This document shows, piece by piece, positions 1-58,068 of a stretch of DNA of 58,068 nucleotides. The translations under genes and the position numbers were made by a program. The notes beneath the pieces are model-generated. The model had not been told where the DNA came from. It saw only the letters and a program-made list of their open reading frames with translations, and searched no databases. The stretch lies in NCBI GenBank assembly GCA_016933965.1, contig JAFGTS010000031.1:1-58068 (forward strand), read 5' to 3'. The first letter of the stretch is position 1. Each line of letters opens with the position of its first letter. Source of the stretch: Deltaproteobacteria bacterium (GTDB lineage Bacteria > Desulfobacterota > Syntrophia > Syntrophales > UBA2210).

Positions 1-868
1 AAAGGTTGGTTCCCGTTTCGAGTGAAGAGGCAAGTGAAAGTAGAAAGGCGGGTATCAGGGCGATAAGCTGCAAATAAGGGACCATGTTGAGAATACCTGT
101 AAAGAGCCCAAGAAGAATGCCCAGGGGGAGCCCAATGAGACAGAATCCCAGGGCAAAAAGGATACCAACGATGGTTGCTACCGCCGCCTGTCCCCTGAAA
201 TAGCTGTTCATGGCAGACTCGAAATCTTTCACGAATCCAACGACGGACTCGCGATAGAGTGGAGGGATCAGTTCTTTCCAGCCCGTGCTCACCTTCTGGT
301 AATCGATCAGCAGAAAGACAAGATAGAGGCCAATGATGGCAAGTCCCAGAATTCCCAAAAGAAAACTTGCCATACCCGTTGCAATTCCCCACACTCCGGG
401 GAGAACTTTCCGGGCCGCCATTTCAACGATGCTCCAGAAATTCTCGGCTTTAAAATACTCTTGTATTTCCTCTCTGGAAGCATACTCTTTCAATACGTTC
501 ACAAGATCAGGGGGAAGCAGTTGTCGCGCCCGCTGTGTAATATCGGTATTGTTTGCCAGGTCTGAGAGAATCCGACCGATATAACTCACTTCATGGATGA
601 TCAGGGGAATGATAAGCCAGAAAACGAACGTAATGACCCCGCTTACGAGGGCAAGAGCAATGAAGACGGATGCCGTTCTATTGGGGATCTTCTTCTGCAG
701 CAGAAGAACCAGCGGGTTCATCATGTATGCCAAGAGAAGAGCGACGGCAAAGGGAATAAGAACATCACTCAAAAGACTTAAAAGCCAGACCAGGGCCCAG
801 ATACCTGCGGCGGCCAAAACGAGACGAACTACCCGGTCAAAGGTAAAGGGTTTATTGTCTGGTATCAT
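1..868 (-). CDS. AI-2E family transporter/permease, C-terminus cut by window edge
   Basis: The minus strand is open from an ATG at 868 to the window edge (289 codons, no stop). An AGGAG five bases before the ATG supports this start. The protein begins MIPDNKPFTFDRVVRLVLAA, has alternating hydrophobic stretches, and ends in a Gly/Leu/Ile-rich segment followed by NMVPYLQLIALIPAF, typical of the AI-2E (YdiK/TqsA/PerM-like) permease family. Members have about 350 residues and 7-8 membrane helices, so about 60 residues lie outside the window. Substrates in this family range from autoinducer-2 to Na+/H+ exchange and often remain unknown; I would not assign AI-2. It is divergent from the DUF21/CBS gene. 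Confidence 0.85.
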   Translation of the reverse strand, partial: MIPDNKPFTFDRVVRLVLAAAGIWALVWLLSLLSDVLIPFAVALLLAYMMNPLVLLLQKKIPNRTASVFIALALVSGVITFVFWLIIPLIIHEVSYIGRILSDLANNTDITQRARQLLPPDLVNVLKEYASREEIQEYFKAENFWSIVEMAARKVLPGVWGIATGMASFLLGILGLAIIGLYLVFLLIDYQKVSTGWKELIPPLYRESVVGFVKDFESAMNSYFRGQAAVATIVGILFALGFCLIGLPLGILLGLFTGILNMVPYLQLIALIPAFLLSLASSLETGTNL

Positions 869-1117
869 GAGATCTCCTGTTTTTCGGAACGAGCGCCCTT
901 GCAATGTGCATAAAAGCCGCTTGGTTCCTTTTCTGAAGTGTGCATCAACATTATCCATGCTTTCATTCAGAACGCAACATGTGATAGAGTTTTTTACACC
1001 AACTTCGCATTCAATAAACATTGCATCAGTAGATGTTGATAATGCATGCTGATAATTATAAGTTTTTATACTGAATACTTTCAAGATTCGATTCAACAAA
1101 GAGACATCTGAATTCTT
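869..1117. other. AT-rich divergent intergenic region
   Basis: This spacer separates the divergent AI-2E permease and DUF21/CBS genes. The 990-1090 part is clearly more AT-rich than its surroundings and must carry both promoters. The best plus-strand candidate is TTGATA (about 1036) followed at a short 15-base spacing by TATAAG, which is suboptimal. I could not pick a convincing minus-strand promoter. Confidence 0.4.
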
Positions 1118-2338
1118 ATGAGATCATCAAACGCACGTTCATGCAAGATATTAGCAGTTATCTTCCTGTCGGTTTTTGCCGGAGCTACCGTTGCAGGAGG
1201 TACTGAAAACGGAATATTGCCGATTGTTGAAGGCTCAAAGACCGATGTCGTGCTCTTGATTGTCTTTGTATTGCTGGCATTGGTCTTCTCCTTCGTCTGT
1301 TCTATAGCGGAGGCCGTTCTCTTGAGTATCACGCCGTCGTTCATTGAGAGTCTCCGAGAGAAGCAACCAGAACGCGCGGGATTATTAAAACGGCTGCGGC
1401 AAGAGAGAATTGACCAATCACTTGCCGCGATCTTGACTTTGAACACGATCGCACACACTGTAGGGGCTGTTGTGGCTGGGGCTCAAGCTACGGTGGTATT
1501 TGGAAGTGTCTGGATTGGTTTGTTCTCCGCTGTCATGACGTTAATGATCTTATTTTTTTCTGAAATCATTCCCAAAACGATTGGGGCAGTCTACTGGCCG
1601 AAGTTCGTGGGGATAACGGCACTTTTCATACAGGGCCTGATCATATCTCTTTATCCGTTGGTGTGGATTGCTGAAGGACTGACAAGACTGATCGCCCGGG
1701 GAAAAGTGGAACATGTTTTCAGCCGTGATGAATTCGTCGCCATGGCGGATGTCGGTGAGCAGACTGGTCAGATTGACGAGCAAGAGTCCCAGTTCATACG
1801 AAATCTATTTCAGTTCGGCTCGCTGCAAGTAACAGACATCATGACACCACGTGTTGTAATTTCGGCATTGCCTCAAGATATGATGGTTGCGGAGGCCTTG
1901 AAGGATGTCACTGAAGCTCCATTCTCGCGCCTGCCGGTATACGAAACGGATATTGATAACATTACGGGCTTTGTTCTCAAAGATGAGATTCTAATGTCCA
2001 CGTCCCTGGGACGGGGTGATGTAAAGCTTGATGCACTGAAGCGAAGTGTTCATTTCGTTCCAGAGTTAATGCCATTGTCAATGCTGTTGGAATTTCTTCT
2101 CGATCATCGGCAACACATCGCCATTGTCGTTAATGAATATGGAGGAACGTCAGGGTTGGTAACGCTGGAAGATGTGTTGGAGACATTATTGGGCATGGAA
2201 ATTCAAGATGAAATGGATGATGTTGAAGACATGCGTGTTCTTGCACGGCAACAGTGGAAAAAACGCGCCAAGGCACTTGGCATCAAGGTGGAAATCACAG
2301 AAGAAAGCCAGGCCGGAAAGGGTGATCCGGCGAATTAG
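1118..2338 (+). CDS. DUF21 (CNNM) / CBS-pair membrane protein
   Basis: This 406-residue protein belongs to the CNNM/CorB-TlyC group. Residues 1-27 form a signal-like hydrophobic segment. A DUF21 transmembrane domain spans about 40-190 (FFSEIIPKTIGAVYWPKF lies in it). Two CBS motifs follow, about 230-285 (VTDIMTPRVVISALP) and 300-365 (IAIVVNEYGGTSGLVTLED). EYGGTSGLVTLEDVLE is the family hallmark. The usual C-terminal CorC/HlyC transporter-associated domain is absent, because the protein ends about 45 residues after the last CBS motif. Family members act in Mg2+/Co2+ homeostasis, so divalent-metal export is plausible but not shown. The Shine-Dalgarno match before the ATG is weak. A strong hairpin follows the stop. 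Confidence 0.9.
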   Translation: MRSSNARSCKILAVIFLSVFAGATVAGGTENGILPIVEGSKTDVVLLIVFVLLALVFSFVCSIAEAVLLSITPSFIESLREKQPERAGLLKRLRQERIDQSLAAILTLNTIAHTVGAVVAGAQATVVFGSVWIGLFSAVMTLMILFFSEIIPKTIGAVYWPKFVGITALFIQGLIISLYPLVWIAEGLTRLIARGKVEHVFSRDEFVAMADVGEQTGQIDEQESQFIRNLFQFGSLQVTDIMTPRVVISALPQDMMVAEALKDVTEAPFSRLPVYETDIDNITGFVLKDEILMSTSLGRGDVKLDALKRSVHFVPELMPLSMLLEFLLDHRQHIAIVVNEYGGTSGLVTLEDVLETLLGMEIQDEMDDVEDMRVLARQQWKKRAKALGIKVEITEESQAGKGDPAN

Positions 2339-2341
2339 GAA

Positions 2342-2372
2342 AAGGGTTACAGCCTGATATGCTGTAACCCTT
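2342..2372. terminator. Bidirectional hairpin terminator
   Basis: A perfect 12-bp stem (AAGGGTTACAGC, 2342-2353, with GCTGTAACCCTT, 2361-2372) encloses a 7-base loop four bases after the DUF21/CBS stop. On the minus strand the stem runs into TTTT, so it also ends transcripts coming from tRNA-Arg. Confidence 0.8.
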
Positions 2373-2380
2373 GCTATTTC

Positions 2381-2457
2381 TGGTGCCCCCGGTGTGACTC
2401 GAACACACGGCACACGGATTAGGAATCCGTTGCTCTATCCGCCTGAGCTACGGGGGC
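2381..2457 (-). tRNA. tRNA-Arg (anticodon CCT)
   Basis: The minus strand folds into a full cloverleaf: acceptor GCCCCCG (2457-2451) pairs with CGGGGGC (2391-2385), discriminator A, and the 3' CCA is encoded (2383-2381). The anticodon arm ACGGA-TTCCTAA-TCCGT gives anticodon CCT (reads AGG). The T arm contains GTTCGAGTC. It lies 38 bases downstream of the formimidoyltransferase gene on the same strand and may be partly co-transcribed with that operon. Confidence 0.97.
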
Positions 2458-2495
2458 ACGCGGCCTGTCGGTTTTTGAGAGGAAATCCCCTATCA

Positions 2496-3419
2496 TTATT
2501 TCTCCTTCGAGTCAAATGATTTGGGGGAAAAGGAGAGGTAGTTTTCGAGTATCCGCTCGGGACCGAAATTGACGAGTTTCAGATAGTCTGCCGAGACGCC
2601 TTCAAAGGCTTTTTGAGGTGCCAGGCCGATCAGTTCCGATTCGAGGACCTCGATCCCCCATTGAGCGGCCTGTTCGCGGATATGGTCGAAGACCACCACG
2701 GGCGGTGTTACTTCGTAATCGATGAGGTTCATGGAGACCTGGACGATCCCCCTGCTGGTAAGCTCGATACCGATGGCCCTGACGCAGGGGAGGCCACCGT
2801 ATGATTCCCTGATGTCCCGGGCGATCTGCCTGGCTGCGACGACGTTATCGCAGTTAAGATTGACATTGAAGGCGATGAGCGGTTTCCGGGCGCCGACGGC
2901 TGTCGCCCCGCTGCGGGGTTTGTACCGCACCGGGCCCGCGTCGGGCTTCCATTGCTCGTCCTTCAGCCGTTCCTCCAATCCTTCATACCGGCATCGCCGC
3001 ACGTCGGGAAGTTCCTTTTTCCGGGGGTGAAGGGCCGCCGCTCCGTAAAAGTAAACGGGTATCCTGTTACGGCGGGCGAAGCCGCGGCCGAAGGTGTGGG
3101 CCGCGGCGACGGCGTCCTCCATGCCGGCGCCGGCAAGGGGGATGAAGGGGACCACGTCGACGGCGCCCATGCGTGGATGCACGCCTTCATGGGTCCTCAT
3201 GTCGATCAGTTCGACAGCCCGGTCACAGAGTCGGTCGGCACCCGTCAGAATTGAATCACAGGTTCCGATGAAGGTGATGACGCTGCGGTTGTGGTCGGGG
3301 TCCATGCCGGCGTCGAGGACCCGCACGCCCCCGACGTCGGACAGCAGGCGCACCATCTCGTCGAGGAACATTCCGTTCCTGCCTTCACTGAAATTCGGCA
3401 CACATTCCATGATCTTCAT
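2496..3419 (-). CDS. ftcD: Glutamate formimidoyltransferase
   Basis: This 307-residue protein matches the formiminotransferase domain of FtcD, which moves the formimino group between formiminoglutamate and tetrahydrofolate. It begins MKIMECVPNFSEGRN, the family start. THEGVHPRMGAVDVVP (residues 76-91) contains His81, equivalent to the catalytic His82 of the mammalian enzyme. The cyclodeaminase half of bifunctional FTCD is absent, as in most single-domain bacterial forms. Its ATG overlaps the stop of the upstream phosphatase by 4 bases (ATGA), so the two are translationally coupled. No histidine-degradation genes lie nearby; the role here may be general one-carbon metabolism. Last gene of the smc-ftsY operon. 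Confidence 0.92.
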   Translation of the reverse strand: MKIMECVPNFSEGRNGMFLDEMVRLLSDVGGVRVLDAGMDPDHNRSVITFIGTCDSILTGADRLCDRAVELIDMRTHEGVHPRMGAVDVVPFIPLAGAGMEDAVAAAHTFGRGFARRNRIPVYFYGAAALHPRKKELPDVRRCRYEGLEERLKDEQWKPDAGPVRYKPRSGATAVGARKPLIAFNVNLNCDNVVAARQIARDIRESYGGLPCVRAIGIELTSRGIVQVSMNLIDYEVTPPVVVFDHIREQAAQWGIEVLESELIGLAPQKAFEGVSADYLKLVNFGPERILENYLSFSPKSFDSKEK

Positions 3420-4072
3420 ATGTCAAGTCCCCCCACCTGGTGGATCACTTCGGCGGGCAGCTCCAGGCAGGTCAGGTACCCGCCGTAAACGGCGCCCGTG
3501 TCGATCCCGATCTTGTAATCGTCTCGGTACACATCGGGAAAGGGTGTGTGGCCGAAGACGACGGTTTTTCCAAAGTCGTGATCGGACCGGATGAACTCGT
3601 AGCGTATCCAGAACAGGTCTTCCCGGTCCTGTTCCTCAAGAGGTATGCCGGGCCTGAAACCGGCATGCACGAAAAGATAGTCGTCGGTTTCAAAAAAAAG
3701 TTGCAGGGATTCAAAGAAGTCCCGGTGCGCTTCCGGCATGATATCGACAGCGCTTCGAAGCGACAGGCGATCGCGGTATGACCGCAGCGTCGCGTCTCCC
3801 CCGTTGTAAAGAAACATGTCACCCGTTGTTCCGCCCGTGATGTAGTCGAGGAACATCTGCTCATGGTTTCCCATGAGACAGACAACGTGGTTCAGGCGCG
3901 CCTTCAGTTCAAGCACGCGATCAACCACCCCTTTTGAAGCGGGGCCCCGGTCTATGTAATCGCCGATGAAGAGGAGAAGGTCGCGATCCGCATTGATAGT
4001 GATGGTGGAGAGCAGTGCATCCAGTTCGTCGAGGCACCCGTGGATGTCGCCGATGGCGAATATTTTTTCCAT
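3416..4072 (-). CDS. Metallophosphoesterase, PPP-family serine/threonine phosphatase-like
   Basis: This 218-residue calcineurin-like phosphoesterase has all PPP signature motifs: GDIHG (8-12), GDYIDRG (37-43), GNHE (68-71), and the later metal-ligand histidines in VHAG and VFGHTP. It resembles the short bacterial PrpA/PrpE and lambda-phosphatase group, which dephosphorylate Ser/Thr or Tyr phosphoproteins or Ap4A. The substrate cannot be read from sequence. It sits 9 bases downstream of ftsY and overlaps ftcD by 4 bases, so it belongs to the same transcript. Confidence 0.9.
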   Translation of the reverse strand: MEKIFAIGDIHGCLDELDALLSTITINADRDLLLFIGDYIDRGPASKGVVDRVLELKARLNHVVCLMGNHEQMFLDYITGGTTGDMFLYNGGDATLRSYRDRLSLRSAVDIMPEAHRDFFESLQLFFETDDYLFVHAGFRPGIPLEEQDREDLFWIRYEFIRSDHDFGKTVVFGHTPFPDVYRDDYKIGIDTGAVYGGYLTCLELPAEVIHQVGGLDI

Positions 4073-4081
4073 GGCCTCTCC

Positions 4082-5014
4082 TTATTCGAAGAGGGCTTTG
4101 ACAAATTCCTCGCTCTTGAATGTCCGCAGGTCATCGATCTTTTCACCGATGCCGATATACCGGATGGGGAGCTTCATTTCCTTGGCGATCCTGACCACGA
4201 TACCTCCCTTTGATGTGCCGTCCAGTTTCGTCAGGGCCAGCCCGGTGATGCCGATCTCCTTGTTGAACATCTGTGCCTGTGAGACGGCGTTCTGACCCGT
4301 GGTGGCGTCAAGGACGAGCAGTGTCTCGTGGGGGGACCCGGGAAGTTCCCGTCCCATGATTCTCTGGACCTTTTTGAGCTCGTCCATGAGGTTGGTCTTC
4401 GTATGCAGCCGGCCCGCCGTGTCGATGATAAGGACATTCACGTTCTTCGACTGGGCGGAGTGGATGGCGTCATAAACGACGGCCGATGGGTCGGCGCCCA
4501 TCTTCTGTTTTATCAGGGGAACGCCGGTCCGGGTGCTCCAGATCTCAAGCTGCTCGATGGCTGCCGCCCGGAAGGTGTCCGCCGCCGCGAGCATGACGGA
4601 GAGCCCTCTCTTTGTGAAGCGATGCGCCATTTTTCCGATGGTGGTTGTTTTCCCCGTGCCGTTCACGCCCACCACCATGATAGTGTAAAGCGAGTCCAGC
4701 GGTATCCGCAGCGGGGCTTCACAGTGGGCCAGGATGCCGACCATATTGTCCTTGATGATGTTCTTGAGCGAATCCGATTGGTCCAATTCACGGCGTTTCG
4801 CCCGGTCCCGCATATCCTCGATGAGGTCGCAGGTGAAGGCCGGCCCTAGGTCAGCGGCTATCATGATCTCTTCCAGGTCTTCAAAAGTATCCTGGGAGAT
4901 CACCTTGTCGCCGGAGATCATTTCATCGAGATTTCTGACAAAGCTCTTTCGTGTTTTGTCAAGACCCGTTTTGAGCCGTGAGAAAAATCCCGCTTCCTTG
5001 CTGTTCTCTTCCAT
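4082..5014 (-). CDS. ftsY: Signal recognition particle receptor FtsY
   Basis: This 310-residue protein is the membrane-associated SRP-GTPase that docks ribosome-SRP complexes at the translocon. The N-terminal A domain is very short; the N domain is about 1-105. The G domain has G1 GVNGTGKTT (116-124), the RNC insertion motif DTFRAAAIEQLE, G3 DTAGR, G4 TKLDG and closing GIGEKIDDLRTF. SRP-GTPase motifs DTAGRLHT and TKLDGTSKGG separate it from other GTPases. Length fits compact FtsY proteins. It lies 80 bases downstream of smc on the same strand, an arrangement seen in several phyla. Confidence 0.97.
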   Translation of the reverse strand: MEENSKEAGFFSRLKTGLDKTRKSFVRNLDEMISGDKVISQDTFEDLEEIMIAADLGPAFTCDLIEDMRDRAKRRELDQSDSLKNIIKDNMVGILAHCEAPLRIPLDSLYTIMVVGVNGTGKTTTIGKMAHRFTKRGLSVMLAAADTFRAAAIEQLEIWSTRTGVPLIKQKMGADPSAVVYDAIHSAQSKNVNVLIIDTAGRLHTKTNLMDELKKVQRIMGRELPGSPHETLLVLDATTGQNAVSQAQMFNKEIGITGLALTKLDGTSKGGIVVRIAKEMKLPIRYIGIGEKIDDLRTFKSEEFVKALFE

Positions 5015-5094
5015 CGTCGAACTTCCAGATCAGGGTTTAGGCGCTACTCATACAATGTTTCCCGTGAGATGTAAAGAATCGAATCAGGTGAGGT

Positions 5095-8000
5095 TCAATT
5101 GAGGCTGACAGATACGATGCTCGATATGCCGTTTTTCGCCATGGTGACGCCGATGAGGTTGTCGGCGGCCTCCATGGTCTGCTTGTTGTGCGTTATGTAG
5201 ATGACCTGGGAGTTGCGGGCGACGTCCTTCACGAGATTCTTGAAAAGGTATACGTTCGTATCGTCCAGCGGCGCGTCGGCCTCGTCAAGGACCAGGAAGG
5301 GCGTCGGACGGTACAGGAGGATCGAAAAGATCAGGGCCACTGCCGAGAGGGCCTTTTCGCCGCCCGACAGGAGGGACAGGTTCTGCCGCCGTTTCCCCGG
5401 GATCTGAAGTTCGATATCGACGCCGGTTTCCAGCATGTCCTCTTCGTCGGTAAGGATCAGCCGACCCTTGCCGCCAGGGAAAAGCCGGGGAAAGACCTCC
5501 TGGAAATAGCCGTCCACAGCCTCGAAGGTTTCGGCGAAACGCTTTCTCGATATCTGGTTTATCCTTGAGATGGTCCGCTGCAGGGACTCGATCGATTCGT
5601 TGAGGTCCTTCAGCTGGATCGCGAGGAAATCGTGGCGTTCCCGCAGCTGCTCATGTTCGCTGAGGGCGAGAAGATTGACTTCTCCGAACTCCTCGATCTT
5701 CTTTTCACTGTCCGTAAGTTTCCGGTGCAGCTGTTCGGTCTCTGATTCGCTCAGTCCAGCGAATCCCGGCAACAGTTCCTCTATATCGACGGCATATTTT
5801 TCCTCAATCGCCCGGGCAAGTGTTTCAAGTTTTATGTTCAGCTCCCGGATCTCGATCTCAAGGTTGCCGGCCTTCTTCGCCAGTTCTTCGTGGAGCCTTC
5901 GTTCCTTCAGGACCGACACCTCGTGCTCCCGAAGAACCGATTCCCTGTTTCCCTGCAGCTCCCGCCGGTGTGACAGGTCTTTCTCCAGACCGTTGTATGT
6001 TTCATACAGTCCGGTCAGGGCCGTCTCATCCCGTTCTATGGATTGAGCCGTTTCGGCAGCCTTGTTCTCGCCGTTGCGCAGGTCCACATGAAGCTGAGAA
6101 ATGGCCTCACCGGCTTCCAGGAGTGCCTTGTCAAGCCGGGCAAGGGTCTCTTCCTTCCCCTTGTGCTGTTCCTCAAGAGAAGTTATGGAAATTCTCTTTT
6201 CCACCAGTTCGGCGTCTCGTCCGGCCAGTTCCTCCTTGAGGCGGGTCCACTCTTCCTGAAGGGCGGTGATCCGCTCGCCGGCGGATGCCATAGCCTCTTT
6301 CTGCGATGCCTCTTCCTGCCGAAGCTCCTCTATCCGCCGCAGGGCATCCTCTTTTTCCGATTCCAGTGTATCCCGGTTGAAGGTAGCGACCGTGATGGCC
6401 TGATCGATCCAGGATGCTTCTCCGTCAAGCCTCTCGAGGTCCTTCTCCCGTCCGTTGATGGCGATCTGCTGTTCATGGATCTGTGTCCTGAGAACGGCTG
6501 TCCGCTCACGGAGCGCCGAGAGTGCCGTCTTCAGTTTTTCCGCATGAGAGCGGCTTTTTGCGAGACGACCGTTCAGTGCATCCACCAGGGCGTTCAATTC
6601 TTCGATCTCACGGTTGTTCCGCAAAAGCGAACCCTCACCGTTCACGGCGCTACCGCCGGTTATGACGCCGTCGGAGCGGATGATGTCGCCTTCGGGGGTG
6701 ACATAGGTCCCCGTGAATCCGTTCTTCTCCCACAGGCCCAGTGCCGTCCGGAGGTCGGATATCAGAAGAACGTCCTTCAGGAGGTAGTCAACGATGGGAC
6801 GGTAATGATCGTCATGGGGCGTCACATGGTCAGCAAGGCGGACCGCCCCCTTCAGGTAGGCGGGAAGGGTTTCGTCGGTGCCGCCATTTCGCAGTTCCAG
6901 GGGAATGAAGCTGCCCCGTCCCGAGGCGCGCTGCTTGAGGTAATCGATCGCCTTCATGCCTTCTTTCTGGCTTTTGACGATGACATACTGCAGCTTGTCC
7001 TCGAGGGCCGCTTCAACGGCCGTTTCATAGTTCCGGGGAACGCTGATGTTGTCGGCGACCAGGCCGAGCACTTCGTCGCGGGGTAATTCCCGTGTCTGAA
7101 CCGCCTTCAGTATGGTTCGGGTCCCTTCACTGCACAGTTCGAATCGTTCGCGCAGTTCCTTTAATGATGTCAACCGTGACGAGGCGATGCCGATCTCCTG
7201 CCGGATGCCGTCGATCTCTTCCAGCAGGGTCGCAAGCTCCGCTTCTTTCTGCTGGCTGCCGGCCTGGATGTTCTCTTCCTCGGAAATAAGCTTCGCAAGA
7301 CCCTCCCGGTCCGCCGACAATTGGGCGGCCAGCGCGGTCCGTTTTTTCTCAAGGGCCGTCCGCTGCTTTTTCTTTTCAGCGAGTTCCTTTTCCTCGGTGG
7401 TTATCTTCACACCGATGGAATCCATTCCTTTCAGAAGGGCGGCGAGGACGTTCTTCACGCGAGCCTGTTCGGCGACCCGGTCTATGTGGCTCGATTTCTC
7501 CATTTCGAGGGTTTCATGGAGTGACCTCTCACGGACCCTGAGGCCCTCGACGGTTTTCTGTATCTCCACCATTAATGATGTAAGGTCATTGATCCGTTTC
7601 CGGTATTCCTCTGTCGACGTGTGTATCCCATCGATTTCCTGGTTGATCTCTTTCCGTCGCTGCTCCTGTCCGGCTATTTCGCGGATGTTGGCTTCCTTTT
7701 TACGCTGAAGTTCCCTGATTGTTTCCCGCGCGAAGTTGATCCCCTGCTCCTTGATGTTTATTTCATTTCTGACGGAGTAGAACCGCTCCTGCAGGTCGGT
7801 GATGGCCGCTTCCTGCTCGGCAAGTTGCGATCTCATGTCTTCAACGGCGGCTTCCGAGCTCTTCAGTGCGGTTTGTGCTTCTATATGTTCTTTGTTGAGG
7901 GAATCGGCGGCGTGTTGCAGTTGTGCTCTTCGCGCGGTCAGTTCCGCATAGGTCTGCAGGGAGAGCTGCAGGCGGGCTTCCTTGATCTCTTTCCTCAGTT

Positions 8001-8658
8001 CCTTGTACCGCTCCGCTTTTTTCGCCTGGCGAGCCGTGGCGTTGAGCTGGCTTTTGACTTCTCTGAGAATATCGTTCAGCCTGGTGATGTTCTGCTGTGT
8101 CGCCTCGATCTTCCGGGTCGCCGATTCCCTCCTTGATTTATATTTGACGATGCCAGCCGCTTCTTCAATGAACTCGCGCCGGTCCTGGGGCTTTGCTTCG
8201 ACCAGTTTCGTCACCCGTTCCTGTTCGACGATGGAGTATGTCCTGGCCCCCACGCCCATATCCATGAAGAATTCTCTGACATCGAGGAGCCGGCAGGGTG
8301 CCTTGTTGATGAAGTACTCGCTCTCTCCGTCGCGGTAAAGCCGCCGTGATATGGTGATCTCCGACATCTCGGCGAACTTGCCCGGGAAGATCCTGCCGTT
8401 ACGCTCCAGGGTCATGGTCACTTCCGCGATGTTGACACCGGCGGTTCCGTCGCTGCCGTTGAAAATGACGTCCTCCATCTTTTTCCCGCGGAGCGCCGTG
8501 AATCGCTGTTCACCCATGACCCAGCGGATCGCGTCCACAATGTTGCTTTTACCGCACCCGTTGGGACCGACGATGGCGCTGATCCCTTCGGAAAATTCGA
8601 GCGGAGTCTTATCCCTGAAGGATTTGAAGCCCAGTATGTCCAGTTTCGCCAGTTTCAT
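5095..8658 (-). CDS. smc: Chromosome segregation protein SMC
   Basis: This 1187-residue SMC ATPase acts in chromosome compaction. Head: KLDILGFKSF at the N-terminus and Walker A GPNGCGKSN. Two long coiled coils flank a Gly-rich hinge at about 500-660. The C-terminal head has signature LSGGEKALSAVAL and Walker B/D-loop VLDEADAPLDDTN (Ala-Pro instead of the commoner Val-Ala). I chose ATG 8658, where homologues start (MKLAKLDILGFKSF). An upstream GTG (8709) would add 17 unlikely residues. The AGGAGG lies about 17 bases from the chosen ATG, which is unusually far. No scpA or scpB is in the window. Confidence 0.97.
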   Translation of the reverse strand: MKLAKLDILGFKSFRDKTPLEFSEGISAIVGPNGCGKSNIVDAIRWVMGEQRFTALRGKKMEDVIFNGSDGTAGVNIAEVTMTLERNGRIFPGKFAEMSEITISRRLYRDGESEYFINKAPCRLLDVREFFMDMGVGARTYSIVEQERVTKLVEAKPQDRREFIEEAAGIVKYKSRRESATRKIEATQQNITRLNDILREVKSQLNATARQAKKAERYKELRKEIKEARLQLSLQTYAELTARRAQLQHAADSLNKEHIEAQTALKSSEAAVEDMRSQLAEQEAAITDLQERFYSVRNEINIKEQGINFARETIRELQRKKEANIREIAGQEQRRKEINQEIDGIHTSTEEYRKRINDLTSLMVEIQKTVEGLRVRERSLHETLEMEKSSHIDRVAEQARVKNVLAALLKGMDSIGVKITTEEKELAEKKKQRTALEKKRTALAAQLSADREGLAKLISEEENIQAGSQQKEAELATLLEEIDGIRQEIGIASSRLTSLKELRERFELCSEGTRTILKAVQTRELPRDEVLGLVADNISVPRNYETAVEAALEDKLQYVIVKSQKEGMKAIDYLKQRASGRGSFIPLELRNGGTDETLPAYLKGAVRLADHVTPHDDHYRPIVDYLLKDVLLISDLRTALGLWEKNGFTGTYVTPEGDIIRSDGVITGGSAVNGEGSLLRNNREIEELNALVDALNGRLAKSRSHAEKLKTALSALRERTAVLRTQIHEQQIAINGREKDLERLDGEASWIDQAITVATFNRDTLESEKEDALRRIEELRQEEASQKEAMASAGERITALQEEWTRLKEELAGRDAELVEKRISITSLEEQHKGKEETLARLDKALLEAGEAISQLHVDLRNGENKAAETAQSIERDETALTGLYETYNGLEKDLSHRRELQGNRESVLREHEVSVLKERRLHEELAKKAGNLEIEIRELNIKLETLARAIEEKYAVDIEELLPGFAGLSESETEQLHRKLTDSEKKIEEFGEVNLLALSEHEQLRERHDFLAIQLKDLNESIESLQRTISRINQISRKRFAETFEAVDGYFQEVFPRLFPGGKGRLILTDEEDMLETGVDIELQIPGKRRQNLSLLSGGEKALSAVALIFSILLYRPTPFLVLDEADAPLDDTNVYLFKNLVKDVARNSQVIYITHNKQTMEAADNLIGVTMAKNGISSIVSVSLN

Positions 8659-8734
8659 GCAGTATGACCGTTTTTCCTCCTTCCGTCGGCCGGAAGGACC
8701 TAATCTCACTTATTTTTTCCATAATTTGAGCAAA

Positions 8735-8763
8735 AATTTATCAGAAGAACCGGTCTTTGTAAA
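8735..8763 (-). promoter_or_regulatory. Sigma70-type promoter of the smc operon
   Basis: On the minus strand TTTACA (8763-8758) and TAAATT (8740-8735) are separated by exactly 17 bases. The predicted start lies about 70 bases before the smc ATG. One mismatch in the -35 box and two in the -10 box, so moderate strength. Confidence 0.6.
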
Positions 8764-8770
8764 GCAAAAA

Positions 8771-8784
8771 CACAATATATTGTG
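8771..8784. promoter_or_regulatory. Perfect 14-bp palindrome, candidate operator
   Basis: CACAATATATTGTG is a perfect palindrome 8 bases upstream of the -35 box of the smc promoter. Size and position fit a dimeric regulator site. The regulator is unknown. Confidence 0.4.
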
Positions 8785-8891
8785 GCCGATTTTTTTCGAA
8801 CACATCTTGTTGTGTTTTTTATCCACAGGGCGCCAATTATTTCAATGTCTTTTCAAAAAGAGGTCATTCGGGTGCGGTGCCCCCTTTTTTC

Positions 8892-8920
8892 TTGACTCTT
8901 GCTGCGAGAGGTCATATGAA
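8892..8920 (+). promoter_or_regulatory. Sigma70-type promoter of the acyl-CoA synthetase gene
   Basis: TTGACT (8892-8897), 17-base spacer, TATGAA (8915-8920). The predicted start is near 8927, giving a leader of about 38 bases to the ATG at 8965. Confidence 0.65.
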
Positions 8921-8964
8921 CGCACCAGCGATTACGCGTTCTATCCGAGGAGGTGTTGTATATC

Positions 8965-10605
8965 ATGTCCGGTTTCAGGAAAATTACCATGGGAAGGCTC
9001 CTCGAAGAGACGGCGGAACGGTTTCCCGACGGCGAAGCCCTTGTCTGTCCCGAATTTAACATCCGGCAGAACTACCGGGAATTTCTCGATACCTGCCGGT
9101 CTGTAGCCCGCGGGTTCATGGCGATCGGTGTCAACAAAGGGGATCACGTGTCGGTCTGGACGACGAATCTTCCCGAGTGGATGTACCTCCAGTTCGGCCT
9201 TGGCATGATCGGGGCTGTCCTGGTGACGGTAAACACGAACTACAAATCACACGAAATTGAGTATATTCTGCGCCAGTCGGATTCGACGACGCTCGTTCTG
9301 ATGGAGGGGTACCGGGATACGAATTTCTTCGATATTTCCCATGAGGTCATCCCGGAAATGCGACTCTCGAAACCGGGAGAGATCTGCGCTAAGAGTCTTC
9401 CCCGCCTGAAGAATGTCGTTTATGTCGGGCCCCGGCAGGAAACGCCCGGCATGTTCCGTTTCGATGAAGTGATCCGAAGGGGTGAAACGGTCAGCGATGC
9501 CGAACTCGCGGAGCGAAAAGCGTCGATAGACGCCCACGAGGTGGTCAACATGCAGTATACGTCGGGAACGACGGGATTCCCGAAGGGCGTCATGCTGACC
9601 CATTACAATATCATCAATAACGCCCGTATGGTCGGGGATGTCATGGGAATGACCGAGCAGGACCGCCTGCTCATACAGGTGCCACTGTTTCACTGCTTCG
9701 GTTGCGTCATGAGCTCGCTCAACTGTGTCTGTCACGGTTCGACCATGGTTGTTTTGGAAAGCTTCGATCCGGGGAAATCCATGCGGTATGTCGAAGAAGA
9801 AGAATGCACAGCCGTCAATGGCGTGCCGACCATGTTCATCGCCATCCTGAACCATCCCGATTTTCTGCGCTTCGATCTGCGCTCACTGCGGACGGGGATC
9901 ATGGCGGGAGCGCCCTGTCCCATCGAGGCGATGAACCGTGTCATCACCGATATGCACTGCTCCGAAGTGGTCATCGCCTTCGGCCAGACCGAGAGTTCCC
10001 CCGTCATGACCATGACGCGCCGTGACGATCCCGTTGAGCTGCGGGTGTCGACGGTAGGCACCCTCTTCGAGGGCGTGGAGGGGAAGGTCGTCGATCCCGA
10101 TACGGGAAAGGACCTGCCGCCCAACGTTCAGGGAGAGATCGTCACCAGGAGTCCCTGTGTCATGAAGGGATACTACAAGATGCCCGAGGCCACACGGGAA
10201 GCCATTGACGAAGAGGGCTGGCTCCATACGGGAGACCTCGGAACAGTGGATGAACGTGGATATTTCAGGATAACGGGCCGGATCAAGGACATGATCATTC
10301 GGGGCGGGGAAAATATCTACCCCCGTGAGATCGAGGAATTCCTTCACACGAACCCGAAGGTAAAGGACGTCTACGTCGTAGGTGTTCCCGATGAAAAGTA
10401 CGGCGAGCAGATCCTCGCGGTGATTATCCTGAAGGACGGCAGGCAGACCACGGAAGAAGAGATGCTTGAATACTGTCGGGGCCGGATCGCCCGTCACAAG
10501 ATACCGAAGTACTGGGAATTCACCGATGATATCCCCATGACGGCCAGCGGCAAGGTCCAGAAGTTCAAGCTGATCGAGCGCTTTGTCAAGAAAAGCGCCG
10601 CGTAG
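8965..10605 (+). CDS. AMP-forming acyl-CoA synthetase, FadD/medium-chain type
   Basis: This 546-residue ANL-superfamily enzyme activates a carboxylic acid to its CoA thioester via an acyl-adenylate. Motifs: P-loop YTSGTTGFPKGVMLTHYN (about 195-212), adenine-binding FGQTESSP, DLGTVDERGYFRITGRIKD with the hinge, GGENIYPREIEEFL, and C-terminal SGKVQKFKL carrying the adenylation Lys. ATG 8965 is preferred over a GTG at 8953 because GAGGAGGTG (8947-8955) is correctly spaced from it. Chain-length preference is not readable. It is monocistronic, with its own promoter and a terminator after it. Confidence 0.93.
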   Translation: MSGFRKITMGRLLEETAERFPDGEALVCPEFNIRQNYREFLDTCRSVARGFMAIGVNKGDHVSVWTTNLPEWMYLQFGLGMIGAVLVTVNTNYKSHEIEYILRQSDSTTLVLMEGYRDTNFFDISHEVIPEMRLSKPGEICAKSLPRLKNVVYVGPRQETPGMFRFDEVIRRGETVSDAELAERKASIDAHEVVNMQYTSGTTGFPKGVMLTHYNIINNARMVGDVMGMTEQDRLLIQVPLFHCFGCVMSSLNCVCHGSTMVVLESFDPGKSMRYVEEEECTAVNGVPTMFIAILNHPDFLRFDLRSLRTGIMAGAPCPIEAMNRVITDMHCSEVVIAFGQTESSPVMTMTRRDDPVELRVSTVGTLFEGVEGKVVDPDTGKDLPPNVQGEIVTRSPCVMKGYYKMPEATREAIDEEGWLHTGDLGTVDERGYFRITGRIKDMIIRGGENIYPREIEEFLHTNPKVKDVYVVGVPDEKYGEQILAVIILKDGRQTTEEEMLEYCRGRIARHKIPKYWEFTDDIPMTASGKVQKFKLIERFVKKSAA

Positions 10606-10606
10606 A

Positions 10607-10652
10607 AGAACAAAAGGGAGGACGGATGTCACCGTCCTCCCGCCGTTGTTCT
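10607..10652. terminator. Bidirectional terminator between convergent genes
   Basis: GGGAGGACGG (10616-10625) pairs perfectly with CCGTCCTCCC (10632-10641) over a 6-base loop. Outer arms AGAACAA/TTGTTCT extend it. It lies between the convergent AMP-forming and ADP-forming ligase genes. Confidence 0.75.
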
Positions 10653-10662
10653 CATATGAGGG

Positions 10663-12072
10663 TTATCCCCTCGCTTCCTTTTTCCTTAACCATTCAAGAT
10701 ATTTCGCGATGGCGCCGGCGCAGTCCTGTATGGTCGCGTAGACCGGCAGCCCTGCCGCACGGAAGGTCTTGAACATGCCGATGCGGGCCTCTTCCGTTTC
10801 GAGATTGGTCTGCGAGAAGCGCGATATGACGGGTATGACGGGCTTCTGTGCCCGGCCTACTGCCTCCAGGATGATGTTGGGTCCGGTCTGAAGCTTGTCT
10901 TTCTGGAAATTGTTGATGAAATCGATGGAAAAATAGGGGACGATGACGTCAACTCCCTCATCGGCATCAAGTGAGAGGATGCCCTCGGCCATGATGTTGA
11001 AGTCGAACCCGAACATGCCCAGGTCGACGGGATTCGCCGTCGATGTGTTCACGTCGCTGATCTTTTCCGCGATGCGTTTCTGGGTCTCCGGTGCGAGTGT
11101 CGGGACGTTCAGCCCCGCCAGTTCGGCGCAGTCGGTGAAAGTGACCGCCGTTCCTCCCCCCGCGCCCAGGAATCCCACGCGAGGTCCCGCCGGAGTTCTG
11201 TCACTGACCCCAAGCATGATGGCATTGACGAGTTCTTCAAAGGTGTCGACGAGGACCCCGCCGCCCTGGCTCATGGCAGACGCCCAGACACGGTAGTTAC
11301 TGGCCATGGCGCCCGTGTGGCTCGCCGCGGCCTTTGCGCCGGCTTCGGACATACCCCCCTTCAGAATGAAGACGGGGCGTTCGGCGGTGATCTCCTTCAA
11401 TATGTCAAGAAAGCGCTGCGGTTCCTTCAGGTCTTCGATATAGGCACCCATCACGCGGATCCGCGTGTCCCGGGCGAAATAGGAAAGATAGTCCTCCGCC
11501 CGTATGTCTATCTGGTTACCGTAGGAAACAACCTTGTTCAATCCGAGATAGTGAGCTACGGCCATGCGCACGAAATTCGTCGTGACGCCGCCGGACTGGC
11601 CGATGAAACAGACATCCGAGTTGCCGTTCTGTTGTTGAATGCTGAAACCGAAACTGACGCGTCCTTCGGGACAATATACGCCGATGCAGTTGGGGCCGAC
11701 GATCCGTGTTCCTCCCCTGCGGGCCTCACGGATGATCTCCTCTTCCATTTCGTGATTGCCCATTTCCGAGAAACCGGCCGTGAAGAAATGAATGAATTTT
11801 ACTTTTCTCCGTGCCGCCGCCTTCATGATCTCAAGGGACTGGCTCTTCGGTGCCGTTACGATGACCAGGTCTATTCCTTCGGGCAACTCGTCGAGGGAAT
11901 GGTAGAAACGAACACCGTCCATTTCGTTGTACTTGGGATTGACAGGGTAGAGCTCACCATTATAGCCGATCATTTTAAGGATGAGGTAATAGGGAAGTTT
12001 TCCGCCGCCCAGCTTTGACGAAGCGCCGATGACCGCTATGCTTTTCGGATAGAACAGTTTTTCAAGATCCAC
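10663..12072 (-). CDS. ADP-forming acyl-CoA ligase, alpha (CoA-binding) subunit, stand-alone
   Basis: This 469-residue protein has the three-domain alpha layout of ADP-forming acetyl/acyl-CoA synthetases. A CoA-binding Rossmann domain opens with SIAVIGASSKLGGGKLPYYL. A succinyl-CoA-synthetase-like ligase domain carries FIGQSGGVTTNFVRMA, and AASHTGAMASNY holds the phosphorylatable His. Such enzymes conserve energy as ATP during acyl-CoA to acid conversion in archaea and some anaerobic bacteria. The start is a GTG (12072) with GGGAG eight bases upstream. No ATP-grasp beta subunit lies beside it on this strand; it may share the one at 13821-14495. Divergent from the second alpha gene. Confidence 0.9.
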   Translation of the reverse strand: MDLEKLFYPKSIAVIGASSKLGGGKLPYYLILKMIGYNGELYPVNPKYNEMDGVRFYHSLDELPEGIDLVIVTAPKSQSLEIMKAAARRKVKFIHFFTAGFSEMGNHEMEEEIIREARRGGTRIVGPNCIGVYCPEGRVSFGFSIQQQNGNSDVCFIGQSGGVTTNFVRMAVAHYLGLNKVVSYGNQIDIRAEDYLSYFARDTRIRVMGAYIEDLKEPQRFLDILKEITAERPVFILKGGMSEAGAKAAASHTGAMASNYRVWASAMSQGGGVLVDTFEELVNAIMLGVSDRTPAGPRVGFLGAGGGTAVTFTDCAELAGLNVPTLAPETQKRIAEKISDVNTSTANPVDLGMFGFDFNIMAEGILSLDADEGVDVIVPYFSIDFINNFQKDKLQTGPNIILEAVGRAQKPVIPVISRFSQTNLETEEARIGMFKTFRAAGLPVYATIQDCAGAIAKYLEWLRKKEARG

Positions 12073-12231
12073 GAGATGACTCCCTTTCGTGTAAGGTGGC
12101 CTTCATCTATTATGGATAGGCATTTCAGTCAATAAAAAATGATGCCGTCATGGAACATAACAACGGTCGCATTGCGGGGGGTGCATATGCCGGTGGAACC
12201 GCAGCAGGTTCGCGGATCGAAATTTTTCATG

Positions 12232-12260
12232 TTGACAAATCAAGACTTTCCTACCATAAA
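12232..12260 (+). promoter_or_regulatory. Promoter of the alpha/beta ADP-forming ligase operon
   Basis: TTGACA (12232-12237), 17-base spacer, CATAAA (12255-12260). It gives a leader of about 65 bases. The -35 box is perfect and the -10 box has two mismatches. Confidence 0.6.
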
Positions 12261-12330
12261 CTGCACTCGGTGGGGTGCCCGCGATTCAGGAATGATTCGG
12301 AAAGATACAGGGATGCGAAAGGAGCGTTGA

Positions 12331-13815
12331 ATGGGCGTTGCTCGGGCCGACACACATGAAAAGGACGTTTTTGAAAGGATCTTTCATCCTGAACGGATCG
12401 CGATCGTCGGGGTGTCTGCGAACGGTGCGGGCTTCGGGGGCTGGATGATGGGCTCGTTGCTCGAGATGGGGTACGCGGGAACGATATACCCCGTGAATCC
12501 ACGGGGCGGGATGGTCCGGGGCATGAAGATATATCCCCGTATCGAAGATATTCCCGAGGATATCGATTTCGTCATTATTGCCGTTCCCGCCGAACAGGTG
12601 CCAGAGACGCTCGATGCGGCCCTGCGGAAGGGGGCGGCCGGGGCGGAAATCCTTTCCGCCGGGTTCAGGGAAACGGGAACGGACGGCGGCATGGCCCTGG
12701 AAAAGGCGGTTGTTGAACGGGCGAAGCAGGGAATCCGGGTGATTGGTCCCAACTGTTTCGGCGTGTACTGTCCCGGCAGCGGGCTGACACTGATGCCCGG
12801 TCCGGACCTGTCCCGGGAAAGCGGTCCCGTGGCCTTCCTTTCCCAGAGCGGCGGGATGTCGATAGACTTCGCGCACATGGGCCGGTGGATGGGTGTCCGT
12901 TTCAGCAAGGTCATCAGCTTCGGGAACGGAGCCGACCTGAGGGAAACGGAACTGCTCCGGTACCTCGGAGATGACCCGGAAACGGGCGTGGTCGCCATGT
13001 ACGTCGAAGGCGTTCAGGAGGGGCGGCTGTTCTTTGACGTACTCAGAGAGGTGGGTGAGAAGAAACCCGTGGTCATTTACAAGGGCGGTCTTTCAGATGC
13101 CGGAAATAGGGCGGTCCTGAGCCATACGGCCTCCCTGGGGGGGAGCGGTGTCATCTGGAAGTCCCTCATGCGGCAGTGCAACGTGGTTCCCGTCGTGGAC
13201 CTGATGGAGATGGCAGAAACGACACTGGCCCTGTCAAGACTTCCAGGCCAGGTATACCGGGGTATAGTGGTTACCGGCGGCGGAGGCGCCCTGGGGGTGG
13301 GTGCCTGTGATGCGGCGGAAAGCTTCGGTCTTGAACTTCCTCGTCTTGAGCAGTCACTCAGTGACCGGATTCTCTCTGTGCTCCCCAAACCGGGTTCGAG
13401 CGCGTTGAACCCGATCGATGTGGGAAATCCCTATGTTGATCCGGGGACCCTGAAAAAGGCCCTTCTCATGGCTGCCGAGGACGACCGGGTCGACATTCAG
13501 GTCCTGATCCAGCTTTTGTACCATTTTGAGCACTTTGCAAAGGATATTGAAGGTGTTTCGGTCAAGGACGTCGTTCCCATCCAGGTGCTCGCCGATGCCA
13601 TGAAGGACGTGGTGGAGAAAACGGGCAAGCCCGTGGTGGTGGTGTTGCCGAATAATGTGAGAGACATTTCGAAAATGGGCGTTGAGGAAATGATACGGGC
13701 AGTAAGAAACGCGTTTCTGGAGCGGCATATTCCCGTTTTTGACGATCTCACGGGCGCTCTTCGCGCCATCGGTCATGTTTCACGGTATTATGAAACCAAA
13801 CAAAGGAGACGGTAG
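12331..13815 (+). CDS. ADP-forming acyl-CoA ligase, alpha (CoA-binding) subunit
   Basis: This 494-residue paralogue of the divergent alpha subunit has a CoA-binding domain (RIAIVGVSANGAGFGGWMM), PNCFGVYCPGSGLT, FLSQSGGMSIDFAHMGRW and the phospho-His motif VLSHTASLGGSGV. The ATG follows AGGAG by 8 bases. The ATP-grasp subunit starts 5 bases after its stop, so the pair forms the complete enzyme split over two genes. The reaction is acyl-CoA + ADP + Pi to acid + ATP + CoA; the acyl group is unknown. Divergence from the 10663-12072 paralogue suggests different substrate ranges. Confidence 0.9.
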   Translation: MGVARADTHEKDVFERIFHPERIAIVGVSANGAGFGGWMMGSLLEMGYAGTIYPVNPRGGMVRGMKIYPRIEDIPEDIDFVIIAVPAEQVPETLDAALRKGAAGAEILSAGFRETGTDGGMALEKAVVERAKQGIRVIGPNCFGVYCPGSGLTLMPGPDLSRESGPVAFLSQSGGMSIDFAHMGRWMGVRFSKVISFGNGADLRETELLRYLGDDPETGVVAMYVEGVQEGRLFFDVLREVGEKKPVVIYKGGLSDAGNRAVLSHTASLGGSGVIWKSLMRQCNVVPVVDLMEMAETTLALSRLPGQVYRGIVVTGGGGALGVGACDAAESFGLELPRLEQSLSDRILSVLPKPGSSALNPIDVGNPYVDPGTLKKALLMAAEDDRVDIQVLIQLLYHFEHFAKDIEGVSVKDVVPIQVLADAMKDVVEKTGKPVVVVLPNNVRDISKMGVEEMIRAVRNAFLERHIPVFDDLTGALRAIGHVSRYYETKQRRR

Positions 13816-13820
13816 GACGT

Positions 13821-14495
13821 ATGAAGATCATCGAAGAGGCATTGAAAAGGGGGGCGAAGGCTCTTTCGGAGCATGAATCGAAACTGTTTCTCGCTGAGGC
13901 GGGGATCCCCGTAACCCGGGAAACCATCGTGACGACCGAGGAAGCCGCCGTGGCGGCCGCGGCAGAGATCGGCTATCCGGTGGTCTTGAAAGGGTCCGGT
14001 GAGGAGTTGAGCCATAAGACGGAGATGGATCTCATCGCTCTGGACATGCGTGATGAAGATGATGTTCGTGAAGCCTTCCGGCGCCTGACATCGAAACCTG
14101 ACGTGACCGTCAAGGAAGTCCTCGTCCAGCAGATGGTGAAAGGGGACCGGGAACTGGTGGTTGGACTGACCCGTGACGAGCAGTTCGGTCCGTGCGTCAT
14201 GTTCGGTCTGGGAGGGATCTTTACGGAGATACTCGAGGATATTTCCTTCCGTGTCGCACCACTGACCCGGCTCGATGCCATGGAGATGATGGATGACATC
14301 AGGGGCAGGAAAATACTGGGCGCTGTTCGAGGAAAGCCGCCCGTGGACCGTGAAATGCTCGCCGACATCCTGCTGGCGCTCGGACGCATCGGGCTGGAAT
14401 ACGAGGCGGTGCGGGAGATCGACATCAACCCCCTGAAGGTTCTTGATGGGAAACCGGTTGCCGTTGACGCCCTTGTCGTTCTGAACGGCAAATAA
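13821..14495 (+). CDS. ADP-forming acyl-CoA ligase, beta (ATP-grasp) subunit
   Basis: This 224-residue ATP-grasp protein equals the acetyl-CoA synthetase beta subunit. It opens with the family segment (LSEHESKLFLAEAGIPVTRE), has the ATP-binding Lys strand YPVVLKGSGEELSHKTEMD, and the C-terminal Mg-binding stretch EYEAVREIDINPLKVLDG. It transfers the phosphoryl group between the alpha-subunit His and ADP. It follows its alpha partner by 5 bases and precedes the DUF2007-like gene by 23. Confidence 0.93.
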   Translation: MKIIEEALKRGAKALSEHESKLFLAEAGIPVTRETIVTTEEAAVAAAAEIGYPVVLKGSGEELSHKTEMDLIALDMRDEDDVREAFRRLTSKPDVTVKEVLVQQMVKGDRELVVGLTRDEQFGPCVMFGLGGIFTEILEDISFRVAPLTRLDAMEMMDDIRGRKILGAVRGKPPVDREMLADILLALGRIGLEYEAVREIDINPLKVLDGKPVAVDALVVLNGK

Positions 14496-14518
14496 CCAGG
14501 CAGGAAAGCACAATAAAC

Positions 14519-14779
14519 ATGAGTTCCTTTGAAGGGGAAAAGTGGGACGTCGTCTTCGTCGCCAACGGCATGGCCGAGGCGAATATCATCGTAGGCAGGC
14601 TTGAAACGGAAGGGATTCCCACGCGGCTCGAGTATGAAGCGGTGGGGGCTCTGTACGGTCTCACGCTGGACGGCCTCGGCCAGGTGAGAGTGACCGTTCC
14701 TTCGCAGGACGCTCCCCGGGCATTGGATGTCCTCTCCAGGACCTATGAGAACGGGGACCTGGACTGGCAGGAGAAATAA
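14519..14779 (+). CDS. Small DUF2007-like protein
   Basis: This 86-residue acidic protein has the compact beta-alpha-beta pattern of DUF2007 (putative signal-transducing) proteins: a hydrophobic strand (DVVFVANGMAEANIIVGRLE), a central loop, and VRVTVPSQDAPRALDVL. DUF2007 resembles a PII-like fold, but its function is unknown. As the last gene of the ADP-forming ligase operon it could modulate that enzyme; this is inference only. The stop codon is built into the following terminator stem. Confidence 0.7.
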   Translation: MSSFEGEKWDVVFVANGMAEANIIVGRLETEGIPTRLEYEAVGALYGLTLDGLGQVRVTVPSQDAPRALDVLSRTYENGDLDWQEK

Positions 14780-14814
14780 AGAAGGCGCGGTGATACTACC
14801 CGCCGCGCCTTCTT
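14779..14814. terminator. Bidirectional terminator
   Basis: AAGAAGGCGCGG (14779-14790) pairs perfectly with CCGCGCCTTCTT (14803-14814) around a 12-base loop. It sits between the convergent DUF2007-like and thiolase genes, with A- and T-flanks on both sides. Confidence 0.8.
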
Positions 14815-14826
14815 CAGATACCCCCA

Positions 14827-16005
14827 TCATTTTTTCACATTTTTCCACAACGACGCGTTCGCGTTCCCGAAACCGCCGCAGAGCATGGCGACCCCGTACG
14901 TCGCGTCTGGGTAATCGTTCTGCATTATATTGTTCAGGGTAATGATGATCCGGGCGCCGGACTGGCCGAGGGGATGACCGAGTGCCAGCGCTCCGCCCCA
15001 GACGTTCACGTTTTCGAAGGGTGCGTTCTCACCCAGTCCCAGTTCGCGTAGGACGGCCAGGGACTGGCTGCCGAAGGCCTCGTTCAGCTCCCACACATCG
15101 ATGTCGTTTATGGTCATTCCTTTCCATGCGAGGAGTTTCCGGGCGGCGTAAAGAGGACCCATGCCCATGACGGTCGGGTCGCATCCGGCCATGACACCGC
15201 CGGCATAGGCGAGGTGATACTTCATGCCGAGTTCGTCCGCCTTTTCGCGGCTCATGAGCAGCATGGCGCAGGCACCTGCAGTAATGGGAGATGATGTGGC
15301 TGCCGTGACGACGCCGTCTTCCCGGTATGCCGGTTTCATGGCTGCCATCTGGTCCATGGAGATATCGGGCCTTACCCACTGGTCCCGGTCAACGATGATG
15401 GTATTGCCCTCATCATCGTGGCCCTCTACGGGAATGATCTCGTTGGCGAATTTCCCCGCCTCTGTGGCTTCATGGGCACGCCGGTGACTCCAGAAGGCGA
15501 AATTTTCCTGATCGACACGTGATACGCTGTACTGAGCAGCTACCTTTTCCGCCGTGGAACCCATCAGAAGGTCCTGCATGTTGTACCGGTCGGCTAGGAG
15601 TGGTGAAAAGTCGATATGGAACATGGGATTAGCCTTTTCCATGTCCTCGACGCCTGATACGACATAGATCTCTCCCTCACCGCACATGATCGCCCGTGCC
15701 GCATGCTCGGCCGCCGCCATGCCTGAGGGACACTGCTGGCCGATGCCGTTCGTCGGGATCGATTCCGGAAATCCTCCCGCGAGCCAGCCGAGTCGGGCGA
15801 TGTCGTTCTGCATACCTGCCTGGTTTGCAGTACCGCAGAATACGGCGTCTATGTTTTCCGGGTTGACCTGAGGATTACGCGCGAACAGGGCCGTGTACGC
15901 TGCCTTCAGGGGTACCTCGGGACGAAGGTTCCTGAACCAGCCCTTCTTGGGATGTGCCCGCACGTTTGCGGTCCTGACTCCATCGACGATAACGCATTCC
16001 TTCAT
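14827..16005 (-). CDS. Thiolase (acetyl-CoA C-acyltransferase)
   Basis: This 392-residue classical thiolase has all catalytic elements. The nucleophilic Cys92 is in GIGQQCPSGMAAAEHAARAI. The His is in GGALALGHPLGQSGARI. The C-terminal acid/base Cys is in AMLCGGFGNANA (C-G-G instead of the commoner C-x-G-x-G). It cleaves 3-oxoacyl-CoA with CoA in beta-oxidation, or condenses acetyl-CoA. GGAGG precedes the ATG. It has its own AT-rich promoter region and faces away from the catabolic cluster, with which it may share an operator. Confidence 0.93.
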   Translation of the reverse strand: MKECVIVDGVRTANVRAHPKKGWFRNLRPEVPLKAAYTALFARNPQVNPENIDAVFCGTANQAGMQNDIARLGWLAGGFPESIPTNGIGQQCPSGMAAAEHAARAIMCGEGEIYVVSGVEDMEKANPMFHIDFSPLLADRYNMQDLLMGSTAEKVAAQYSVSRVDQENFAFWSHRRAHEATEAGKFANEIIPVEGHDDEGNTIIVDRDQWVRPDISMDQMAAMKPAYREDGVVTAATSSPITAGACAMLLMSREKADELGMKYHLAYAGGVMAGCDPTVMGMGPLYAARKLLAWKGMTINDIDVWELNEAFGSQSLAVLRELGLGENAPFENVNVWGGALALGHPLGQSGARIIITLNNIMQNDYPDATYGVAMLCGGFGNANASLWKNVKK

Positions 16006-16328
16006 AGATTATCCTCCTTCACATATATAATGTTACTTCCTTGCTTTCCCATGACCGGATGGTTCCCATCGGCGGTACGTCGATCTTTTTCATCACTGTC
16101 GATAAAATCTCTTGACTCCATTACCAATGTCAGATTATATTAACACACACAATAAAAGATAACAACGTTAATTTTTTGTATGTCTATTTACATTATGACG
16201 TCTCGATTTCTCACAAAAGAAGTGCCTGGAAGCACTCTTAAAATAATACCCATGATCATATTGGATGAACGGGCGGCATCACCGGGCCGGTATCCCGGAG
16301 TGGTCATTGCGCTGCGACAGGGCCCGGC
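16006..16328. other. Thiolase upstream region
   Basis: This 323-base non-coding stretch is very AT-rich between about 16100 and 16260. It carries the thiolase promoter and a TAAC/GTTA repeat, given separately. From about 16270 it becomes GC-rich and leads into a truncated acyl-CoA dehydrogenase. The junction between the two base compositions probably marks a deletion or recombination end. Confidence 0.5.
16134..16170 (-). promoter_or_regulatory. Thiolase promoter with overlapping inverted repeat
   Basis: A perfect -10 box TATAAT lies at 16139-16134 on the minus strand. The -35 position expected 17 bases further (16157-16162) matches the consensus poorly. It is overlapped by the inverted repeat TAACAACGTTA (16160-16170). 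A poor -35 box under an operator-like repeat suggests regulation. A related GTTA repeat sits at the SDR promoter near 18850. Confidence 0.5.
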
Positions 16329-16898
16329 TTGGTCGAGAAAATCGCATCGATCCATGAGGGTACCAACGGAATTCAGGCCCTGGATCTTGTGGGACGGAAG
16401 CTCCCAATGAAAAAAGGAAGCTACTTCATGATCCTGCTTGCTGAAATGAACGCCACCATAGCCCGGTATGCAGATAATCCAAACCTCATGGATATGGCAC
16501 AGAAGACACAGGCAGCCGTGAACGACCTGGTCGAGGCCGGCATGTATTTTGCCGGTTGCGGCAAGGAAGGGAAGTTCCTGGTGCCGGTTTCACAGGCCTA
16601 TCCATTTCTGATGATGATGGGAAAGGTCGTCTCGGCATGGCTGTTGCTCTGGCAGGCCGGGGTCGCCGACGAAAAGACGGACGCGTTGTGCGAAAACGCC
16701 GGCGTCGATCGCCGTGATCCTCGATCGTGGTCGCAATTCCTGAAGGAAAACAAGGACGCCGCGTTTTATGCGGGTAAAACGGCAAGCCTGAAGTTTTTTG
16801 TGAACCACATACTGCCCGAAGTGAATGCGACGCTGAGATCGATCAAGAGCGATGATATTTCCATGCTGGAAATCGCCGAGGAAAGTTTCGCCTGGTAG
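16329..16898 (+). pseudogene. Truncated acyl-CoA dehydrogenase (C-terminal third only)
   Basis: The reading frame encodes 189 residues starting at VEKIASIHEGTNGIQALDL. This is the end of the catalytic domain plus the extra C-terminal helical domain of the ~600-residue DmdC/AcdX-type acyl-CoA dehydrogenases. The catalytic Glu motif (IHEGT) is present. The N-terminal and middle domains (~400 residues) are missing: upstream the frame is open only to a TGA at 16266 and shows no dehydrogenase sequence. There is no ribosome-binding site or good start codon. It is a 5'-truncated remnant, unlikely to work alone. Confidence 0.85.
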
Positions 16899-16900
16899 AA

Positions 16901-16931
16901 AAGTCCGTTATGCGGCGGACTTCTCCGCCGC
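16901..16931. other. Overlapping alternative hairpins
   Basis: Two mutually exclusive stems share bases here: AAGTCCG (16901-16907) with CGGACTT (16916-16922), and GCGGCGGA (16912-16919) with TCCGCCGC (16924-16931, 4-base loop). No U-tract follows. They lie between the dehydrogenase remnant and the acyl-CoA synthetase start and may act as a weak terminator or mRNA-processing signal. Confidence 0.35.
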
Positions 16932-16990
16932 GCGTTCGGCCTGCCAGTTTCAGATCCCTATTGCGGTGGCGCTTGATAAAGGAGGTACTG

Positions 16991-18829
16991 ATGGAACACT
17001 TTGATGAGATAACCATGGCAGCGGTTTTTCAGAACAGAGCGCTCGAAAACGGTGAAAAGGCCTGCGTGGCCTACCGGAATGGCGCCGGTGAATGGTTCGA
17101 TGTTTCCTGGAACCGAATGAATGATATGATCCACGAATTTGCGTATCATCTGCTCGACAGGGGCATCCGGCACGGTGACAAGGTGGCCGTCTTCTCACCG
17201 AACCGGTTTGAGTGGTGGGTCGCCGATATGGCCATTCTATCCATCGGGGCCGTCAATATCCCGATCTACGCGACCAACACCCCCGAAGAGGTTCGGTACA
17301 TACTGGACGATTCGGATGCCCGGATATGCTGTGCCGGCACGGAAGATCACTTGCGTCGCGTCTTGTCCGTCAGAAAAGCACTGCCGAAACTGGAGGAAGT
17401 GGTCGTGTTTGACGAGATCGGCGGAACATATGAAGGCGTGCTCACCATGGGGGAAGCCTTTGAGCAGGGAAGGGCCTGCCGGGACGAAGATGAATTCGAC
17501 CGGCGGCTCAAAGCGATTCGCCCCGACGACCTGTGCACGTTCATTTACACCTCCGGTACCACGGGAGACCCGAAAGGGGTCATGCTCTCACATCATAACA
17601 TCATGTCCAATGTGCATCAGTTCAAGGCCCGGTTTCCCGAAATAGTGACGCAGCAGCACCGGCTGCCCTCGTTTCTGCCCCTTTCTCATGCCGTGGAACG
17701 GACGGCGGTTTATTACTGTCAGGTGTACAGCGCCAACAAGGTCTGCTTTGTAAAGGACATCACCACGCTTCTGGAAGACCTGCAGGCGATCCGTCCCACT
17801 TTCATGGCCTCCGTCCCCCGGGTGCTGGAGAAGATGTATGACGGCATTCATGAAAAGGTCGCCCAGGCGCCGCCCCTGAAGAAGAAGCTCTTTGAGTGGG
17901 CGAAAAGCGTGGGTGCGAGAAACCTTCCCTATATCTGCAATGGGAAGAAACGCGGCGGTCTTTTCGCCCTTGAGTACAACCTGGCCGACCGGCTGATATT
18001 TTCCAAGCTGAAAAAGGCCCTCGGCCTGGACCGGATCTATTTTATCGGCCTTGGCGGGGCTCCCATGCTTCCCCATGTTCTTGAATTTTTCCTGGGCATC
18101 GGTATCAGCTGCTGCGACGCATATGGGCTCAGTGAAACGTCACCCGTCGTGACCTGCAATTACGTGGGACACATCAGACCGGGAACGGTCGGCATGCCTG
18201 TTCCCGATACGGAGATAAGAATAGGTGATGACGGAGAATTGCTCATTAAGGGTCCCCAGGTCATGGTGGGTTACTACAAGAATGAAGCAGCCACGCGGGA
18301 GGCAATGACGAGTGACGGATACCTGAGAAGCGGCGACATTGGTGAACTGGATGCCGAGGGAAATCTCCGTATCACGGGAAGGATAAAGGACATACTCATC
18401 ACGTCCGGCGGCAAGAACATTTCCCCTCAGAATCTTGAAAATGCCATGCTGACGTCCGAGTTCATCGAACAGGTGGCCGTCATCGGTGACAGCCGAAAGT
18501 ACCTGTCAGCACTGGTGGTACCTGTCTTTGAAATACTTGAACCCTGGGCGCGAAAGAACAACATCGGTTTCACGAACCGGGAAGAGTTGATAGGCAGGGA
18601 AGAGGTGAAGGACCTTTTCGACAGAGAGATCAAAGAAAAGATGGGACCCTTCGGACGGGTTGAGCAGATAAAGAAATTTACCTTGATGCCCTTTGTCTGG
18701 ACCCAGGAGACGGGTGAGCTGACACCGACGTTGAAGGTGAAACGCCGCGTCCTAGCAGAAAAGTACGCGAAAGAGATCAATGCGATGTACATGGCTGAAC
18801 AGGGAAGTAAGAAAAGGCTTGACACATGA
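16991..18829 (+). CDS. AMP-forming acyl-CoA synthetase, long-chain (FAA1/FadD15) type
   Basis: This 612-residue ANL ligase is of the larger long-chain group. Motifs: FIYTSGTTGDPKGVMLSHHN (P-loop), AYGLSETSPVVTCN, SGDIGELDAEGNLRITGRIK, and ITSGGKNISPQNLENAM, where GKNISP is typical of long-chain/bubblegum-type synthetases. GGAGG at 16981-16985 sets the ATG at 16991; an upstream in-frame start at 16910 lies in the hairpins and is rejected. It is the first gene of the plus-strand cluster and would activate the substrate that the downstream dehydrogenases, hydratase and aldolase-like protein process. Confidence 0.92.
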   Translation: MEHFDEITMAAVFQNRALENGEKACVAYRNGAGEWFDVSWNRMNDMIHEFAYHLLDRGIRHGDKVAVFSPNRFEWWVADMAILSIGAVNIPIYATNTPEEVRYILDDSDARICCAGTEDHLRRVLSVRKALPKLEEVVVFDEIGGTYEGVLTMGEAFEQGRACRDEDEFDRRLKAIRPDDLCTFIYTSGTTGDPKGVMLSHHNIMSNVHQFKARFPEIVTQQHRLPSFLPLSHAVERTAVYYCQVYSANKVCFVKDITTLLEDLQAIRPTFMASVPRVLEKMYDGIHEKVAQAPPLKKKLFEWAKSVGARNLPYICNGKKRGGLFALEYNLADRLIFSKLKKALGLDRIYFIGLGGAPMLPHVLEFFLGIGISCCDAYGLSETSPVVTCNYVGHIRPGTVGMPVPDTEIRIGDDGELLIKGPQVMVGYYKNEAATREAMTSDGYLRSGDIGELDAEGNLRITGRIKDILITSGGKNISPQNLENAMLTSEFIEQVAVIGDSRKYLSALVVPVFEILEPWARKNNIGFTNREELIGREEVKDLFDREIKEKMGPFGRVEQIKKFTLMPFVWTQETGELTPTLKVKRRVLAEKYAKEINAMYMAEQGSKKRLDT

Positions 18830-18870
18830 TGTAGGTTAATATAAGTTAATGTCGTTAACATTTGATAACC
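18819..18870 (+). promoter_or_regulatory. Candidate promoter with GTTAA repeats before the SDR gene
   Basis: TTGACA (18819-18824) and TATAAG (18840-18845) are 15 bases apart, a short spacing. GTTAA occurs three times just downstream (18835, 18845, 18854). The region also holds the inverted repeat AATGT-n5-ACATT (18848-18862), the palindrome GTTAAC (18854-18859) and outer arms GGTTA/TAACC (18834-18870). The -35 box overlaps the end of the synthetase gene. The layout suggests a repressor site at the start of transcription. Confidence 0.45.
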
Positions 18871-18908
18871 AATGCGGGTAACCGTGTCGATCCACCGGGG
18901 AGTACACC

Positions 18909-19673
18909 ATGGATGTTTCATATCTTTCAATGGCAGGAAAGAAGACGCTGATAACGGGGGCGAGCAGGGGGATTGGAAAAGCCATCGCGCTCCGGTTCGC
19001 CGATGCCGGCGCGGATGTTGCCGTGGCAAGCCGGAAACAGGAAGCTCTGGACGCTGTGGCCGATGAGATCCGGGCAATGGGAAGAACGGCGCTTGTCGTC
19101 ACCTATCATAATCGTGAAGCGGACAGCATCAATGCCCTTATTGACAGAGTGAAAAAGGAGTTCGGCGGGATCGACGTGCTGGTGAACAACGCGGCTACCA
19201 ATCCCGGAATGGGGCAGTTGATAGACATGGATGAGGGGATGTACGATCAGATCATGCTCACGAACCTCAAGGGCTACACTCTTCTGAGCCAGGCAGCGGG
19301 AAAGGTGATGAAGGAGCAGGAGTCGGGTGTTATCGTCAACATATCCTCTCTGGGCGGCCTTACCCCGGACTGGGGGCTGGGATTGTACTGCATCAGCAAG
19401 GCCGGCATCAATATGCTCACACGTGCCATGGCGAAGGAAATGGGCCGCTATGGTGTAAGGGTCAATGCCATAGCACCCGGTGTCGTGCAGACCCGCTTTT
19501 CCCAGGCACTCTGGACGGATGATTCCCTGATGAAGAACGTCCTGGAACGGACGCCCCTGGGCAGGATCGCCCAGCCCGAAGAGATCGCCCGGATCGCCCT
19601 GTTCCTCGCGTCGGACGCATCATCCTTCATGACGGGCCAGGTCCTGGTAGCCGACGGAGGGACATCCCTTTAA
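18909..19673 (+). CDS. SDR-family NAD(P)-dependent oxidoreductase
   Basis: This 254-residue classical short-chain dehydrogenase has the cofactor motif TGASRGIG (16-23), NNAA, and a catalytic Ser-Tyr-Lys set with YCISK. The C-terminus GQVLVADGGTSL matches FabG-like enzymes. In this cluster a 3-hydroxyacyl-CoA or alcohol dehydrogenase role is most likely; cofactor and substrate are not determined. It has its own candidate promoter and a short GGGGAG before the ATG. Confidence 0.88.
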   Translation: MDVSYLSMAGKKTLITGASRGIGKAIALRFADAGADVAVASRKQEALDAVADEIRAMGRTALVVTYHNREADSINALIDRVKKEFGGIDVLVNNAATNPGMGQLIDMDEGMYDQIMLTNLKGYTLLSQAAGKVMKEQESGVIVNISSLGGLTPDWGLGLYCISKAGINMLTRAMAKEMGRYGVRVNAIAPGVVQTRFSQALWTDDSLMKNVLERTPLGRIAQPEEIARIALFLASDASSFMTGQVLVADGGTSL

Positions 19674-19775
19674 CGATGCAGCGTCCGGTGGATGGATACA
19701 TTTTACAAATGACCGCCGGGTGAAATGGATCGAACAAAAATACCATGCTTTGAAAGGGGAAGGAGAATCGACAGT

Positions 19776-21398
19776 ATGGCGAAAAAGTATGACGTGATCG
19801 TAATAGGTTCAGGTATCGCCGGTATGGGGGCCGCAGCTCTTTTAGCGAAGAATTTTGGGAAAAAGGTACTGGTAGCCGAAAAGGCCCCCTTTATCGGTGG
19901 CCGCAGCCTCTCCATGGTAGGCAAGGGTGACCGGATGACCGTTGACGGCCTGGAACTCGATGTGAACGGTTTCAGGCAGATGTGGGAGTATAATGGTACC
20001 TGGCCCTTTGCCGCGAAGGGGTTTCCTGCCATTGAGGAATGCTTTCAGAAGGGGCTGTTCGACGGCTATACCATGGACAGCGGCCATGGGTTGTTCTGGG
20101 GCAACAGGAGCCGCGTGCGCTGCCTGCTGGATTACCTGGATGTTCCCGTCGACCTTCCCACCAACACAGGGTTTGCATACATCGATTACCGGGGGGGTAA
20201 CCGCTTCTACCAGGTCGGCAAGGGTGAGGCCTACGGATGGATGTCGCCACAGGAATATGGGGAAACGATCGAACAGCTCAGGGCGATGGCGATGACCGAT
20301 TATGCATCACTGAAATCCCTGATGAAGATTTCTCTCCAGGATTGGCTCGAGCAGCGGAAGATCAATCCGAAAACCTACGCCTATATCAAGAACCTCGCGG
20401 CCTCACAAACCGTCCAGAACGATCTTTCCATGACACCGGCCGGCGATTTTCTCGGATATCAGGCGATGGCGCGGGATATCAAAATGAATCTCGTGGACGG
20501 TTCCGTCGGTACCATTTCCAACCCCGGTGTCACGGCCATACCGCTGGCCATGGAAGAGTGTCTGAACTCGTTCGGCGGGAAAGTGCTGAGAAACACGCCG
20601 GTGGAGCAGGTCATTGTTGAGAAAGGGACCGCTCGGGGTGTTATCCTTCGCACCAGGAAAGGATTTGAAACGATCTATGCCGACCGGATCATCTGTAATC
20701 TCATGCCCAAGGCTATCTTCAGCATTATTCACCCCCGTCATTTCGACCACGAGTTCGTGAGCGCCGTCAGAACAAAGTTCTTCACGCCCAGTCTCCTCAC
20801 GGGGATGATCGGACTGAAGCGGAACGTGCTGGAAGAGAAAGGCATCGATGAACGGAGTTTCATCTACATGCCCGATGTCGTCGGTCCCGAAGAGGGGTTC
20901 AGGGGCGGTGCCGTGGACGTGGTCATGTGGAACATGTCTTCCAGTGCCGGCAAGAGCGTGGCTCGGCCGAGCATCTGCAGGGATCATGGAAGGGCTCCCG
21001 ATGGTGAACGGGATTACTGTTTCTCGCTCCCACTGCTCGATTACGAGATGAACAATCCGGACAAGGTCAAGAGATTGACGGAGTTCTGCGAAAACTGGTT
21101 CAAACGGACGTTCCGTTCCTGGAAGGAGGATGTGAAATTCTTCATCTGGACGGCCTGCGACAGGGCGTACGGGAATTGGCGGCCCGTCGGAATGGAGCGC
21201 CCTGATGTCACGTCGCCTCATATCGGCAATCTCTTCTTCACGGGTGATCAATACGGTAAGCGGATGTGGGGAGGCGGTGTCGACGGGGCCGGTCTGTGCG
21301 CGGTCATGACGGTGGACGCCATGATGGGAACCAGGCTCGAAGAACAGATATTCCCCGTCTACCATCGCGGTGTTCCTGAAGACAAGGTGTGGGAGTAG
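19776..21398 (+). CDS. CrtI/phytoene-desaturase-like FAD-dependent oxidoreductase
   Basis: This 540-residue flavoprotein has an N-terminal dinucleotide-binding motif (VIVIGSGIAGMGAAALLAKN, GSGIAG at 11-16) followed by KKVLVAEKAPFIGGRS. Its C-terminal FAD segment NLFFTGDQYGKRMWGGGVDG is that of amine-oxidase/phytoene-desaturase-type enzymes. AAGGAG nine bases upstream supports ATG 19776 over an earlier in-frame start at 19725. No carotenoid genes are present. Its place among CoA-thioester enzymes suggests oxidation or isomerisation of an alicyclic or polyprenoid-like substrate; this is inference. A long ORF on its opposite strand is a coding shadow. Confidence 0.85.
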   Translation: MAKKYDVIVIGSGIAGMGAAALLAKNFGKKVLVAEKAPFIGGRSLSMVGKGDRMTVDGLELDVNGFRQMWEYNGTWPFAAKGFPAIEECFQKGLFDGYTMDSGHGLFWGNRSRVRCLLDYLDVPVDLPTNTGFAYIDYRGGNRFYQVGKGEAYGWMSPQEYGETIEQLRAMAMTDYASLKSLMKISLQDWLEQRKINPKTYAYIKNLAASQTVQNDLSMTPAGDFLGYQAMARDIKMNLVDGSVGTISNPGVTAIPLAMEECLNSFGGKVLRNTPVEQVIVEKGTARGVILRTRKGFETIYADRIICNLMPKAIFSIIHPRHFDHEFVSAVRTKFFTPSLLTGMIGLKRNVLEEKGIDERSFIYMPDVVGPEEGFRGGAVDVVMWNMSSSAGKSVARPSICRDHGRAPDGERDYCFSLPLLDYEMNNPDKVKRLTEFCENWFKRTFRSWKEDVKFFIWTACDRAYGNWRPVGMERPDVTSPHIGNLFFTGDQYGKRMWGGGVDGAGLCAVMTVDAMMGTRLEEQIFPVYHRGVPEDKVWE

Positions 21399-21479
21399 GG
21401 GGACGCCCCGAGGGGACGAACACCGGAGCGGGATCGATTCCCGCTTCGTATGTGGAAAGAGTGTGAGGAGGTATGATCC

Positions 21480-22943
21480 ATGGGTTTGATGACACCCGAT
21501 GAATTCAAGGCGAGTCTGAATGACGGAAGAATTGTATACTACAAGGGCCGGAAAATCGATAATGTGGCCGAGGACCCCGATCTGCTGGCCTGTGTGGAGA
21601 CCGCCGCCGTCGATTATGAAATGGCGGAGGATCCTCGGTACCGTGATCTGGCCGTTGTCAGGGACGAGGAACTCGGCGAGGATATCAGCCGGTTCTACTA
21701 CACCCCGAAAAACGGAGAGGACCTGCTCAAACAGCTTGAGCTGACCATCAAGGCCACCGAACTGGGGGATGGATACATTCCCTTTACCCATGATATCGGC
21801 GCCGACGCGATGAACGCCATATCCATCACCGCCCGCAGCATGGGCGATGCCGGCGCGGCGTATCTTGAGAGGATCGAAAACTACCGCAGGTACCTCAAAA
21901 GAACGGACCTGAGCGTGGTCGCCGCCGTCACCGATGTCAAGGGGGACCGGCACCTGCGTCCTTCCGATCAACGGCAGGTCCATCCCGATTTTCACCTCCG
22001 TATCGTGGAACGGCGGGACGACGGGATCGTCGTTCGCGGGGCAAAAGCGCATATCACTGCGGCGGCCTATTGCAACGAGTTCTTCGCGATTCCCTGCCGT
22101 GCCCTGGGGGGTGCGGAAGACGCCGATTATGCCGTTGCGTTTGCCCTTCCCATCAACACACAGGGTATCCGGCAGATCGTTCGTCCCTTCAGCTCGCGGA
22201 TCAGCGATCTCGAGTTTCCCGTTGAACGTCCGCTGCGCAGAATGCACACGGATTCACTGATCATCTTCGATGATGTCTTTGTACCCTGGGACCGGGTTTT
22301 CCTTTGCGGCGAGTGGCAGTATGCCGCCACCATGGTCTACAATTTCGCCCTGCTTCACCGGAGGACGGGCTGTGCCTACCGCATCCCCATGAGCGAGCAT
22401 CTGCTGGGCATCGCGCAGGCCATTGCGGAATATAACGGAATTGCGGGAGCGCCCCATGTGAGAGAAAAGATCACCGAGATCGTCATCTACCTGCAGACGC
22501 TCTCGGCCCTTTCCCGCTCGGCCTGCCTGGATTATGTGGACCATGCCGGGATACCCGTTCCCAACCCGGTGACGACCAATATCGCGAAATACCACTTCGC
22601 CCATAATTATCACAAGGTGGTCGAGATCATACAGGACCTCGCGGGCGGGCTGCTGGTAACGGCGCCCACCTACAAGGACTGGAAGAACCCCGAAACACAT
22701 GATGATATTGAAAAGTACCTGCAGGGAATACCGGAGCTCCCAACGGAAGACCGCCTGCGCATGTTCGACCTGATCCGCCGCCTTACATCGGGTGATCTGG
22801 AGACCATCTGTCTCCACGGTGAAGGGTCGCCGTATGCCGAGCGGATGACGATTTTCATGGAGGCCCGGAAATTGATCGCCCGGTGCAAGAAACTTGTTGA
22901 CGAAATGGCCGGTATACCGGCCGGTGAACGAAGAAAAGACTGA
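21480..22943 (+). CDS. HpaB / 4-hydroxybutyryl-CoA dehydratase family flavoprotein lacking Fe-S cysteines
   Basis: This 487-residue protein has the fold of the 4-hydroxyphenylacetate 3-hydroxylase (HpaB) family, including 4-hydroxybutyryl-CoA dehydratase/vinylacetyl-CoA isomerase. Recognisable segments are VHPDFHLRIVERRDDGIVVR, DDVFVPWDRVFLCGEW and FALLHRRTGCAYRI. In Clostridium 4-hydroxybutyryl-CoA dehydratase the [4Fe-4S] cluster uses Cys99, Cys103, His292 and Cys299. Here His293 and Cys298 are present but two residues closer, and there is no Cys at all between residues 38 and 198. The canonical cluster therefore cannot form. It may be an FAD-only dehydratase, isomerase or hydroxylase. It follows the CrtI-like gene by 81 bases. 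Confidence 0.88.
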   Translation: MGLMTPDEFKASLNDGRIVYYKGRKIDNVAEDPDLLACVETAAVDYEMAEDPRYRDLAVVRDEELGEDISRFYYTPKNGEDLLKQLELTIKATELGDGYIPFTHDIGADAMNAISITARSMGDAGAAYLERIENYRRYLKRTDLSVVAAVTDVKGDRHLRPSDQRQVHPDFHLRIVERRDDGIVVRGAKAHITAAAYCNEFFAIPCRALGGAEDADYAVAFALPINTQGIRQIVRPFSSRISDLEFPVERPLRRMHTDSLIIFDDVFVPWDRVFLCGEWQYAATMVYNFALLHRRTGCAYRIPMSEHLLGIAQAIAEYNGIAGAPHVREKITEIVIYLQTLSALSRSACLDYVDHAGIPVPNPVTTNIAKYHFAHNYHKVVEIIQDLAGGLLVTAPTYKDWKNPETHDDIEKYLQGIPELPTEDRLRMFDLIRRLTSGDLETICLHGEGSPYAERMTIFMEARKLIARCKKLVDEMAGIPAGERRKD

Positions 22944-22966
22944 ATTCTTCGGAAAGGAGTGTACCC

Positions 22967-24151
22967 ATGAGTGATCTCAAGGGCAAGGTTGCCATCATCG
23001 GCATCGGGGAGGTCCCGACGGGGCGATTTCCCGAAGCCTCGGCGATTTACCATGCGATCGAATCGGCACGCCGGGCCATCAGGGATGCCGGCATCAACAA
23101 GGATAATATCGATTACGTTCTTCCCTGCGGCGCCGTTTACAGCCCGCCTTTCAACACGGAACTGATCACCGGCCGCGTCGTCGAGGAACTGGGACTGAAA
23201 AACGTCAGCAAGAACTGCCAGGTCTTTTCGGGCGGTTCCACAAGCAGTTGCGGCATTGATATCGCGGCATCTCTTATCAATTCAAAGGCGGCCTCGACGG
23301 TTCTCTTCGTTCACGCCGACCGCCTCGGTACCGGTGTGGACCTTCAGGGCGGCATCGACCTTTTTGCCACGGCGGGCATTTCACATGAATGGGAGGTCCC
23401 ATTCGGGCAGCATTATTCATCTATCGCCGCTCTCGCCATGACCCGTTACATGTATGAGACGGGATGCACCGATGAACACCTCGCGGCGGTATGCGTTTCC
23501 AACCGGAAATGGGCGGAGCTGAACCCGCACGCGTTTTTCAGAAAACCGGTGACCATCGAGGAAATCCTGTCCTCCAAGGTACTGTCCACACCCCTGCGTG
23601 CGAAACAGTCGAACATGCTCTTCGACGGCGGGGCGGCCTTCATCGTGACCTCGGCCGAGCGCGCGCGGGACATTACGGAGAGACCCGTCTATCTGCTGGG
23701 CGAAGGCGGCATCGTGACGCACTTTGTCTATTCCCAGGAGCCCGATATCACCCGGTTCGGCTGGGCGAGAGCGGCCGAAAAGGCCTTTGGGGAAGCGGGA
23801 CTGACAGCGGCAGACATGGATATCGCCGAGATCTACGATTCCTATCCCATCTACGAACTGATCGCCTTTGAGGAACTCGGATTCTGCAAAAGAGGTGATG
23901 GAGGCGAGATGTTCCTGAGAGGAGATACCTGGCCCGGCGGAAAGATCCCGACGACGACCAATGGCGGTATGCTTTCCCAGGGACATACCGGTGGTGGCGG
24001 TGGTGTGGCCATCCTCGTTGAAACCTTCCGGCAGCTGATGGGAAAGGCCGGTGAGCGGCAGGTTCCGAATGCCCGGTTCGCCGTTGAAACCGGAACGGGC
24101 GGCACCTACATGGATTCGCAGGTGTCCGTCTTCGGAACGGAGATCCCGTAA
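22967..24151 (+). CDS. Thiolase-fold protein of Ltp2/SCP-x type, probable acyl-CoA retro-aldolase or thiolase
   Basis: This 394-residue thiolase-superfamily protein resembles Ltp2, the aldolase of steroid side-chain cleavage. Matching blocks include SNRKWAELNPHAFFRKPVTI, the ERARDITERPVYLLGEGG region and EIYDSYPIYELIAFEELGFC. By hand alignment the nucleophilic Cys position falls on Gly90 (FSGGSTSSC); nearest cysteines are Cys84 and Cys95. It retains a thiolase-like GGMLSQGHTGG, where Ltp2 has a Tyr. It may be an aldolase or an unusual thiolase. The next genes encode the DUF35 partner and MaoC hydratase with which Ltp2-type enzymes work. Confidence 0.85.
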   Translation: MSDLKGKVAIIGIGEVPTGRFPEASAIYHAIESARRAIRDAGINKDNIDYVLPCGAVYSPPFNTELITGRVVEELGLKNVSKNCQVFSGGSTSSCGIDIAASLINSKAASTVLFVHADRLGTGVDLQGGIDLFATAGISHEWEVPFGQHYSSIAALAMTRYMYETGCTDEHLAAVCVSNRKWAELNPHAFFRKPVTIEEILSSKVLSTPLRAKQSNMLFDGGAAFIVTSAERARDITERPVYLLGEGGIVTHFVYSQEPDITRFGWARAAEKAFGEAGLTAADMDIAEIYDSYPIYELIAFEELGFCKRGDGGEMFLRGDTWPGGKIPTTTNGGMLSQGHTGGGGGVAILVETFRQLMGKAGERQVPNARFAVETGTGGTYMDSQVSVFGTEIP

Positions 24152-24202
24152 CTTGGAGATGCCACAAAGGACTGTCGTGAATCTTTGAAAGGAGCTTTTC
24201 AC

Positions 24203-24628
24203 ATGAATATGCCAGTCAAACCAAAACCGGTACCTGTCGCAACGGCGTGGACCATGCCGTTCTGGGAAGGAACCCGGAATGGGAAATTGCTGTATCAGAA
24301 ATGCGGGGACTGCGGGACCAATGTCTTCATTCCGCGGATCGCCTGTTCACGATGTTTTTCTGAAAATCTCGAATGGGTGGAATCATCGGGCAGGGGAACG
24401 GTATTCAGCTTTACCGTGGTGGAGAACAACGCGCCCTCGGCGTTTATCGCCGACATGCCCTTCGTGATCGCCATCGTAAAGATGGAGGAGGAAGGGGTCC
24501 AGATGCTGACCAATATCGTGGAATGTGATCCCTATGAGGTGCGTTGCGACATGCCCGTCGAGGTGGTCTTCGAGAAACTGAGCGATGAGTTCACGCTTCC
24601 GAAGTTCAGACCTGCCGCATCAAGGTAG
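24203..24628 (+). CDS. DUF35 zinc-ribbon/OB-fold protein, thiolase-fold partner
   Basis: This 141-residue protein has a rubredoxin-like zinc ribbon C34-x2-C37-x10-C48-x2-C51 and then an OB fold (RGTVFSFTVVENN...). DUF35 proteins form tight complexes with the thiolase-fold protein encoded next to them, for example BbsA with BbsB, or the DUF35 part of ChsH2 with Ltp2. GGAG upstream supports ATG 24203 rather than a TTG at 24185. The function is to complete the active site or acyl-CoA entry of the neighbouring thiolase-fold enzyme. Confidence 0.9.
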   Translation: MNMPVKPKPVPVATAWTMPFWEGTRNGKLLYQKCGDCGTNVFIPRIACSRCFSENLEWVESSGRGTVFSFTVVENNAPSAFIADMPFVIAIVKMEEEGVQMLTNIVECDPYEVRCDMPVEVVFEKLSDEFTLPKFRPAASR

Positions 24629-24667
24629 GAGAAGCAGCATATAACATTTGCTCCAGGGAGGATGCTC

Positions 24668-25120
24668 ATGGCTGAAAAATACTGGGAAGATTTTGATGTG
24701 GGGTTTTCTTTCAAAACCCCGTCCATAACGGTTACGGAGTCCCATATCGTTACCTGGGCGGGTCTGACCATGGACTTCTACCCACTTCACGTGGATGCCG
24801 AGTACGCGAAAAAAACCGTTTTCAAGGAGCGGATCGCGCATGGGCCTCTCATCTTCGGGTTGGCCGTCGGCCTGGCGGCACAGGCCAGGATCGAGGGAGG
24901 GGCCGTCATGGCCTGGATGGGTGTCGACAACATGCGTATGCTCGCTCCCGTGAGGATCGGCGATACCGTAACGGTGAACATTGAGGTGACACAGAGAAAA
25001 GAGACGAAAAAGGACACTCAGGGCATACAGATCTGGAAATACAGCGTTCATAATCAGCGTGATGAGGTTGTTCTTGTGTTCGACATGAATTTCCTGATGC
25101 ATCGGAGACCCGCCGTGTAA
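24668..25120 (+). CDS. MaoC-family enoyl-CoA hydratase
   Basis: This single-hotdog protein of about 150 residues has the hydratase-2 motif in modified form: MDFYPLHVD, keeping catalytic Asp36 and His41 but with Tyr in place of the usual Asn. IAHGPLIFGLAVGL follows. It would add water to an enoyl-CoA, giving the (R)- or tertiary hydroxy product. GGGAGG sets the ATG at 24668; an ATG at 24662 is too close. In steroid pathways such hydratases supply the aldolase substrate, which fits the neighbours. Confidence 0.88.
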   Translation: MAEKYWEDFDVGFSFKTPSITVTESHIVTWAGLTMDFYPLHVDAEYAKKTVFKERIAHGPLIFGLAVGLAAQARIEGGAVMAWMGVDNMRMLAPVRIGDTVTVNIEVTQRKETKKDTQGIQIWKYSVHNQRDEVVLVFDMNFLMHRRPAV

Positions 25121-25185
25121 TAAACTGCCGCCGGTTTCATGCCGGGAGCAGGGGCCGGTGCAGGCAGGGGAAGGAGTTTGATGCC

Positions 25186-26331
25186 GTGGACATGCGCTTC
25201 AGCGAGGAACAGGAGAAACTCAGAAAAAAGGTACGTGACTTTGTGGAACGCGAAATGCCGCGTGACCTGGTACGAGAGCTTGACGAAAAGGACGAGTATC
25301 CCCATGAATTGCTCGGCAAGCTCGTCGATCTTGATCTTGCCCGGGTCAACATTCCGGAAGAGTACGGCGGCACCGGCGGCGACATTATCGACCTGATGAT
25401 CATATTTGAGGAACTGGGAAGGCGGTTTCCGACACTGACCTGGGCCTTCGGTAATATAGTCCTCTATGGAAATGAGATCATAGGAGTGAACGGCAGTGCG
25501 GCCCAGAAACGGGAATACCTGCCGCGGCTCGGCAGGGGGGAGATAAAATTCTGCTTTGCACTGACCGAACCGAATGCAGGCTCTGACGCGGCGAGCATCA
25601 GTACCCGCGGGATTCCCGATGGAGACGGATATGTCGTAACGGGTAACAAGATGTTCATATCAGGAGCGGGGGTTTCGGATTACGCCGTCACCTTTGCCCG
25701 CACGGATCAGCCGAAGTATGCCGGGATAACGGCCTTTATCGTGGACACCGGGCTGGAAGGATACCAAGCCAGGTCTCTTGAGAAGATCGGTATGCATGGC
25801 TCGAATACCTGTGAGGTGACCTACGATAATGTACGTGTCAGATCGGTAGATATCCTGGGCGGGCCCGAATACCTCAACAAAGGATGGTTCCAGGAGATGA
25901 AACTTCTCAACCAGGAACGGCTGAATCTGTCGGCCGTCGCGCTCGGGATTGCCGAGGCCGCCCTCGAGGATGCTCTGGAATATGCCCGTGATATGATTCC
26001 GGGAACTAACAGGAAAAACATCCAGCAGAGCATGCAGCACCAGCTCGCCGATATGGCCACGAACGTCGAAGCCATCCGCTGGCTCATTTATGCCGCTGCG
26101 TGGAAGGAAACGCAGCACATGCAGCCTGTTATGGAAACGTCCATGTCGAAATACTTTTCGGCGGAGACCACGAAAAAGATCGTTCTCCAGGGACTTGATA
26201 TCCTGGGGCGGGAGGCGTCTCTGATGAGACGTGACATGCAGCGATACCTGAGAGATATCATGATCTACTCCATCGGCGGCGGTACATCCCAGATACAGAA
26301 GAACATCATTGCCAAGACCCTGAACGTTTGA
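25186..26331 (+). CDS. Acyl-CoA dehydrogenase, subunit 1 of a likely pair
   Basis: This 381-residue flavoprotein has the acyl-CoA dehydrogenase layout. It begins (GTG) VDMRFSEEQEKLRKK; the GTG at 25186 is 9 bases from AGGAG. The substrate/FAD motif ALTEPNAGSDAA (125-136) is intact. The usual C-terminal catalytic Glu is replaced by Gly365 (IGGGTSQIQ). A Glu244 in NQERLNL aligns with the isovaleryl-CoA/long-chain dehydrogenase base, so activity is still possible. The second dehydrogenase starts 75 bases downstream. Together they may form a heteromer like ChsE1-ChsE2. Confidence 0.92.
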   Translation: MDMRFSEEQEKLRKKVRDFVEREMPRDLVRELDEKDEYPHELLGKLVDLDLARVNIPEEYGGTGGDIIDLMIIFEELGRRFPTLTWAFGNIVLYGNEIIGVNGSAAQKREYLPRLGRGEIKFCFALTEPNAGSDAASISTRGIPDGDGYVVTGNKMFISGAGVSDYAVTFARTDQPKYAGITAFIVDTGLEGYQARSLEKIGMHGSNTCEVTYDNVRVRSVDILGGPEYLNKGWFQEMKLLNQERLNLSAVALGIAEAALEDALEYARDMIPGTNRKNIQQSMQHQLADMATNVEAIRWLIYAAAWKETQHMQPVMETSMSKYFSAETTKKIVLQGLDILGREASLMRRDMQRYLRDIMIYSIGGGTSQIQKNIIAKTLNV

Positions 26332-26406
26332 CCGGGACGGTGCGCTGGTTCATGAACTGCCGGCAGGCCTTCATGATCGGGAGAGGATCTTTCAAAGGAG
26401 CCGATA

Positions 26407-27561
26407 ATGGATTTTTCGTTAAGTGATGAACAGCGGTTTATCAGAGATACGATAGAGAAATTTCTGGCCCGTGAGTGCGGCCGCGAGGTCGTCAAGAAAC
26501 TTGACGAGGAGCGGAGGTTTCCGACGGACCTCTACCGGACCGTCGCGGGGATGGGGTTTTGCGGGCTTACCATTCCGGAAGAGTATGGCGGCGGAGGGCC
26601 GAACGTTCTGGGAGCGGCACTGGTGACCGAAGAGCTGGCGACGGTTTCTCCCGTGCTGGCAGGTGCCTTTTCTGCGGCGGCGTTTCGTGGAGGACTCACG
26701 CTGTCGACGCTGGGCAGCGATGCGCAAAAGAAAGCGCTTCTTCCGAAGCTCGCCGAAGGTGCCCATCTCTTTTCCTTCGCCGTTGAGGAACCGGGATTGA
26801 CCGGGGGGGCGGGGCCTTTCCGGACGCAAGCGGAACGGCGTGATGAAGTGTTCGTTGTCAGTGGCGTCAAGTCGTGCGCCGGCCTTGCGGACCATGCCGA
26901 TTACCTGATCGTACCCGTATCGACGGAGGCCATCGATGGGGACGAGAACAGCGTGACAATCTTTCTCGTTCAGACCGGTTCCGGCAATATCCGGATAACG
27001 CCCGCGGAAACCGTTGGATTCGTGAGCGGGTCGTTCTGCGATGTCGTTTTTGATGATCTCGTCCTCACCAGGGAAGACATACTGGGCGGGGGTGAGCATA
27101 TCGGCCGGGGGCGGGTTCAAATGGAAGGGATCGCCGCGTGCGCTAACCTCGAAATCGCCGCCATAGCCCGCGGGATAATGAAAGGCTGCTATGAATACGC
27201 CCTGAATTATGCTAAGGAACGGGAGCAGTTCGGTCAGGCTATCATGCGGTTCGGTGGCGTTCAGGACATGCTGGTGGAAATGGCCGTTTCCGTCCGGGTG
27301 GCCGGTGACCTTCTTTATCGTGCCTGCTGGTGTGCCGACAGGGGGGACCCCTATCTGGAAGAATCGACCATGGCCCGGCTCCGGGCATGCCGGGATGTCC
27401 GGCAGGCCGCCATGGACTGTATGCAGGTTCTGGGAGGGTACGGGTATGCAAACGAGTACGATGCCCAGCGGTATCTTCGTGACTCCCTGGTGATGCTGGA
27501 GGGTACCCCTGGTACAGGCGTGCTGAAGGATACCCTGGCCGACTGCCTGTGGGCATATTGA
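26407..27561 (+). CDS. Acyl-CoA dehydrogenase, subunit 2 of a likely pair
   Basis: This 384-residue dehydrogenase begins MDFSLSDEQRFIRDTIEKF and has the YAKEREQFGQAI and GGYGYANEYDAQRYLRD family blocks. It keeps the C-terminal catalytic Glu365 (MLEGT), but the usual T-E-P-x-x-G-S-D motif is degraded to VEEPGLTGGAG (126-136), and the C-terminal IQ segment is altered (GTPGTGVLKD). This is the complement of what subunit 1 lacks, as expected for obligate heteromers. The ATG follows AAAGGAG. A TetR regulator follows by about 110 bases. Confidence 0.92.
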   Translation: MDFSLSDEQRFIRDTIEKFLARECGREVVKKLDEERRFPTDLYRTVAGMGFCGLTIPEEYGGGGPNVLGAALVTEELATVSPVLAGAFSAAAFRGGLTLSTLGSDAQKKALLPKLAEGAHLFSFAVEEPGLTGGAGPFRTQAERRDEVFVVSGVKSCAGLADHADYLIVPVSTEAIDGDENSVTIFLVQTGSGNIRITPAETVGFVSGSFCDVVFDDLVLTREDILGGGEHIGRGRVQMEGIAACANLEIAAIARGIMKGCYEYALNYAKEREQFGQAIMRFGGVQDMLVEMAVSVRVAGDLLYRACWCADRGDPYLEESTMARLRACRDVRQAAMDCMQVLGGYGYANEYDAQRYLRDSLVMLEGTPGTGVLKDTLADCLWAY

Positions 27562-27607
27562 TCCTGAGAATTTTCGTACACATGTTCGATCGAGGAGGGA
27601 ACCAGTC

Positions 27608-27673
27608 GTGGAATGGACGACGGGGGTCTTCCGGTGGAACGATCAGAATGGGAAGCGAACGAGGACGGGGTGA
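27608..27673 (+). CDS. Possible 21-codon leader ORF coupled to the TetR gene
   Basis: A GTG at 27608 lies 8 bases after GAGGAGGG (27592-27599) and opens a 21-codon frame. Its TGA (27671-27673) overlaps the ATG of the TetR gene at 27673 (TGATG). The peptide is short, basic at its C-terminus and unlike known proteins. The strong ribosome-binding site is better placed for this GTG than for the in-frame TetR ATG at 27613 (13 bases). Translational coupling is inferred. Confidence 0.4.
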   Translation: MEWTTGVFRWNDQNGKRTRTG

Positions 27674-28311
27674 TGGAAAAGAAGAAACAGAAGCAACCGA
27701 CCGATTTTCCCATGCTCAAGGAACAGGAAAGGGAAAACCGGAGAAATCTGATCATAGACGCGGCGGAGCGGGTGTTTTCCGCAAAGCCCTTTGAGCAGGT
27801 GACCATGCGCAATATCGCCATGGAAGTCGGCATTACTCCGACGGCCATCTATCGGTATTTCGCGGATAAGCAGGCGCTCTATGCCGAATCATATGTCAGA
27901 AGCAATAACCGGTTGCTCGAGAAGCTTGTCAAGGTGTTCGAACATTCCAGCGATCTCAATCTTGAAAAGATCGCCACCATTACCGTCGATCATTTTCTGG
28001 GAGAGGAACAGAACCTCAAAATGCGGGCTCATTTCATGATCGACGACATGCTGAACGATAACCTTCTGGGCAAGCTATCTGAGAACACAAAGTACTTCGT
28101 CGATACCATAGAGCAGCATTTCCGGAAGTTTAGCTCCGACCCGGAAGTAAGAATTCTGGCGCTGACCTTTTTCGCGGCACTGAACGGCGTCCTTTTGACC
28201 TATCGCAAGAGCCCGGGGAAAAGCCGTGCGGAGATCGTGAAGAACATCAGGAAAGAAGCCCAGATCGTGTCGGAAATATTTACCAAACGGCTGATGTCGG
28301 GAGGGTCGTGA
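27673..28311 (+). CDS. TetR/AcrR-family transcriptional regulator
   Basis: This 212-residue regulator has an N-terminal helix-turn-helix: NLIIDAAERVFSAKPFEQVT, then MRNIAMEVGITPTAIYRYF. A variable all-helical ligand domain follows. I chose the ATG at 27673, which overlaps the leader ORF stop; ATG 27613 would add 20 residues. TetR proteins in such clusters usually repress them and respond to CoA esters. The GTTA-type repeats at 16160-16170 and 18834-18870 are candidate operators, but this link is inferred. Confidence 0.9.
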   Translation: MEKKKQKQPTDFPMLKEQERENRRNLIIDAAERVFSAKPFEQVTMRNIAMEVGITPTAIYRYFADKQALYAESYVRSNNRLLEKLVKVFEHSSDLNLEKIATITVDHFLGEEQNLKMRAHFMIDDMLNDNLLGKLSENTKYFVDTIEQHFRKFSSDPEVRILALTFFAALNGVLLTYRKSPGKSRAEIVKNIRKEAQIVSEIFTKRLMSGGS

Positions 28312-28334
28312 GTGAATTCCGGGAGTAACGCTCC

Positions 28335-29072
28335 ATGAGTGATGAGCTTGACGGGAAAACGGTGCTGGTCACCGGTGCGGCAGGAGGGATCGGTAGTGCC
28401 GTCGCAGAAGGGCTTTGCGAGGCGGGAGCGCGGGTGTTCGCAGTCGACCTTCATACCCGAAAAGTGGGCGTCCCATCGCTGCGCGAGGAGTGCTGGAAAG
28501 AATATCAGGCCGATGTGAGTGATGCCGGGTCGGTTCAGGCAATGATCGAGGCCTGTGAGAAGCGTTTCGGACCGCCTGAAGTGCTCGTCAACGTGGCCGC
28601 CATCAGCAGGCCCTGTCAGGTTCAGGACATGCGCCTTGACCTGTGGCGACAGGTCATTACGATGAATCTTACCTCTGTTTTTCTCTGTTCCCGCGCGGTA
28701 CTGCCCGCCATGACCGAGGCGGGAGGGGGAAGCATCATCAATTTTTCCTCCGTGCTGGCCGATATCGGAGGAAAGGGAAGCGCTCATTACGCGGCCGCAA
28801 AGGCCGGTGTCGAAGCGTTTTCAAAATCACTTGCCCGTGAGGTAAGTGCTCTGGGAATCCGGGTTAATGTGATTTCTCCCGGCATGGTCGATACCCCGAT
28901 GCTTGCTCTGATGAGCGAGCAACAGAAAAAAGCGCTCGCCGGAAGAATCCCCCTGGGACGTATCGGAAGACCGGAAGACTTTGTGAAGCCCGTAATTCTT
29001 CTTGCCTCGGACGGCGCATCCTATATGACCGGTCAGGTGATCCGTGTGGATGGCGGCATGAACATGGCCTGA
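28335..29072 (+). CDS. SDR-family NAD(P)-dependent oxidoreductase
   Basis: This 245-residue short-chain dehydrogenase has TGAAGGIG (13-20), a Ser-Tyr-Lys set with YAAAK, and the C-terminal MTGQVIRVDGGMNMA. The NNAG motif reads NVAA. It lies 23 bases after the TetR stop and is the second SDR of the cluster; a hydroxyacyl-CoA or alcohol dehydrogenase role is likely. Which step it serves cannot be told from sequence. Confidence 0.88.
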   Translation: MSDELDGKTVLVTGAAGGIGSAVAEGLCEAGARVFAVDLHTRKVGVPSLREECWKEYQADVSDAGSVQAMIEACEKRFGPPEVLVNVAAISRPCQVQDMRLDLWRQVITMNLTSVFLCSRAVLPAMTEAGGGSIINFSSVLADIGGKGSAHYAAAKAGVEAFSKSLAREVSALGIRVNVISPGMVDTPMLALMSEQQKKALAGRIPLGRIGRPEDFVKPVILLASDGASYMTGQVIRVDGGMNMA

Positions 29073-29173
29073 TGCTGCCGTGGCGATGCCCTTTCATTCG
29101 AAGAAAGATCCCCGCCTTTGTTGAATCACAAATTGACTACCATAATGTTCCTTTTTGCTGTATAGAAGGCAGC

Positions 29174-30112
29174 ATGCCGAACGACCTGTACATGATGCGA
29201 GCCGTGAAGGTCAGCCTCGTCGCGAATGTCATTCTCTGCTGCATAAAACTGGTTGCGCTCATCATCGTCGGTTCCATTGCCATAGCGGCCGACCTGGGAA
29301 TATCCTGCGTCGCTCTCGCCGTTTCGATTGTCCTTTTCTATGCCGTGAAGATATCAAACAAGCCCGCTGATTTCCTGTATAACTATGGTTACGGAAGGAT
29401 CGAGAACGTGTGCGAGGTGATGGAAGGGATCGTCCTCATCGGTCTCGCCCTTGCCATGTCTTTTCAGGCGATCATGCATATCGTCAGGGTAGCGGAGGTA
29501 CAGGCCCCCATGGTCGGTCTTGCGAGTTGCCTCATCGGTGTAGGTATCAACTTCGGGGGGGCATATTACATACTGCAACAGGCACGGAAAAGCGGGTCTC
29601 CCGCACTGTACGCGGAAAGCATCCACTTCAGGATTGAAGGATTCATATCGGCGGCGATCGCCGTGGCGTTCATTCTGATAATGCTCACAACAGCCGCGGG
29701 ACTTGTCAAAGTGGTCCATTACATAGATCCCGTGACAACACTGTTCGTGAGTGCCGTGATCGCCGTGCCGTCCGCACGCCTCCTGAAGGAAGCCTTTACA
29801 AAGCTTCTCGATGCGTCCATAGAAGAGTCCAGACAGATCGAAGTGGTCAAAGTTCTTGCCAGGCATGTCGATAAATACTGCAACTTCAAAGATCTGAGGA
29901 CCAGATCGGCGGGGAGAGTCCAGTTTGTTGAAATGGACCTCATCATGCCGGAACACATGTCGTTGAGGGAGGGCCATCGGGTCATATCCGAGATCAAAGA
30001 AGATATTGAGTCACACCTGGGCGAATGTGATGTTACGATCAGAATACATCCCTGTGATAAAAATTGTTTTTATGCCAGGGAAGACAAGAATTGCCCATAC
30101 AGCAGCGAATGA
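29174..30112 (+). CDS. Cation diffusion facilitator (CDF)-like transporter with altered metal site
   Basis: This 312-residue protein has the six-helix CDF membrane domain (about 10-215) and a C-terminal cytoplasmic ferredoxin-like domain ending in a Cys-rich tail (CDKNCFYAREDKNC). In CDF exporters the metal site is D-x3-D in helix 2 and H-x3-D in helix 5. Here it reads Asp40-x3-Ser44 and His151-x3-Glu155, so the site is only partly conserved. Metal, if any, is unknown. ATG 29174 with AAGG upstream is preferred to an upstream start at 29072, which overlaps the SDR stop. Confidence 0.75.
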   Translation: MPNDLYMMRAVKVSLVANVILCCIKLVALIIVGSIAIAADLGISCVALAVSIVLFYAVKISNKPADFLYNYGYGRIENVCEVMEGIVLIGLALAMSFQAIMHIVRVAEVQAPMVGLASCLIGVGINFGGAYYILQQARKSGSPALYAESIHFRIEGFISAAIAVAFILIMLTTAAGLVKVVHYIDPVTTLFVSAVIAVPSARLLKEAFTKLLDASIEESRQIEVVKVLARHVDKYCNFKDLRTRSAGRVQFVEMDLIMPEHMSLREGHRVISEIKEDIESHLGECDVTIRIHPCDKNCFYAREDKNCPYSSE

Positions 30113-30141
30113 TCCGGGTGGCATTCAAGCGCTCTCTGTCG

Positions 30142-30159
30142 TTCCCGCGCAGGCGGGAA
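30142..30159. repeat. REP-like hairpin (TTCCCGC...GCGGGAA)
   Basis: TTCCCGC-GCAG-GCGGGAA followed by TCCAGG is a short palindromic element of the kind scattered through many proteobacterial genomes. It lies after the CDF gene. Confidence 0.6.
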
Positions 30160-30187
30160 TCCAGGCCGCATATTGGTAGAATCCTGG

Positions 30188-30262
30188 GGATTATGGATTA
30201 CGGATTACGGATTATGGATTACGAACCTTAATCCCCTAATCCTTTTAATCCTCCTAATCCCG
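30188..30262. repeat. Tandem 7-8 base micro-repeats
   Basis: Five ATTACGG/ATTATGG-like units are followed by four AATCC-centred units (AATCCCCT, AATCCTTTT, AATCCTCCT, AATCCCG). A matching array in opposite orientation lies at 36690-36712. Confidence 0.8.
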
Positions 30263-30271
30263 TTTTCTCAT

Positions 30272-31288
30272 TCAGATCCCCCATATTCCTTCCGCGGCGG
30301 TGCCGCACTTGACGCATGCCCCGTTTTTGATATTGATCCTGCCGATCCGGAATCCGTAGCGTTCGATAAGAAGATTGCCGCAATGATGGCAATATGTGTT
30401 TTCGCCTTCATCGCCCGGAACGTTTCCCGTGTATACGTATTTCAACCCGGCCTCGATACCGCAGCGCCGGGCGCGGTGAAGGGTTTCCACGGGAGTGGGA
30501 GGAATGTTCAGAAGCCTGTACTGGGGATGAAACCTGCTGATGTGCCATGGAGTCCCGTCCCCGAGAGAGTGGATGTAACGGGCTATATCCGCCAGCTCCT
30601 CATCGCTGTCGTTAAGTCCCGGAATAAGTAATGTGGTGATCTCAAGCCATATCCCGAGGTCCTTCATCCTGCGAAGGCTGTCAAGAACGGGTTGGAGCCT
30701 GGCGCCGCAGTACTTTTTGTAAAATTCATTGCTGAAAGATTTCAGATCGACGTTGGCGCCGTCAAGGTAGGGGGACAGCATGTCGAGCATGTCCGCCGTC
30801 ATATATCCATTGGTGACAAAGACGTTCCTGATGTCCTTGTCGTGAGCCATCTTCGCCGTATCGTAGGCCAGTTCAAAAAAAACGGTCGGCTCCGTATACG
30901 TATACGCGATCGTTTTCGAGCCGGATTGCAGGGCGTGTTCCACCAGGGTGGATGGTGTGCACTCCTTTCCCACGATACGGTTCTGGTCACGGGGCATCTG
31001 GGAGATGTCGCTGTTCTGGCAGAAGGTGCACTGAAAATTGCATCCCACGGTGGCGATCGAATACGATCTTGAGCCCGGTAGGATGTGAAAGAGCGGTTTC
31101 TTCTCAATGGGGTCCACATTCTCGGCGATGATGGTCCCGTATACGAGGGTGTACAAGGTGCCTTCTTCGTTCACCCTGACGCCGCAAATGCCCTTCTTGC
31201 CGGGGGCGATGACGCAGGTGTGTGCGCAGAGCACGCACCGGACTTTCCCATCCTCCAGCGTTTCATAAAGGAGCGCCTTCTTTTTCAC
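30272..31288 (-). CDS. amrS: AmmeMemoRadiSam-type radical SAM enzyme (AmrS-like)
   Basis: This 338-residue radical SAM protein has the cluster motif C83-x3-C87-x2-C90 (GCNFQCTFCQN). Extra cysteines lie near the N-terminus (C18, C21, C25, C35) and C-terminus (CHHCG, CVKCG). It matches the AmmeMemoRadiSam/PflA-like family, normally linked with AMMECR1- and Memo-domain proteins, which are absent here. The reaction is not settled. Its ATG overlaps the upstream methyltransferase stop by 4 bases, so the two are coupled. Confidence 0.85.
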   Translation of the reverse strand: MKKKALLYETLEDGKVRCVLCAHTCVIAPGKKGICGVRVNEEGTLYTLVYGTIIAENVDPIEKKPLFHILPGSRSYSIATVGCNFQCTFCQNSDISQMPRDQNRIVGKECTPSTLVEHALQSGSKTIAYTYTEPTVFFELAYDTAKMAHDKDIRNVFVTNGYMTADMLDMLSPYLDGANVDLKSFSNEFYKKYCGARLQPVLDSLRRMKDLGIWLEITTLLIPGLNDSDEELADIARYIHSLGDGTPWHISRFHPQYRLLNIPPTPVETLHRARRCGIEAGLKYVYTGNVPGDEGENTYCHHCGNLLIERYGFRIGRINIKNGACVKCGTAAEGIWGI

Positions 31289-32052
31289 TTTTCCACCTCC
31301 CGTACCGCTCCCGGCACCTGCTTTCGGGCCACCTTCAATTTACGGCCCCCGGTCAGGGGGTCCTGGAGCGTCATGTGGGTAAAATAGACGGGAAAGGAGA
31401 TCCCCATGAAAAGTCCGAAAGGGTTTTTCTTCCGGGGCATCCTGTCTTCCATGGCGGCGGCGCGAAGATACCAGGGGAGGGGAAAGTAAATGACGCTTCC
31501 CCACTCTATGGGCGCGTCGGCGAGGACGTCACGGATGAGCTTCCTTACAAAGAGGTAACTGTACAAGAGGGAACCGTCATGGAGGGGGACGCCGTCGATC
31601 TTTCTCCTTCTTCTCTGCGCGGCCGCAAGCGAATATCGATTAAGGACCTCCACGAAGACCCTGCCCCGGCAAACCCTGATCGCTTCACTGAGGGTGATGG
31701 CCGGCGACCTTGTTGATTCAAAACAACTGACCGTCACTATGTCGAATTCATTGTCCGAAAAAGGAAGGTCCTCGGGAGTTCCCAAACGGAGGTCCGCTCG
31801 TTCACCGAGTCGTTCCCGGGCTGCGGCAAGCATGTCTTTCGATGATTCGACACCGGTCACATCGCAGCCCAGCCGCCTGAAGTAGAGGAGGAGATGGCCC
31901 GTTTTGCAGCCGACATCAAGAAGCTGTTCATCTTCCCGGAGATCAAGAAGATCGGTTATCAGCTTCTTTCGCCGCCGGTCAACGTAGGTACCCACGGGCG
32001 AAGCACGCCACTCGTCGCAGGAGTGATAGGTATCCCCGTTGCTTCGTGCCAT
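31285..32052 (-). CDS. Class I SAM-dependent methyltransferase
   Basis: This 255-residue protein has SAM-binding motif I LLDVGCKTGHLL, motif II DVTGVESS, and LPFSDNEFDIVTVS typical of methyltransf_11. The substrate is unknown. I chose ATG 32052 because GAGGACGGG precedes it and it lies 14 bases after moaA; the longer frame would run into moaA. It overlaps the radical SAM gene by 4 bases, suggesting a shared pathway. Confidence 0.85.
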   Translation of the reverse strand: MARSNGDTYHSCDEWRASPVGTYVDRRRKKLITDLLDLREDEQLLDVGCKTGHLLLYFRRLGCDVTGVESSKDMLAAARERLGERADLRLGTPEDLPFSDNEFDIVTVSCFESTRSPAITLSEAIRVCRGRVFVEVLNRYSLAAAQRRRRKIDGVPLHDGSLLYSYLFVRKLIRDVLADAPIEWGSVIYFPLPWYLRAAAMEDRMPRKKNPFGLFMGISFPVYFTHMTLQDPLTGGRKLKVARKQVPGAVREVEK

Positions 32053-32066
32053 GATATATCCCGTCC

Positions 32067-33059
32067 TCACCCTCCTATGGCGGACATGCTGCGGACACAC
32101 TTCTTGCGGTTTACTTCGTAGCAGAACGTGGATGATCGCTGCGGCTTCGAGAGAATGGCGTTTCGGATCACCTTTTCGAGCTCGGCATCACTGCACCCGG
32201 CGCGCATGATTCCTTTCAGGTCGACCTCCTCATCGGAGAGAAGGCATGTTCGAAGGCTCCCATCGGCCGTCAGCCTGAGCCGGTTACAGGACTCACAGAA
32301 ACCATGACTGATGGCGCTGATAATGCCGATCTCCCCGACGGCACCCCGTATGCGGTAGACACGCGCCGGGCCCTCCGCCCCGTTTGTGTGCCCACTCACC
32401 GGTTCAAGGGTTTCCGTTTTCTGGATCGTCTGTATTATGACATTGTTCGAGATATATTCGAAATCATTTTTCAGGAACGCTGTGCCGATCGGCATGTACT
32501 CGATGAAGCGGATCTGAAAAGGATACTCAAAGGTCAGGCGGGCAAAATCCATTATCTCATCGTCGTTGAAACCCTTGATCGCCACCACGTTGATCTTGAT
32601 CGGCGCGTATCCGATCCGGTGAACCGCCAGGATCCCCCGGAGAACGCGGTCGAGGTCGCCCACGCGGGTAATGGTCCGGTAGCGTTCCGGTAACAGGGAA
32701 TCGAGACTGACATTGATCCGTCTTATTCCGGCATCGAACATGTCTTCCGCGAGCTCTTCGAGCAGGATCCCATTCGTCGTGAGACTGATATCACGAAGTT
32801 CCTCGATGCGCCCGAGTGAACGCAGGAATCCGACAATGTCCTTCCGAACAAGCGGTTCACCACCTGTGACGCGAACCTTGATTATTCCCAGACCGACGGA
32901 GATCCTGACGATACGGAGAATTTCCTCATAGCTGAGGATATCCTGGTGGCCGATCAGCGATACCCCTTCCTTGGGCATGCAGTACTGGCAGCGGAGATTG
33001 CACCGATCGGTGATGGAAACACGTAAGTAATTGATCTCCCTGTTGAATTTGTCTATCAT
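32067..33059 (-). CDS. moaA: GTP 3',8-cyclase MoaA
   Basis: This 330-residue radical SAM enzyme makes the first molybdopterin intermediate from GTP. The N-terminal cluster motif is DRCNLRCQYCMP. The C-terminal second cluster is CESCNRLRLTADGSLRTCLL. The protein ends in the conserved Gly-Gly tail (SAIGG). All hallmarks are present. No other moa genes are in the window. It heads a minus-strand operon with the methyltransferase and AmrS-like gene, and its leader holds a stable hairpin. Confidence 0.97.
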   Translation of the reverse strand: MIDKFNREINYLRVSITDRCNLRCQYCMPKEGVSLIGHQDILSYEEILRIVRISVGLGIIKVRVTGGEPLVRKDIVGFLRSLGRIEELRDISLTTNGILLEELAEDMFDAGIRRINVSLDSLLPERYRTITRVGDLDRVLRGILAVHRIGYAPIKINVVAIKGFNDDEIMDFARLTFEYPFQIRFIEYMPIGTAFLKNDFEYISNNVIIQTIQKTETLEPVSGHTNGAEGPARVYRIRGAVGEIGIISAISHGFCESCNRLRLTADGSLRTCLLSDEEVDLKGIMRAGCSDAELEKVIRNAILSKPQRSSTFCYEVNRKKCVRSMSAIGG

Positions 33060-33100
33060 GTGCGGCTGTATCCTTCCGTGAAGGGAGCTTCAATGGAAAC

Positions 33101-33134
33101 CCACTTCGATAGAGGGGGTTTCTATCATAAGTGG
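33101..33134 (-). ncRNA. Hairpin in the moaA 5' leader, unassigned
   Basis: CCACTT (33101-33106) pairs with AAGTGG (33129-33134) and GATAGA (33108-33113) with TCTATC (33121-33126), around a 7-base loop. It lies about 40-75 bases before the moaA ATG. I could not match it to the Moco riboswitch consensus. Confidence 0.4.
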
Positions 33135-33199
33135 CATAACTTAGCAAGCAGCCGAAAAGGGGGTGGCTGACAGCCAATGAACAAGTGCCATGAAACCCC

Positions 33200-33227
33200 T
33201 TGACAAATACCGTTGATGGTGTAATTT
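33200..33227 (+). promoter_or_regulatory. Promoter of the PilZ gene
   Basis: TTGACA (33200-33205), 16-base spacer, TAATTT (33222-33227). The -35 box is perfect. Confidence 0.6.
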
Positions 33228-33386
33228 CTGATACTTAATTGCTGTGGCGAAGGATCCTGATTCAACGAGTTGGTGTGAGTGGTCCATTACGGAAAGGAGC
33301 AGGGAGACGCAGCCGTGTTACTCCGCCGTGATGAGATTTTCACACGCTGGCGCGGAAGGATCGAGACAATAAGGGAGCCGGAGAAC

Positions 33387-33908
33387 ATGGAGCAGGGTGG
33401 AGAAGCTATAAAAGTTGTCGCAAGTCCCAACGAAAAAGGGAATGTCAGTATTGTCTGCCGCCAGTGCGGAACCGTCAAACGTCTTAATGTGAATGAAATT
33501 TCCTACAGCGAGGGAGCATACCGCATGAATATGAAATGCGAGGGGTGCGGTAGCCTTCTCGATGTGTTGATTAATCTGCGCAAGGCCTTTCGCAAGCCAA
33601 CGAACCTGACGGGTATCTGCACCACCGTGGAATCCGGTGATATAGACCTGGACGCTCACTTTGACAAGGTGTCGGGGATAGTGGTCTCGGATATTTCAAA
33701 AACGGGAATCGGTTTCAAGATGAAAACCCCCCTGAAAATCAAACAGGGCGATTTCCTTCGTGTAAAGTTCAAACTGGACACCGCAAGCCGTCTCCCCATA
33801 GAAAAAAAGGCGATTGTTCGAAGGGTGTTCGGTGAATACGTGGGTGCAGAATTTACCCGTCCCATCGACGAGCGGGAGAAGGAACTCGCTTTCTATGTCA
33901 AATATTGA
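33387..33908 (+). CDS. PilZ-domain protein with N-terminal zinc-ribbon-like cysteines
   Basis: This 173-residue protein has two CxxC pairs (C24/C27 and C51/C54) in an N-terminal ribbon. A PilZ domain follows, with the c-di-GMP motifs RKAFR (65-69, RxxxR) and DISKTGIGF ([D/N]xSxxG). It should bind cyclic di-GMP. The output is unknown; the ribbon may bind metal or a partner. GGGAG nine bases upstream supports ATG 33387, but GTG 33315 with AGGGAG is a real alternative that would add 24 residues. Confidence 0.85.
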   Translation: MEQGGEAIKVVASPNEKGNVSIVCRQCGTVKRLNVNEISYSEGAYRMNMKCEGCGSLLDVLINLRKAFRKPTNLTGICTTVESGDIDLDAHFDKVSGIVVSDISKTGIGFKMKTPLKIKQGDFLRVKFKLDTASRLPIEKKAIVRRVFGEYVGAEFTRPIDEREKELAFYVKY

Positions 33909-33922
33909 CGGGGGTAGGGGTC

Positions 33923-34022
33923 GGGATTCGAGATTCGTGATTCGGAGAATACGACCGTATCTTTCGCTTCACGACTAACCTCTCACGCTTCACGCCTAAC
34001 GTCTTACACCTAACGCTTCACG
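33923..34022. repeat. Tandem micro-repeats between convergent genes
   Basis: Two arrays lie side by side: GATTCG-type units (33923-33945) and CTTCACG/CCTAACG-type units (33964-34022), alternating about every 8-10 bases. They fill the space between the convergent PilZ and DUF4139 genes. No hairpin terminator is visible. Confidence 0.8.
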
Positions 34023-34023
34023 T

Positions 34024-35439
34024 CTACAACCCTACTCGAACCCGGTAGGTAACGGTGACCTCGCCGTCGGCGGGAACGGTTACATCGAACCGGATCGTGA
34101 AGGCGTCAAGCTTCCGGTACGAATGGCTGCTCCTGAGGATCGACCAGTTGCCGTAAAGGGGCTCAATGATACCCACGACAACGTCTTCCATCTTGTGGTT
34201 CCTGACCTTCACTTCCCACTGAGATTCGAAGAGCTGCGATGTCTTCTGTTGAAAATCGGTCTGCTTGCGTTCGGCTACCACGTCGAAGGCCTCACCGACC
34301 TTCAGCCGCACTTTCTCATCTTTCGGTGTGTGACGGATCCTGTCTTCCCCGATGAACTGCTGGCTTCCCGCAGCGTCCTTTTTATAGAGACGGATGGTTC
34401 CCTCGGGGAGCGGAATGCCGAGGTTGTTCTGTAAAGAGTTTTGGAAGAACACGTACACCGCAACGGGCTGTTCCGGATTTTTCTCACGATACTGCCTGGT
34501 GAAATATCCCGTCGAACCGTAGACAAGAAGTTCCTTTTCGACGGAAACGTCCGCTGCCTCGAACAGCCGTATCTGTTTTGTCTGCCTGTCCTTGATGGTC
34601 GTTTTTCGCTGCAGGTCATAGATGTGATACTCAAAGAACGCCTTTTCCTCGAATTGCGGTGCCGCCTTTGCGACCATTTCGGCCAGCACGGCCCGGTCGC
34701 GCCCGACTTCCTCAGCGCGGTGGATCTCTCCGGCGATCAGTTTCAGGGTTGCCTCTCTATACCCCGCACCGCTGCGGTTGTCGATCGTGACCCATCCCGA
34801 AAGATCCGCCTTCCGGTCGTCCTCGTTCAATACCATGATGTAATCGGCCTCCCAGGATATGTTGCCGGTCAGATAGGAGACCTCAAGGGCGCAGGGGGAT
34901 TGCTTGGTGTTCTCATACAACCAGGTCAGAGTGGGTTTCGCGATGAGGTTTTCAGGAAGTTCGGGAAGGACCTTAAACCCGGGATGTCCAAGGTATATCT
35001 CTCCATCGATCCGATATATCTGGCCGTCGTTATTGCTGAGCAGTTCGGCCTGTATGACGTCCTTCCGGTCATGGTAACGGTTCCAGTCGATGATCTTTAT
35101 CTCTTTGCCCACATATTTATCGAGGAGTTTGTCGGCGTTCATCAGGTCATATTCGTAGTTCTGTTCCAGAACAATGAAGTCACCCGGTCCCCTTTGCGGG
35201 GCCACGTGAACGGTGACGGGGACTATCGAAGCGGCTACGTCCATGAACCGCAGCTCACCGCTGCCGGTAGGGATATCGATGAGCCGGGTGTCCTTGATTA
35301 GGCCAAGGTTACTGTTATAGACGGTAACCTCCACCGACTTCTGGTCTTGCTCGGTACTTTTTATGGCCGTGCCGGCGGATGTCGATGCGGGCACAAGAAG
35401 CAACAGGACGCAACAGAAAATGGCGAACCTTCCTTTCAT
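34024..35439 (-). CDS. DUF4139-domain protein, exported
   Basis: This 471-residue protein has a signal peptide (MKGRFAIFCCVLLLLVPAST) and then a mostly beta-sheet protein. It contains VEVTVYNSNLGLIKDTR, YLTGNISWEADYIMVL and the C-terminal VPADGEVTVTYRVRVGL, the DUF4139 hallmarks. Function is unknown; the family is widespread and periplasmic or outer-membrane associated. GGAGG seven bases before ATG 35439 supports this start. Confidence 0.85.
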   Translation of the reverse strand: MKGRFAIFCCVLLLLVPASTSAGTAIKSTEQDQKSVEVTVYNSNLGLIKDTRLIDIPTGSGELRFMDVAASIVPVTVHVAPQRGPGDFIVLEQNYEYDLMNADKLLDKYVGKEIKIIDWNRYHDRKDVIQAELLSNNDGQIYRIDGEIYLGHPGFKVLPELPENLIAKPTLTWLYENTKQSPCALEVSYLTGNISWEADYIMVLNEDDRKADLSGWVTIDNRSGAGYREATLKLIAGEIHRAEEVGRDRAVLAEMVAKAAPQFEEKAFFEYHIYDLQRKTTIKDRQTKQIRLFEAADVSVEKELLVYGSTGYFTRQYREKNPEQPVAVYVFFQNSLQNNLGIPLPEGTIRLYKKDAAGSQQFIGEDRIRHTPKDEKVRLKVGEAFDVVAERKQTDFQQKTSQLFESQWEVKVRNHKMEDVVVGIIEPLYGNWSILRSSHSYRKLDAFTIRFDVTVPADGEVTVTYRVRVGL

Positions 35440-35529
35440 GGCCGTGCCTCCTTCGGTTCCAACAGTCTTTTTTTGTTTGCCTGGAATAATATCACATCTT
35501 GACGGGAAAGTAATGACGACTTCGTAATA

Positions 35530-35571
35530 TATCCGCATCCCGCATCTCCAATCCCGAATCCCGAATGCCCG
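35530..35571. repeat. Tandem micro-repeats (AATCCCG-type)
   Basis: Units ATCCCGC, ATCTCC, AATCCCG, AATCCCG and AATGCCCG follow one another upstream of the DUF4139 gene. They are related to the GATTCGG units near 33.9 and 53.1 kb in the opposite sense. Confidence 0.75.
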
Positions 35572-35659
35572 TTAGAATTCTAATTACAGGGCCGGGGTTT
35601 TGTGATAAGGGCAGTCCGTGATATCCAATAAAAACCAGTCATCCGGAGGAGCGTTCCCT

Positions 35660-36565
35660 GTGCGCCAGGATGGAACCCTGAAGACCGTCGTCGTTCTTCT
35701 GATCGGCATTACGGCCATATCCTTCGCGGCCATCTTCATCAAGTTCTGCGATGATGTGCCCGCCGTCATGATCGCCACCTACCGTCTGGTCATTGCTTCG
35801 GCCTGCCTCCTGGTGTATTTCAGGATACGGGGCTGCAGCTTCTCAACGCTGACGCGGCGGGACCTGCTTCTCTCATTTCTCGGTGGACTTTTCCTCGCCC
35901 TCCACTTCATTACCTGGATCACGTCGCTGAAATATACATCAGTGGCGAGCAGTGTCGTTCTCGTGACGACAAATCCCATCTTCGTCGGTGTTTTTTCCGC
36001 CCTTGTCCTGCGGGAACGCCAGCAGGGAACGCTGGTGGCCGGGATCATTCTCTGCGTTGCCGGAAGCGCATTTATCGCCTTGGGAGACGGCGGTTTCCGT
36101 GCCCTGGACTTCGGTGACGGAAGGGCTGTACTGGGTGATGTACTGGCACTGATGGGCGCCGTCATGGCAAGCGGTTACCTTATCGTGGGAAGCGCGGTCA
36201 GAGAGCGGCTCGATAATCTGACCTATATCACGATCGTCTTTTCCATCAGCGCGGCCGTTCTCCTTGCCGTCTCGCTTGTATGCTCTATTCCCTTCACGGG
36301 ATACCGTCCTTCATCGTATCTCTTCATGGCGCTTCTCGCCGTCGTTCCCCAGCTGATCGGACATACGGCCTTCAACTGGGCGCTCCGTCATATCAGGGCC
36401 GGCATGATAGCGATCACCATTCTCGGCGAACCCGTTGGTGCCACGCTCCTGGCATACACCTTACTCGGTGAGCCCATCAGCGGGTTCCAGGGCATGGGCA
36501 TGGTACTGATATTCGCCGCCATCATCATCGCATCACGAAGGGGAGGGAAGAGTCTAAGTGCCTGA
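35660..36565 (+). CDS. EamA/DMT-superfamily permease
   Basis: This protein of about 301 residues has ten hydrophobic segments in two EamA repeats. The first repeat includes ITAISFAAIFIKFCDDVPAV and ASSVVLVTTNPIFVGVFSAL; the second includes RAGMIAITILGEPVGATLLA. It exports or imports a small metabolite of unknown identity. GTG 35660 has GGAGGA nine bases upstream; a GTG at 35618 would add 14 residues and cannot be excluded. Micro-repeats follow the stop. Confidence 0.85.
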   Translation: MRQDGTLKTVVVLLIGITAISFAAIFIKFCDDVPAVMIATYRLVIASACLLVYFRIRGCSFSTLTRRDLLLSFLGGLFLALHFITWITSLKYTSVASSVVLVTTNPIFVGVFSALVLRERQQGTLVAGIILCVAGSAFIALGDGGFRALDFGDGRAVLGDVLALMGAVMASGYLIVGSAVRERLDNLTYITIVFSISAAVLLAVSLVCSIPFTGYRPSSYLFMALLAVVPQLIGHTAFNWALRHIRAGMIAITILGEPVGATLLAYTLLGEPISGFQGMGMVLIFAAIIIASRRGGKSLSA

Positions 36566-36580
36566 GTGCCTGAGTGCGTG
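36554..36580. repeat. GAGTGCC tandem repeats
   Basis: AAGTGCC-TGAGTGCC-TGAGTGCG lies just before and after the EamA stop. The same unit recurs at 53072-53104. Confidence 0.8.
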
Positions 36581-36590
36581 ACAAAACCCG

Positions 36591-36672
36591 CCTCCCCCTT
36601 TGGAAAAGGGGGATTGAGGGGGATTTTTAAATATATAAATCCCTCCCACCTCCCTTTACGAAAGGGAGGTGA
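36591..36672. repeat. REP-like double-hairpin element
   Basis: Two hairpins, CCCCCTTT/AAAGGGGG (36594-36612) and ACCTCCCTTT/AAAGGGAGGT (36648-36670), flank an AT-rich core (TTTTTAAATATATAAAT). This pattern is known as a dispersed palindromic repeat in several bacterial lineages; it may also terminate transcription after the EamA gene. Confidence 0.65.
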
Positions 36673-36689
36673 AAAACCTGATCTATAAT

Positions 36690-36712
36690 ACATAATCCGT
36701 AATCCGTAATCC
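36690..36712. repeat. AATCCGT tandem repeats
   Basis: ATAATCCGTAATCCGTAATC is the inverse complement of the ATTACGG array at 30188-30223. It directly abuts the -35 box of the fadR promoter. Confidence 0.8.
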
Positions 36713-36713
36713 C

Positions 36714-36747
36714 TTGACATGGTCATCGTAAATTGGTATGACCTCTA
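36714..36747 (+). promoter_or_regulatory. fadR promoter with overlapping FadR-like operator
   Basis: TTGACA (36714-36719), 17-base spacer, TATGAC (36737-36742). AATTGGTATGACCTCTA (36731-36747) overlaps the -10 box and matches the E. coli FadR consensus AACTGGTCNGACCAGTT at most positions. A second ACCAG lies at 36748-36752. This fits autoregulation by FadR. Confidence 0.55.
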
Positions 36748-36782
36748 ACCAGTAAGAAAGAAACAGTAGAGAGGGTACAGTA

Positions 36783-37514
36783 ATGGCAGTAGAGAAAGGG
36801 CTTCCGTTTCGCCCCGCCCAGTATGCCGAGCGCATGGTAGTGACCGCGATCCTTGACGGCACCTTTCCGCCCGGCTCCGTCCTGCCCAGCGAACGGGTCT
36901 TCGCGGAAGAACTGGGGGTGACCAGGCCCACGCTCAGGGAAATTCTTCAACGCCTCGCAAGTGAGGGATGGATTACCATCCATCACGGGAAACAGACCGT
37001 GGTAAACAATTACTGGAAGGAGGGTGGTCTTCGCCTGCTGAGCACCACGGCCAAATACGGTGATATCCTTTCTCGTGAGTTCATCACCAATCTTCTTGAG
37101 GTGCGGGTCAATCTCCTGCCGCCGGTGGCAAAAAAGGCCGTAGAGAATTCTCCCGATGCCCTGCTCGAATACCTTGGGAAATCCAGGGAACTGAAAGATG
37201 ATCCCGAAGCTTTCGCCCGCTATGACTGGGGATTACAGGTACTGATCGCCCGCGAGTCGCAAAACCCCATATACCTGCTCATACTGAACGATTTTACCGA
37301 CATCTTCAGGTTGATGGCGCCGACCTATTTCAACAGCAGGACAGGAAGGAAGGCTTCGCGAAGGTATTATCAAAAACTGTTCGATGCGATACGTAACGGT
37401 GGTAATTGCATCGAAGATATCGTCAGGGAGGCCCTTGAGACAAGCATCCATATATGGGAGGAACTGGCACGTACACAGGAGGTTTATAATGGAGCGCTGG
37501 AACGGATGGGGTGA
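36783..37514 (+). CDS. fadR: Fatty-acid metabolism regulator FadR (GntR family)
   Basis: This 243-residue protein aligns along its length with enterobacterial FadR. The winged helix reads LPSERVFAEELGVTRPTLRE, then a block containing EGWITIHHGKQTVVNNYW. Residues equivalent to the E. coli DNA contacts Arg35, Thr44, Arg45, Arg49 and His65 are Arg38, Thr47, Arg48, Arg52 and His68. The C-terminal acyl-CoA-binding FadR_C domain follows (NPIYLLILNDFTDIFRLMAP). FadR releases DNA on binding long-chain acyl-CoA. It overlaps the flavoprotein gene by 26 bases and has an operator-like site in its own promoter. Confidence 0.93.
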   Translation: MAVEKGLPFRPAQYAERMVVTAILDGTFPPGSVLPSERVFAEELGVTRPTLREILQRLASEGWITIHHGKQTVVNNYWKEGGLRLLSTTAKYGDILSREFITNLLEVRVNLLPPVAKKAVENSPDALLEYLGKSRELKDDPEAFARYDWGLQVLIARESQNPIYLLILNDFTDIFRLMAPTYFNSRTGRKASRRYYQKLFDAIRNGGNCIEDIVREALETSIHIWEELARTQEVYNGALERMG

Positions 37515-39081
37515 CGAGACGGTAACGATGGAACTGCCTTCTCAGGCCCTTGACCTTCTCCGGGGGCTTATCGGAGAGGGAACACCCCGGAAGGATCACA
37601 GCCTTGAAGATACCCTGGCGGCGATTCCACAATCGCGGCTTGGAGAATACCGGCTCATTTCAAAGGATCCGCGGGAGCGGCTTATCCATGCTCACGGCCA
37701 GAGCCTGCCGGACTGGATAGCATTACGGTGCGGCACGCTTGAAAGGTATCCGGACGGTGTAGCCCATCCGACGACACTGCAGGACGTAAAGGAGATCCTC
37801 GACTATACCCAGCGGGAGCATCTGGTCGTCATCCCTTACGGAGGTGGAACAAGTGTCGTGGGACACCTGACGATTCCCGAATCGGACCGCCCGGTGGTGA
37901 GCCTTTCCATGAAGCGCCTGAAACGCATGATTACCATGGAACCAGAAAGTCTGCTTGCCACCTTTGAGGCCGGTGTTCGGGGCCCTGACCTGGAAGCGCA
38001 GTTGGCGGCGAAGGGATATACGTTCGGGCATTATCCTCAATCATTCGAGTATTCGTCGCTGGGGGGCTGGATCGTGACGCGTTCCAGCGGCCAGCAATCT
38101 CTCCACTACGGAAGCATCGACCGGTTGTTCGTGGGCGGGGAGGTCATCACGCCGAGGGGAATCCTTCCCATGACGGACTTTCCCGTATCTGCGGCGGGAC
38201 CGGACCTGAAGCAACTGGTCCTCGGGTCTGAGGGAAGAATGGGTGTCCTTACGAAGGCGATGGTGAAGATAACCCCCATACCCGAGGTCGACGACGTTTT
38301 CGGTGTCTTTTTTCCCGACTGGACCGAAGCCTTTGAGGGGGTCAGGAACCTCGCCGCCGCTGAGCTTCCCCTTTCCATGATCCGTTTGAGCAATCCCGTT
38401 GAAACGATGACGAATCTCTATCTTGCCGGACATGAACGGGAGATCGCCCTTCTGAAGAAATATCTGAGCCTGCGGGGTATCCCGGAGAACGGATGCTGCA
38501 TGTGCCTGATCGGGATAATCGGTTCGCGTCGGATCGCGCGTGCGGTAAAAGGTGAGGTGAACTCGATCATCGGCCGTCACGGCGCGGTTTCCGTGGGCAG
38601 GTCCATGGGAAAGGGATGGAAGAAGAACCGTTTCAGGACACCTTACCTGCGCAACACCCTCTGGGATGCCGGCTATGCCGTCGACACCCTGGAAACGTCC
38701 GTTCCCTGGGACCGTGTGGAAGAAACCATGGATGAGATCGAACGGGTCATCGGCAAGGGGTTGATGCCCTTCGATGAGAACGTGCATGTCTTCACGCACC
38801 TTTCAAGAATTTATGCGACGGGGTCGAGCATCTATACGCAGTTTGTTTTCCGACTGGGTGAAACACCGGAAGCAACGGTGGAACGATGGAAGATCCTCAA
38901 AGATGCGGCCAGCCGGGTCATCGTCAAGGTGGGGGGTACGATCAGTCATCAGCATGGCGTGGGAATCGACCACAAACCCTATCTGGAGGCCGAGAAGGGA
39001 AGCGTCGGAATGGGATTACTGAAGGAGATCACCACCTATCTCGATCCTGAACGGCGCATGAATCCCACAAAGTTGATCTGA
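37489..39081 (+). CDS. FAD-binding oxidase, alkyldihydroxyacetonephosphate synthase-like
   Basis: This 530-residue protein of the vanillyl-alcohol-oxidase flavoprotein family resembles alkyl-DHAP synthase (ADPS). ADPS swaps the acyl chain of acyl-DHAP for a fatty alcohol and so makes the ether bond. The FAD-binding domain holds VVIPYGGGTSVVGHL and SLGGWIVTRSSGQQSLHYG. The C-terminal signature is ISHQHGVGIDHKPYL, where ADPS usually has SHHHGVG; here the central His is Gln. AGGAGG sets ATG 37489, inside the end of fadR. A glycolate/D-lactate oxidase-type activity is the alternative. Confidence 0.85.
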   Translation: MERWNGWGDETVTMELPSQALDLLRGLIGEGTPRKDHSLEDTLAAIPQSRLGEYRLISKDPRERLIHAHGQSLPDWIALRCGTLERYPDGVAHPTTLQDVKEILDYTQREHLVVIPYGGGTSVVGHLTIPESDRPVVSLSMKRLKRMITMEPESLLATFEAGVRGPDLEAQLAAKGYTFGHYPQSFEYSSLGGWIVTRSSGQQSLHYGSIDRLFVGGEVITPRGILPMTDFPVSAAGPDLKQLVLGSEGRMGVLTKAMVKITPIPEVDDVFGVFFPDWTEAFEGVRNLAAAELPLSMIRLSNPVETMTNLYLAGHEREIALLKKYLSLRGIPENGCCMCLIGIIGSRRIARAVKGEVNSIIGRHGAVSVGRSMGKGWKKNRFRTPYLRNTLWDAGYAVDTLETSVPWDRVEETMDEIERVIGKGLMPFDENVHVFTHLSRIYATGSSIYTQFVFRLGETPEATVERWKILKDAASRVIVKVGGTISHQHGVGIDHKPYLEAEKGSVGMGLLKEITTYLDPERRMNPTKLI

Positions 39082-39154
39082 GGGGAACCGGGCGTTCTGC
39101 GGCCAACCGCTGAAGATGCCCGTCATCCCCGGAATTGGAGCACGAGGTGAACCC

Positions 39155-40711
39155 ATGAACGTGCAGGACATTCCGGAAACCTGGGATTTGATCGTTATCG
39201 GCGGGGGTATCACGGGAGCCGGCATATTCCGTGAGGCCGTGAGGATGGGATTCAGCGTCCTCCTCCTGGAGCAGAAGGACTATTCCTGGGGCACGTCGAG
39301 CCGGTCGACGAAACTGGTCCATGGCGGACTTCGGTACCTCAGGGAGGGACATCTCCTTTTGACAAAGGCCGCCGTGGAAGAACGGGAACGCATGCTGAAA
39401 GAAGCCCCGGGCCTGGTCGAGCAGGTGGGGTTCCTGCTTCCCGTTTACAAGGGGGCCGGGCCGGGCAAGTGGACCGTTGATATCGGTCTTCTGCTCTATG
39501 ACCTGATGGCCGGACAGAAACAGCATTCATTTCTCGACCTGGAAGAATTCCGGAAAATGTCTCCGCACCTCAGGCAGGAGGACCTCGTGGGAGGCTTTCG
39601 CTTTTTCGATGCCCAGGTCGACGATTGCCGGCTGGTCCTTCGTCTTATCATTGAGGCCGTCGCGAACGGTGGTGTCGCCTTGAACTACACAAAAGCGACG
39701 GAAATTCTGTACGACGCGAAGGGTAATGTCGCCGGTGTGGTGGCGGAGGACACGGAAACAAGAGAAACCCGGGAGTTCCAGACAAAGACCGTCATCAACG
39801 CAACCGGTGCCTGGGGCGAGAAACTGCACCCGTCGCCTGATCCGAAGCGGCATTTACGTCCCCTGCGGGGAAGCCATATGGTATTTCCTCTCTGGGCGCT
39901 GCCACTCGATCACGCCGTGGCGTTCATGCATCCCGCAGACGACAGGGGTTTCTTTGCCATTCCATGGGAAGGTGCCGTCCTGGTCGGTACGACCGATATC
40001 GATCACCATCAGGACCTGTCCGAGGAACCGGTCATCACGAAGGAAGAGGTGGACTACATGATGGAAGGGATCCGGTACTATTTTCCCTCCATCGAGCTGT
40101 CTCCCGCGGACTGTCTCTCCACATTCGCCGGTGTCCGGCCTGTCCTGAGCGAGGGGAAACTTTCACCGTCCGAAGAATCCCGTGATTACGCGGTCTGGAA
40201 GAAACAGGGAATGGTCACCGTGACGGGGGGAAAACTGACCACGTTCCGGCGCATGGCCTGGGATACACTGAAAGCAGCAGCGGCCTTTCTGCCGGAAATG
40301 AAGGAGATCAGCAAAAAGGACCCTGTTTTTGCCAAGGTCCCTGAAAAGGTCACCCGATCGCAGGGGCTGACGAAAAAGACGTGGCGGCGTCTCTACGGCA
40401 GGTATGGTGAATCGGCGAAAGAAGTTGTCGCGTCCGCCGCCGCCGATGACCTGAACGCGATCCCTGGTACCGATACGCTCTGGGCCGAGATCCCCTTTAC
40501 GGCGAACCGTGAACAGGTCCGTCATCTCTCCGACCTGCTGCTTCGACGTGTCCGGATCGGGCTCCTGACGACACAGGGAGGACGTGAGCATATGGAGCGT
40601 ATCCGCCGTCTCTGCAGCCCCCTTCTTCCCTGGAGCGATCTCAGATGGGAGGACGAGATCGACATGTATCACGGTCTCTGGGATCGGGCCTATTCTCTTC
40701 CTTCAACATGA
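39155..40711 (+). CDS. glpD: FAD-dependent glycerol-3-phosphate dehydrogenase (GlpD-like)
   Basis: This 518-residue flavoprotein has the FAD motif VIGGGITGAGIFREAVRMG and the GlpA/GlpD signature GTSSRSTKLVHGGLRYL. The C-terminal DAO_C helical domain is present. It oxidises glycerol 3-phosphate to DHAP and passes electrons to the quinone pool. GAGG seven bases before the ATG supports 39155. It lies 73 bases after the ADPS-like gene and 13 before the kinase, so the three look co-transcribed. DHAP made here is the precursor of alkyl-DHAP. Confidence 0.88.
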   Translation: MNVQDIPETWDLIVIGGGITGAGIFREAVRMGFSVLLLEQKDYSWGTSSRSTKLVHGGLRYLREGHLLLTKAAVEERERMLKEAPGLVEQVGFLLPVYKGAGPGKWTVDIGLLLYDLMAGQKQHSFLDLEEFRKMSPHLRQEDLVGGFRFFDAQVDDCRLVLRLIIEAVANGGVALNYTKATEILYDAKGNVAGVVAEDTETRETREFQTKTVINATGAWGEKLHPSPDPKRHLRPLRGSHMVFPLWALPLDHAVAFMHPADDRGFFAIPWEGAVLVGTTDIDHHQDLSEEPVITKEEVDYMMEGIRYYFPSIELSPADCLSTFAGVRPVLSEGKLSPSEESRDYAVWKKQGMVTVTGGKLTTFRRMAWDTLKAAAAFLPEMKEISKKDPVFAKVPEKVTRSQGLTKKTWRRLYGRYGESAKEVVASAAADDLNAIPGTDTLWAEIPFTANREQVRHLSDLLLRRVRIGLLTTQGGREHMERIRRLCSPLLPWSDLRWEDEIDMYHGLWDRAYSLPST

Positions 40712-40724
40712 CAGGAGGACACTT

Positions 40725-42293
40725 ATGAATTCAAAGGACCTGCTTCTTGCCATCGATTGCGGTACCCAGAGTCTGAAAGCGCTTGTGTTCGACATGAAGG
40801 GTACCTTATTGGCCCGCCAGCGCGTGGCGTTCAGACCGTACTTCTCTGATAACCCGGGCTGGGCTGAACAGGACCCGGAGGTTTTCTGGCGATCGCTCTG
40901 CCAGGCCTGTCAGGAACTATGGCAGCGGGGTGATGTTCCCCGCGATCGGATCGCGGGGGTATCCCTGACCACGCAGCGGGCATCGGTGATCAATCTCGAC
41001 CGCAGGGGAAAACCGTTGCGGCCCGCCGTGATCTGGCTGGACCAGCGGAAAACCTATAATCTACCCCCCCTGGGAGGCCTCTGGGGTTTTCTCTTCAAGG
41101 CCCTCCGCCTGAGCGGGACCATCGACTACTTCCGTTCCGAGGCCGAGGCGAACTGGATCAGCACCTACCAGCCCGACGTCTGGAGAAATACCCACAAGTA
41201 TCTTCTCCTTTCAGGTTACCTCAACCACCGTCTGACGGGAGAGTTCGTCGATTCCGTGGGTTCCCAGGTCGGATATATCCCCTTTGATTACAAGAAACTC
41301 CAGTGGGCGCCGGGCTGGGACTGGAAATGGAAGTGTCTTTCAATGGAAAGGGAAAAGCTGCCGAAGCTCGTTGACGTTGGTCAGCCCCTGGGTACCATCA
41401 CCGAGGAAGCCTCGCGGGAGACGGGACTGCCGAAGGGGCTCCCTGTTATCGCCGCCGCGGCAGACAAGGCCTGCGAGGTCATCGGGTCGGGAAGCCTCGA
41501 GCCGTCCATCGGATGCCTGAGCTATGGAACGACGGCGACCATCAACGTGACGAGCGAAAAATATATCGAAGCGGTGTCGATGCTGCCGCCCTATCCGGCG
41601 GCGATACCGCGCTGGCACACCATAGAGGTGCAGATATTCCGGGGATACTGGATGGTGAGCTGGTTCAAGGAAGAATTCGGCCACCCCGAGATCGAGGAGG
41701 CGTCGAAACAGGGCATAGAGGTAGAAGAACTCTTTGACGAACTGATAGAAGACGTTCCCGCCGGTTCGATGGGGCTGATGCTCCAGCCGTTCTGGAGTCC
41801 CGGGTTGAAGGTGCCCGGCCCGGAGGCAAAGGGGGCGGTCATCGGGTTCGGTGACATCCATACCCGGGCCTATCTCTACCGGTCCATCCTGGAAGGCCTG
41901 GCCTACGCTCTCAGGGAAGGAAAGGAGCGGATAGAGAAACGCACCGGGATCCCCATCACGACGCTGCGGGTCTCGGGGGGCGGTTCGCAGAGCAGAAAGG
42001 CAATGCAGCTCACGGCGGATATCTTCGGCCTGCCGACGGCAAAACCGCATCTCTACGAAACATCGGGACTCGGTGCGGCTATCGACGCCGCTGTCGGCCT
42101 GAAGCTGTTTCCTGATTTTCCCGATGCCGTCCAGGCCATGACGCACGTCGGAGAAGTATTTGAGCCGGACAATCGAAATCACCAGCTCTATGACGCCTTG
42201 TACCGTGATGTCTATAAGCAGATGTACAAGCGCCTGAAACCACTCTATGAGCGGATCCGGGAAATTACGGGGTATCCGGAAAAGATCTCCTGA
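40725..42293 (+). CDS. FGGY-family carbohydrate kinase
   Basis: This 522-residue kinase has the N-terminal ATP motif LLAIDCGTQSLKALVFD and the C-terminal FGGY block TLRVSGGGSQSRKAMQL. Glycerol kinase (about 500 residues) and xylulokinase belong here; the substrate cannot be read directly. AGGAGG precedes the ATG. Directly after a GlpD-like gene, glycerol or dihydroxyacetone is the most economical guess. Converges tail to tail with the peptidase gene, with only 25 bases between stops. Confidence 0.85.
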   Translation: MNSKDLLLAIDCGTQSLKALVFDMKGTLLARQRVAFRPYFSDNPGWAEQDPEVFWRSLCQACQELWQRGDVPRDRIAGVSLTTQRASVINLDRRGKPLRPAVIWLDQRKTYNLPPLGGLWGFLFKALRLSGTIDYFRSEAEANWISTYQPDVWRNTHKYLLLSGYLNHRLTGEFVDSVGSQVGYIPFDYKKLQWAPGWDWKWKCLSMEREKLPKLVDVGQPLGTITEEASRETGLPKGLPVIAAAADKACEVIGSGSLEPSIGCLSYGTTATINVTSEKYIEAVSMLPPYPAAIPRWHTIEVQIFRGYWMVSWFKEEFGHPEIEEASKQGIEVEELFDELIEDVPAGSMGLMLQPFWSPGLKVPGPEAKGAVIGFGDIHTRAYLYRSILEGLAYALREGKERIEKRTGIPITTLRVSGGGSQSRKAMQLTADIFGLPTAKPHLYETSGLGAAIDAAVGLKLFPDFPDAVQAMTHVGEVFEPDNRNHQLYDALYRDVYKQMYKRLKPLYERIREITGYPEKIS

Positions 42294-42318
42294 CGGGAGA
42301 AGCTGCTGCTGTGTGACC

Positions 42319-43236
42319 TCAGTGCCGATAGAACAGTTCCTCGTCGTCCTCTTCGTCGCGGTAGGTCCTCTTCCTCCACCATAAGCGGAGAAAGGCCGTC
42401 ACCAAGAGGAGCGCCCCGATGAAAAAGAGGATCTCGTAAAGATGGCTGCTGAGAAAAAGCAGCCAGGGGATCTGTTTTTTCAGATGCCGGTGCCAGTCGT
42501 TCTCCATCTCGTCGAAGGAGAGGCCGAGCACACGTTCAACAGCATCGTCAATTGAAATTCCCGCGCTGAGATATTCCAGGATCTCCGGGATCGATCCCGC
42601 TCCGCCGACCTCCACCATGTATTCAACAACGTTCTTGCTCTCTTCGTACGCGAGCGAGAGGGCCGGATCGTTCCGGGGGAACCCGTGATGAAGCCTTCGA
42701 AGGGGTATCCAGTTGCCCGCGGCGCCCGCCCTGCCCAGAACGGCGGGACCGTTTCTTATTATGACCTCCGAGATACCGTCGCTCATCCACTGGGCGACAC
42801 CTTCGTCAAACCAGCGTGGAAGGTTTTCCTCCTTGATGTGCCGGTGCAGCAGCAGGTGGCACATCTCATGTTTCAGTGTCACAGGGAGACTGAAGGGGGA
42901 CAGGTTCATCCGTGAATGGTCGATGATGATGAGGTCTTGTTCGGGGATGGCCACGGCGACGAAAAGCTCATGGGAAACTATACGCTGGAACCGATCCCTT
43001 GCACCCACGAGGACGATACGTGGCCGGATGTCGAGGTGCCAACCCAGCCGTTCCTCGATTTCCGACCTGATCGCGGGGTATATCTCGAGGACCCGCCGGG
43101 CGTCTTCCTCCAGGGGATCATCATACAGAACTTCAGCGTCCTGCGACCCGATCAGCCAGTGTTCCGTTCCACCGGCCGGTTGAATCGGGGTATGAAAAAG
43201 TATAAAGACGAAGAGCATGATAACAAGTTTTTTCAT
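42319..43236 (-). CDS. Membrane-anchored gluzincin-type metallopeptidase (peptidase MA-like)
   Basis: This 305-residue protein has a signal peptide (MKKLVIMLFVFILFHTPIQP) and the zinc motif HEMCH (123-127). A third ligand is Glu145 in WFDEGVAQW, the gluzincin/peptidase_MA pattern. It ends with a hydrophobic helix (about 270-292), so the catalytic domain is outside the cytoplasm, anchored at its C-terminus. Substrate unknown. Confidence 0.85.
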   Translation of the reverse strand: MKKLVIMLFVFILFHTPIQPAGGTEHWLIGSQDAEVLYDDPLEEDARRVLEIYPAIRSEIEERLGWHLDIRPRIVLVGARDRFQRIVSHELFVAVAIPEQDLIIIDHSRMNLSPFSLPVTLKHEMCHLLLHRHIKEENLPRWFDEGVAQWMSDGISEVIIRNGPAVLGRAGAAGNWIPLRRLHHGFPRNDPALSLAYEESKNVVEYMVEVGGAGSIPEILEYLSAGISIDDAVERVLGLSFDEMENDWHRHLKKQIPWLLFLSSHLYEILFFIGALLLVTAFLRLWWRKRTYRDEEDDEELFYRH

Positions 43237-43255
43237 GCAGGTGCCGTTCTCCCGA

Positions 43256-43289
43256 TGAAAAACCAGGCCGGTTCTGCTGACCGGCCTGG
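43256..43289 (-). terminator. Rho-independent terminator (minus strand)
   Basis: CCAGGCCGGT (43263-43272) pairs perfectly with ACCGGCCTGG (43280-43289) over a 7-base loop, followed on the minus strand by TTTTT (43262-43258 side). It lies just before the peptidase gene and after the proX terminator, so it may act on read-through or as an attenuator of the peptidase gene. Confidence 0.75.
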
Positions 43290-43383
43290 ACCGCCGGTTT
43301 CTTCAGTGGGATCAGAGTATCGAATCGACCGGAGAGATGCAATTGTTTTCAGAGGAGGGAAGGTCTTTTCGGGCGGGAAGGAA

Positions 43384-43413
43384 AAAAAGGCCGTCACGAA
43401 GGACGGCCTTTTT
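43384..43413 (-). terminator. Terminator of the proVWX operon
   Basis: AAAAAGGCCGTC (43384-43395) pairs perfectly with GACGGCCTTTTT (43402-43413) over 6 bases; on the minus strand a run of T follows. It lies 65 bases after the proX stop. Confidence 0.85.
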
Positions 43414-43477
43414 CAGTTGAGAACTTTATTCCGGGATGACGCCTCACTGCAATGAGCGGCATCCCCGGAGACCAACA

Positions 43478-44371
43478 TTAATCACCAACCTCGCCGGTCA
43501 CCCAGTAATGTACCAGCTTGGGGTGGTTCTTGATGAACTTCTCGGCGGCGGTGTCTTCATCTTTTTCATAGAGGTCGACGAGTTCGTTGACCTGATCGAT
43601 GGTAAAATACAACCGCGACAGAAAGCTGCTGACCTCGCTCGGGAAAACGTCCATGAAGTCACGCCGGCCGATCATGTGGCTCCGTTCTTCCGTTCCGAGG
43701 ATCTTCCGCGGTTCTTCGATATACCTGATGTCGAACCGGCTGAAGGCAAAGTGAGGTTTCCAGAGGGTTACCACGACCCACTCCTTGCGCTGCATGGCCC
43801 TTTTCAAGGATGCCACCATGGCGTAATCGCTGCCTTCAATGAGTTTCCAGTCCTTCAACTCCGGATATCGTTTCATCATGAGAGCGGAATGCTGCATCAG
43901 GCCGGAACCGGGGTCGATACCGATGATCTTCCCGTCACATTTCTTCATCACTTCGGCCTTGCCCATATCGGTAACCGAATTGAAGACGTCCTTGGGTATG
44001 TAGTTCGGCACGGCCCATCCGAGACTGGCATCTTCATAGATGGGGCCGAAATCGCAAACCTTGCTGGCGATCTTGTCCCAGTATGCTTCGTGGGTCATGG
44101 GCAGCCAGGATTCAATGAAAAGGTCCAGATCACCGTTGGCGATTGCCGTGTAAGCAACCCCGATATCGGGGTTGGTGATCTTGACGGGCTGGCCGATCTC
44201 TTTTTCCATGATGTATTTGATCAGTTCTCCTTCGGCCAGCGCTTCGGACCATGCCACAACACCGAAGCTGAGCGTTTTCTTTTCCTCTGCCGCCGCCGTT
44301 CCGAACGTGAATGTTACCGTCATCACCGCCGCCAGCAGCAGGCATAACACAAATTTTTTTCCCTGTATCAT
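43478..44371 (-). CDS. proX: Glycine betaine/proline ABC transporter, substrate-binding protein
   Basis: This 297-residue OpuAC-type protein has a signal peptide (MIQGKKFVLCLLLAAVMTVT, with FTFGTAAAEE after it). The ligand-binding region holds several Trp residues (VAWSEALAEG, ESWLPMTHEAYW, LGWAVPNY, TLWKPHFAF) that form the aromatic cage for trimethylammonium groups. ATG 44371 with AAGGAG upstream is preferred; an in-frame GTG at 44428 would add residues before the signal peptide. Third gene of the proVWX operon. Confidence 0.92.
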   Translation of the reverse strand: MIQGKKFVLCLLLAAVMTVTFTFGTAAAEEKKTLSFGVVAWSEALAEGELIKYIMEKEIGQPVKITNPDIGVAYTAIANGDLDLFIESWLPMTHEAYWDKIASKVCDFGPIYEDASLGWAVPNYIPKDVFNSVTDMGKAEVMKKCDGKIIGIDPGSGLMQHSALMMKRYPELKDWKLIEGSDYAMVASLKRAMQRKEWVVVTLWKPHFAFSRFDIRYIEEPRKILGTEERSHMIGRRDFMDVFPSEVSSFLSRLYFTIDQVNELVDLYEKDEDTAAEKFIKNHPKLVHYWVTGEVGD

Positions 44372-44535
44372 GATCGATGTACTCCTTTTTTGATTATTTA
44401 AATAGTTACTGTTTGCATATTGATCCACTTTACCTGAGTCTTTTGATCAATTTTCCAGAAAATGTTCACCTCCTTCCATAGTGTCTGCATTTGTCCGATT
44501 GAACCGAGTATGATTCCATTGAAGCTGCATATACA

Positions 44536-45540
44536 TCAACCGAGCCTGCGTCGCCCGATGCTCCGCGTTGCCCGGTCAAGGATGATGGCGACGATGACCA
44601 CGGCGATACCCGCGACGAATCCCTTTCCTACAAGCATTCGCTGGATACTTCGAACCACTTCAATGCCGAGACCTCCGGCGCCGATAAGGGCCGCGATAAC
44701 GACCATCGAGAGAGAAAGCATGATGGTCTGGTTCACGCCGGCCATGATCGAGGGACGTGCCATGGGGAGCTGTATTTTCCAGAGCAACTGGAAGTAACCG
44801 CACCCGAAGGCCTCTCCTGCTTCCACCAACTCCGCGGGCACGCCGCGAATTCCAAGATTGGTCAGGCGAACCGCCGGAGGAATGGCGAAAATAGTCGTTG
44901 CCACTACCCCGGGAGCGGGACCCAGTCCAAAAAGTATGACCGCGGGTATGAGATAGACGAACACCGGCAGGGTCTGCATGAAATCCAGGATGGGCCGGAC
45001 GATACGCTCCACCAGGTCGGACTTGCCCGCCACGATCCCTGTGGGGATGCCGAAGAACAGGGCGATAAACGCCGCAGTCAGTGTAAGCGAGAATGTTTCC
45101 ATGGTTTCAGGCCACAGCCCCACGTTTGCCGTAAACCACAACCCGACAAAGGCAAAGATACCGGTCCCCAGGCTTGTCATCCACCACAGCACCGGAATCA
45201 GGATGATGCCCAGGACGGGGATCGCAATGGACAGCCCGTTAAAGGGAAGTGGGACGACAGGTACGAACGAGAGCACCGCGAGGATGCCGCTGTTGATATT
45301 CGTTATGATGAAAGTGATCGAATCGAAAAGACCCATGAAATTCAGGGCGATCCAATCGATACCCACATCGATCCAGTCGTCCAGGGGGATAAGGCTTTTC
45401 TTTCCAATTTCGTCGAACAGGTCGGCGCCGTATTCCTTTGACAGCGCCGGGATACACAGAATGTGAAGCAGTATCACTGCAAGAAATGAATATATAAGGA
45501 ACCGGGCGGACCGGTCCGGTCGTTTGATCTGACGGATCAT
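44536..45540 (-). CDS. proW: Glycine betaine/proline ABC transporter, permease
   Basis: This 334-residue permease has the ABC-2 binding-protein-dependent inner-membrane domain, with EAA-loop region GEAFGCGYFQLLWKIQLPMA, followed by IMAGVNQTIMLSLSMVVIAA. The longer N-terminal part with extra helices (ARFLIYSFLAVILLHIL) is usual for ProW/OpuAB. Its ATG overlaps the proV stop by 4 bases (ATGA), preceded by AGGAG. Confidence 0.93.
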   Translation of the reverse strand: MIRQIKRPDRSARFLIYSFLAVILLHILCIPALSKEYGADLFDEIGKKSLIPLDDWIDVGIDWIALNFMGLFDSITFIITNINSGILAVLSFVPVVPLPFNGLSIAIPVLGIILIPVLWWMTSLGTGIFAFVGLWFTANVGLWPETMETFSLTLTAAFIALFFGIPTGIVAGKSDLVERIVRPILDFMQTLPVFVYLIPAVILFGLGPAPGVVATTIFAIPPAVRLTNLGIRGVPAELVEAGEAFGCGYFQLLWKIQLPMARPSIMAGVNQTIMLSLSMVVIAALIGAGGLGIEVVRSIQRMLVGKGFVAGIAVVIVAIILDRATRSIGRRRLG

Positions 45541-46793
45541 CTGAGTTCTCCTTTGCCGGCTTCTTGTGTTGCATTGCCGTTGGAACGCCCTTTCTCGAGA
45601 ATTCCCTGAAGGACCTCCTTTTCGGTGATGACACCCTGGAAGACGCCGATATCGGATACCACCACGACGGGATTGACCGATGTTTCGAGACGGATGTACA
45701 TCAGGTCCTTCAAGAGCATCTGATCGTCGGCCATCAGAAAGACCCTGCGCGCGTCCTTTGAGGGCATGTGCGCGTGGGCATGACGGAGGGGAAAGGTACG
45801 ACCCCGGCGGATACATCCCAGGGGACGGGAGTTCTCATCCAGGCAGTAAACAACATCCCGGTATTTCGCGAAGAGAGAAGGTTCTTTTCCCAGGACCGAT
45901 GCGTCCACCGGGATTCCCCCGTCGCGGTTGAGGGGAAGTCTCCGGGCAATGGTGCCGAGCGTTATGACACCCGTGGCATCGGCGTTTTCCACGAATCTCG
46001 TGACATATTCCGTTTTCGGGTTCACGATTATCTGCTCGGGCGTTCCCATCTGCACGATGCGACCCTGCTCCATGATGGCGATCTTGTCGCCGAGCTTGAG
46101 CGCTTCGTCGAGATCGTGGGTTACGAAGAGAATGGTACGCTTGACCTGATTCTGCAGGTTTATCAGCTCGTCCTGCATGTTGACCTTGATGAGGGGGTCC
46201 AGGGCACTGAAAGGTTCGTCCATCAGCAGCAGGTCTCCTTCGGAAGCGAGGGCCCGTGCCAGGCCGACCCGTTGCTGCATCCCGCCCGAAAGCTGAGGAG
46301 GGTATGCCTTGCCCCATTCGCCAAGGCCGACAAGTTCAAGGATTTCCTGGGCTTTCCCCTCACGGTCCTTCTTGGGAATTCCCTGCACTTCAAGGCCGAA
46401 GGCGACGTTCGAAAGCACGGTTCGGTAGGGGAAAAGGGCGAAATGCTGAAAAATCATTGCCATCTGTTTTTCCCGTACCACCCTCAGTTCTTTTTTCGTC
46501 AGACGGGTGACATCGATCCGGTTGCCGTTGCTCTCAAGGTAGATCTCACCGCTCGTCGGTTCCACTAGCCGGTTGATGCAGCGAAGGAGGGTGGATTTAC
46601 CGCTGCCTGACAGGCCCATGATACAGAACAGGTTTCCCGATTCCAGATGGAAACTGACGTCCTGTACACCCACGACCTGCCCGGTCTTTTCCAGGACTTC
46701 TTCCTTTGATGTTCCCTGCCTGAGGAGAGCGATGGCTTCATCGGGTTTATCGCCGAATATTTTATAGACGTTTCGCACATCAAGTTCTGCCAT
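45537..46793 (-). CDS. proV: Glycine betaine/proline ABC transporter, ATP-binding protein
   Basis: This 418-residue ATPase has Walker A GLSGSGKST (about 58-66), Q-loop FQHFALFPYRTV, signature LSGGMQQR, Walker B LLLMDEP and H-loop VTHDLDEA. A C-terminal pair of CBS domains (about 280-400) usually senses ionic strength. It begins MAELDVRNVYKIFG, as in ProV/OpuAA. It is the first gene of proVWX, about 140 bases downstream of a consensus promoter. Confidence 0.95.
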   Translation of the reverse strand: MAELDVRNVYKIFGDKPDEAIALLRQGTSKEEVLEKTGQVVGVQDVSFHLESGNLFCIMGLSGSGKSTLLRCINRLVEPTSGEIYLESNGNRIDVTRLTKKELRVVREKQMAMIFQHFALFPYRTVLSNVAFGLEVQGIPKKDREGKAQEILELVGLGEWGKAYPPQLSGGMQQRVGLARALASEGDLLLMDEPFSALDPLIKVNMQDELINLQNQVKRTILFVTHDLDEALKLGDKIAIMEQGRIVQMGTPEQIIVNPKTEYVTRFVENADATGVITLGTIARRLPLNRDGGIPVDASVLGKEPSLFAKYRDVVYCLDENSRPLGCIRRGRTFPLRHAHAHMPSKDARRVFLMADDQMLLKDLMYIRLETSVNPVVVVSDIGVFQGVITEKEVLQGILEKGRSNGNATQEAGKGELR

Positions 46794-46941
46794 TACCGAA
46801 TATCCTTTGCTCTGCTTATTTGATCTTTATTATGTGACTCTGAGTTTTTCATGGAAGAGGCGTCAGAGGAATGACCGGATATTTATTCCACGAATAACAA
46901 TATGAGTACTAATAATTATTAATAATATATTAAATGTGCGA

Positions 46942-46970
46942 ATTATACGTTATTGAAATATGTTTGTCAA
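46942..46970 (-). promoter_or_regulatory. Perfect consensus sigma70 promoter of proVWX
   Basis: TTGACA (46970-46965), 17-base spacer and TATAAT (46947-46942) on the minus strand are a full consensus match. The A/T-rich leader behind it is about 140 bases long. A consensus promoter on an osmoregulatory operon implies either constitutive expression or a repressor. Confidence 0.85.
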
Positions 46971-46988
46971 GGCACGGTTGTGGTAAAA

Positions 46989-47020
46989 GCAGGGATCGGG
47001 GGGCAGGGATCAGGGATCGG
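46989..47020. repeat. CAGGGATCGG micro-repeats
   Basis: GCAGGGATCGG, GGGCAGGGAT and CAGGGATCGG follow in tandem, another member of the intergenic micro-repeat class, next to the proV promoter. Confidence 0.7.
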
Positions 47021-47130
47021 AAAGGTCCGACTATCGATACAAGAAGGTATGAGTTGAGGATGTATTAATTATCTTATTGAAGTAAGGTAATAAATAGTAA
47101 AACCGCGAATACGGATGGTGCGGGGGATCG

Positions 47131-47880
47131 TTAGAAGCGCCCTTTGATCGCGCTTCCGCCGAGGTAGGCTTCCTGGATCTTTTCATTGGAACGAAGGTCG
47201 GCGGCGGAACCGCTCACCGACACGCGGCCGTTTTCCAGTACATGACCGCGGTGGGCAATGCCAAGGGCCTTTCTGGCGTTCTGTTCCACCAGGAGAATGG
47301 ATGTTCCCTGGCGGTTTATCTCCTCGATAATACGGAATATCTGGCTGACCAGGATGGGGGCGAGACCGAGAGACGGTTCGTCCAGAAGAAGGACTTTCGG
47401 CGAGCTCATCAGGGCACGACCAATGGCCAGCATCTGCTGCTCACCGCCGGACAGTGTTCCCGCCAGCTGGCGCCGTCGCTCGCGCAGGATCGGAAAGAGA
47501 TCGAAGGCGCGTTCCTTGGCATCCCGAACGGCCGCCTGGTTCCTTCGTATCGTATAGGCGCCGAGGTTGAGGTTTTCCTCCACCGTCAGCGTTGAGAATA
47601 CTTTTCTTCCTTCCGGCGACTGGGATATGCCGCGTTCAACGATCTCATGGGGCGGGATATTTCTGAGCGGTTCATCGCGCAGCGTGATGGTGCCGCTTCG
47701 TGCCGGGACGATTCCCGAAATAGTGTTCAGAAGAGTTGTCTTCCCCGCCCCGTTCGCGCCCAGGACGGTCACGATCTCACCCTCATTGAGGTGGAGCGAC
47801 ACGTCGCGAAGCGCTTCGATGGCGCCATACGTAACGGAGAGAGACTCAACGGTCAGTATCGGATTCAACGGTTCAGACAC
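47131..47880 (-). CDS. livF: Branched-chain amino acid ABC transporter, ATP-binding protein LivF
   Basis: This 249-residue ATPase has Walker A GANGAGKTT, Q-loop ISQSPEGRKVF, signature LSGGEQQM, Walker B VLLLDEP and the short LivF-type C-terminus. It lies 8 bases after livG. Together with LivG it drives uptake of branched-chain or other hydrophobic amino acids or related amides; the ligand is set by the binding protein LivK. Confidence 0.93.
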   Translation of the reverse strand: MSEPLNPILTVESLSVTYGAIEALRDVSLHLNEGEIVTVLGANGAGKTTLLNTISGIVPARSGTITLRDEPLRNIPPHEIVERGISQSPEGRKVFSTLTVEENLNLGAYTIRRNQAAVRDAKERAFDLFPILRERRRQLAGTLSGGEQQMLAIGRALMSSPKVLLLDEPSLGLAPILVSQIFRIIEEINRQGTSILLVEQNARKALGIAHRGHVLENGRVSVSGSAADLRSNEKIQEAYLGGSAIKGRF

Positions 47881-47888
47881 GATATCCC

Positions 47889-48689
47889 CTATTCTTCTTC
47901 CTTGCCCAGGTAGGCCTCGATGACCCGTTCATCGTGATAGATATCCCGCGGGGTCCCCTCGGCTATCTTTCTGCCGCCGTCCATGACGCTGACCCAGTCC
48001 GATATGCCCATGACGACGTTCATGTCGTGTTCTATGAGGAGGATCGTCAGGCTTTCCCGATGGATCACGGTCTTGAGAAATTCCATGAGGATCTCCGTTT
48101 CCCGGGGATTGAGACCGCTGCTCGGTTCGTCCAGGACGAGAAGTTTCGGCTCCGAAGCCAGGGCCCTGGCGATCTCCAGCATGCGTTGACTTCCATAGGC
48201 GATATTTTTCGCCAGTTCATCCCTGAAACGGGAAAGGCCGACCTGGTTGAGCCGTTCCTCCGCGTTTCGATGGATCCGCTGCTCTTCTTCACGCTGCTTT
48301 CCCGTTCTGAATATGGATGCCCAGAGTCCGGCCCGGCCGCGGCAGTGCTGGCCGGCCATGACGTTTTCCAGACAGGTCATGTTCGGAAAGAGGCGGATGT
48401 TCTGAAAGGTCCGGGCAATGCCAAGGGAGACGATCTGATGGGGTTTACGCCCCGTGATATTCTTTCCCTTGAAGAGAATGCGGCCTTCTTCGGGCGCGTA
48501 GATGCCGGTTACCACGTTGAAAACGGTCGTTTTCCCCGCTCCATTCGGCCCGATCAGGCTGAATATTTCTCCTTCATGTACCCGGGAATCGAATTCGCCC
48601 ACCGCTGTCAGTCCTCCGAAACGCTTGGTGAGGTTCTGCGTTTCCAGAACGATGTTGTTACCGGAATTCCGGCGGTGCGGTTCAGCCAT
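47889..48689 (-). CDS. livG: Branched-chain amino acid ABC transporter, ATP-binding protein LivG
   Basis: This 266-residue ATPase has Walker A GPNGAGKTT, the LivG segment GIARTFQNIRLFPNMTCLEN, the degenerate signature YGSQRMLEIARALAS and Walker B LLVLDEP. It has the C-terminal extension (YHDERVIEAYLG) that marks LivG. It overlaps livM by 8 bases. Confidence 0.93.
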   Translation of the reverse strand: MAEPHRRNSGNNIVLETQNLTKRFGGLTAVGEFDSRVHEGEIFSLIGPNGAGKTTVFNVVTGIYAPEEGRILFKGKNITGRKPHQIVSLGIARTFQNIRLFPNMTCLENVMAGQHCRGRAGLWASIFRTGKQREEEQRIHRNAEERLNQVGLSRFRDELAKNIAYGSQRMLEIARALASEPKLLVLDEPSSGLNPRETEILMEFLKTVIHRESLTILLIEHDMNVVMGISDWVSVMDGGRKIAEGTPRDIYHDERVIEAYLGKEEE

Positions 48690-49683
48690 CTTTTTGCCTC
48701 ATTCTGGTCAGCAGGGAGGTGAATTCGACGCCGCCCCGTTTTCTCGGCCATGCCCCTCCCGGTCTGAACATCATCATCAGGATCATGACCGTTCCGAAGA
48801 CAAGCATGCGGTACATGGCAAATGGCCGGAATATTTCAGGAAAAAGACTGATGAAGGCTGCTCCGATGAGGACCCCCGGGATTGAGCCCATGCCGCCGAT
48901 CAGGACGATGCAGAAAAGCATGCACGATTCCCAGAAGGTGAAGCTTTCCGGTGATACGGCCATGAGTTTGCTCGCGTAAACGTTTCCCGCCACACCGGCA
49001 AGTGCCGCTCCCAGGACAAAGGCGAGAAGCTTGTATGATTTGACATCGATGCCGCCTGCCCCCGCGGCGAGTTCGTCCTCCCTGATGCAGTTCCAGGCCC
49101 TGCCGATCCGTGAGTTCTGAAGCCGTATCAGGCCGATGATGCTCAGCGCGACGATGACCCATATGAGATAGTAGAACTCGATGGAGGAATCGATAACGAT
49201 TATGTTGCCTATGGCCGGGAAATCAATACCGAAAACACCGTTCGGGCCTCCCGTCAGGTCAAAGGGATTATTGATGAGCGTCAGGCGGATGATCTCCGCC
49301 ATGCCGATGGTGACGATCAGCAGGTAATCACCACGAAGGTGAATAATAGGAAAACAGACGACATAGGCAAAGAGCGCGGCCGCCAGGGCGCTCACGGGAA
49401 GGAGCGCCAGGATCGGGACGCCCAGCTTCGTGTTGAAAATGGCAGTAACATAGGCGCCGATGGCGTAAAATCCCGCATGGCCGAGATCGAAGAGGCCCAC
49501 TTCGCCGAGAACGATGTTCAGGCTGAGCCCGAGCAGGGCGTATATGCCGAAGAAAAAGCCGATATCGATGTAATAGTTGTCGACAAAGAAAGGGTAAATG
49601 ATGAAGGCGCCGATGACGAGAAACAGCAGTGCCGGCTGTGACCTGAAAAAATACTGGATCGACGCGGACCTGCTCTCCTTCAT
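48682..49683 (-). CDS. livM: Branched-chain amino acid ABC transporter, permease LivM
   Basis: This 333-residue permease has multiple hydrophobic helices and the LivM hallmarks GLSLNIVLGEVGLFDLGHAG, YLLIVTIGMAEIIRL and NSRIGRAWNCIREDELAAGA. It lies 5 bases after livH and overlaps livG. Expected partner of LivH in the membrane channel. Confidence 0.93.
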   Translation of the reverse strand: MKESRSASIQYFFRSQPALLFLVIGAFIIYPFFVDNYYIDIGFFFGIYALLGLSLNIVLGEVGLFDLGHAGFYAIGAYVTAIFNTKLGVPILALLPVSALAAALFAYVVCFPIIHLRGDYLLIVTIGMAEIIRLTLINNPFDLTGGPNGVFGIDFPAIGNIIVIDSSIEFYYLIWVIVALSIIGLIRLQNSRIGRAWNCIREDELAAGAGGIDVKSYKLLAFVLGAALAGVAGNVYASKLMAVSPESFTFWESCMLFCIVLIGGMGSIPGVLIGAAFISLFPEIFRPFAMYRMLVFGTVMILMMMFRPGGAWPRKRGGVEFTSLLTRMRQKDG

Positions 49684-49688
49684 GGCAC

Positions 49689-50600
49689 CTACACCTTTTC
49701 AGCCGTTTTCTCGCCGAAGAGACCCGTCGGGCGGAAGATCAGAACGAGGATGAGGATCAGGAAGACGAACACATCTTTCCATGCCGCGGAAATGTAAGCC
49801 GCGCCGAGCATTTCAAGCGTGCCCAGGATGAGCCCTCCGAACATGGCTCCCGGAAGGTTGCCGATCCCTCCCAGGATGGTCGCCGTAAAGGCCTTCAGAC
49901 CGTAGTTCCAGCCCATGGTGAAGCTTATCTGGCGATAATACATGCCGACCATGACGCCCGTCATGGCTCCCAGGGCTGGTCCGAGCGTGAAGATGAAGAA
50001 AATGACCTTGTTGAAATTGACCCCCATCAGGGAAGCCGTATCACGGTCAAGGGCGGTCGCCCTGATGGCGGCGCCGAAGAGTGTTTTTTGGATGATGTAA
50101 TAAAGGATCCCCAGCAGGAGGAATGACAGTACCAGAATAACGATCTGCAGCAGGGTGATGTTTATGCCCCAGAGATCGAGACGGACGTTCGGGATCAGTT
50201 TTGCCGGATAGGCCTGGTACCGGGGGCCCCAGATGACCATGATGGCGTTCTGGAGAAATATCGAGGCACCCAGTGCCGATACGACCGCCGGCAGCCGCCC
50301 CGCCGGATAGATGGGCCGGTATGCCGCCCGCTCGACCAGGATTCCCACCACCGCCAGGCAGAAGGCGGCCATGAGCATTGCCGCGACCATACCGCCCCAG
50401 AGGCCGAAATGCGTTGTTATCAGCGCCGCACCGAAGACAAGGACGGTATATCCGATGTATGAACCGAGGGTGAAGAAATCTCCGTGGGCGAAGTTGATGA
50501 GCTTCAGAACGCCGTAGACCATGGAGTATCCAAGGGCGATGAGAGCGTAAAAGGAACCGATCGTCAGTCCGTTTATTATCTGTTCTATGACAACTCGCAT
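49689..50600 (-). CDS. livH: Branched-chain amino acid ABC transporter, permease LivH
   Basis: This 303-residue permease has the LivH start (EQIINGLTIGSFYALIALGY, then SMVYGVLKLINFAHGDFFTL) and the FGAAIRATALDRDTASLMGV segment. It is separated from livK by 112 bases that hold a hairpin. Confidence 0.93.
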   Translation of the reverse strand: MRVVIEQIINGLTIGSFYALIALGYSMVYGVLKLINFAHGDFFTLGSYIGYTVLVFGAALITTHFGLWGGMVAAMLMAAFCLAVVGILVERAAYRPIYPAGRLPAVVSALGASIFLQNAIMVIWGPRYQAYPAKLIPNVRLDLWGINITLLQIVILVLSFLLLGILYYIIQKTLFGAAIRATALDRDTASLMGVNFNKVIFFIFTLGPALGAMTGVMVGMYYRQISFTMGWNYGLKAFTATILGGIGNLPGAMFGGLILGTLEMLGAAYISAAWKDVFVFLILILVLIFRPTGLFGEKTAEKV

Positions 50601-50615
50601 TGCTTCCTAATGAAC

Positions 50616-50662
50616 ACAGCACAGCAACCCCAACCAGGATGGTTGAACGGCTGCCGTGCTGT
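50616..50662 (-). other. Intercistronic hairpin between livK and livH
   Basis: A 14-bp stem (50616-50629 with 50649-50662; two G-U pairs in the minus-strand RNA) encloses a 6-bp inner hairpin CAACCA/TGGTTG (50631-50645). No U-tract follows. Such structures after binding-protein genes often protect that mRNA segment, so LivK is made in excess over the membrane parts. Confidence 0.6.
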
Positions 50663-50712
50663 CGATTTGTTCTGCTGTGGCGGAGAACCCGGAAGAATAA
50701 TGAAATTACCGG

Positions 50713-51867
50713 TTATTCCGAAATAACGATGTTTCCGCTGTCGTCCACAACATAGAGATAAAAAGGAACACCTTCCCGGTCACCCTCGGCGGTGAACCCG
50801 ATGGGTCCCGTGATGCCGGGTACACCGTTCACGTCGTTTCTCAGGTAGTCAGCGAGGACCTTGGAATCGGTCGAGCCGGTCTTGTCGATCGCGTAAGCGA
50901 TGATGTTCAGGGCATCGGCAGCATAGATCGGCCAGGGGCTCGATGGGATTTCGCCGTATTTGTCCTTATAGGCCTTCAGGAATTCTTTCGCCTTGTCATA
51001 GGGGAGATCGGCCGGGAGGGGTTCGTTCGTCATATAACACCCCTTGGCATTGTCGATACCCGCGATCTTGGTGAACTCGTCATTGATCGCCGCGTTCCCT
51101 CCCACGAAGGGGCAGGTGATGCCGATTTCCCGAGCCTGGCTGACGAGAAGGGCCGCCTCGGCGTAATAACCGGTGAAGTACCACACATCAGGCTTCGATT
51201 CTCGAAGGTTCGTCAGCGACACATGGAAATCCTTCTCACCGGGCGTTATGGCGTCATAATATACGATCTCCACCGTTCCGGCGTCGATCATGGGCTGAAT
51301 CGCGCGCTTCGTGTCCTCGGCGAGACCTTTGCCGAAGGCCGTGTTGTCGTGCATGATGGCGATCTTCTTCGCGTTGAATTTCTTCGGTACATAGTCGGCG
51401 AAGAACTTGCCTTGCGAATCGTCCCGCCCGCAGGTGCGGAAGAAATATTCAAATCCCCTCTGTGTCAGGCGGACCGCCGTGACGCCGTAGCCGATATTCA
51501 CCTTTTTGAATTTTTCATAGATGTTCGATGCAGGTTCGCATATGGAGGAACCATAGGTTGATACGGCGGCCACCACATCTTTCTGACCTACCAGTTTCTG
51601 GGCCGCCAGGGCGCCCGTTTTCGGTTCGCCCGCATCATCGACCACCCTGAGCTCCACCATGCGACCTCCCAGGATGCCGCCCTTGTCATTGATGATCTGC
51701 GCGGCAATCTCGCATGACTGTTTTGCCATTTCGCCCTCGTAAGCCCAGGGGCCGGTGATCGGGCCCTGAAGCCCTATCACGACTGGTTTTCCGGCTGCCA
51801 TGCTGCTGAAGGGCAGACAAAAGCATACAAGTAAACATACCAGTAACACATTCCTGAACATTCTCAT
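50713..51867 (-). CDS. livK: Branched-chain amino acid ABC transporter, substrate-binding protein
   Basis: This 384-residue type-I periplasmic binding protein has a signal peptide (RNVLLVCLLVCFCLPFSSMA) and the Leu/Ile/Val-binding fold: KPVVIGLQGPITGPWAYEG, KGGILGGRMVELRVVDDAGE, GVTAVRLTQRGFEYFFRTCG. The ligand may be an amino acid, amide or aromatic acid. AAGGAG precedes the ATG. First gene of livKHMGF, with a near-consensus promoter upstream. Confidence 0.9.
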   Translation of the reverse strand: MRMFRNVLLVCLLVCFCLPFSSMAAGKPVVIGLQGPITGPWAYEGEMAKQSCEIAAQIINDKGGILGGRMVELRVVDDAGEPKTGALAAQKLVGQKDVVAAVSTYGSSICEPASNIYEKFKKVNIGYGVTAVRLTQRGFEYFFRTCGRDDSQGKFFADYVPKKFNAKKIAIMHDNTAFGKGLAEDTKRAIQPMIDAGTVEIVYYDAITPGEKDFHVSLTNLRESKPDVWYFTGYYAEAALLVSQAREIGITCPFVGGNAAINDEFTKIAGIDNAKGCYMTNEPLPADLPYDKAKEFLKAYKDKYGEIPSSPWPIYAADALNIIAYAIDKTGSTDSKVLADYLRNDVNGVPGITGPIGFTAEGDREGVPFYLYVVDDSGNIVISE

Positions 51868-51989
51868 CGGCGCCTCTCCTTTTTTGGTCTTTCGGGCTAG
51901 TGCCCTCTCTCAAATCCCTTTCAGAAGGGATATCCGCTTCGGCCTGCTTCCGTTCGATGCACCGTGGAAGGTGTGCCAAAAGCGCAGGA

Positions 51990-52018
51990 AGTATATGGAA
52001 GCAGTGAAGCTCTGTCAA
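51990..52018 (-). promoter_or_regulatory. Promoter of livKHMGF
   Basis: TTGACA (52018-52013), 17-base spacer, TATACT (51995-51990) on the minus strand. The leader of about 115 bases contains a small hairpin (ATCCCTT/AAGGGAT, about 51914-51931). Confidence 0.8.
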
Positions 52019-52061
52019 GAATAAAGTGGTTTCGCGAATTTCGGGATGTCCGGTTCCGCCG

Positions 52062-52991
52062 CTATGCCCCCGCCTTTTTGCCGCGGACGACGATCGGTGC
52101 CAGTTCGTCGTATTCGCGCTGTGTCTGCAGAGAAATGACCGCGATAATGACGAGTGCCCCCCCAAATATCTGGAGAGGCTCAAAGGTCTCTCCCAGAACC
52201 AGGTACGCGATGAGCGCCGCCGAAATGGGTTCCAGGGTGGCCGTTATGACGGCCCGGGTGGACCGGATGTGGTTTATTCCGGCAAGGTAGAGTCCGAAGG
52301 GGATGATCGTCCCGAAGAGGGTCACATAGAGGATCAATCCTCCCTGTTCGATCGTATATCCGGCCGTCAGGTGCCGCAGGGGGTTTCCGAAGAAGCTCAG
52401 CGAGAGAACGGCAAAGGCCACGGTATAAAAGATAACCGTCCATGGCGAGTACTTGTGCATTCCCCGTTCACCGAAGAGGGTATACCCGGCAAAGGCAAAG
52501 GCGGATGTAACCCCCCAGATGATGCCGAGACGGTTCATCTTCAGGAGGTCGATGTTGTAACCGCCCACTACGAGATAACAGCCGGAAAAGGCCAGGAGCA
52601 GGGCGAGGATCTTGATCACCGTGGGCCGTTCCTTCCAGAAGAGCATGGCATAGAGCGCCACCAGGAGCGGGGCGAGATACTGCAGGAGTATCGCAGCGGC
52701 AACCTGGATCCTGCTGATGGCGAAGAAATAGGATGACTGGACCAGTGCCGTGACGACGCCGCCCAGAAAGAGAAAATAGGGTATGTCACGCGGTTCTATC
52801 ACCAGAAGCCTTCGGTTGAAAAGGAGGAACACCACCAGCAGTATGATCGTTGCAAGAAATACGCGCAGATAGATCAAGGCGAAGGGAGGGACCCCCGAAT
52901 GGAACAGAAATTTCCCCGCCGTGCCCGATGATGCCCACATCAGGGCGGCCATGACGACAAGGAGATATCCCCGTGACGGATTATGCTGCAT
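52062..52991 (-). CDS. EamA/DMT-superfamily permease
   Basis: This protein of about 309 residues has ten hydrophobic segments in two EamA repeats. GYLLVVMAALMWASSGTAGK and AILLQYLAPLLVALYAMLFW are in the first, LAGINHIRSTRAVITATLEP in the second. Substrate unknown. I took ATG 52991; an in-frame GTG at 53006 adds 5 residues and neither has a clear ribosome-binding site. Not closely like the 35660-36565 permease. Confidence 0.85.
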   Translation of the reverse strand: MQHNPSRGYLLVVMAALMWASSGTAGKFLFHSGVPPFALIYLRVFLATIILLVVFLLFNRRLLVIEPRDIPYFLFLGGVVTALVQSSYFFAISRIQVAAAILLQYLAPLLVALYAMLFWKERPTVIKILALLLAFSGCYLVVGGYNIDLLKMNRLGIIWGVTSAFAFAGYTLFGERGMHKYSPWTVIFYTVAFAVLSLSFFGNPLRHLTAGYTIEQGGLILYVTLFGTIIPFGLYLAGINHIRSTRAVITATLEPISAALIAYLVLGETFEPLQIFGGALVIIAVISLQTQREYDELAPIVVRGKKAGA

Positions 52992-53071
52992 GTCTTCTGT
53001 TACCACACCGGCATTCGTTCTCGCTGCTTGATACGGTATCGGTGATATTTAATCAAGAGGGAAATGAAATG

Positions 53072-53110
53072 CTGAGTGCCTAGGTGCCTAAGTGCCTGAG
53101 TGCGGGATTC
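53072..53110. repeat. GAGTGCC tandem repeats
   Basis: TGAGTGCC-TAGGTGCC-TAAGTGCC-TGAGTGCG followed by GATTCGG is the same unit as at 36554-36580, between the EamA and lytS genes. Confidence 0.8.
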
Positions 53111-53216
53111 GGAAATCGTTATTCGTGAAACGGGGTTTTGTTTGTAGTTGCCCGATTCATCGGGCGTTTCTTGAAAGTGACAAAGTGAAGGGCATGAAAC
53201 GTTCTCGAATCCCGGA

Positions 53217-54926
53217 TCACGATTCCCGTTTTCCCCCGGCGGGTATTTTCAGGGACATTTTCGTGCCTGCTCCCTCGGTACTCTCGATGGTCAATTTTCC
53301 GTATTCGGGTCCATAGAGGAATGTCAGCCTCTGCTGAATATTGGCGAGGGCGATGCCGGATCCGCGATGAGCGGTGTCCGTGCCGTTCAAGATCATCTTC
53401 ACTGTTTCCCCGGACATGCCGATACCGGTGTCTTCAACGGTGATACGCAGGTCATCGCCGTCCCTGTCCGTTGTTATGGAAACCGTCCCACCCCGGTCAC
53501 GTCCTGACAGACCGTGTTTTATGGCGTTCTCAACGAGGGGCTGAAGGGTGAAGGGTGGGATGGACCAGGAACCGCTGTTGTGATGAAGAGAATAGATAAC
53601 GGTGATCCGTTCCCCGAATCGGGCCTTTTCAATTGTCAGGTAGGATCGAACGTTCTCCAGTTCCTCTTCGAGGCTGACAAGACCTGTCTCGCTGCTTTTA
53701 AAGGTTCCTCGGAAAAAGTTTCCCAGGTGAATTATCAGATCACGCGCTTTCTCCATGTCGCTGCGGCACAGCGAACTGATGGTGTTCAGGGCGTTGAAGA
53801 GAAAATGCGGGTTGATCTGGGCCTGTAGCGCCTTTATTTCCGCCTTGGTCAGAACCTGCGCCTGTTTCTGGATCTCTTCAAGCTCGAGCTGGGTTGAAAA
53901 GAGGTGGGCCAGCCCGATTGCCAGTTCCCTGTCTACCCTGGTGATGCGGCTCCCCGGTTCCTTGTAGAGCGTCAGCGTCCCTGCCACAACATCCTTTTTA
54001 CTGAGCGGAACAATGATTCCGCTGCAGGGATGGCGGTCCGGACCCGTTGGCCTGCCGTGCTTTTTTGCGCCGATCACCCGGTATGCACCGGTCTTGATAA
54101 CTTCCGCCGTCGGCGGGCTGAGTTCACCGGTACCAGCGGGCTTGTGCTCACCGACCGTTCCCCGGAAGGCGAGCGTTCCGTGGCGGTCCGTGATCGCCAC
54201 GCCGGCCACGTCGGCGATTCTGTGTATGATCTCGGCGGTCTCTTGTGCCGAACGCTCGTTCAGACCGGTTCTGAGGTGTCCCACTGTTTCGCGGGCGATC
54301 CGCAGGGCCTTCTGCGCCTGTTCCGCCCCGGCCTTTTCTTCTTCCCGGCGGATGATATTGATGACCTGAATGAAAATGGCCGTGCCCAACGCGTTCAGAA
54401 GCATCACGGGGAATGCGACGATCTGCACGACGGTCAGGGCATCCGTGAATGGTGTGCTCGTGCCGAGCACCAGCAGCATCTGAAGGGATTCACCGATGAT
54501 CGCCACGGCACCGGCGAGTTTCCAGTCGATGGCACGGCCACGCCGGTAATGAAATATCAGACCGGCCCCGATCCCTTCGATAAGTGTGGCGAAACCGCAG
54601 CCGAAAGCGGTGAATCCACCCAGCAGTAACCGGTACCCTCCGGCGATCAGGCCGGCCCCCAGTCCTACGAAAGGACCTCCCAGGAGCCCCGCCGTTATGA
54701 CCGCCATACCCCTGAAGTTAGCTATCGCTTCCATGACGTTTATTCCGGCGTTTGTCCCGATGACGCCAAAAACACCGAATATGAGGGTGATCAGGATCTT
54801 TTCATACGTATCGGCCCGCTTCTGTAGTATCTTCCTGAAGGCGCCGAGTTGCATCAACACAAAGCACGCCGTCACAATAAGACCGAAACGCTCAACAAGT
54901 GTGATGAACAGATCGAAGGCATTCAC
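53217..54926 (-). CDS. LytS-type sensor histidine kinase
   Basis: This 569-residue sensor has an N-terminal 5TM-LYT membrane domain (about 1-195; TNAGINVMEAIANFRGMAVI, then TAGLLGGPFVGLGAGLIAGG), a GAF-like region (about 215-350) and a His_kinase (LytS) domain with QINPHFLFNALNTI carrying the phospho-His. A HATPase domain follows with the N-box ENAIKHGL and GIGMSGE. The family responds to envelope, pyruvate or nutrient signals; which one is unknown. Its response regulator is 72 bases upstream. The last bases overlap a GATTCCCG micro-repeat. Confidence 0.92.
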   Translation of the reverse strand: MNAFDLFITLVERFGLIVTACFVLMQLGAFRKILQKRADTYEKILITLIFGVFGVIGTNAGINVMEAIANFRGMAVITAGLLGGPFVGLGAGLIAGGYRLLLGGFTAFGCGFATLIEGIGAGLIFHYRRGRAIDWKLAGAVAIIGESLQMLLVLGTSTPFTDALTVVQIVAFPVMLLNALGTAIFIQVINIIRREEEKAGAEQAQKALRIARETVGHLRTGLNERSAQETAEIIHRIADVAGVAITDRHGTLAFRGTVGEHKPAGTGELSPPTAEVIKTGAYRVIGAKKHGRPTGPDRHPCSGIIVPLSKKDVVAGTLTLYKEPGSRITRVDRELAIGLAHLFSTQLELEEIQKQAQVLTKAEIKALQAQINPHFLFNALNTISSLCRSDMEKARDLIIHLGNFFRGTFKSSETGLVSLEEELENVRSYLTIEKARFGERITVIYSLHHNSGSWSIPPFTLQPLVENAIKHGLSGRDRGGTVSITTDRDGDDLRITVEDTGIGMSGETVKMILNGTDTAHRGSGIALANIQQRLTFLYGPEYGKLTIESTEGAGTKMSLKIPAGGKRES

Positions 54927-54998
54927 ACCATCGACAGCCTTTCTTTTTCATGTTATTTCCGATGAAGAAGAACACCCCGATCAGGAAACCGATTCCCG

Positions 54999-55766
54999 TC
55001 AGAGATGTAATATCCGTTTCAGATGTTTCGCGTTGTTTCTGCTGACTTGGATTTCCGTGCCGTGGCTGTCTCCCATGGTCAGGAGATATTTGCCGTCAAA
55101 CCAGGGGATCAGCCCCCTGACATGGTTAAGGTTGACAAGGCATCCCCGGTGGACCCGGAGAAAATGCTCATCCTTCAAACGATTCTCAAGCTCATTGAGT
55201 GTCATGCCGCAGGAATATGATTCTTCCCATGTGCAGACCCTTATCTTACTGTCGGTGGTGCTGCAGAAAAAGACATCCACCGGTGGCAGGAGCAGGATCT
55301 TCCCTTTGTCGGCAACAGGTATTCTTACCAGTTTTTTTGATTCAAGCGTACCTTCAACCCGTTCGATGATCTCCTTCAGATCGGACAGGTCCAGTTTCTT
55401 TACCCGTGCCTCTTTGAGGCGTTGAACAGTTTCCGTAAGCCTTTCACGGGAAAAGGGTTTGAGAAGATAATCAACGGCCCTGATGTCGAATGCCTGAATG
55501 GCGTATTCGTCGTAGGCAGTGGCGAACACGATCGCCGGCGGGTCGGGAAAGGTCAGGATTTCCCGTGCCACGTCAAAGCCGCTGACAACGGGCATGCGAA
55601 TATCGAGAAAAACGACATCCGGTCTTGTTTTTTTCAACAATTCAAGCGCTTCCTTCCCGTTTTGCACGCAGGCGAGGATCTCGACATCGCCCATTTCCGA
55701 AAGAAGATGCAGCAACTCATCACGGGACGGGCGTTCATCGTCAGCGATAATGCAGCGTAGTATCAT
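54999..55766 (-). CDS. LytTR-type response regulator
   Basis: This 255-residue regulator has a receiver domain with acidic pocket ADDERP, phospho-acceptor Asp in VVFLDIRMPVVSG, and switch/Lys YLLKPFSRERL. A C-terminal LytTR DNA-binding domain follows (about 150-255; VHRGCLVNLNHVRGLIP). It pairs with the downstream LytS-type kinase. Typical targets are pyruvate transporters (BtsT/CstA) or murein genes, none of which is in the window. The neighbouring PorA-like gene is divergent and could be a target. Confidence 0.93.
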   Translation of the reverse strand: MILRCIIADDERPSRDELLHLLSEMGDVEILACVQNGKEALELLKKTRPDVVFLDIRMPVVSGFDVAREILTFPDPPAIVFATAYDEYAIQAFDIRAVDYLLKPFSRERLTETVQRLKEARVKKLDLSDLKEIIERVEGTLESKKLVRIPVADKGKILLLPPVDVFFCSTTDSKIRVCTWEESYSCGMTLNELENRLKDEHFLRVHRGCLVNLNHVRGLIPWFDGKYLLTMGDSHGTEIQVSRNNAKHLKRILHL

Positions 55767-56062
55767 AATACCTATGGTTCCCGGGGGTTTGTGGTGGGGT
55801 ATGTATCATGAAATGACCATTTCGTAAAGTATTGTTTTTCCTAGCTCATAGGGATCAAGATGACGGAAAGGAGCATGATTCGGCTTTTTTTGCACGGCAT
55901 TTGAAACGGCTGTTTCCACCGTTCAATCCGAAAAATGTGCATTTCACAGCCTTTCCTTTATTGCTTTAACAAATCTCGATACATGTCACCCCGCAGGTAT
56001 TTCCTCACTATGTTTTAACATTTTCAACGGATTGGAATCATATCCCGGGAGGTACAGAACCA
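55767..56062. promoter_or_regulatory. Divergent regulatory region, lytR / PorA-like gene
   Basis: Two inverted repeats stand out: GAAATG-AC-CATTTC (55810-55823), close to the lytR start, and GAAAC-GGCT-GTTTC (55913-55926), which fits the PsrA-type pattern GAAAC(N2-4)GTTTC. I could not locate a clear promoter on either strand. The rest holds nothing recognisable. Confidence 0.45.
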
Positions 56063-57238
56063 ATGGTACACGAATTGAACGTGAGCCAGGCGATATCCGA
56101 AGCGCTCCGCCTGGCCAGTGTGAGCATTATTTCCATGTGTTCCGTCACTCAGAGAACTGATCTTGTGGGAACGCTTTCCCATGGCTGTATGCAGAACAGA
56201 TTGCAGGCACGGTTACTGCCGGTGGAAAGTGTCCGTGGCGCCCTTGCCGTCTCGATGGAAGCTGCGCGGGCCGGGATTCGGTCGTTCGCAGTAACCTATA
56301 ACCGTGGCCTGTCATTGATGCGGGAGTATGCCCTCTGGTCATCGTCTGCTTCGCTTCCCCCGGTGGCGATCGAGATTGAGGGAGACGGGACCGCTTCCCT
56401 GGATATCTGGATCGAGCAACGGGAGCATCTTGTCCGGAAACATGTGAATTGGATACAGGTCCATTGTGAGACGGCCCAGGAAGTCCTCGACACGATACTT
56501 GTAGCATACCGAGTCCAGGAGACGGTCGGATTGCCCGTCATGATCGTCCTTGATGAATCATCTCTGGATCGTTTCCCTGAACCGGTGAACATTCCGTCTC
56601 AGAAATACGTTGACCGTTTCCTGCCGACCCTCATGAGAGAATATCGTCCCGTTATAAAAGAATCAGCACTCCTGCAATTTCGTCTGCTCCCCGGTGATTC
56701 CGGTGAATCGGGATCTCTCGTTGATGCATCCACGGAACGTGTGCTGGTTCGATTTGAGGAGATCGAAGAATATTTTATGAATGTTTTTCAAAGGTCCTAT
56801 GCTGCCGCGGAGGCGGTCAACTGTGATGACGCGGATATCATCCTGGTAACGGCGGGGATGACGGCCGACACGGCCCGCCGGGTCGTTGAAGCATTGCGGG
56901 CGAAAGGCGAAAAGGCGGGACTTCTCAGGGTCAGGCTCCTGCGTCCCTTTCCTGCTGACCTCATCCGCCGAACACTTGCGCCGGCACGGAAAGTCGCCGT
57001 CGTCGACCGGGACGCTTCTCTTGACGCACGGAACAGGATAATGAAGGAAGTTGACGCGGCTCTTCATGGTAACGTGCCCGTGCCTGCCGTTTTTCCCTAT
57101 GTTGCAGGGATCGGGGGTCGCACGGTGGGTGCCGGTGAACTTGAAGATATCTACTGGAGAACCAAGCGGGAAGATCAACCCGACGGTGAAGGTATCTGGC
57201 TTGATGCCCGCATGACATCAAAATGGAATTCAGTGTGA
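56063..57238 (+). CDS. Pyruvate:ferredoxin oxidoreductase alpha-like protein, orphan
   Basis: This 391-residue protein has the PorA layout: an N-terminal Pyr domain (ARLLPVESVRGALAVSMEAA, with the Glu that contacts the thiamine ring; FAVTYNRGLSLMREYALWS; VNWIQVHCETAQEVLDTILV) and the C-terminal domain (ADIILVTAGMTADTARRVVE). The usual YPITPST-like start is changed to MCSVTQRTD, so the substrate loop differs. No beta, gamma or delta subunits lie next to it; tRNA-Glu follows. It may serve another 2-oxoacid enzyme or be a relic still under selection. GGGAGG precedes the ATG. Confidence 0.75.
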   Translation: MVHELNVSQAISEALRLASVSIISMCSVTQRTDLVGTLSHGCMQNRLQARLLPVESVRGALAVSMEAARAGIRSFAVTYNRGLSLMREYALWSSSASLPPVAIEIEGDGTASLDIWIEQREHLVRKHVNWIQVHCETAQEVLDTILVAYRVQETVGLPVMIVLDESSLDRFPEPVNIPSQKYVDRFLPTLMREYRPVIKESALLQFRLLPGDSGESGSLVDASTERVLVRFEEIEEYFMNVFQRSYAAAEAVNCDDADIILVTAGMTADTARRVVEALRAKGEKAGLLRVRLLRPFPADLIRRTLAPARKVAVVDRDASLDARNRIMKEVDAALHGNVPVPAVFPYVAGIGGRTVGAGELEDIYWRTKREDQPDGEGIWLDARMTSKWNSV

Positions 57239-57304
57239 AAAGCCGGTAAAAATATGAAGAAATATGGGCGTGAAACCGTTGCCCTGTCCGCGGCCATTTT
57301 ATCC

Positions 57305-57334
57305 TTGACAGACAAAAAGGGAACGGGATATAAG
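57305..57334 (+). promoter_or_regulatory. Promoter of tRNA-Glu
   Basis: TTGACA (57305-57310), 18-base spacer, TATAAG (57329-57334). The predicted start is about 20 bases before the mature tRNA. Confidence 0.65.
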
Positions 57335-57362
57335 TCGCAGTTCATAACGAGCGGCCATCTCC

Positions 57363-57438
<76 letters not shown>

Positions 57439-57445
57439 GAATACC

Positions 57446-57479
57446 ATCAGGGGGTTAGGCGAAAAGCCAACCCCCTGAT
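57446..57479 (+). terminator. Terminator-like hairpin after tRNA-Glu
   Basis: ATCAGGGGGTT(A)GGC pairs with GCCAACCCCCTGAT around a GAAAA loop (57446-57479), one bulged A. The following T content is low. Confidence 0.65.
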
Positions 57480-57679
57480 TGCTTCTGAAAAAGTATTTTT
57501 CCACACTATACCCCACAAAGCCAGTAGAAATAAAAGACCCACAGATATTCGGTAATTGACAAACACCCCTAAAAGTGCTTTTTATCAGAGCGTTACAAGG
57601 GGGGTAATTCCACGTTTCAATAGTGCATGACGGATTGCGTCAGCAATAAGTTCATTCGCTTCACGGGGCAGGGGGGCTC
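57480..57679. other. Non-coding stretch between tRNA-Glu and integrase relic
   Basis: No gene on the plus strand. On the minus strand an unstarted frame ends at about 57587 with a short Leu/Ile/Ala-rich tail (about 30 residues) that could be another gene remnant, but it cannot be identified. Confidence 0.35.
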
Positions 57680-57864
57680 ATGAAGGGATTGAAAGAGCCG
57701 TTGCCACTTCCTCACTCTTTTGCGACACATCTGCTCGAGAGCGGTTACGATATCAGAACGATACAAGAACTTCTTGGTCACAAAGACATAAAAACGACCA
57801 TGATCTATACCATTTGTTTAATCAGGGACCAAGGGGAGTGCGAAGTCCCGCAGACACACTTTAA
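57680..57864 (+). pseudogene. intI: C-terminal remnant of an integron-type tyrosine recombinase
   Basis: [20 protein letters not shown] and [14 protein letters not shown] match the C-terminus of integron integrases, including the active-site Tyr. The N-terminal part is gone. The catalytic H-x-x-R box (normally HTLRHSF) reads LPLPHSF, losing both His and Arg. After MIYT one C is missing near 57811: restoring it gives [16 protein letters not shown], the integron-integrase tail, ending at TAA 57862-57864. Three independent lesions make it a dead gene. Confidence 0.85.
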
Positions 57865-57868
57865 AATA

Positions 57869-57929
57869 TTAGGTGTAGGGGATATTATACAGTTTCTGTA
57901 TAACACCCGGCTGAAGCGGAGCGTTAGGT
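57869..57929 (+). repeat. attC-like site after the integrase relic
   Basis: CGGCTGAA (57908-57915), five bases, then GCGTTAGGT (57921-57929) match the right half of integron attC sites (L' box, 5-base spacer, R' box GTTRRRY). A second TTAGGT lies 55 bases earlier (57869-57874). Between them the perfect hairpin TTATACAG-TTT-CTGTATAA (57885-57903) replaces the usual left half. A complete canonical R''-L'' half is not visible, so this is a partial or degraded site. Confidence 0.5.
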
Positions 57930-57970
57930 AGTGACCGAATATATTCACACCCGTAAGGAGATTTTCTGCA

Positions 57971-58068
57971 ATGGACATTCTACGGATCTTCAACATCACC
58001 GAAAGTGCTCACCGCATCCATAACCCGTTCACACCCGAAAAGCTCGCCACTCTCGGCGCGGCGCTGCG
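57971..58068 (+). CDS. Start of a possible cassette gene (methyltransferase-like), cut by window edge
   Basis: AAGGAG at 57955-57960 is followed 10 bases later by ATG 57971 and 32 open codons to the window edge, beginning MDILRIFNITESAHRIHNPF and continuing TPEKLATLGAAL. I recall this N-terminus from class I SAM-dependent methyltransferases, but the SAM motif lies outside the window. It starts 41 bases after the attC-like R' box, the usual place for the first cassette gene. The function call is tentative. Confidence 0.55.
   Translation, partial: MDILRIFNITESAHRIHNPFTPEKLATLGAAL

Follow-up and report, generated by a model that had tools for sequence, protein, structure and literature searches.

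A putative retro-aldol cleavage module for acyl-CoAs with a branched or cyclic beta-carbon in a Syntrophales genome

Little is understood of how acids that are branched or cyclic at the beta-carbon, such as alicyclic naphthenic-type and methyl-branched isoprenoid acids, are broken down anaerobically, since beta-oxidation comes to a halt at the tertiary alcohol. The locus described here raises the question of whether an anaerobe can pass this block by retro-aldol cleavage. It lies in a window of 58,068 nucleotides (the whole analysed stretch of contig JAFGTS010000031.1, from a Syntrophales bacterium), in which an earlier note had likened five genes to the set that removes the last side-chain carbons of steroids. 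All five open reading frames were confirmed on the plus strand, between 22967 and 27561, at the positions previously claimed; their order (Thl, DUF35, MaoC, ACAD1, ACAD2) and their families agree with the domain searches (Table 1). The HpaB-like and CrtI-like genes adjoin them, as had been stated, and are preceded by a short-chain dehydrogenase gene. The operon is tight and entirely on the plus strand, with intergenic gaps of 23-81 bp. The FadD11-like ligase upstream, which scored 407.8 bits against NF038343 (below the cut-off of 950), is probably the activating enzyme for the module and may belong to the same operon.

Table 1. Genes of the module and its flanks in the window
Gene product	Position	Strand	Domain matches and remarks
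AMP-forming acyl-CoA ligase (FadD11-like)	16910..18829	+	PF00501; directly upstream of operon
SDR1, short-chain dehydrogenase	18909..19673	+	PF13561/PF00106
CrtI-like FAD oxidoreductase (phytoene-desaturase superfamily, divergent)	19725..21398	+	Rossmann/Amino_oxidase matches only
HpaB-like flavoprotein	21480..22943	+	PF11794/PF03241
Thl, thiolase-fold retro-aldolase candidate	22967..24151	+	PF22691; Thiolase_C_1
DUF35 protein, zinc ribbon + OB fold	24185..24628	+	PF12172 + PF01796; zf-ChsH2 + OB_ChsH2_C
MaoC-type (hydratase 2) enoyl-CoA hydratase, 152 aa	24662..25120	+	PF01575
ACAD1, complete-length acyl-CoA dehydrogenase, alpha-like half	25186..26331	+	family search + motif comparison
ACAD2, complete-length acyl-CoA dehydrogenase, beta-like half	26407..27561	+	family search, motif comparison, tree
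TetR-family regulator	27613..28311	+	PF00440; 3' of operon

The nucleophilic Cys of thiolases is replaced in Thl by Gly89, and the His of the thiolase HEAF/HDAF motif is Tyr in all Thl orthologues. The aldolase tyrosine is Tyr290, in a YDSY motif (Tyr290-Asp-Ser292-Tyr), and the GHP-type His of thiolases is retained as His340. Glycine in the nucleophile column, YDSY and GH were found in 22 of 22 complete members of at least 64% identity, the window included; Gly89, Tyr290 and His340 were also invariant in a wider set (n=21), and the Asp of the YD motif is missing in some members of the wider clade. In the tree, Thl falls with TcLtp2, CtSal and 4u4e in a Tyr-type clade (support 100/99), and the Cys thiolases, including BbsB and 7yvy, lie across that branch. 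The earlier note had regarded grouping with Cys-containing thiolases as evidence against its proposal; since Thl clusters with Ltp2 and Sal, apart from those thiolases and from BbsB, the proposal withstood the phylogenetic half of that test. An assignment of Thl as an ordinary Cys thiolase, a BbsAB-type enzyme or an SCP2 thiolase was rejected on the same residues, present in all orthologues, and on the tree position.

The description "Ltp2-like" was correct as to the shared clade and went too far beyond it. Thl forms its own subclade (100/100) outside those of Ltp2 and Sal, the Ltp2 subclade (100/98) consisting of TcLtp2, L012, L006, L011 and a paralogue on contig C16 of the same genome. Like Thl, Ltp2 has kept the Tyr of the YD motif and lost the thiolase Cys, but it has YDHF and the catalytic acid Tyr344 where Thl has YDSY and His340, and Thl was therefore rejected as an Ltp2. 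Sal of Comamonas testosteroni (9myr), which with Shy acts on the C5 side chain of bile acids, resembles Thl in its Gly at the Cys position, its Tyr base, its DUF35 partner and a single hydratase protein; it differs in that its essential Cys304 (YDCY) is Ser292 in the window and the orthologues and its Gln352 is His340, and it too belongs to a separate clade, so that Thl was not accepted as a Sal either. In the Ltp2/Sal chemistry the Tyr acts as base (PMC12329534). CtSal lost its activity when Cys304, which corresponds to Ser292, was changed to Ser (PMC12329534), and the catalytic acid in Thl must therefore differ. The best PDB sequence match to Thl (215 bits) was 4u4e, a thiolase-like protein of Sphaerobacter thermophilus, which shares the Gly/Tyr/Ser/His set (GGS, IYDSF, THPG) but is only 36% identical over 354 residues and sits in a different subclade. 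By residues and tree, Thl appears to be a third clade of the thiolase-fold aldolase group, with a distinct Gly/Tyr/Ser/His active site, and Thl-DUF35 carries the sequence features of the broad Ltp2/Sal-type group (the nucleophilic Cys absent, the HxAF His replaced by Tyr, a DUF35 partner).

The DUF35 protein has a zinc ribbon with four conserved cysteines (Cys40/43/54/57), a Cys4 site as compared with the Cys3His1 described for Shy (PMC12329534), and its nearest solved relatives are the Sal partner 9myr_B and then the ChsH2 DUF35 domain 6ok1_B. Asp38 and His43 of the MaoC protein are conserved in 29 homologues. The proposed counterpart of the ChsH1/ChsH2 pair was not borne out: that layout, a heteromer of two MaoC proteins of which one is fused to DUF35, was rejected, as the window has a single MaoC protein and an unfused DUF35 gene.

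The two acyl-CoA dehydrogenases divide one set of motifs between them. ACAD1 retains TEPNAGSD, the Glu of QERL (at the isovaleryl/long-chain type position) and GGGTSQIQ, and has lost ERxQFG and GGYGY; ACAD2 retains EREQFG and GGYGYxxEYDAQ, and has lost TEPxAGSD and GGGTxQIQ. This complementary split was seen in the window and in 10 of 10 other loci having both genes, and a complete ACAD1 in five loci without ACAD2. In the published alpha2beta2 layout, the alpha subunit provides the isoalloxazine side, the Glu and the substrate site, and the beta subunit the ADP-ribose side of FAD (PMC11153573). The same complementary loss of FAD-site halves, one subunit keeping the Glu, the substrate site and the isoalloxazine side, characterizes ChsE4-ChsE5, ChsE1-ChsE2 and IpdE1-IpdE2, whereas ACAD1/ACAD2 occur in a non-steroid setting; we infer from their sequences that they form a heteromer of complementary half-enzymes laid out as in the steroid dehydrogenases. 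ACAD2 scored 74.2 bits against the IpdE2 model (cut-off 450). The half-site split has a single origin on the ACAD1 tree, so that the correlation with the partner counts as one event and not many; an independent-pair test of heteromer evolution contained only a single change and had no power. The ChsE1/E2-like pair of the earlier note is strengthened by a half-site split that is new in the present analysis. ACAD2 does not lie next to ACAD1 in all loci.

The HpaB-like protein matched 1u8v (240 bits) better than HpaB 2yyg (168 bits), and its predicted model gave 6vjr and 1u8v as best fold matches (Z 41.9 and 41.7). Its closest solved relative in both sequence and fold is thus AbfD, 4-hydroxybutyryl-CoA dehydratase, but the Fe-S ligand columns differ: C99 is P, C103 is D and C299 is Y, only H292 being kept, and these three of four ligands are replaced in all module-linked homologues of at least 60% identity. 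It was accordingly rejected as a 4-hydroxybutyryl-CoA dehydratase, and an HpaB two-component monooxygenase was rejected by the curated model (194.7 bits, cut-off 480.2). For the CrtI-like protein, a search of solved structures gave no close relative; homologues of 35-61% identity occur in L036-L039 and L041-L047. SDR1 has a copy of 69% identity in the same block in L021/L022 and copies of 60-67% in L038, L042 and L044-L047, and may act on a ring or side-chain alcohol or ketone.

Thl-DUF35-MaoC recurs in about 20 loci of five phyla (Desulfobacterota, Bacillota, Chloroflexota, Actinomycetota and Pseudomonadota, mostly lineages of anaerobes), with Thl 64-79% identical, and is therefore not a chance neighbourhood. 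Many of these modules carry SDR, CrtI-like and HpaB-like genes, so the linkage noted before is seen again in other genomes, but the accessory set varies: the CrtI-like gene is absent in the L021/L022/L029 stretch, and HpaB in L030-L036, L039 and L041. No relatives of the module were found on viral contigs. That the host is an apparent anaerobe is supported, though unproved, by the lack of a haem-copper oxidase in its genome and a weak CdhC match; one cytochrome bd oxidase speaks against it.

Taken together, these data make it fairly probable that the products of the operon cleave, by a retro-aldol step, acyl-CoAs that are branched or cyclic at the beta-carbon, the dehydrogenases, MaoC and Thl-DUF35 acting in sequence, an order of dehydrogenase, hydratase and aldolase known from steroids (PMC12502768). 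We infer its chemistry, direction, protonating residue, substrate class and accessory roles as follows. Where a branch or ring at the beta-carbon would halt ordinary beta-oxidation at the tertiary alcohol, ACAD1 and ACAD2, as one heteromeric dehydrogenase, would introduce the alpha,beta-double bond, and MaoC would hydrate it to a tertiary 3-hydroxyacyl-CoA. Thl and DUF35 would then cleave the C-C bond, Tyr290 accepting the proton of the tertiary alcohol and His340 or Ser292 reprotonating the CoA enolate as acid, to give acetyl-CoA or propionyl-CoA and a ketone. SDR, the CrtI-like and the Fe-S-less HpaB-like flavoproteins may act after the cleavage, on the ketone, or before it, in preparing the substrate.

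One alternative would make Thl-DUF35 a BbsAB/PhlBC-type thiolase or C-acyltransferase, with ordinary thiolytic cleavage or Claisen chemistry. BbsAB, a benzoylsuccinyl-CoA thiolase of anaerobic degradation, does share the thiolase fold and DUF35 partnering, and Thl has kept His340. The Thl model (pLDDT 90.9) fits 6esq as well as it fits 7pyt and 5m3k, and such fold matches do not discriminate thiolase from aldolase, since the true thiolase 6esq (Z 53.5) ranks as high as Sal (51.8). BbsAB, however, has a nucleophilic Cys and the HDAF His, both replaced in every Thl orthologue, and BbsB lies with 7yvy and other Cys thiolases on the far side of the 100/99 branch; the curated BbsB and BbsA models gave 144.5 bits of 750 and 33.2 of 250, and we regard this explanation as improbable. 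TbSLP, a trypanosome SCP2-thiolase-like protein among the top fold matches (Z 51.6), also has Tyr and no Cys and is reported to decarboxylate malonyl-CoA very slowly (PMC12329534). That Thl has another activity of this kind, or is a non-catalytic scaffold, is nevertheless very improbable, given that Gly89, Tyr290 and His340 are strictly conserved across five phyla and that the linkage to hydratase and dehydrogenase is fixed.

Aldolases and hydratases are reversible, and the module might instead add acetyl- or propionyl-CoA to a ketone, followed by dehydration and reduction to a branched acid; HMG-CoA-synthase-like/DUF35 and thiolase genes in the related loci L042 and L045 would fit. In other genomes, however, the module sits in clusters with ACADs, acyl-CoA ligases and proteins of the FadB/FadJ type, the usual signature of degradation, which makes synthesis a poor prospect. 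That the module is a genuine side-chain pathway for steroids, hopanoids or bile acids, acting on a polycyclic substrate, is also unlikely, if slightly less so: the full set of functional analogues is present, with a heteromeric ACAD of the kind known otherwise from steroids (PMC11153573), and several related loci have genes of FabK-like flavoproteins, as IpdC is (PMC5380842). The igr operon (Ltp2-ChsH2, ChsE1-ChsE2, ChsH1-ChsH2; steroid C3 side chain) shares the heteromeric ACAD, MaoC, thiolase-fold protein with DUF35 and reaction logic, but not the single MaoC, unfused DUF35 and CrtI-/HpaB-like linkage of the window. Against a steroid substrate stand the position of Thl outside both the Ltp2 and Sal clades and the absence of a KstD (ketosteroid Delta1-dehydrogenase) orthologue from the genome (best 48.9 bits, cut-off 788); for this marker the earlier claim of no steroid-ring genes holds, and the annotated portion of the window showed no others.

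For an anaerobe, a retro-aldol step at a tertiary alcohol has also been proposed in a limonene ring cleavage operon (LrcB/LrcC) from a methanogenic enrichment; this likewise unproven step is assigned there to an HMG-CoA-synthase-superfamily protein, and not to a Thl-DUF35 pair (PMC12583861). The CrtI-like genes had suggested a limonene dehydrogenase. A limonene/perillyl-CoA pathway was rejected, as the mrc and lrc gene sets, as far as they were covered, do not show the window's gene block; compounds of this class may still be substrates. Searches of the literature gave no match to an anaerobic retro-aldol DUF35 module, an anaerobic retro-aldol route for naphthenic acids or a cyclohexylacetate route. 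Aerobic Arthrobacter reportedly splits cyclohexylacetate via a tertiary alcohol lyase, a lead only.

Returning to retro-aldol cleavage, we hold more tentatively that the module may represent an undescribed O2-independent pathway, horizontally spread over at least five phyla, which takes acetyl or propionyl units off tertiary or ring beta-carbons with the help of a third thiolase-fold aldolase family (Gly/Tyr/Ser/His), a heteromeric ACAD in organisms other than steroid degraders, and a 4-hydroxybutyryl-CoA dehydratase relative that lacks Fe-S and performs new flavin chemistry on the released ketone. If true, the dehydrogenase-hydratase-aldolase module would be a testable answer to how such acids are degraded anaerobically and a genetic marker for the process; thiolase-fold aldolases and heteromeric ACADs would extend beyond steroid catabolism, and at least three active-site sets would serve the aldolase function on one fold.

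Open reading frame calls and family profiles returned the five genes described in the earlier note, with the positions and family assignments it had given: Thl, a thiolase-fold retro-aldolase candidate; DUF35, its zinc ribbon and OB-fold partner; a MaoC hydratase; and the acyl-CoA dehydrogenases ACAD1 and ACAD2. Genes in the run from the acyl-CoA ligase to SDR2, which includes the short-chain dehydrogenase SDR1, a CrtI-like FAD oxidoreductase and an HpaB-like flavoprotein, are spaced by 23-81 bp. The module looks chromosomal, since SMC and SRP54-type GTPase genes are also encoded on the contig and G+C is nearly equal (0.566 in the module, 0.55 in the contig). In the 2.85 Mb genome, of which the window is one contig, no haem-copper oxidase was found; cytochrome bd is present and the CdhC match is weak. 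At 16329-16898 of the window lies a 189 aa C-terminal remnant (PF12806) of a ~620-aa acyl-CoA dehydrogenase, lacking the N-terminal two thirds and 39% identical to residues 437-620 of the L045 protein; related clusters carry the full-length version, and the truncation here points to decay or rearrangement of the gene.

Genes of the ligase-to-SDR2 run in the window
Feature	Position	Strand
Acyl-CoA ligase	16910-18829	same as Thl
SDR1	18909-19673	same as Thl
CrtI-like	19725-21398	same as Thl
HpaB-like	21480-22943	same as Thl
Thl	22967-24151	
DUF35	24185-24628	same as Thl
MaoC	24662-25120	same as Thl
ACAD1	25186-26331	same as Thl
ACAD2	26407-27561	same as Thl
TetR	27613-28311	same as Thl
SDR2	28335-29072	same as Thl

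Alignment with solved structures places Gly89 of Thl at the position of the nucleophilic Cys of the thiolases BbsB and 7yvy, and Tyr290 (IYDSY) at that of the HDAF/HEAF His. Ser292 aligns with Cys304, the second catalytic position of the steroid side-chain aldolase Sal, and His340 with Sal Gln352 (Sal and Ltp2 numbering from PMC12329534). The Gly, YDSY and His are common to all 22 complete members of at least 64% identity, and Gly89, Tyr290 and His340 are invariant across a wider 21-member set. The nearest solved protein, 4u4e, has the identical Gly/Tyr/Ser/His set; it is a structural-genomics "thiolase" from Sphaerobacter thermophilus. In a maximum-likelihood tree of 62 rows, Cys thiolases, including BbsB and 7yvy, were separated (support 100/99) from a Tyr-type group containing TcLtp2, CtSal, 4u4e and Thl. 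Within that group Thl falls, with support of 100/100, in a clade of 31 rows that includes neither Ltp2 nor Sal; the inner order of the Tyr-type group is unsure because CtSal, TcLtp2 and BbsB are long branches. The structure predicted for Thl was confident (pLDDT 90.9), but the model resembles thiolases and aldolases equally, so that fold alone is not decisive.

The closest solved relatives of the DUF35 protein are the Sal and Ltp2 partners, and all four of its zinc-ribbon Cys are conserved. MaoC Asp38 and His43, a pair known from hydratase 2 enzymes, are retained in 29 homologues. A single MaoC is no obstacle, since a proteobacterial steroid hydratase, Shy, is known to do without an inert partner domain (PMC11321319).

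ACAD1 retains TEPNAGSD (127), the Glu of QERL (243-246) and GGGTSQIQ (364), with ERxQFG and GGYGY destroyed; ACAD2 retains EREQFG (271) and GGYGY (343), with TEPxAGSD and GGGTxQIQ destroyed. This split is repeated in ten loci (L021, L029, L037, L038, L042, L044, L045, L046, L047 and L048), ACAD2 lying farther downstream on the same contig in L042 and L045. The ACAD1 homologues of L030, L033, L034, L035 and L043 have all or nearly all motifs intact, and comparison of coordinates showed that the best ACAD2 match in those genomes is the complete homologue itself. In published alpha2beta2 enzymes the isoalloxazine, Glu and substrate are on alpha, and beta contacts the ADP-ribose (PMC11153573). The Glu position of ACAD2 is not uniformly lost, being Ala in the window and Glu in L021, L029, L044 and L045. 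As the tree places the loss of the motifs in a single event, it is complementarity, not repeated correlation, that supports a predicted ACAD1-ACAD2 heteromer.

The HpaB-like protein is nearest to 4-hydroxybutyryl-CoA dehydratase, both by sequence and by model, but all module-linked copies of at least 60% identity have substitutions at three of the four cluster ligands. Oxygen-dependent hydroxylation by this protein looks unlikely in the module hosts. A true, CCHC-bearing copy is found on contig C43 of the same genome. The genome also encodes two further Fe-S-less HpaB-like proteins. The one on C35 (L150:4464-5933; 60% identity) has no Thl module with it; its neighbours are two SDRs, an old-yellow-enzyme-type reductase, an epimerase and a TetR regulator. 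The other, on C55 (L151:3824-10145; 43%), has as neighbours an aldehyde ferredoxin oxidoreductase, an epimerase resembling 3-beta-HSD and a CoA ligase that carries an SCP2 sterol-carrier domain.

Scanning named genomes gave Thl relatives of 64-79% identity in Desulfomonilaceae, Desulfatibacillum, the MAG HGW-Deltaproteobacteria-19, Desulfovirgula, Syntrophomonadaceae, Chloroflexota, Actinomycetota, Zoogloeaceae, Burkholderiales and a Hyphomonadaceae MAG. Every one of these genomes was assembled from metagenomes, so an isolated odd host may reflect a binning error. Among 18 other genomes searched within the window's own family, no copy exceeds 49%, whereas two genomes of a different family in the same order have one at 78-79%, a pattern that suggests horizontal transfer. 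Thl, DUF35 and MaoC remain linked across loci. They are accompanied by SDR1, CrtI-like and HpaB-like genes in L042 and L044-L047, and in L038 with a more divergent CrtI; L037 has no close SDR1. L021, L022 and L029 have SDR1 and HpaB, with CrtI-like absent within the stretch read. Loci including L030 and L033 instead carry a Cys thiolase together with a different CrtI-superfamily protein, which shares 24% identity with that of the window. Several loci add a FabK/NMO-like flavoprotein, a FadB/FadJ-type protein, the ~620-aa acyl-CoA dehydrogenase and acyl-CoA ligases. In several related loci a Cys thiolase also accompanies an HMG-CoA-synthase-like/DUF35 fusion; within the module clusters the two adjoin at L042:5544-8202 and L045:6181-8991, and this fusion is reminiscent of the HMG-CoA-synthase-family retro-aldolase proposed for anaerobic limonene degradation.

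The window's genome encodes 20 Thiolase_C_1 proteins. Two paralogous Thl-DUF35 modules (48% and 37% identity; contigs C32 and C13, L023 and L024) each have an acyl-CoA dehydrogenase and an acyl-CoA ligase nearby. A paralogue on C16 (L152:8245-9816; motifs IYDCF and SESY) groups with TcLtp2 and adjoins DUF35 and enoyl-CoA hydratase genes, making it a candidate second, Ltp2-clade aldolase in the same anaerobe.

Steroid side-chain removal is the model for a dehydrogenase-hydratase-aldolase sequence (PMC12502768), and the best reading of the module is that dehydrogenation would be followed by hydration, giving a tertiary alcohol that would then be split by retro-aldol cleavage. Going by the Ltp2 and Sal work, Tyr290 would be the base; since Cys304Ser kills CtSal (PMC12329534), the proton would have to come from His340 or another group. 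That the substrate is a true polycyclic steroid is less likely, as no KstD orthologue was found in the window's genome and the Thl clade is separate from Ltp2 and Sal. For this retro-aldol reading, the substrate class, the direction and the roles of SDR1 and the CrtI-like and HpaB-like proteins are what we infer. A literature search, with most subscription journals outside its coverage, found no published description of the module. The predicted heteromeric dehydrogenase of the module was unexpected. The module is real and widely conserved, a probable Ltp2/Sal-type retro-aldol system in altered form whose hosts are mostly anaerobic.
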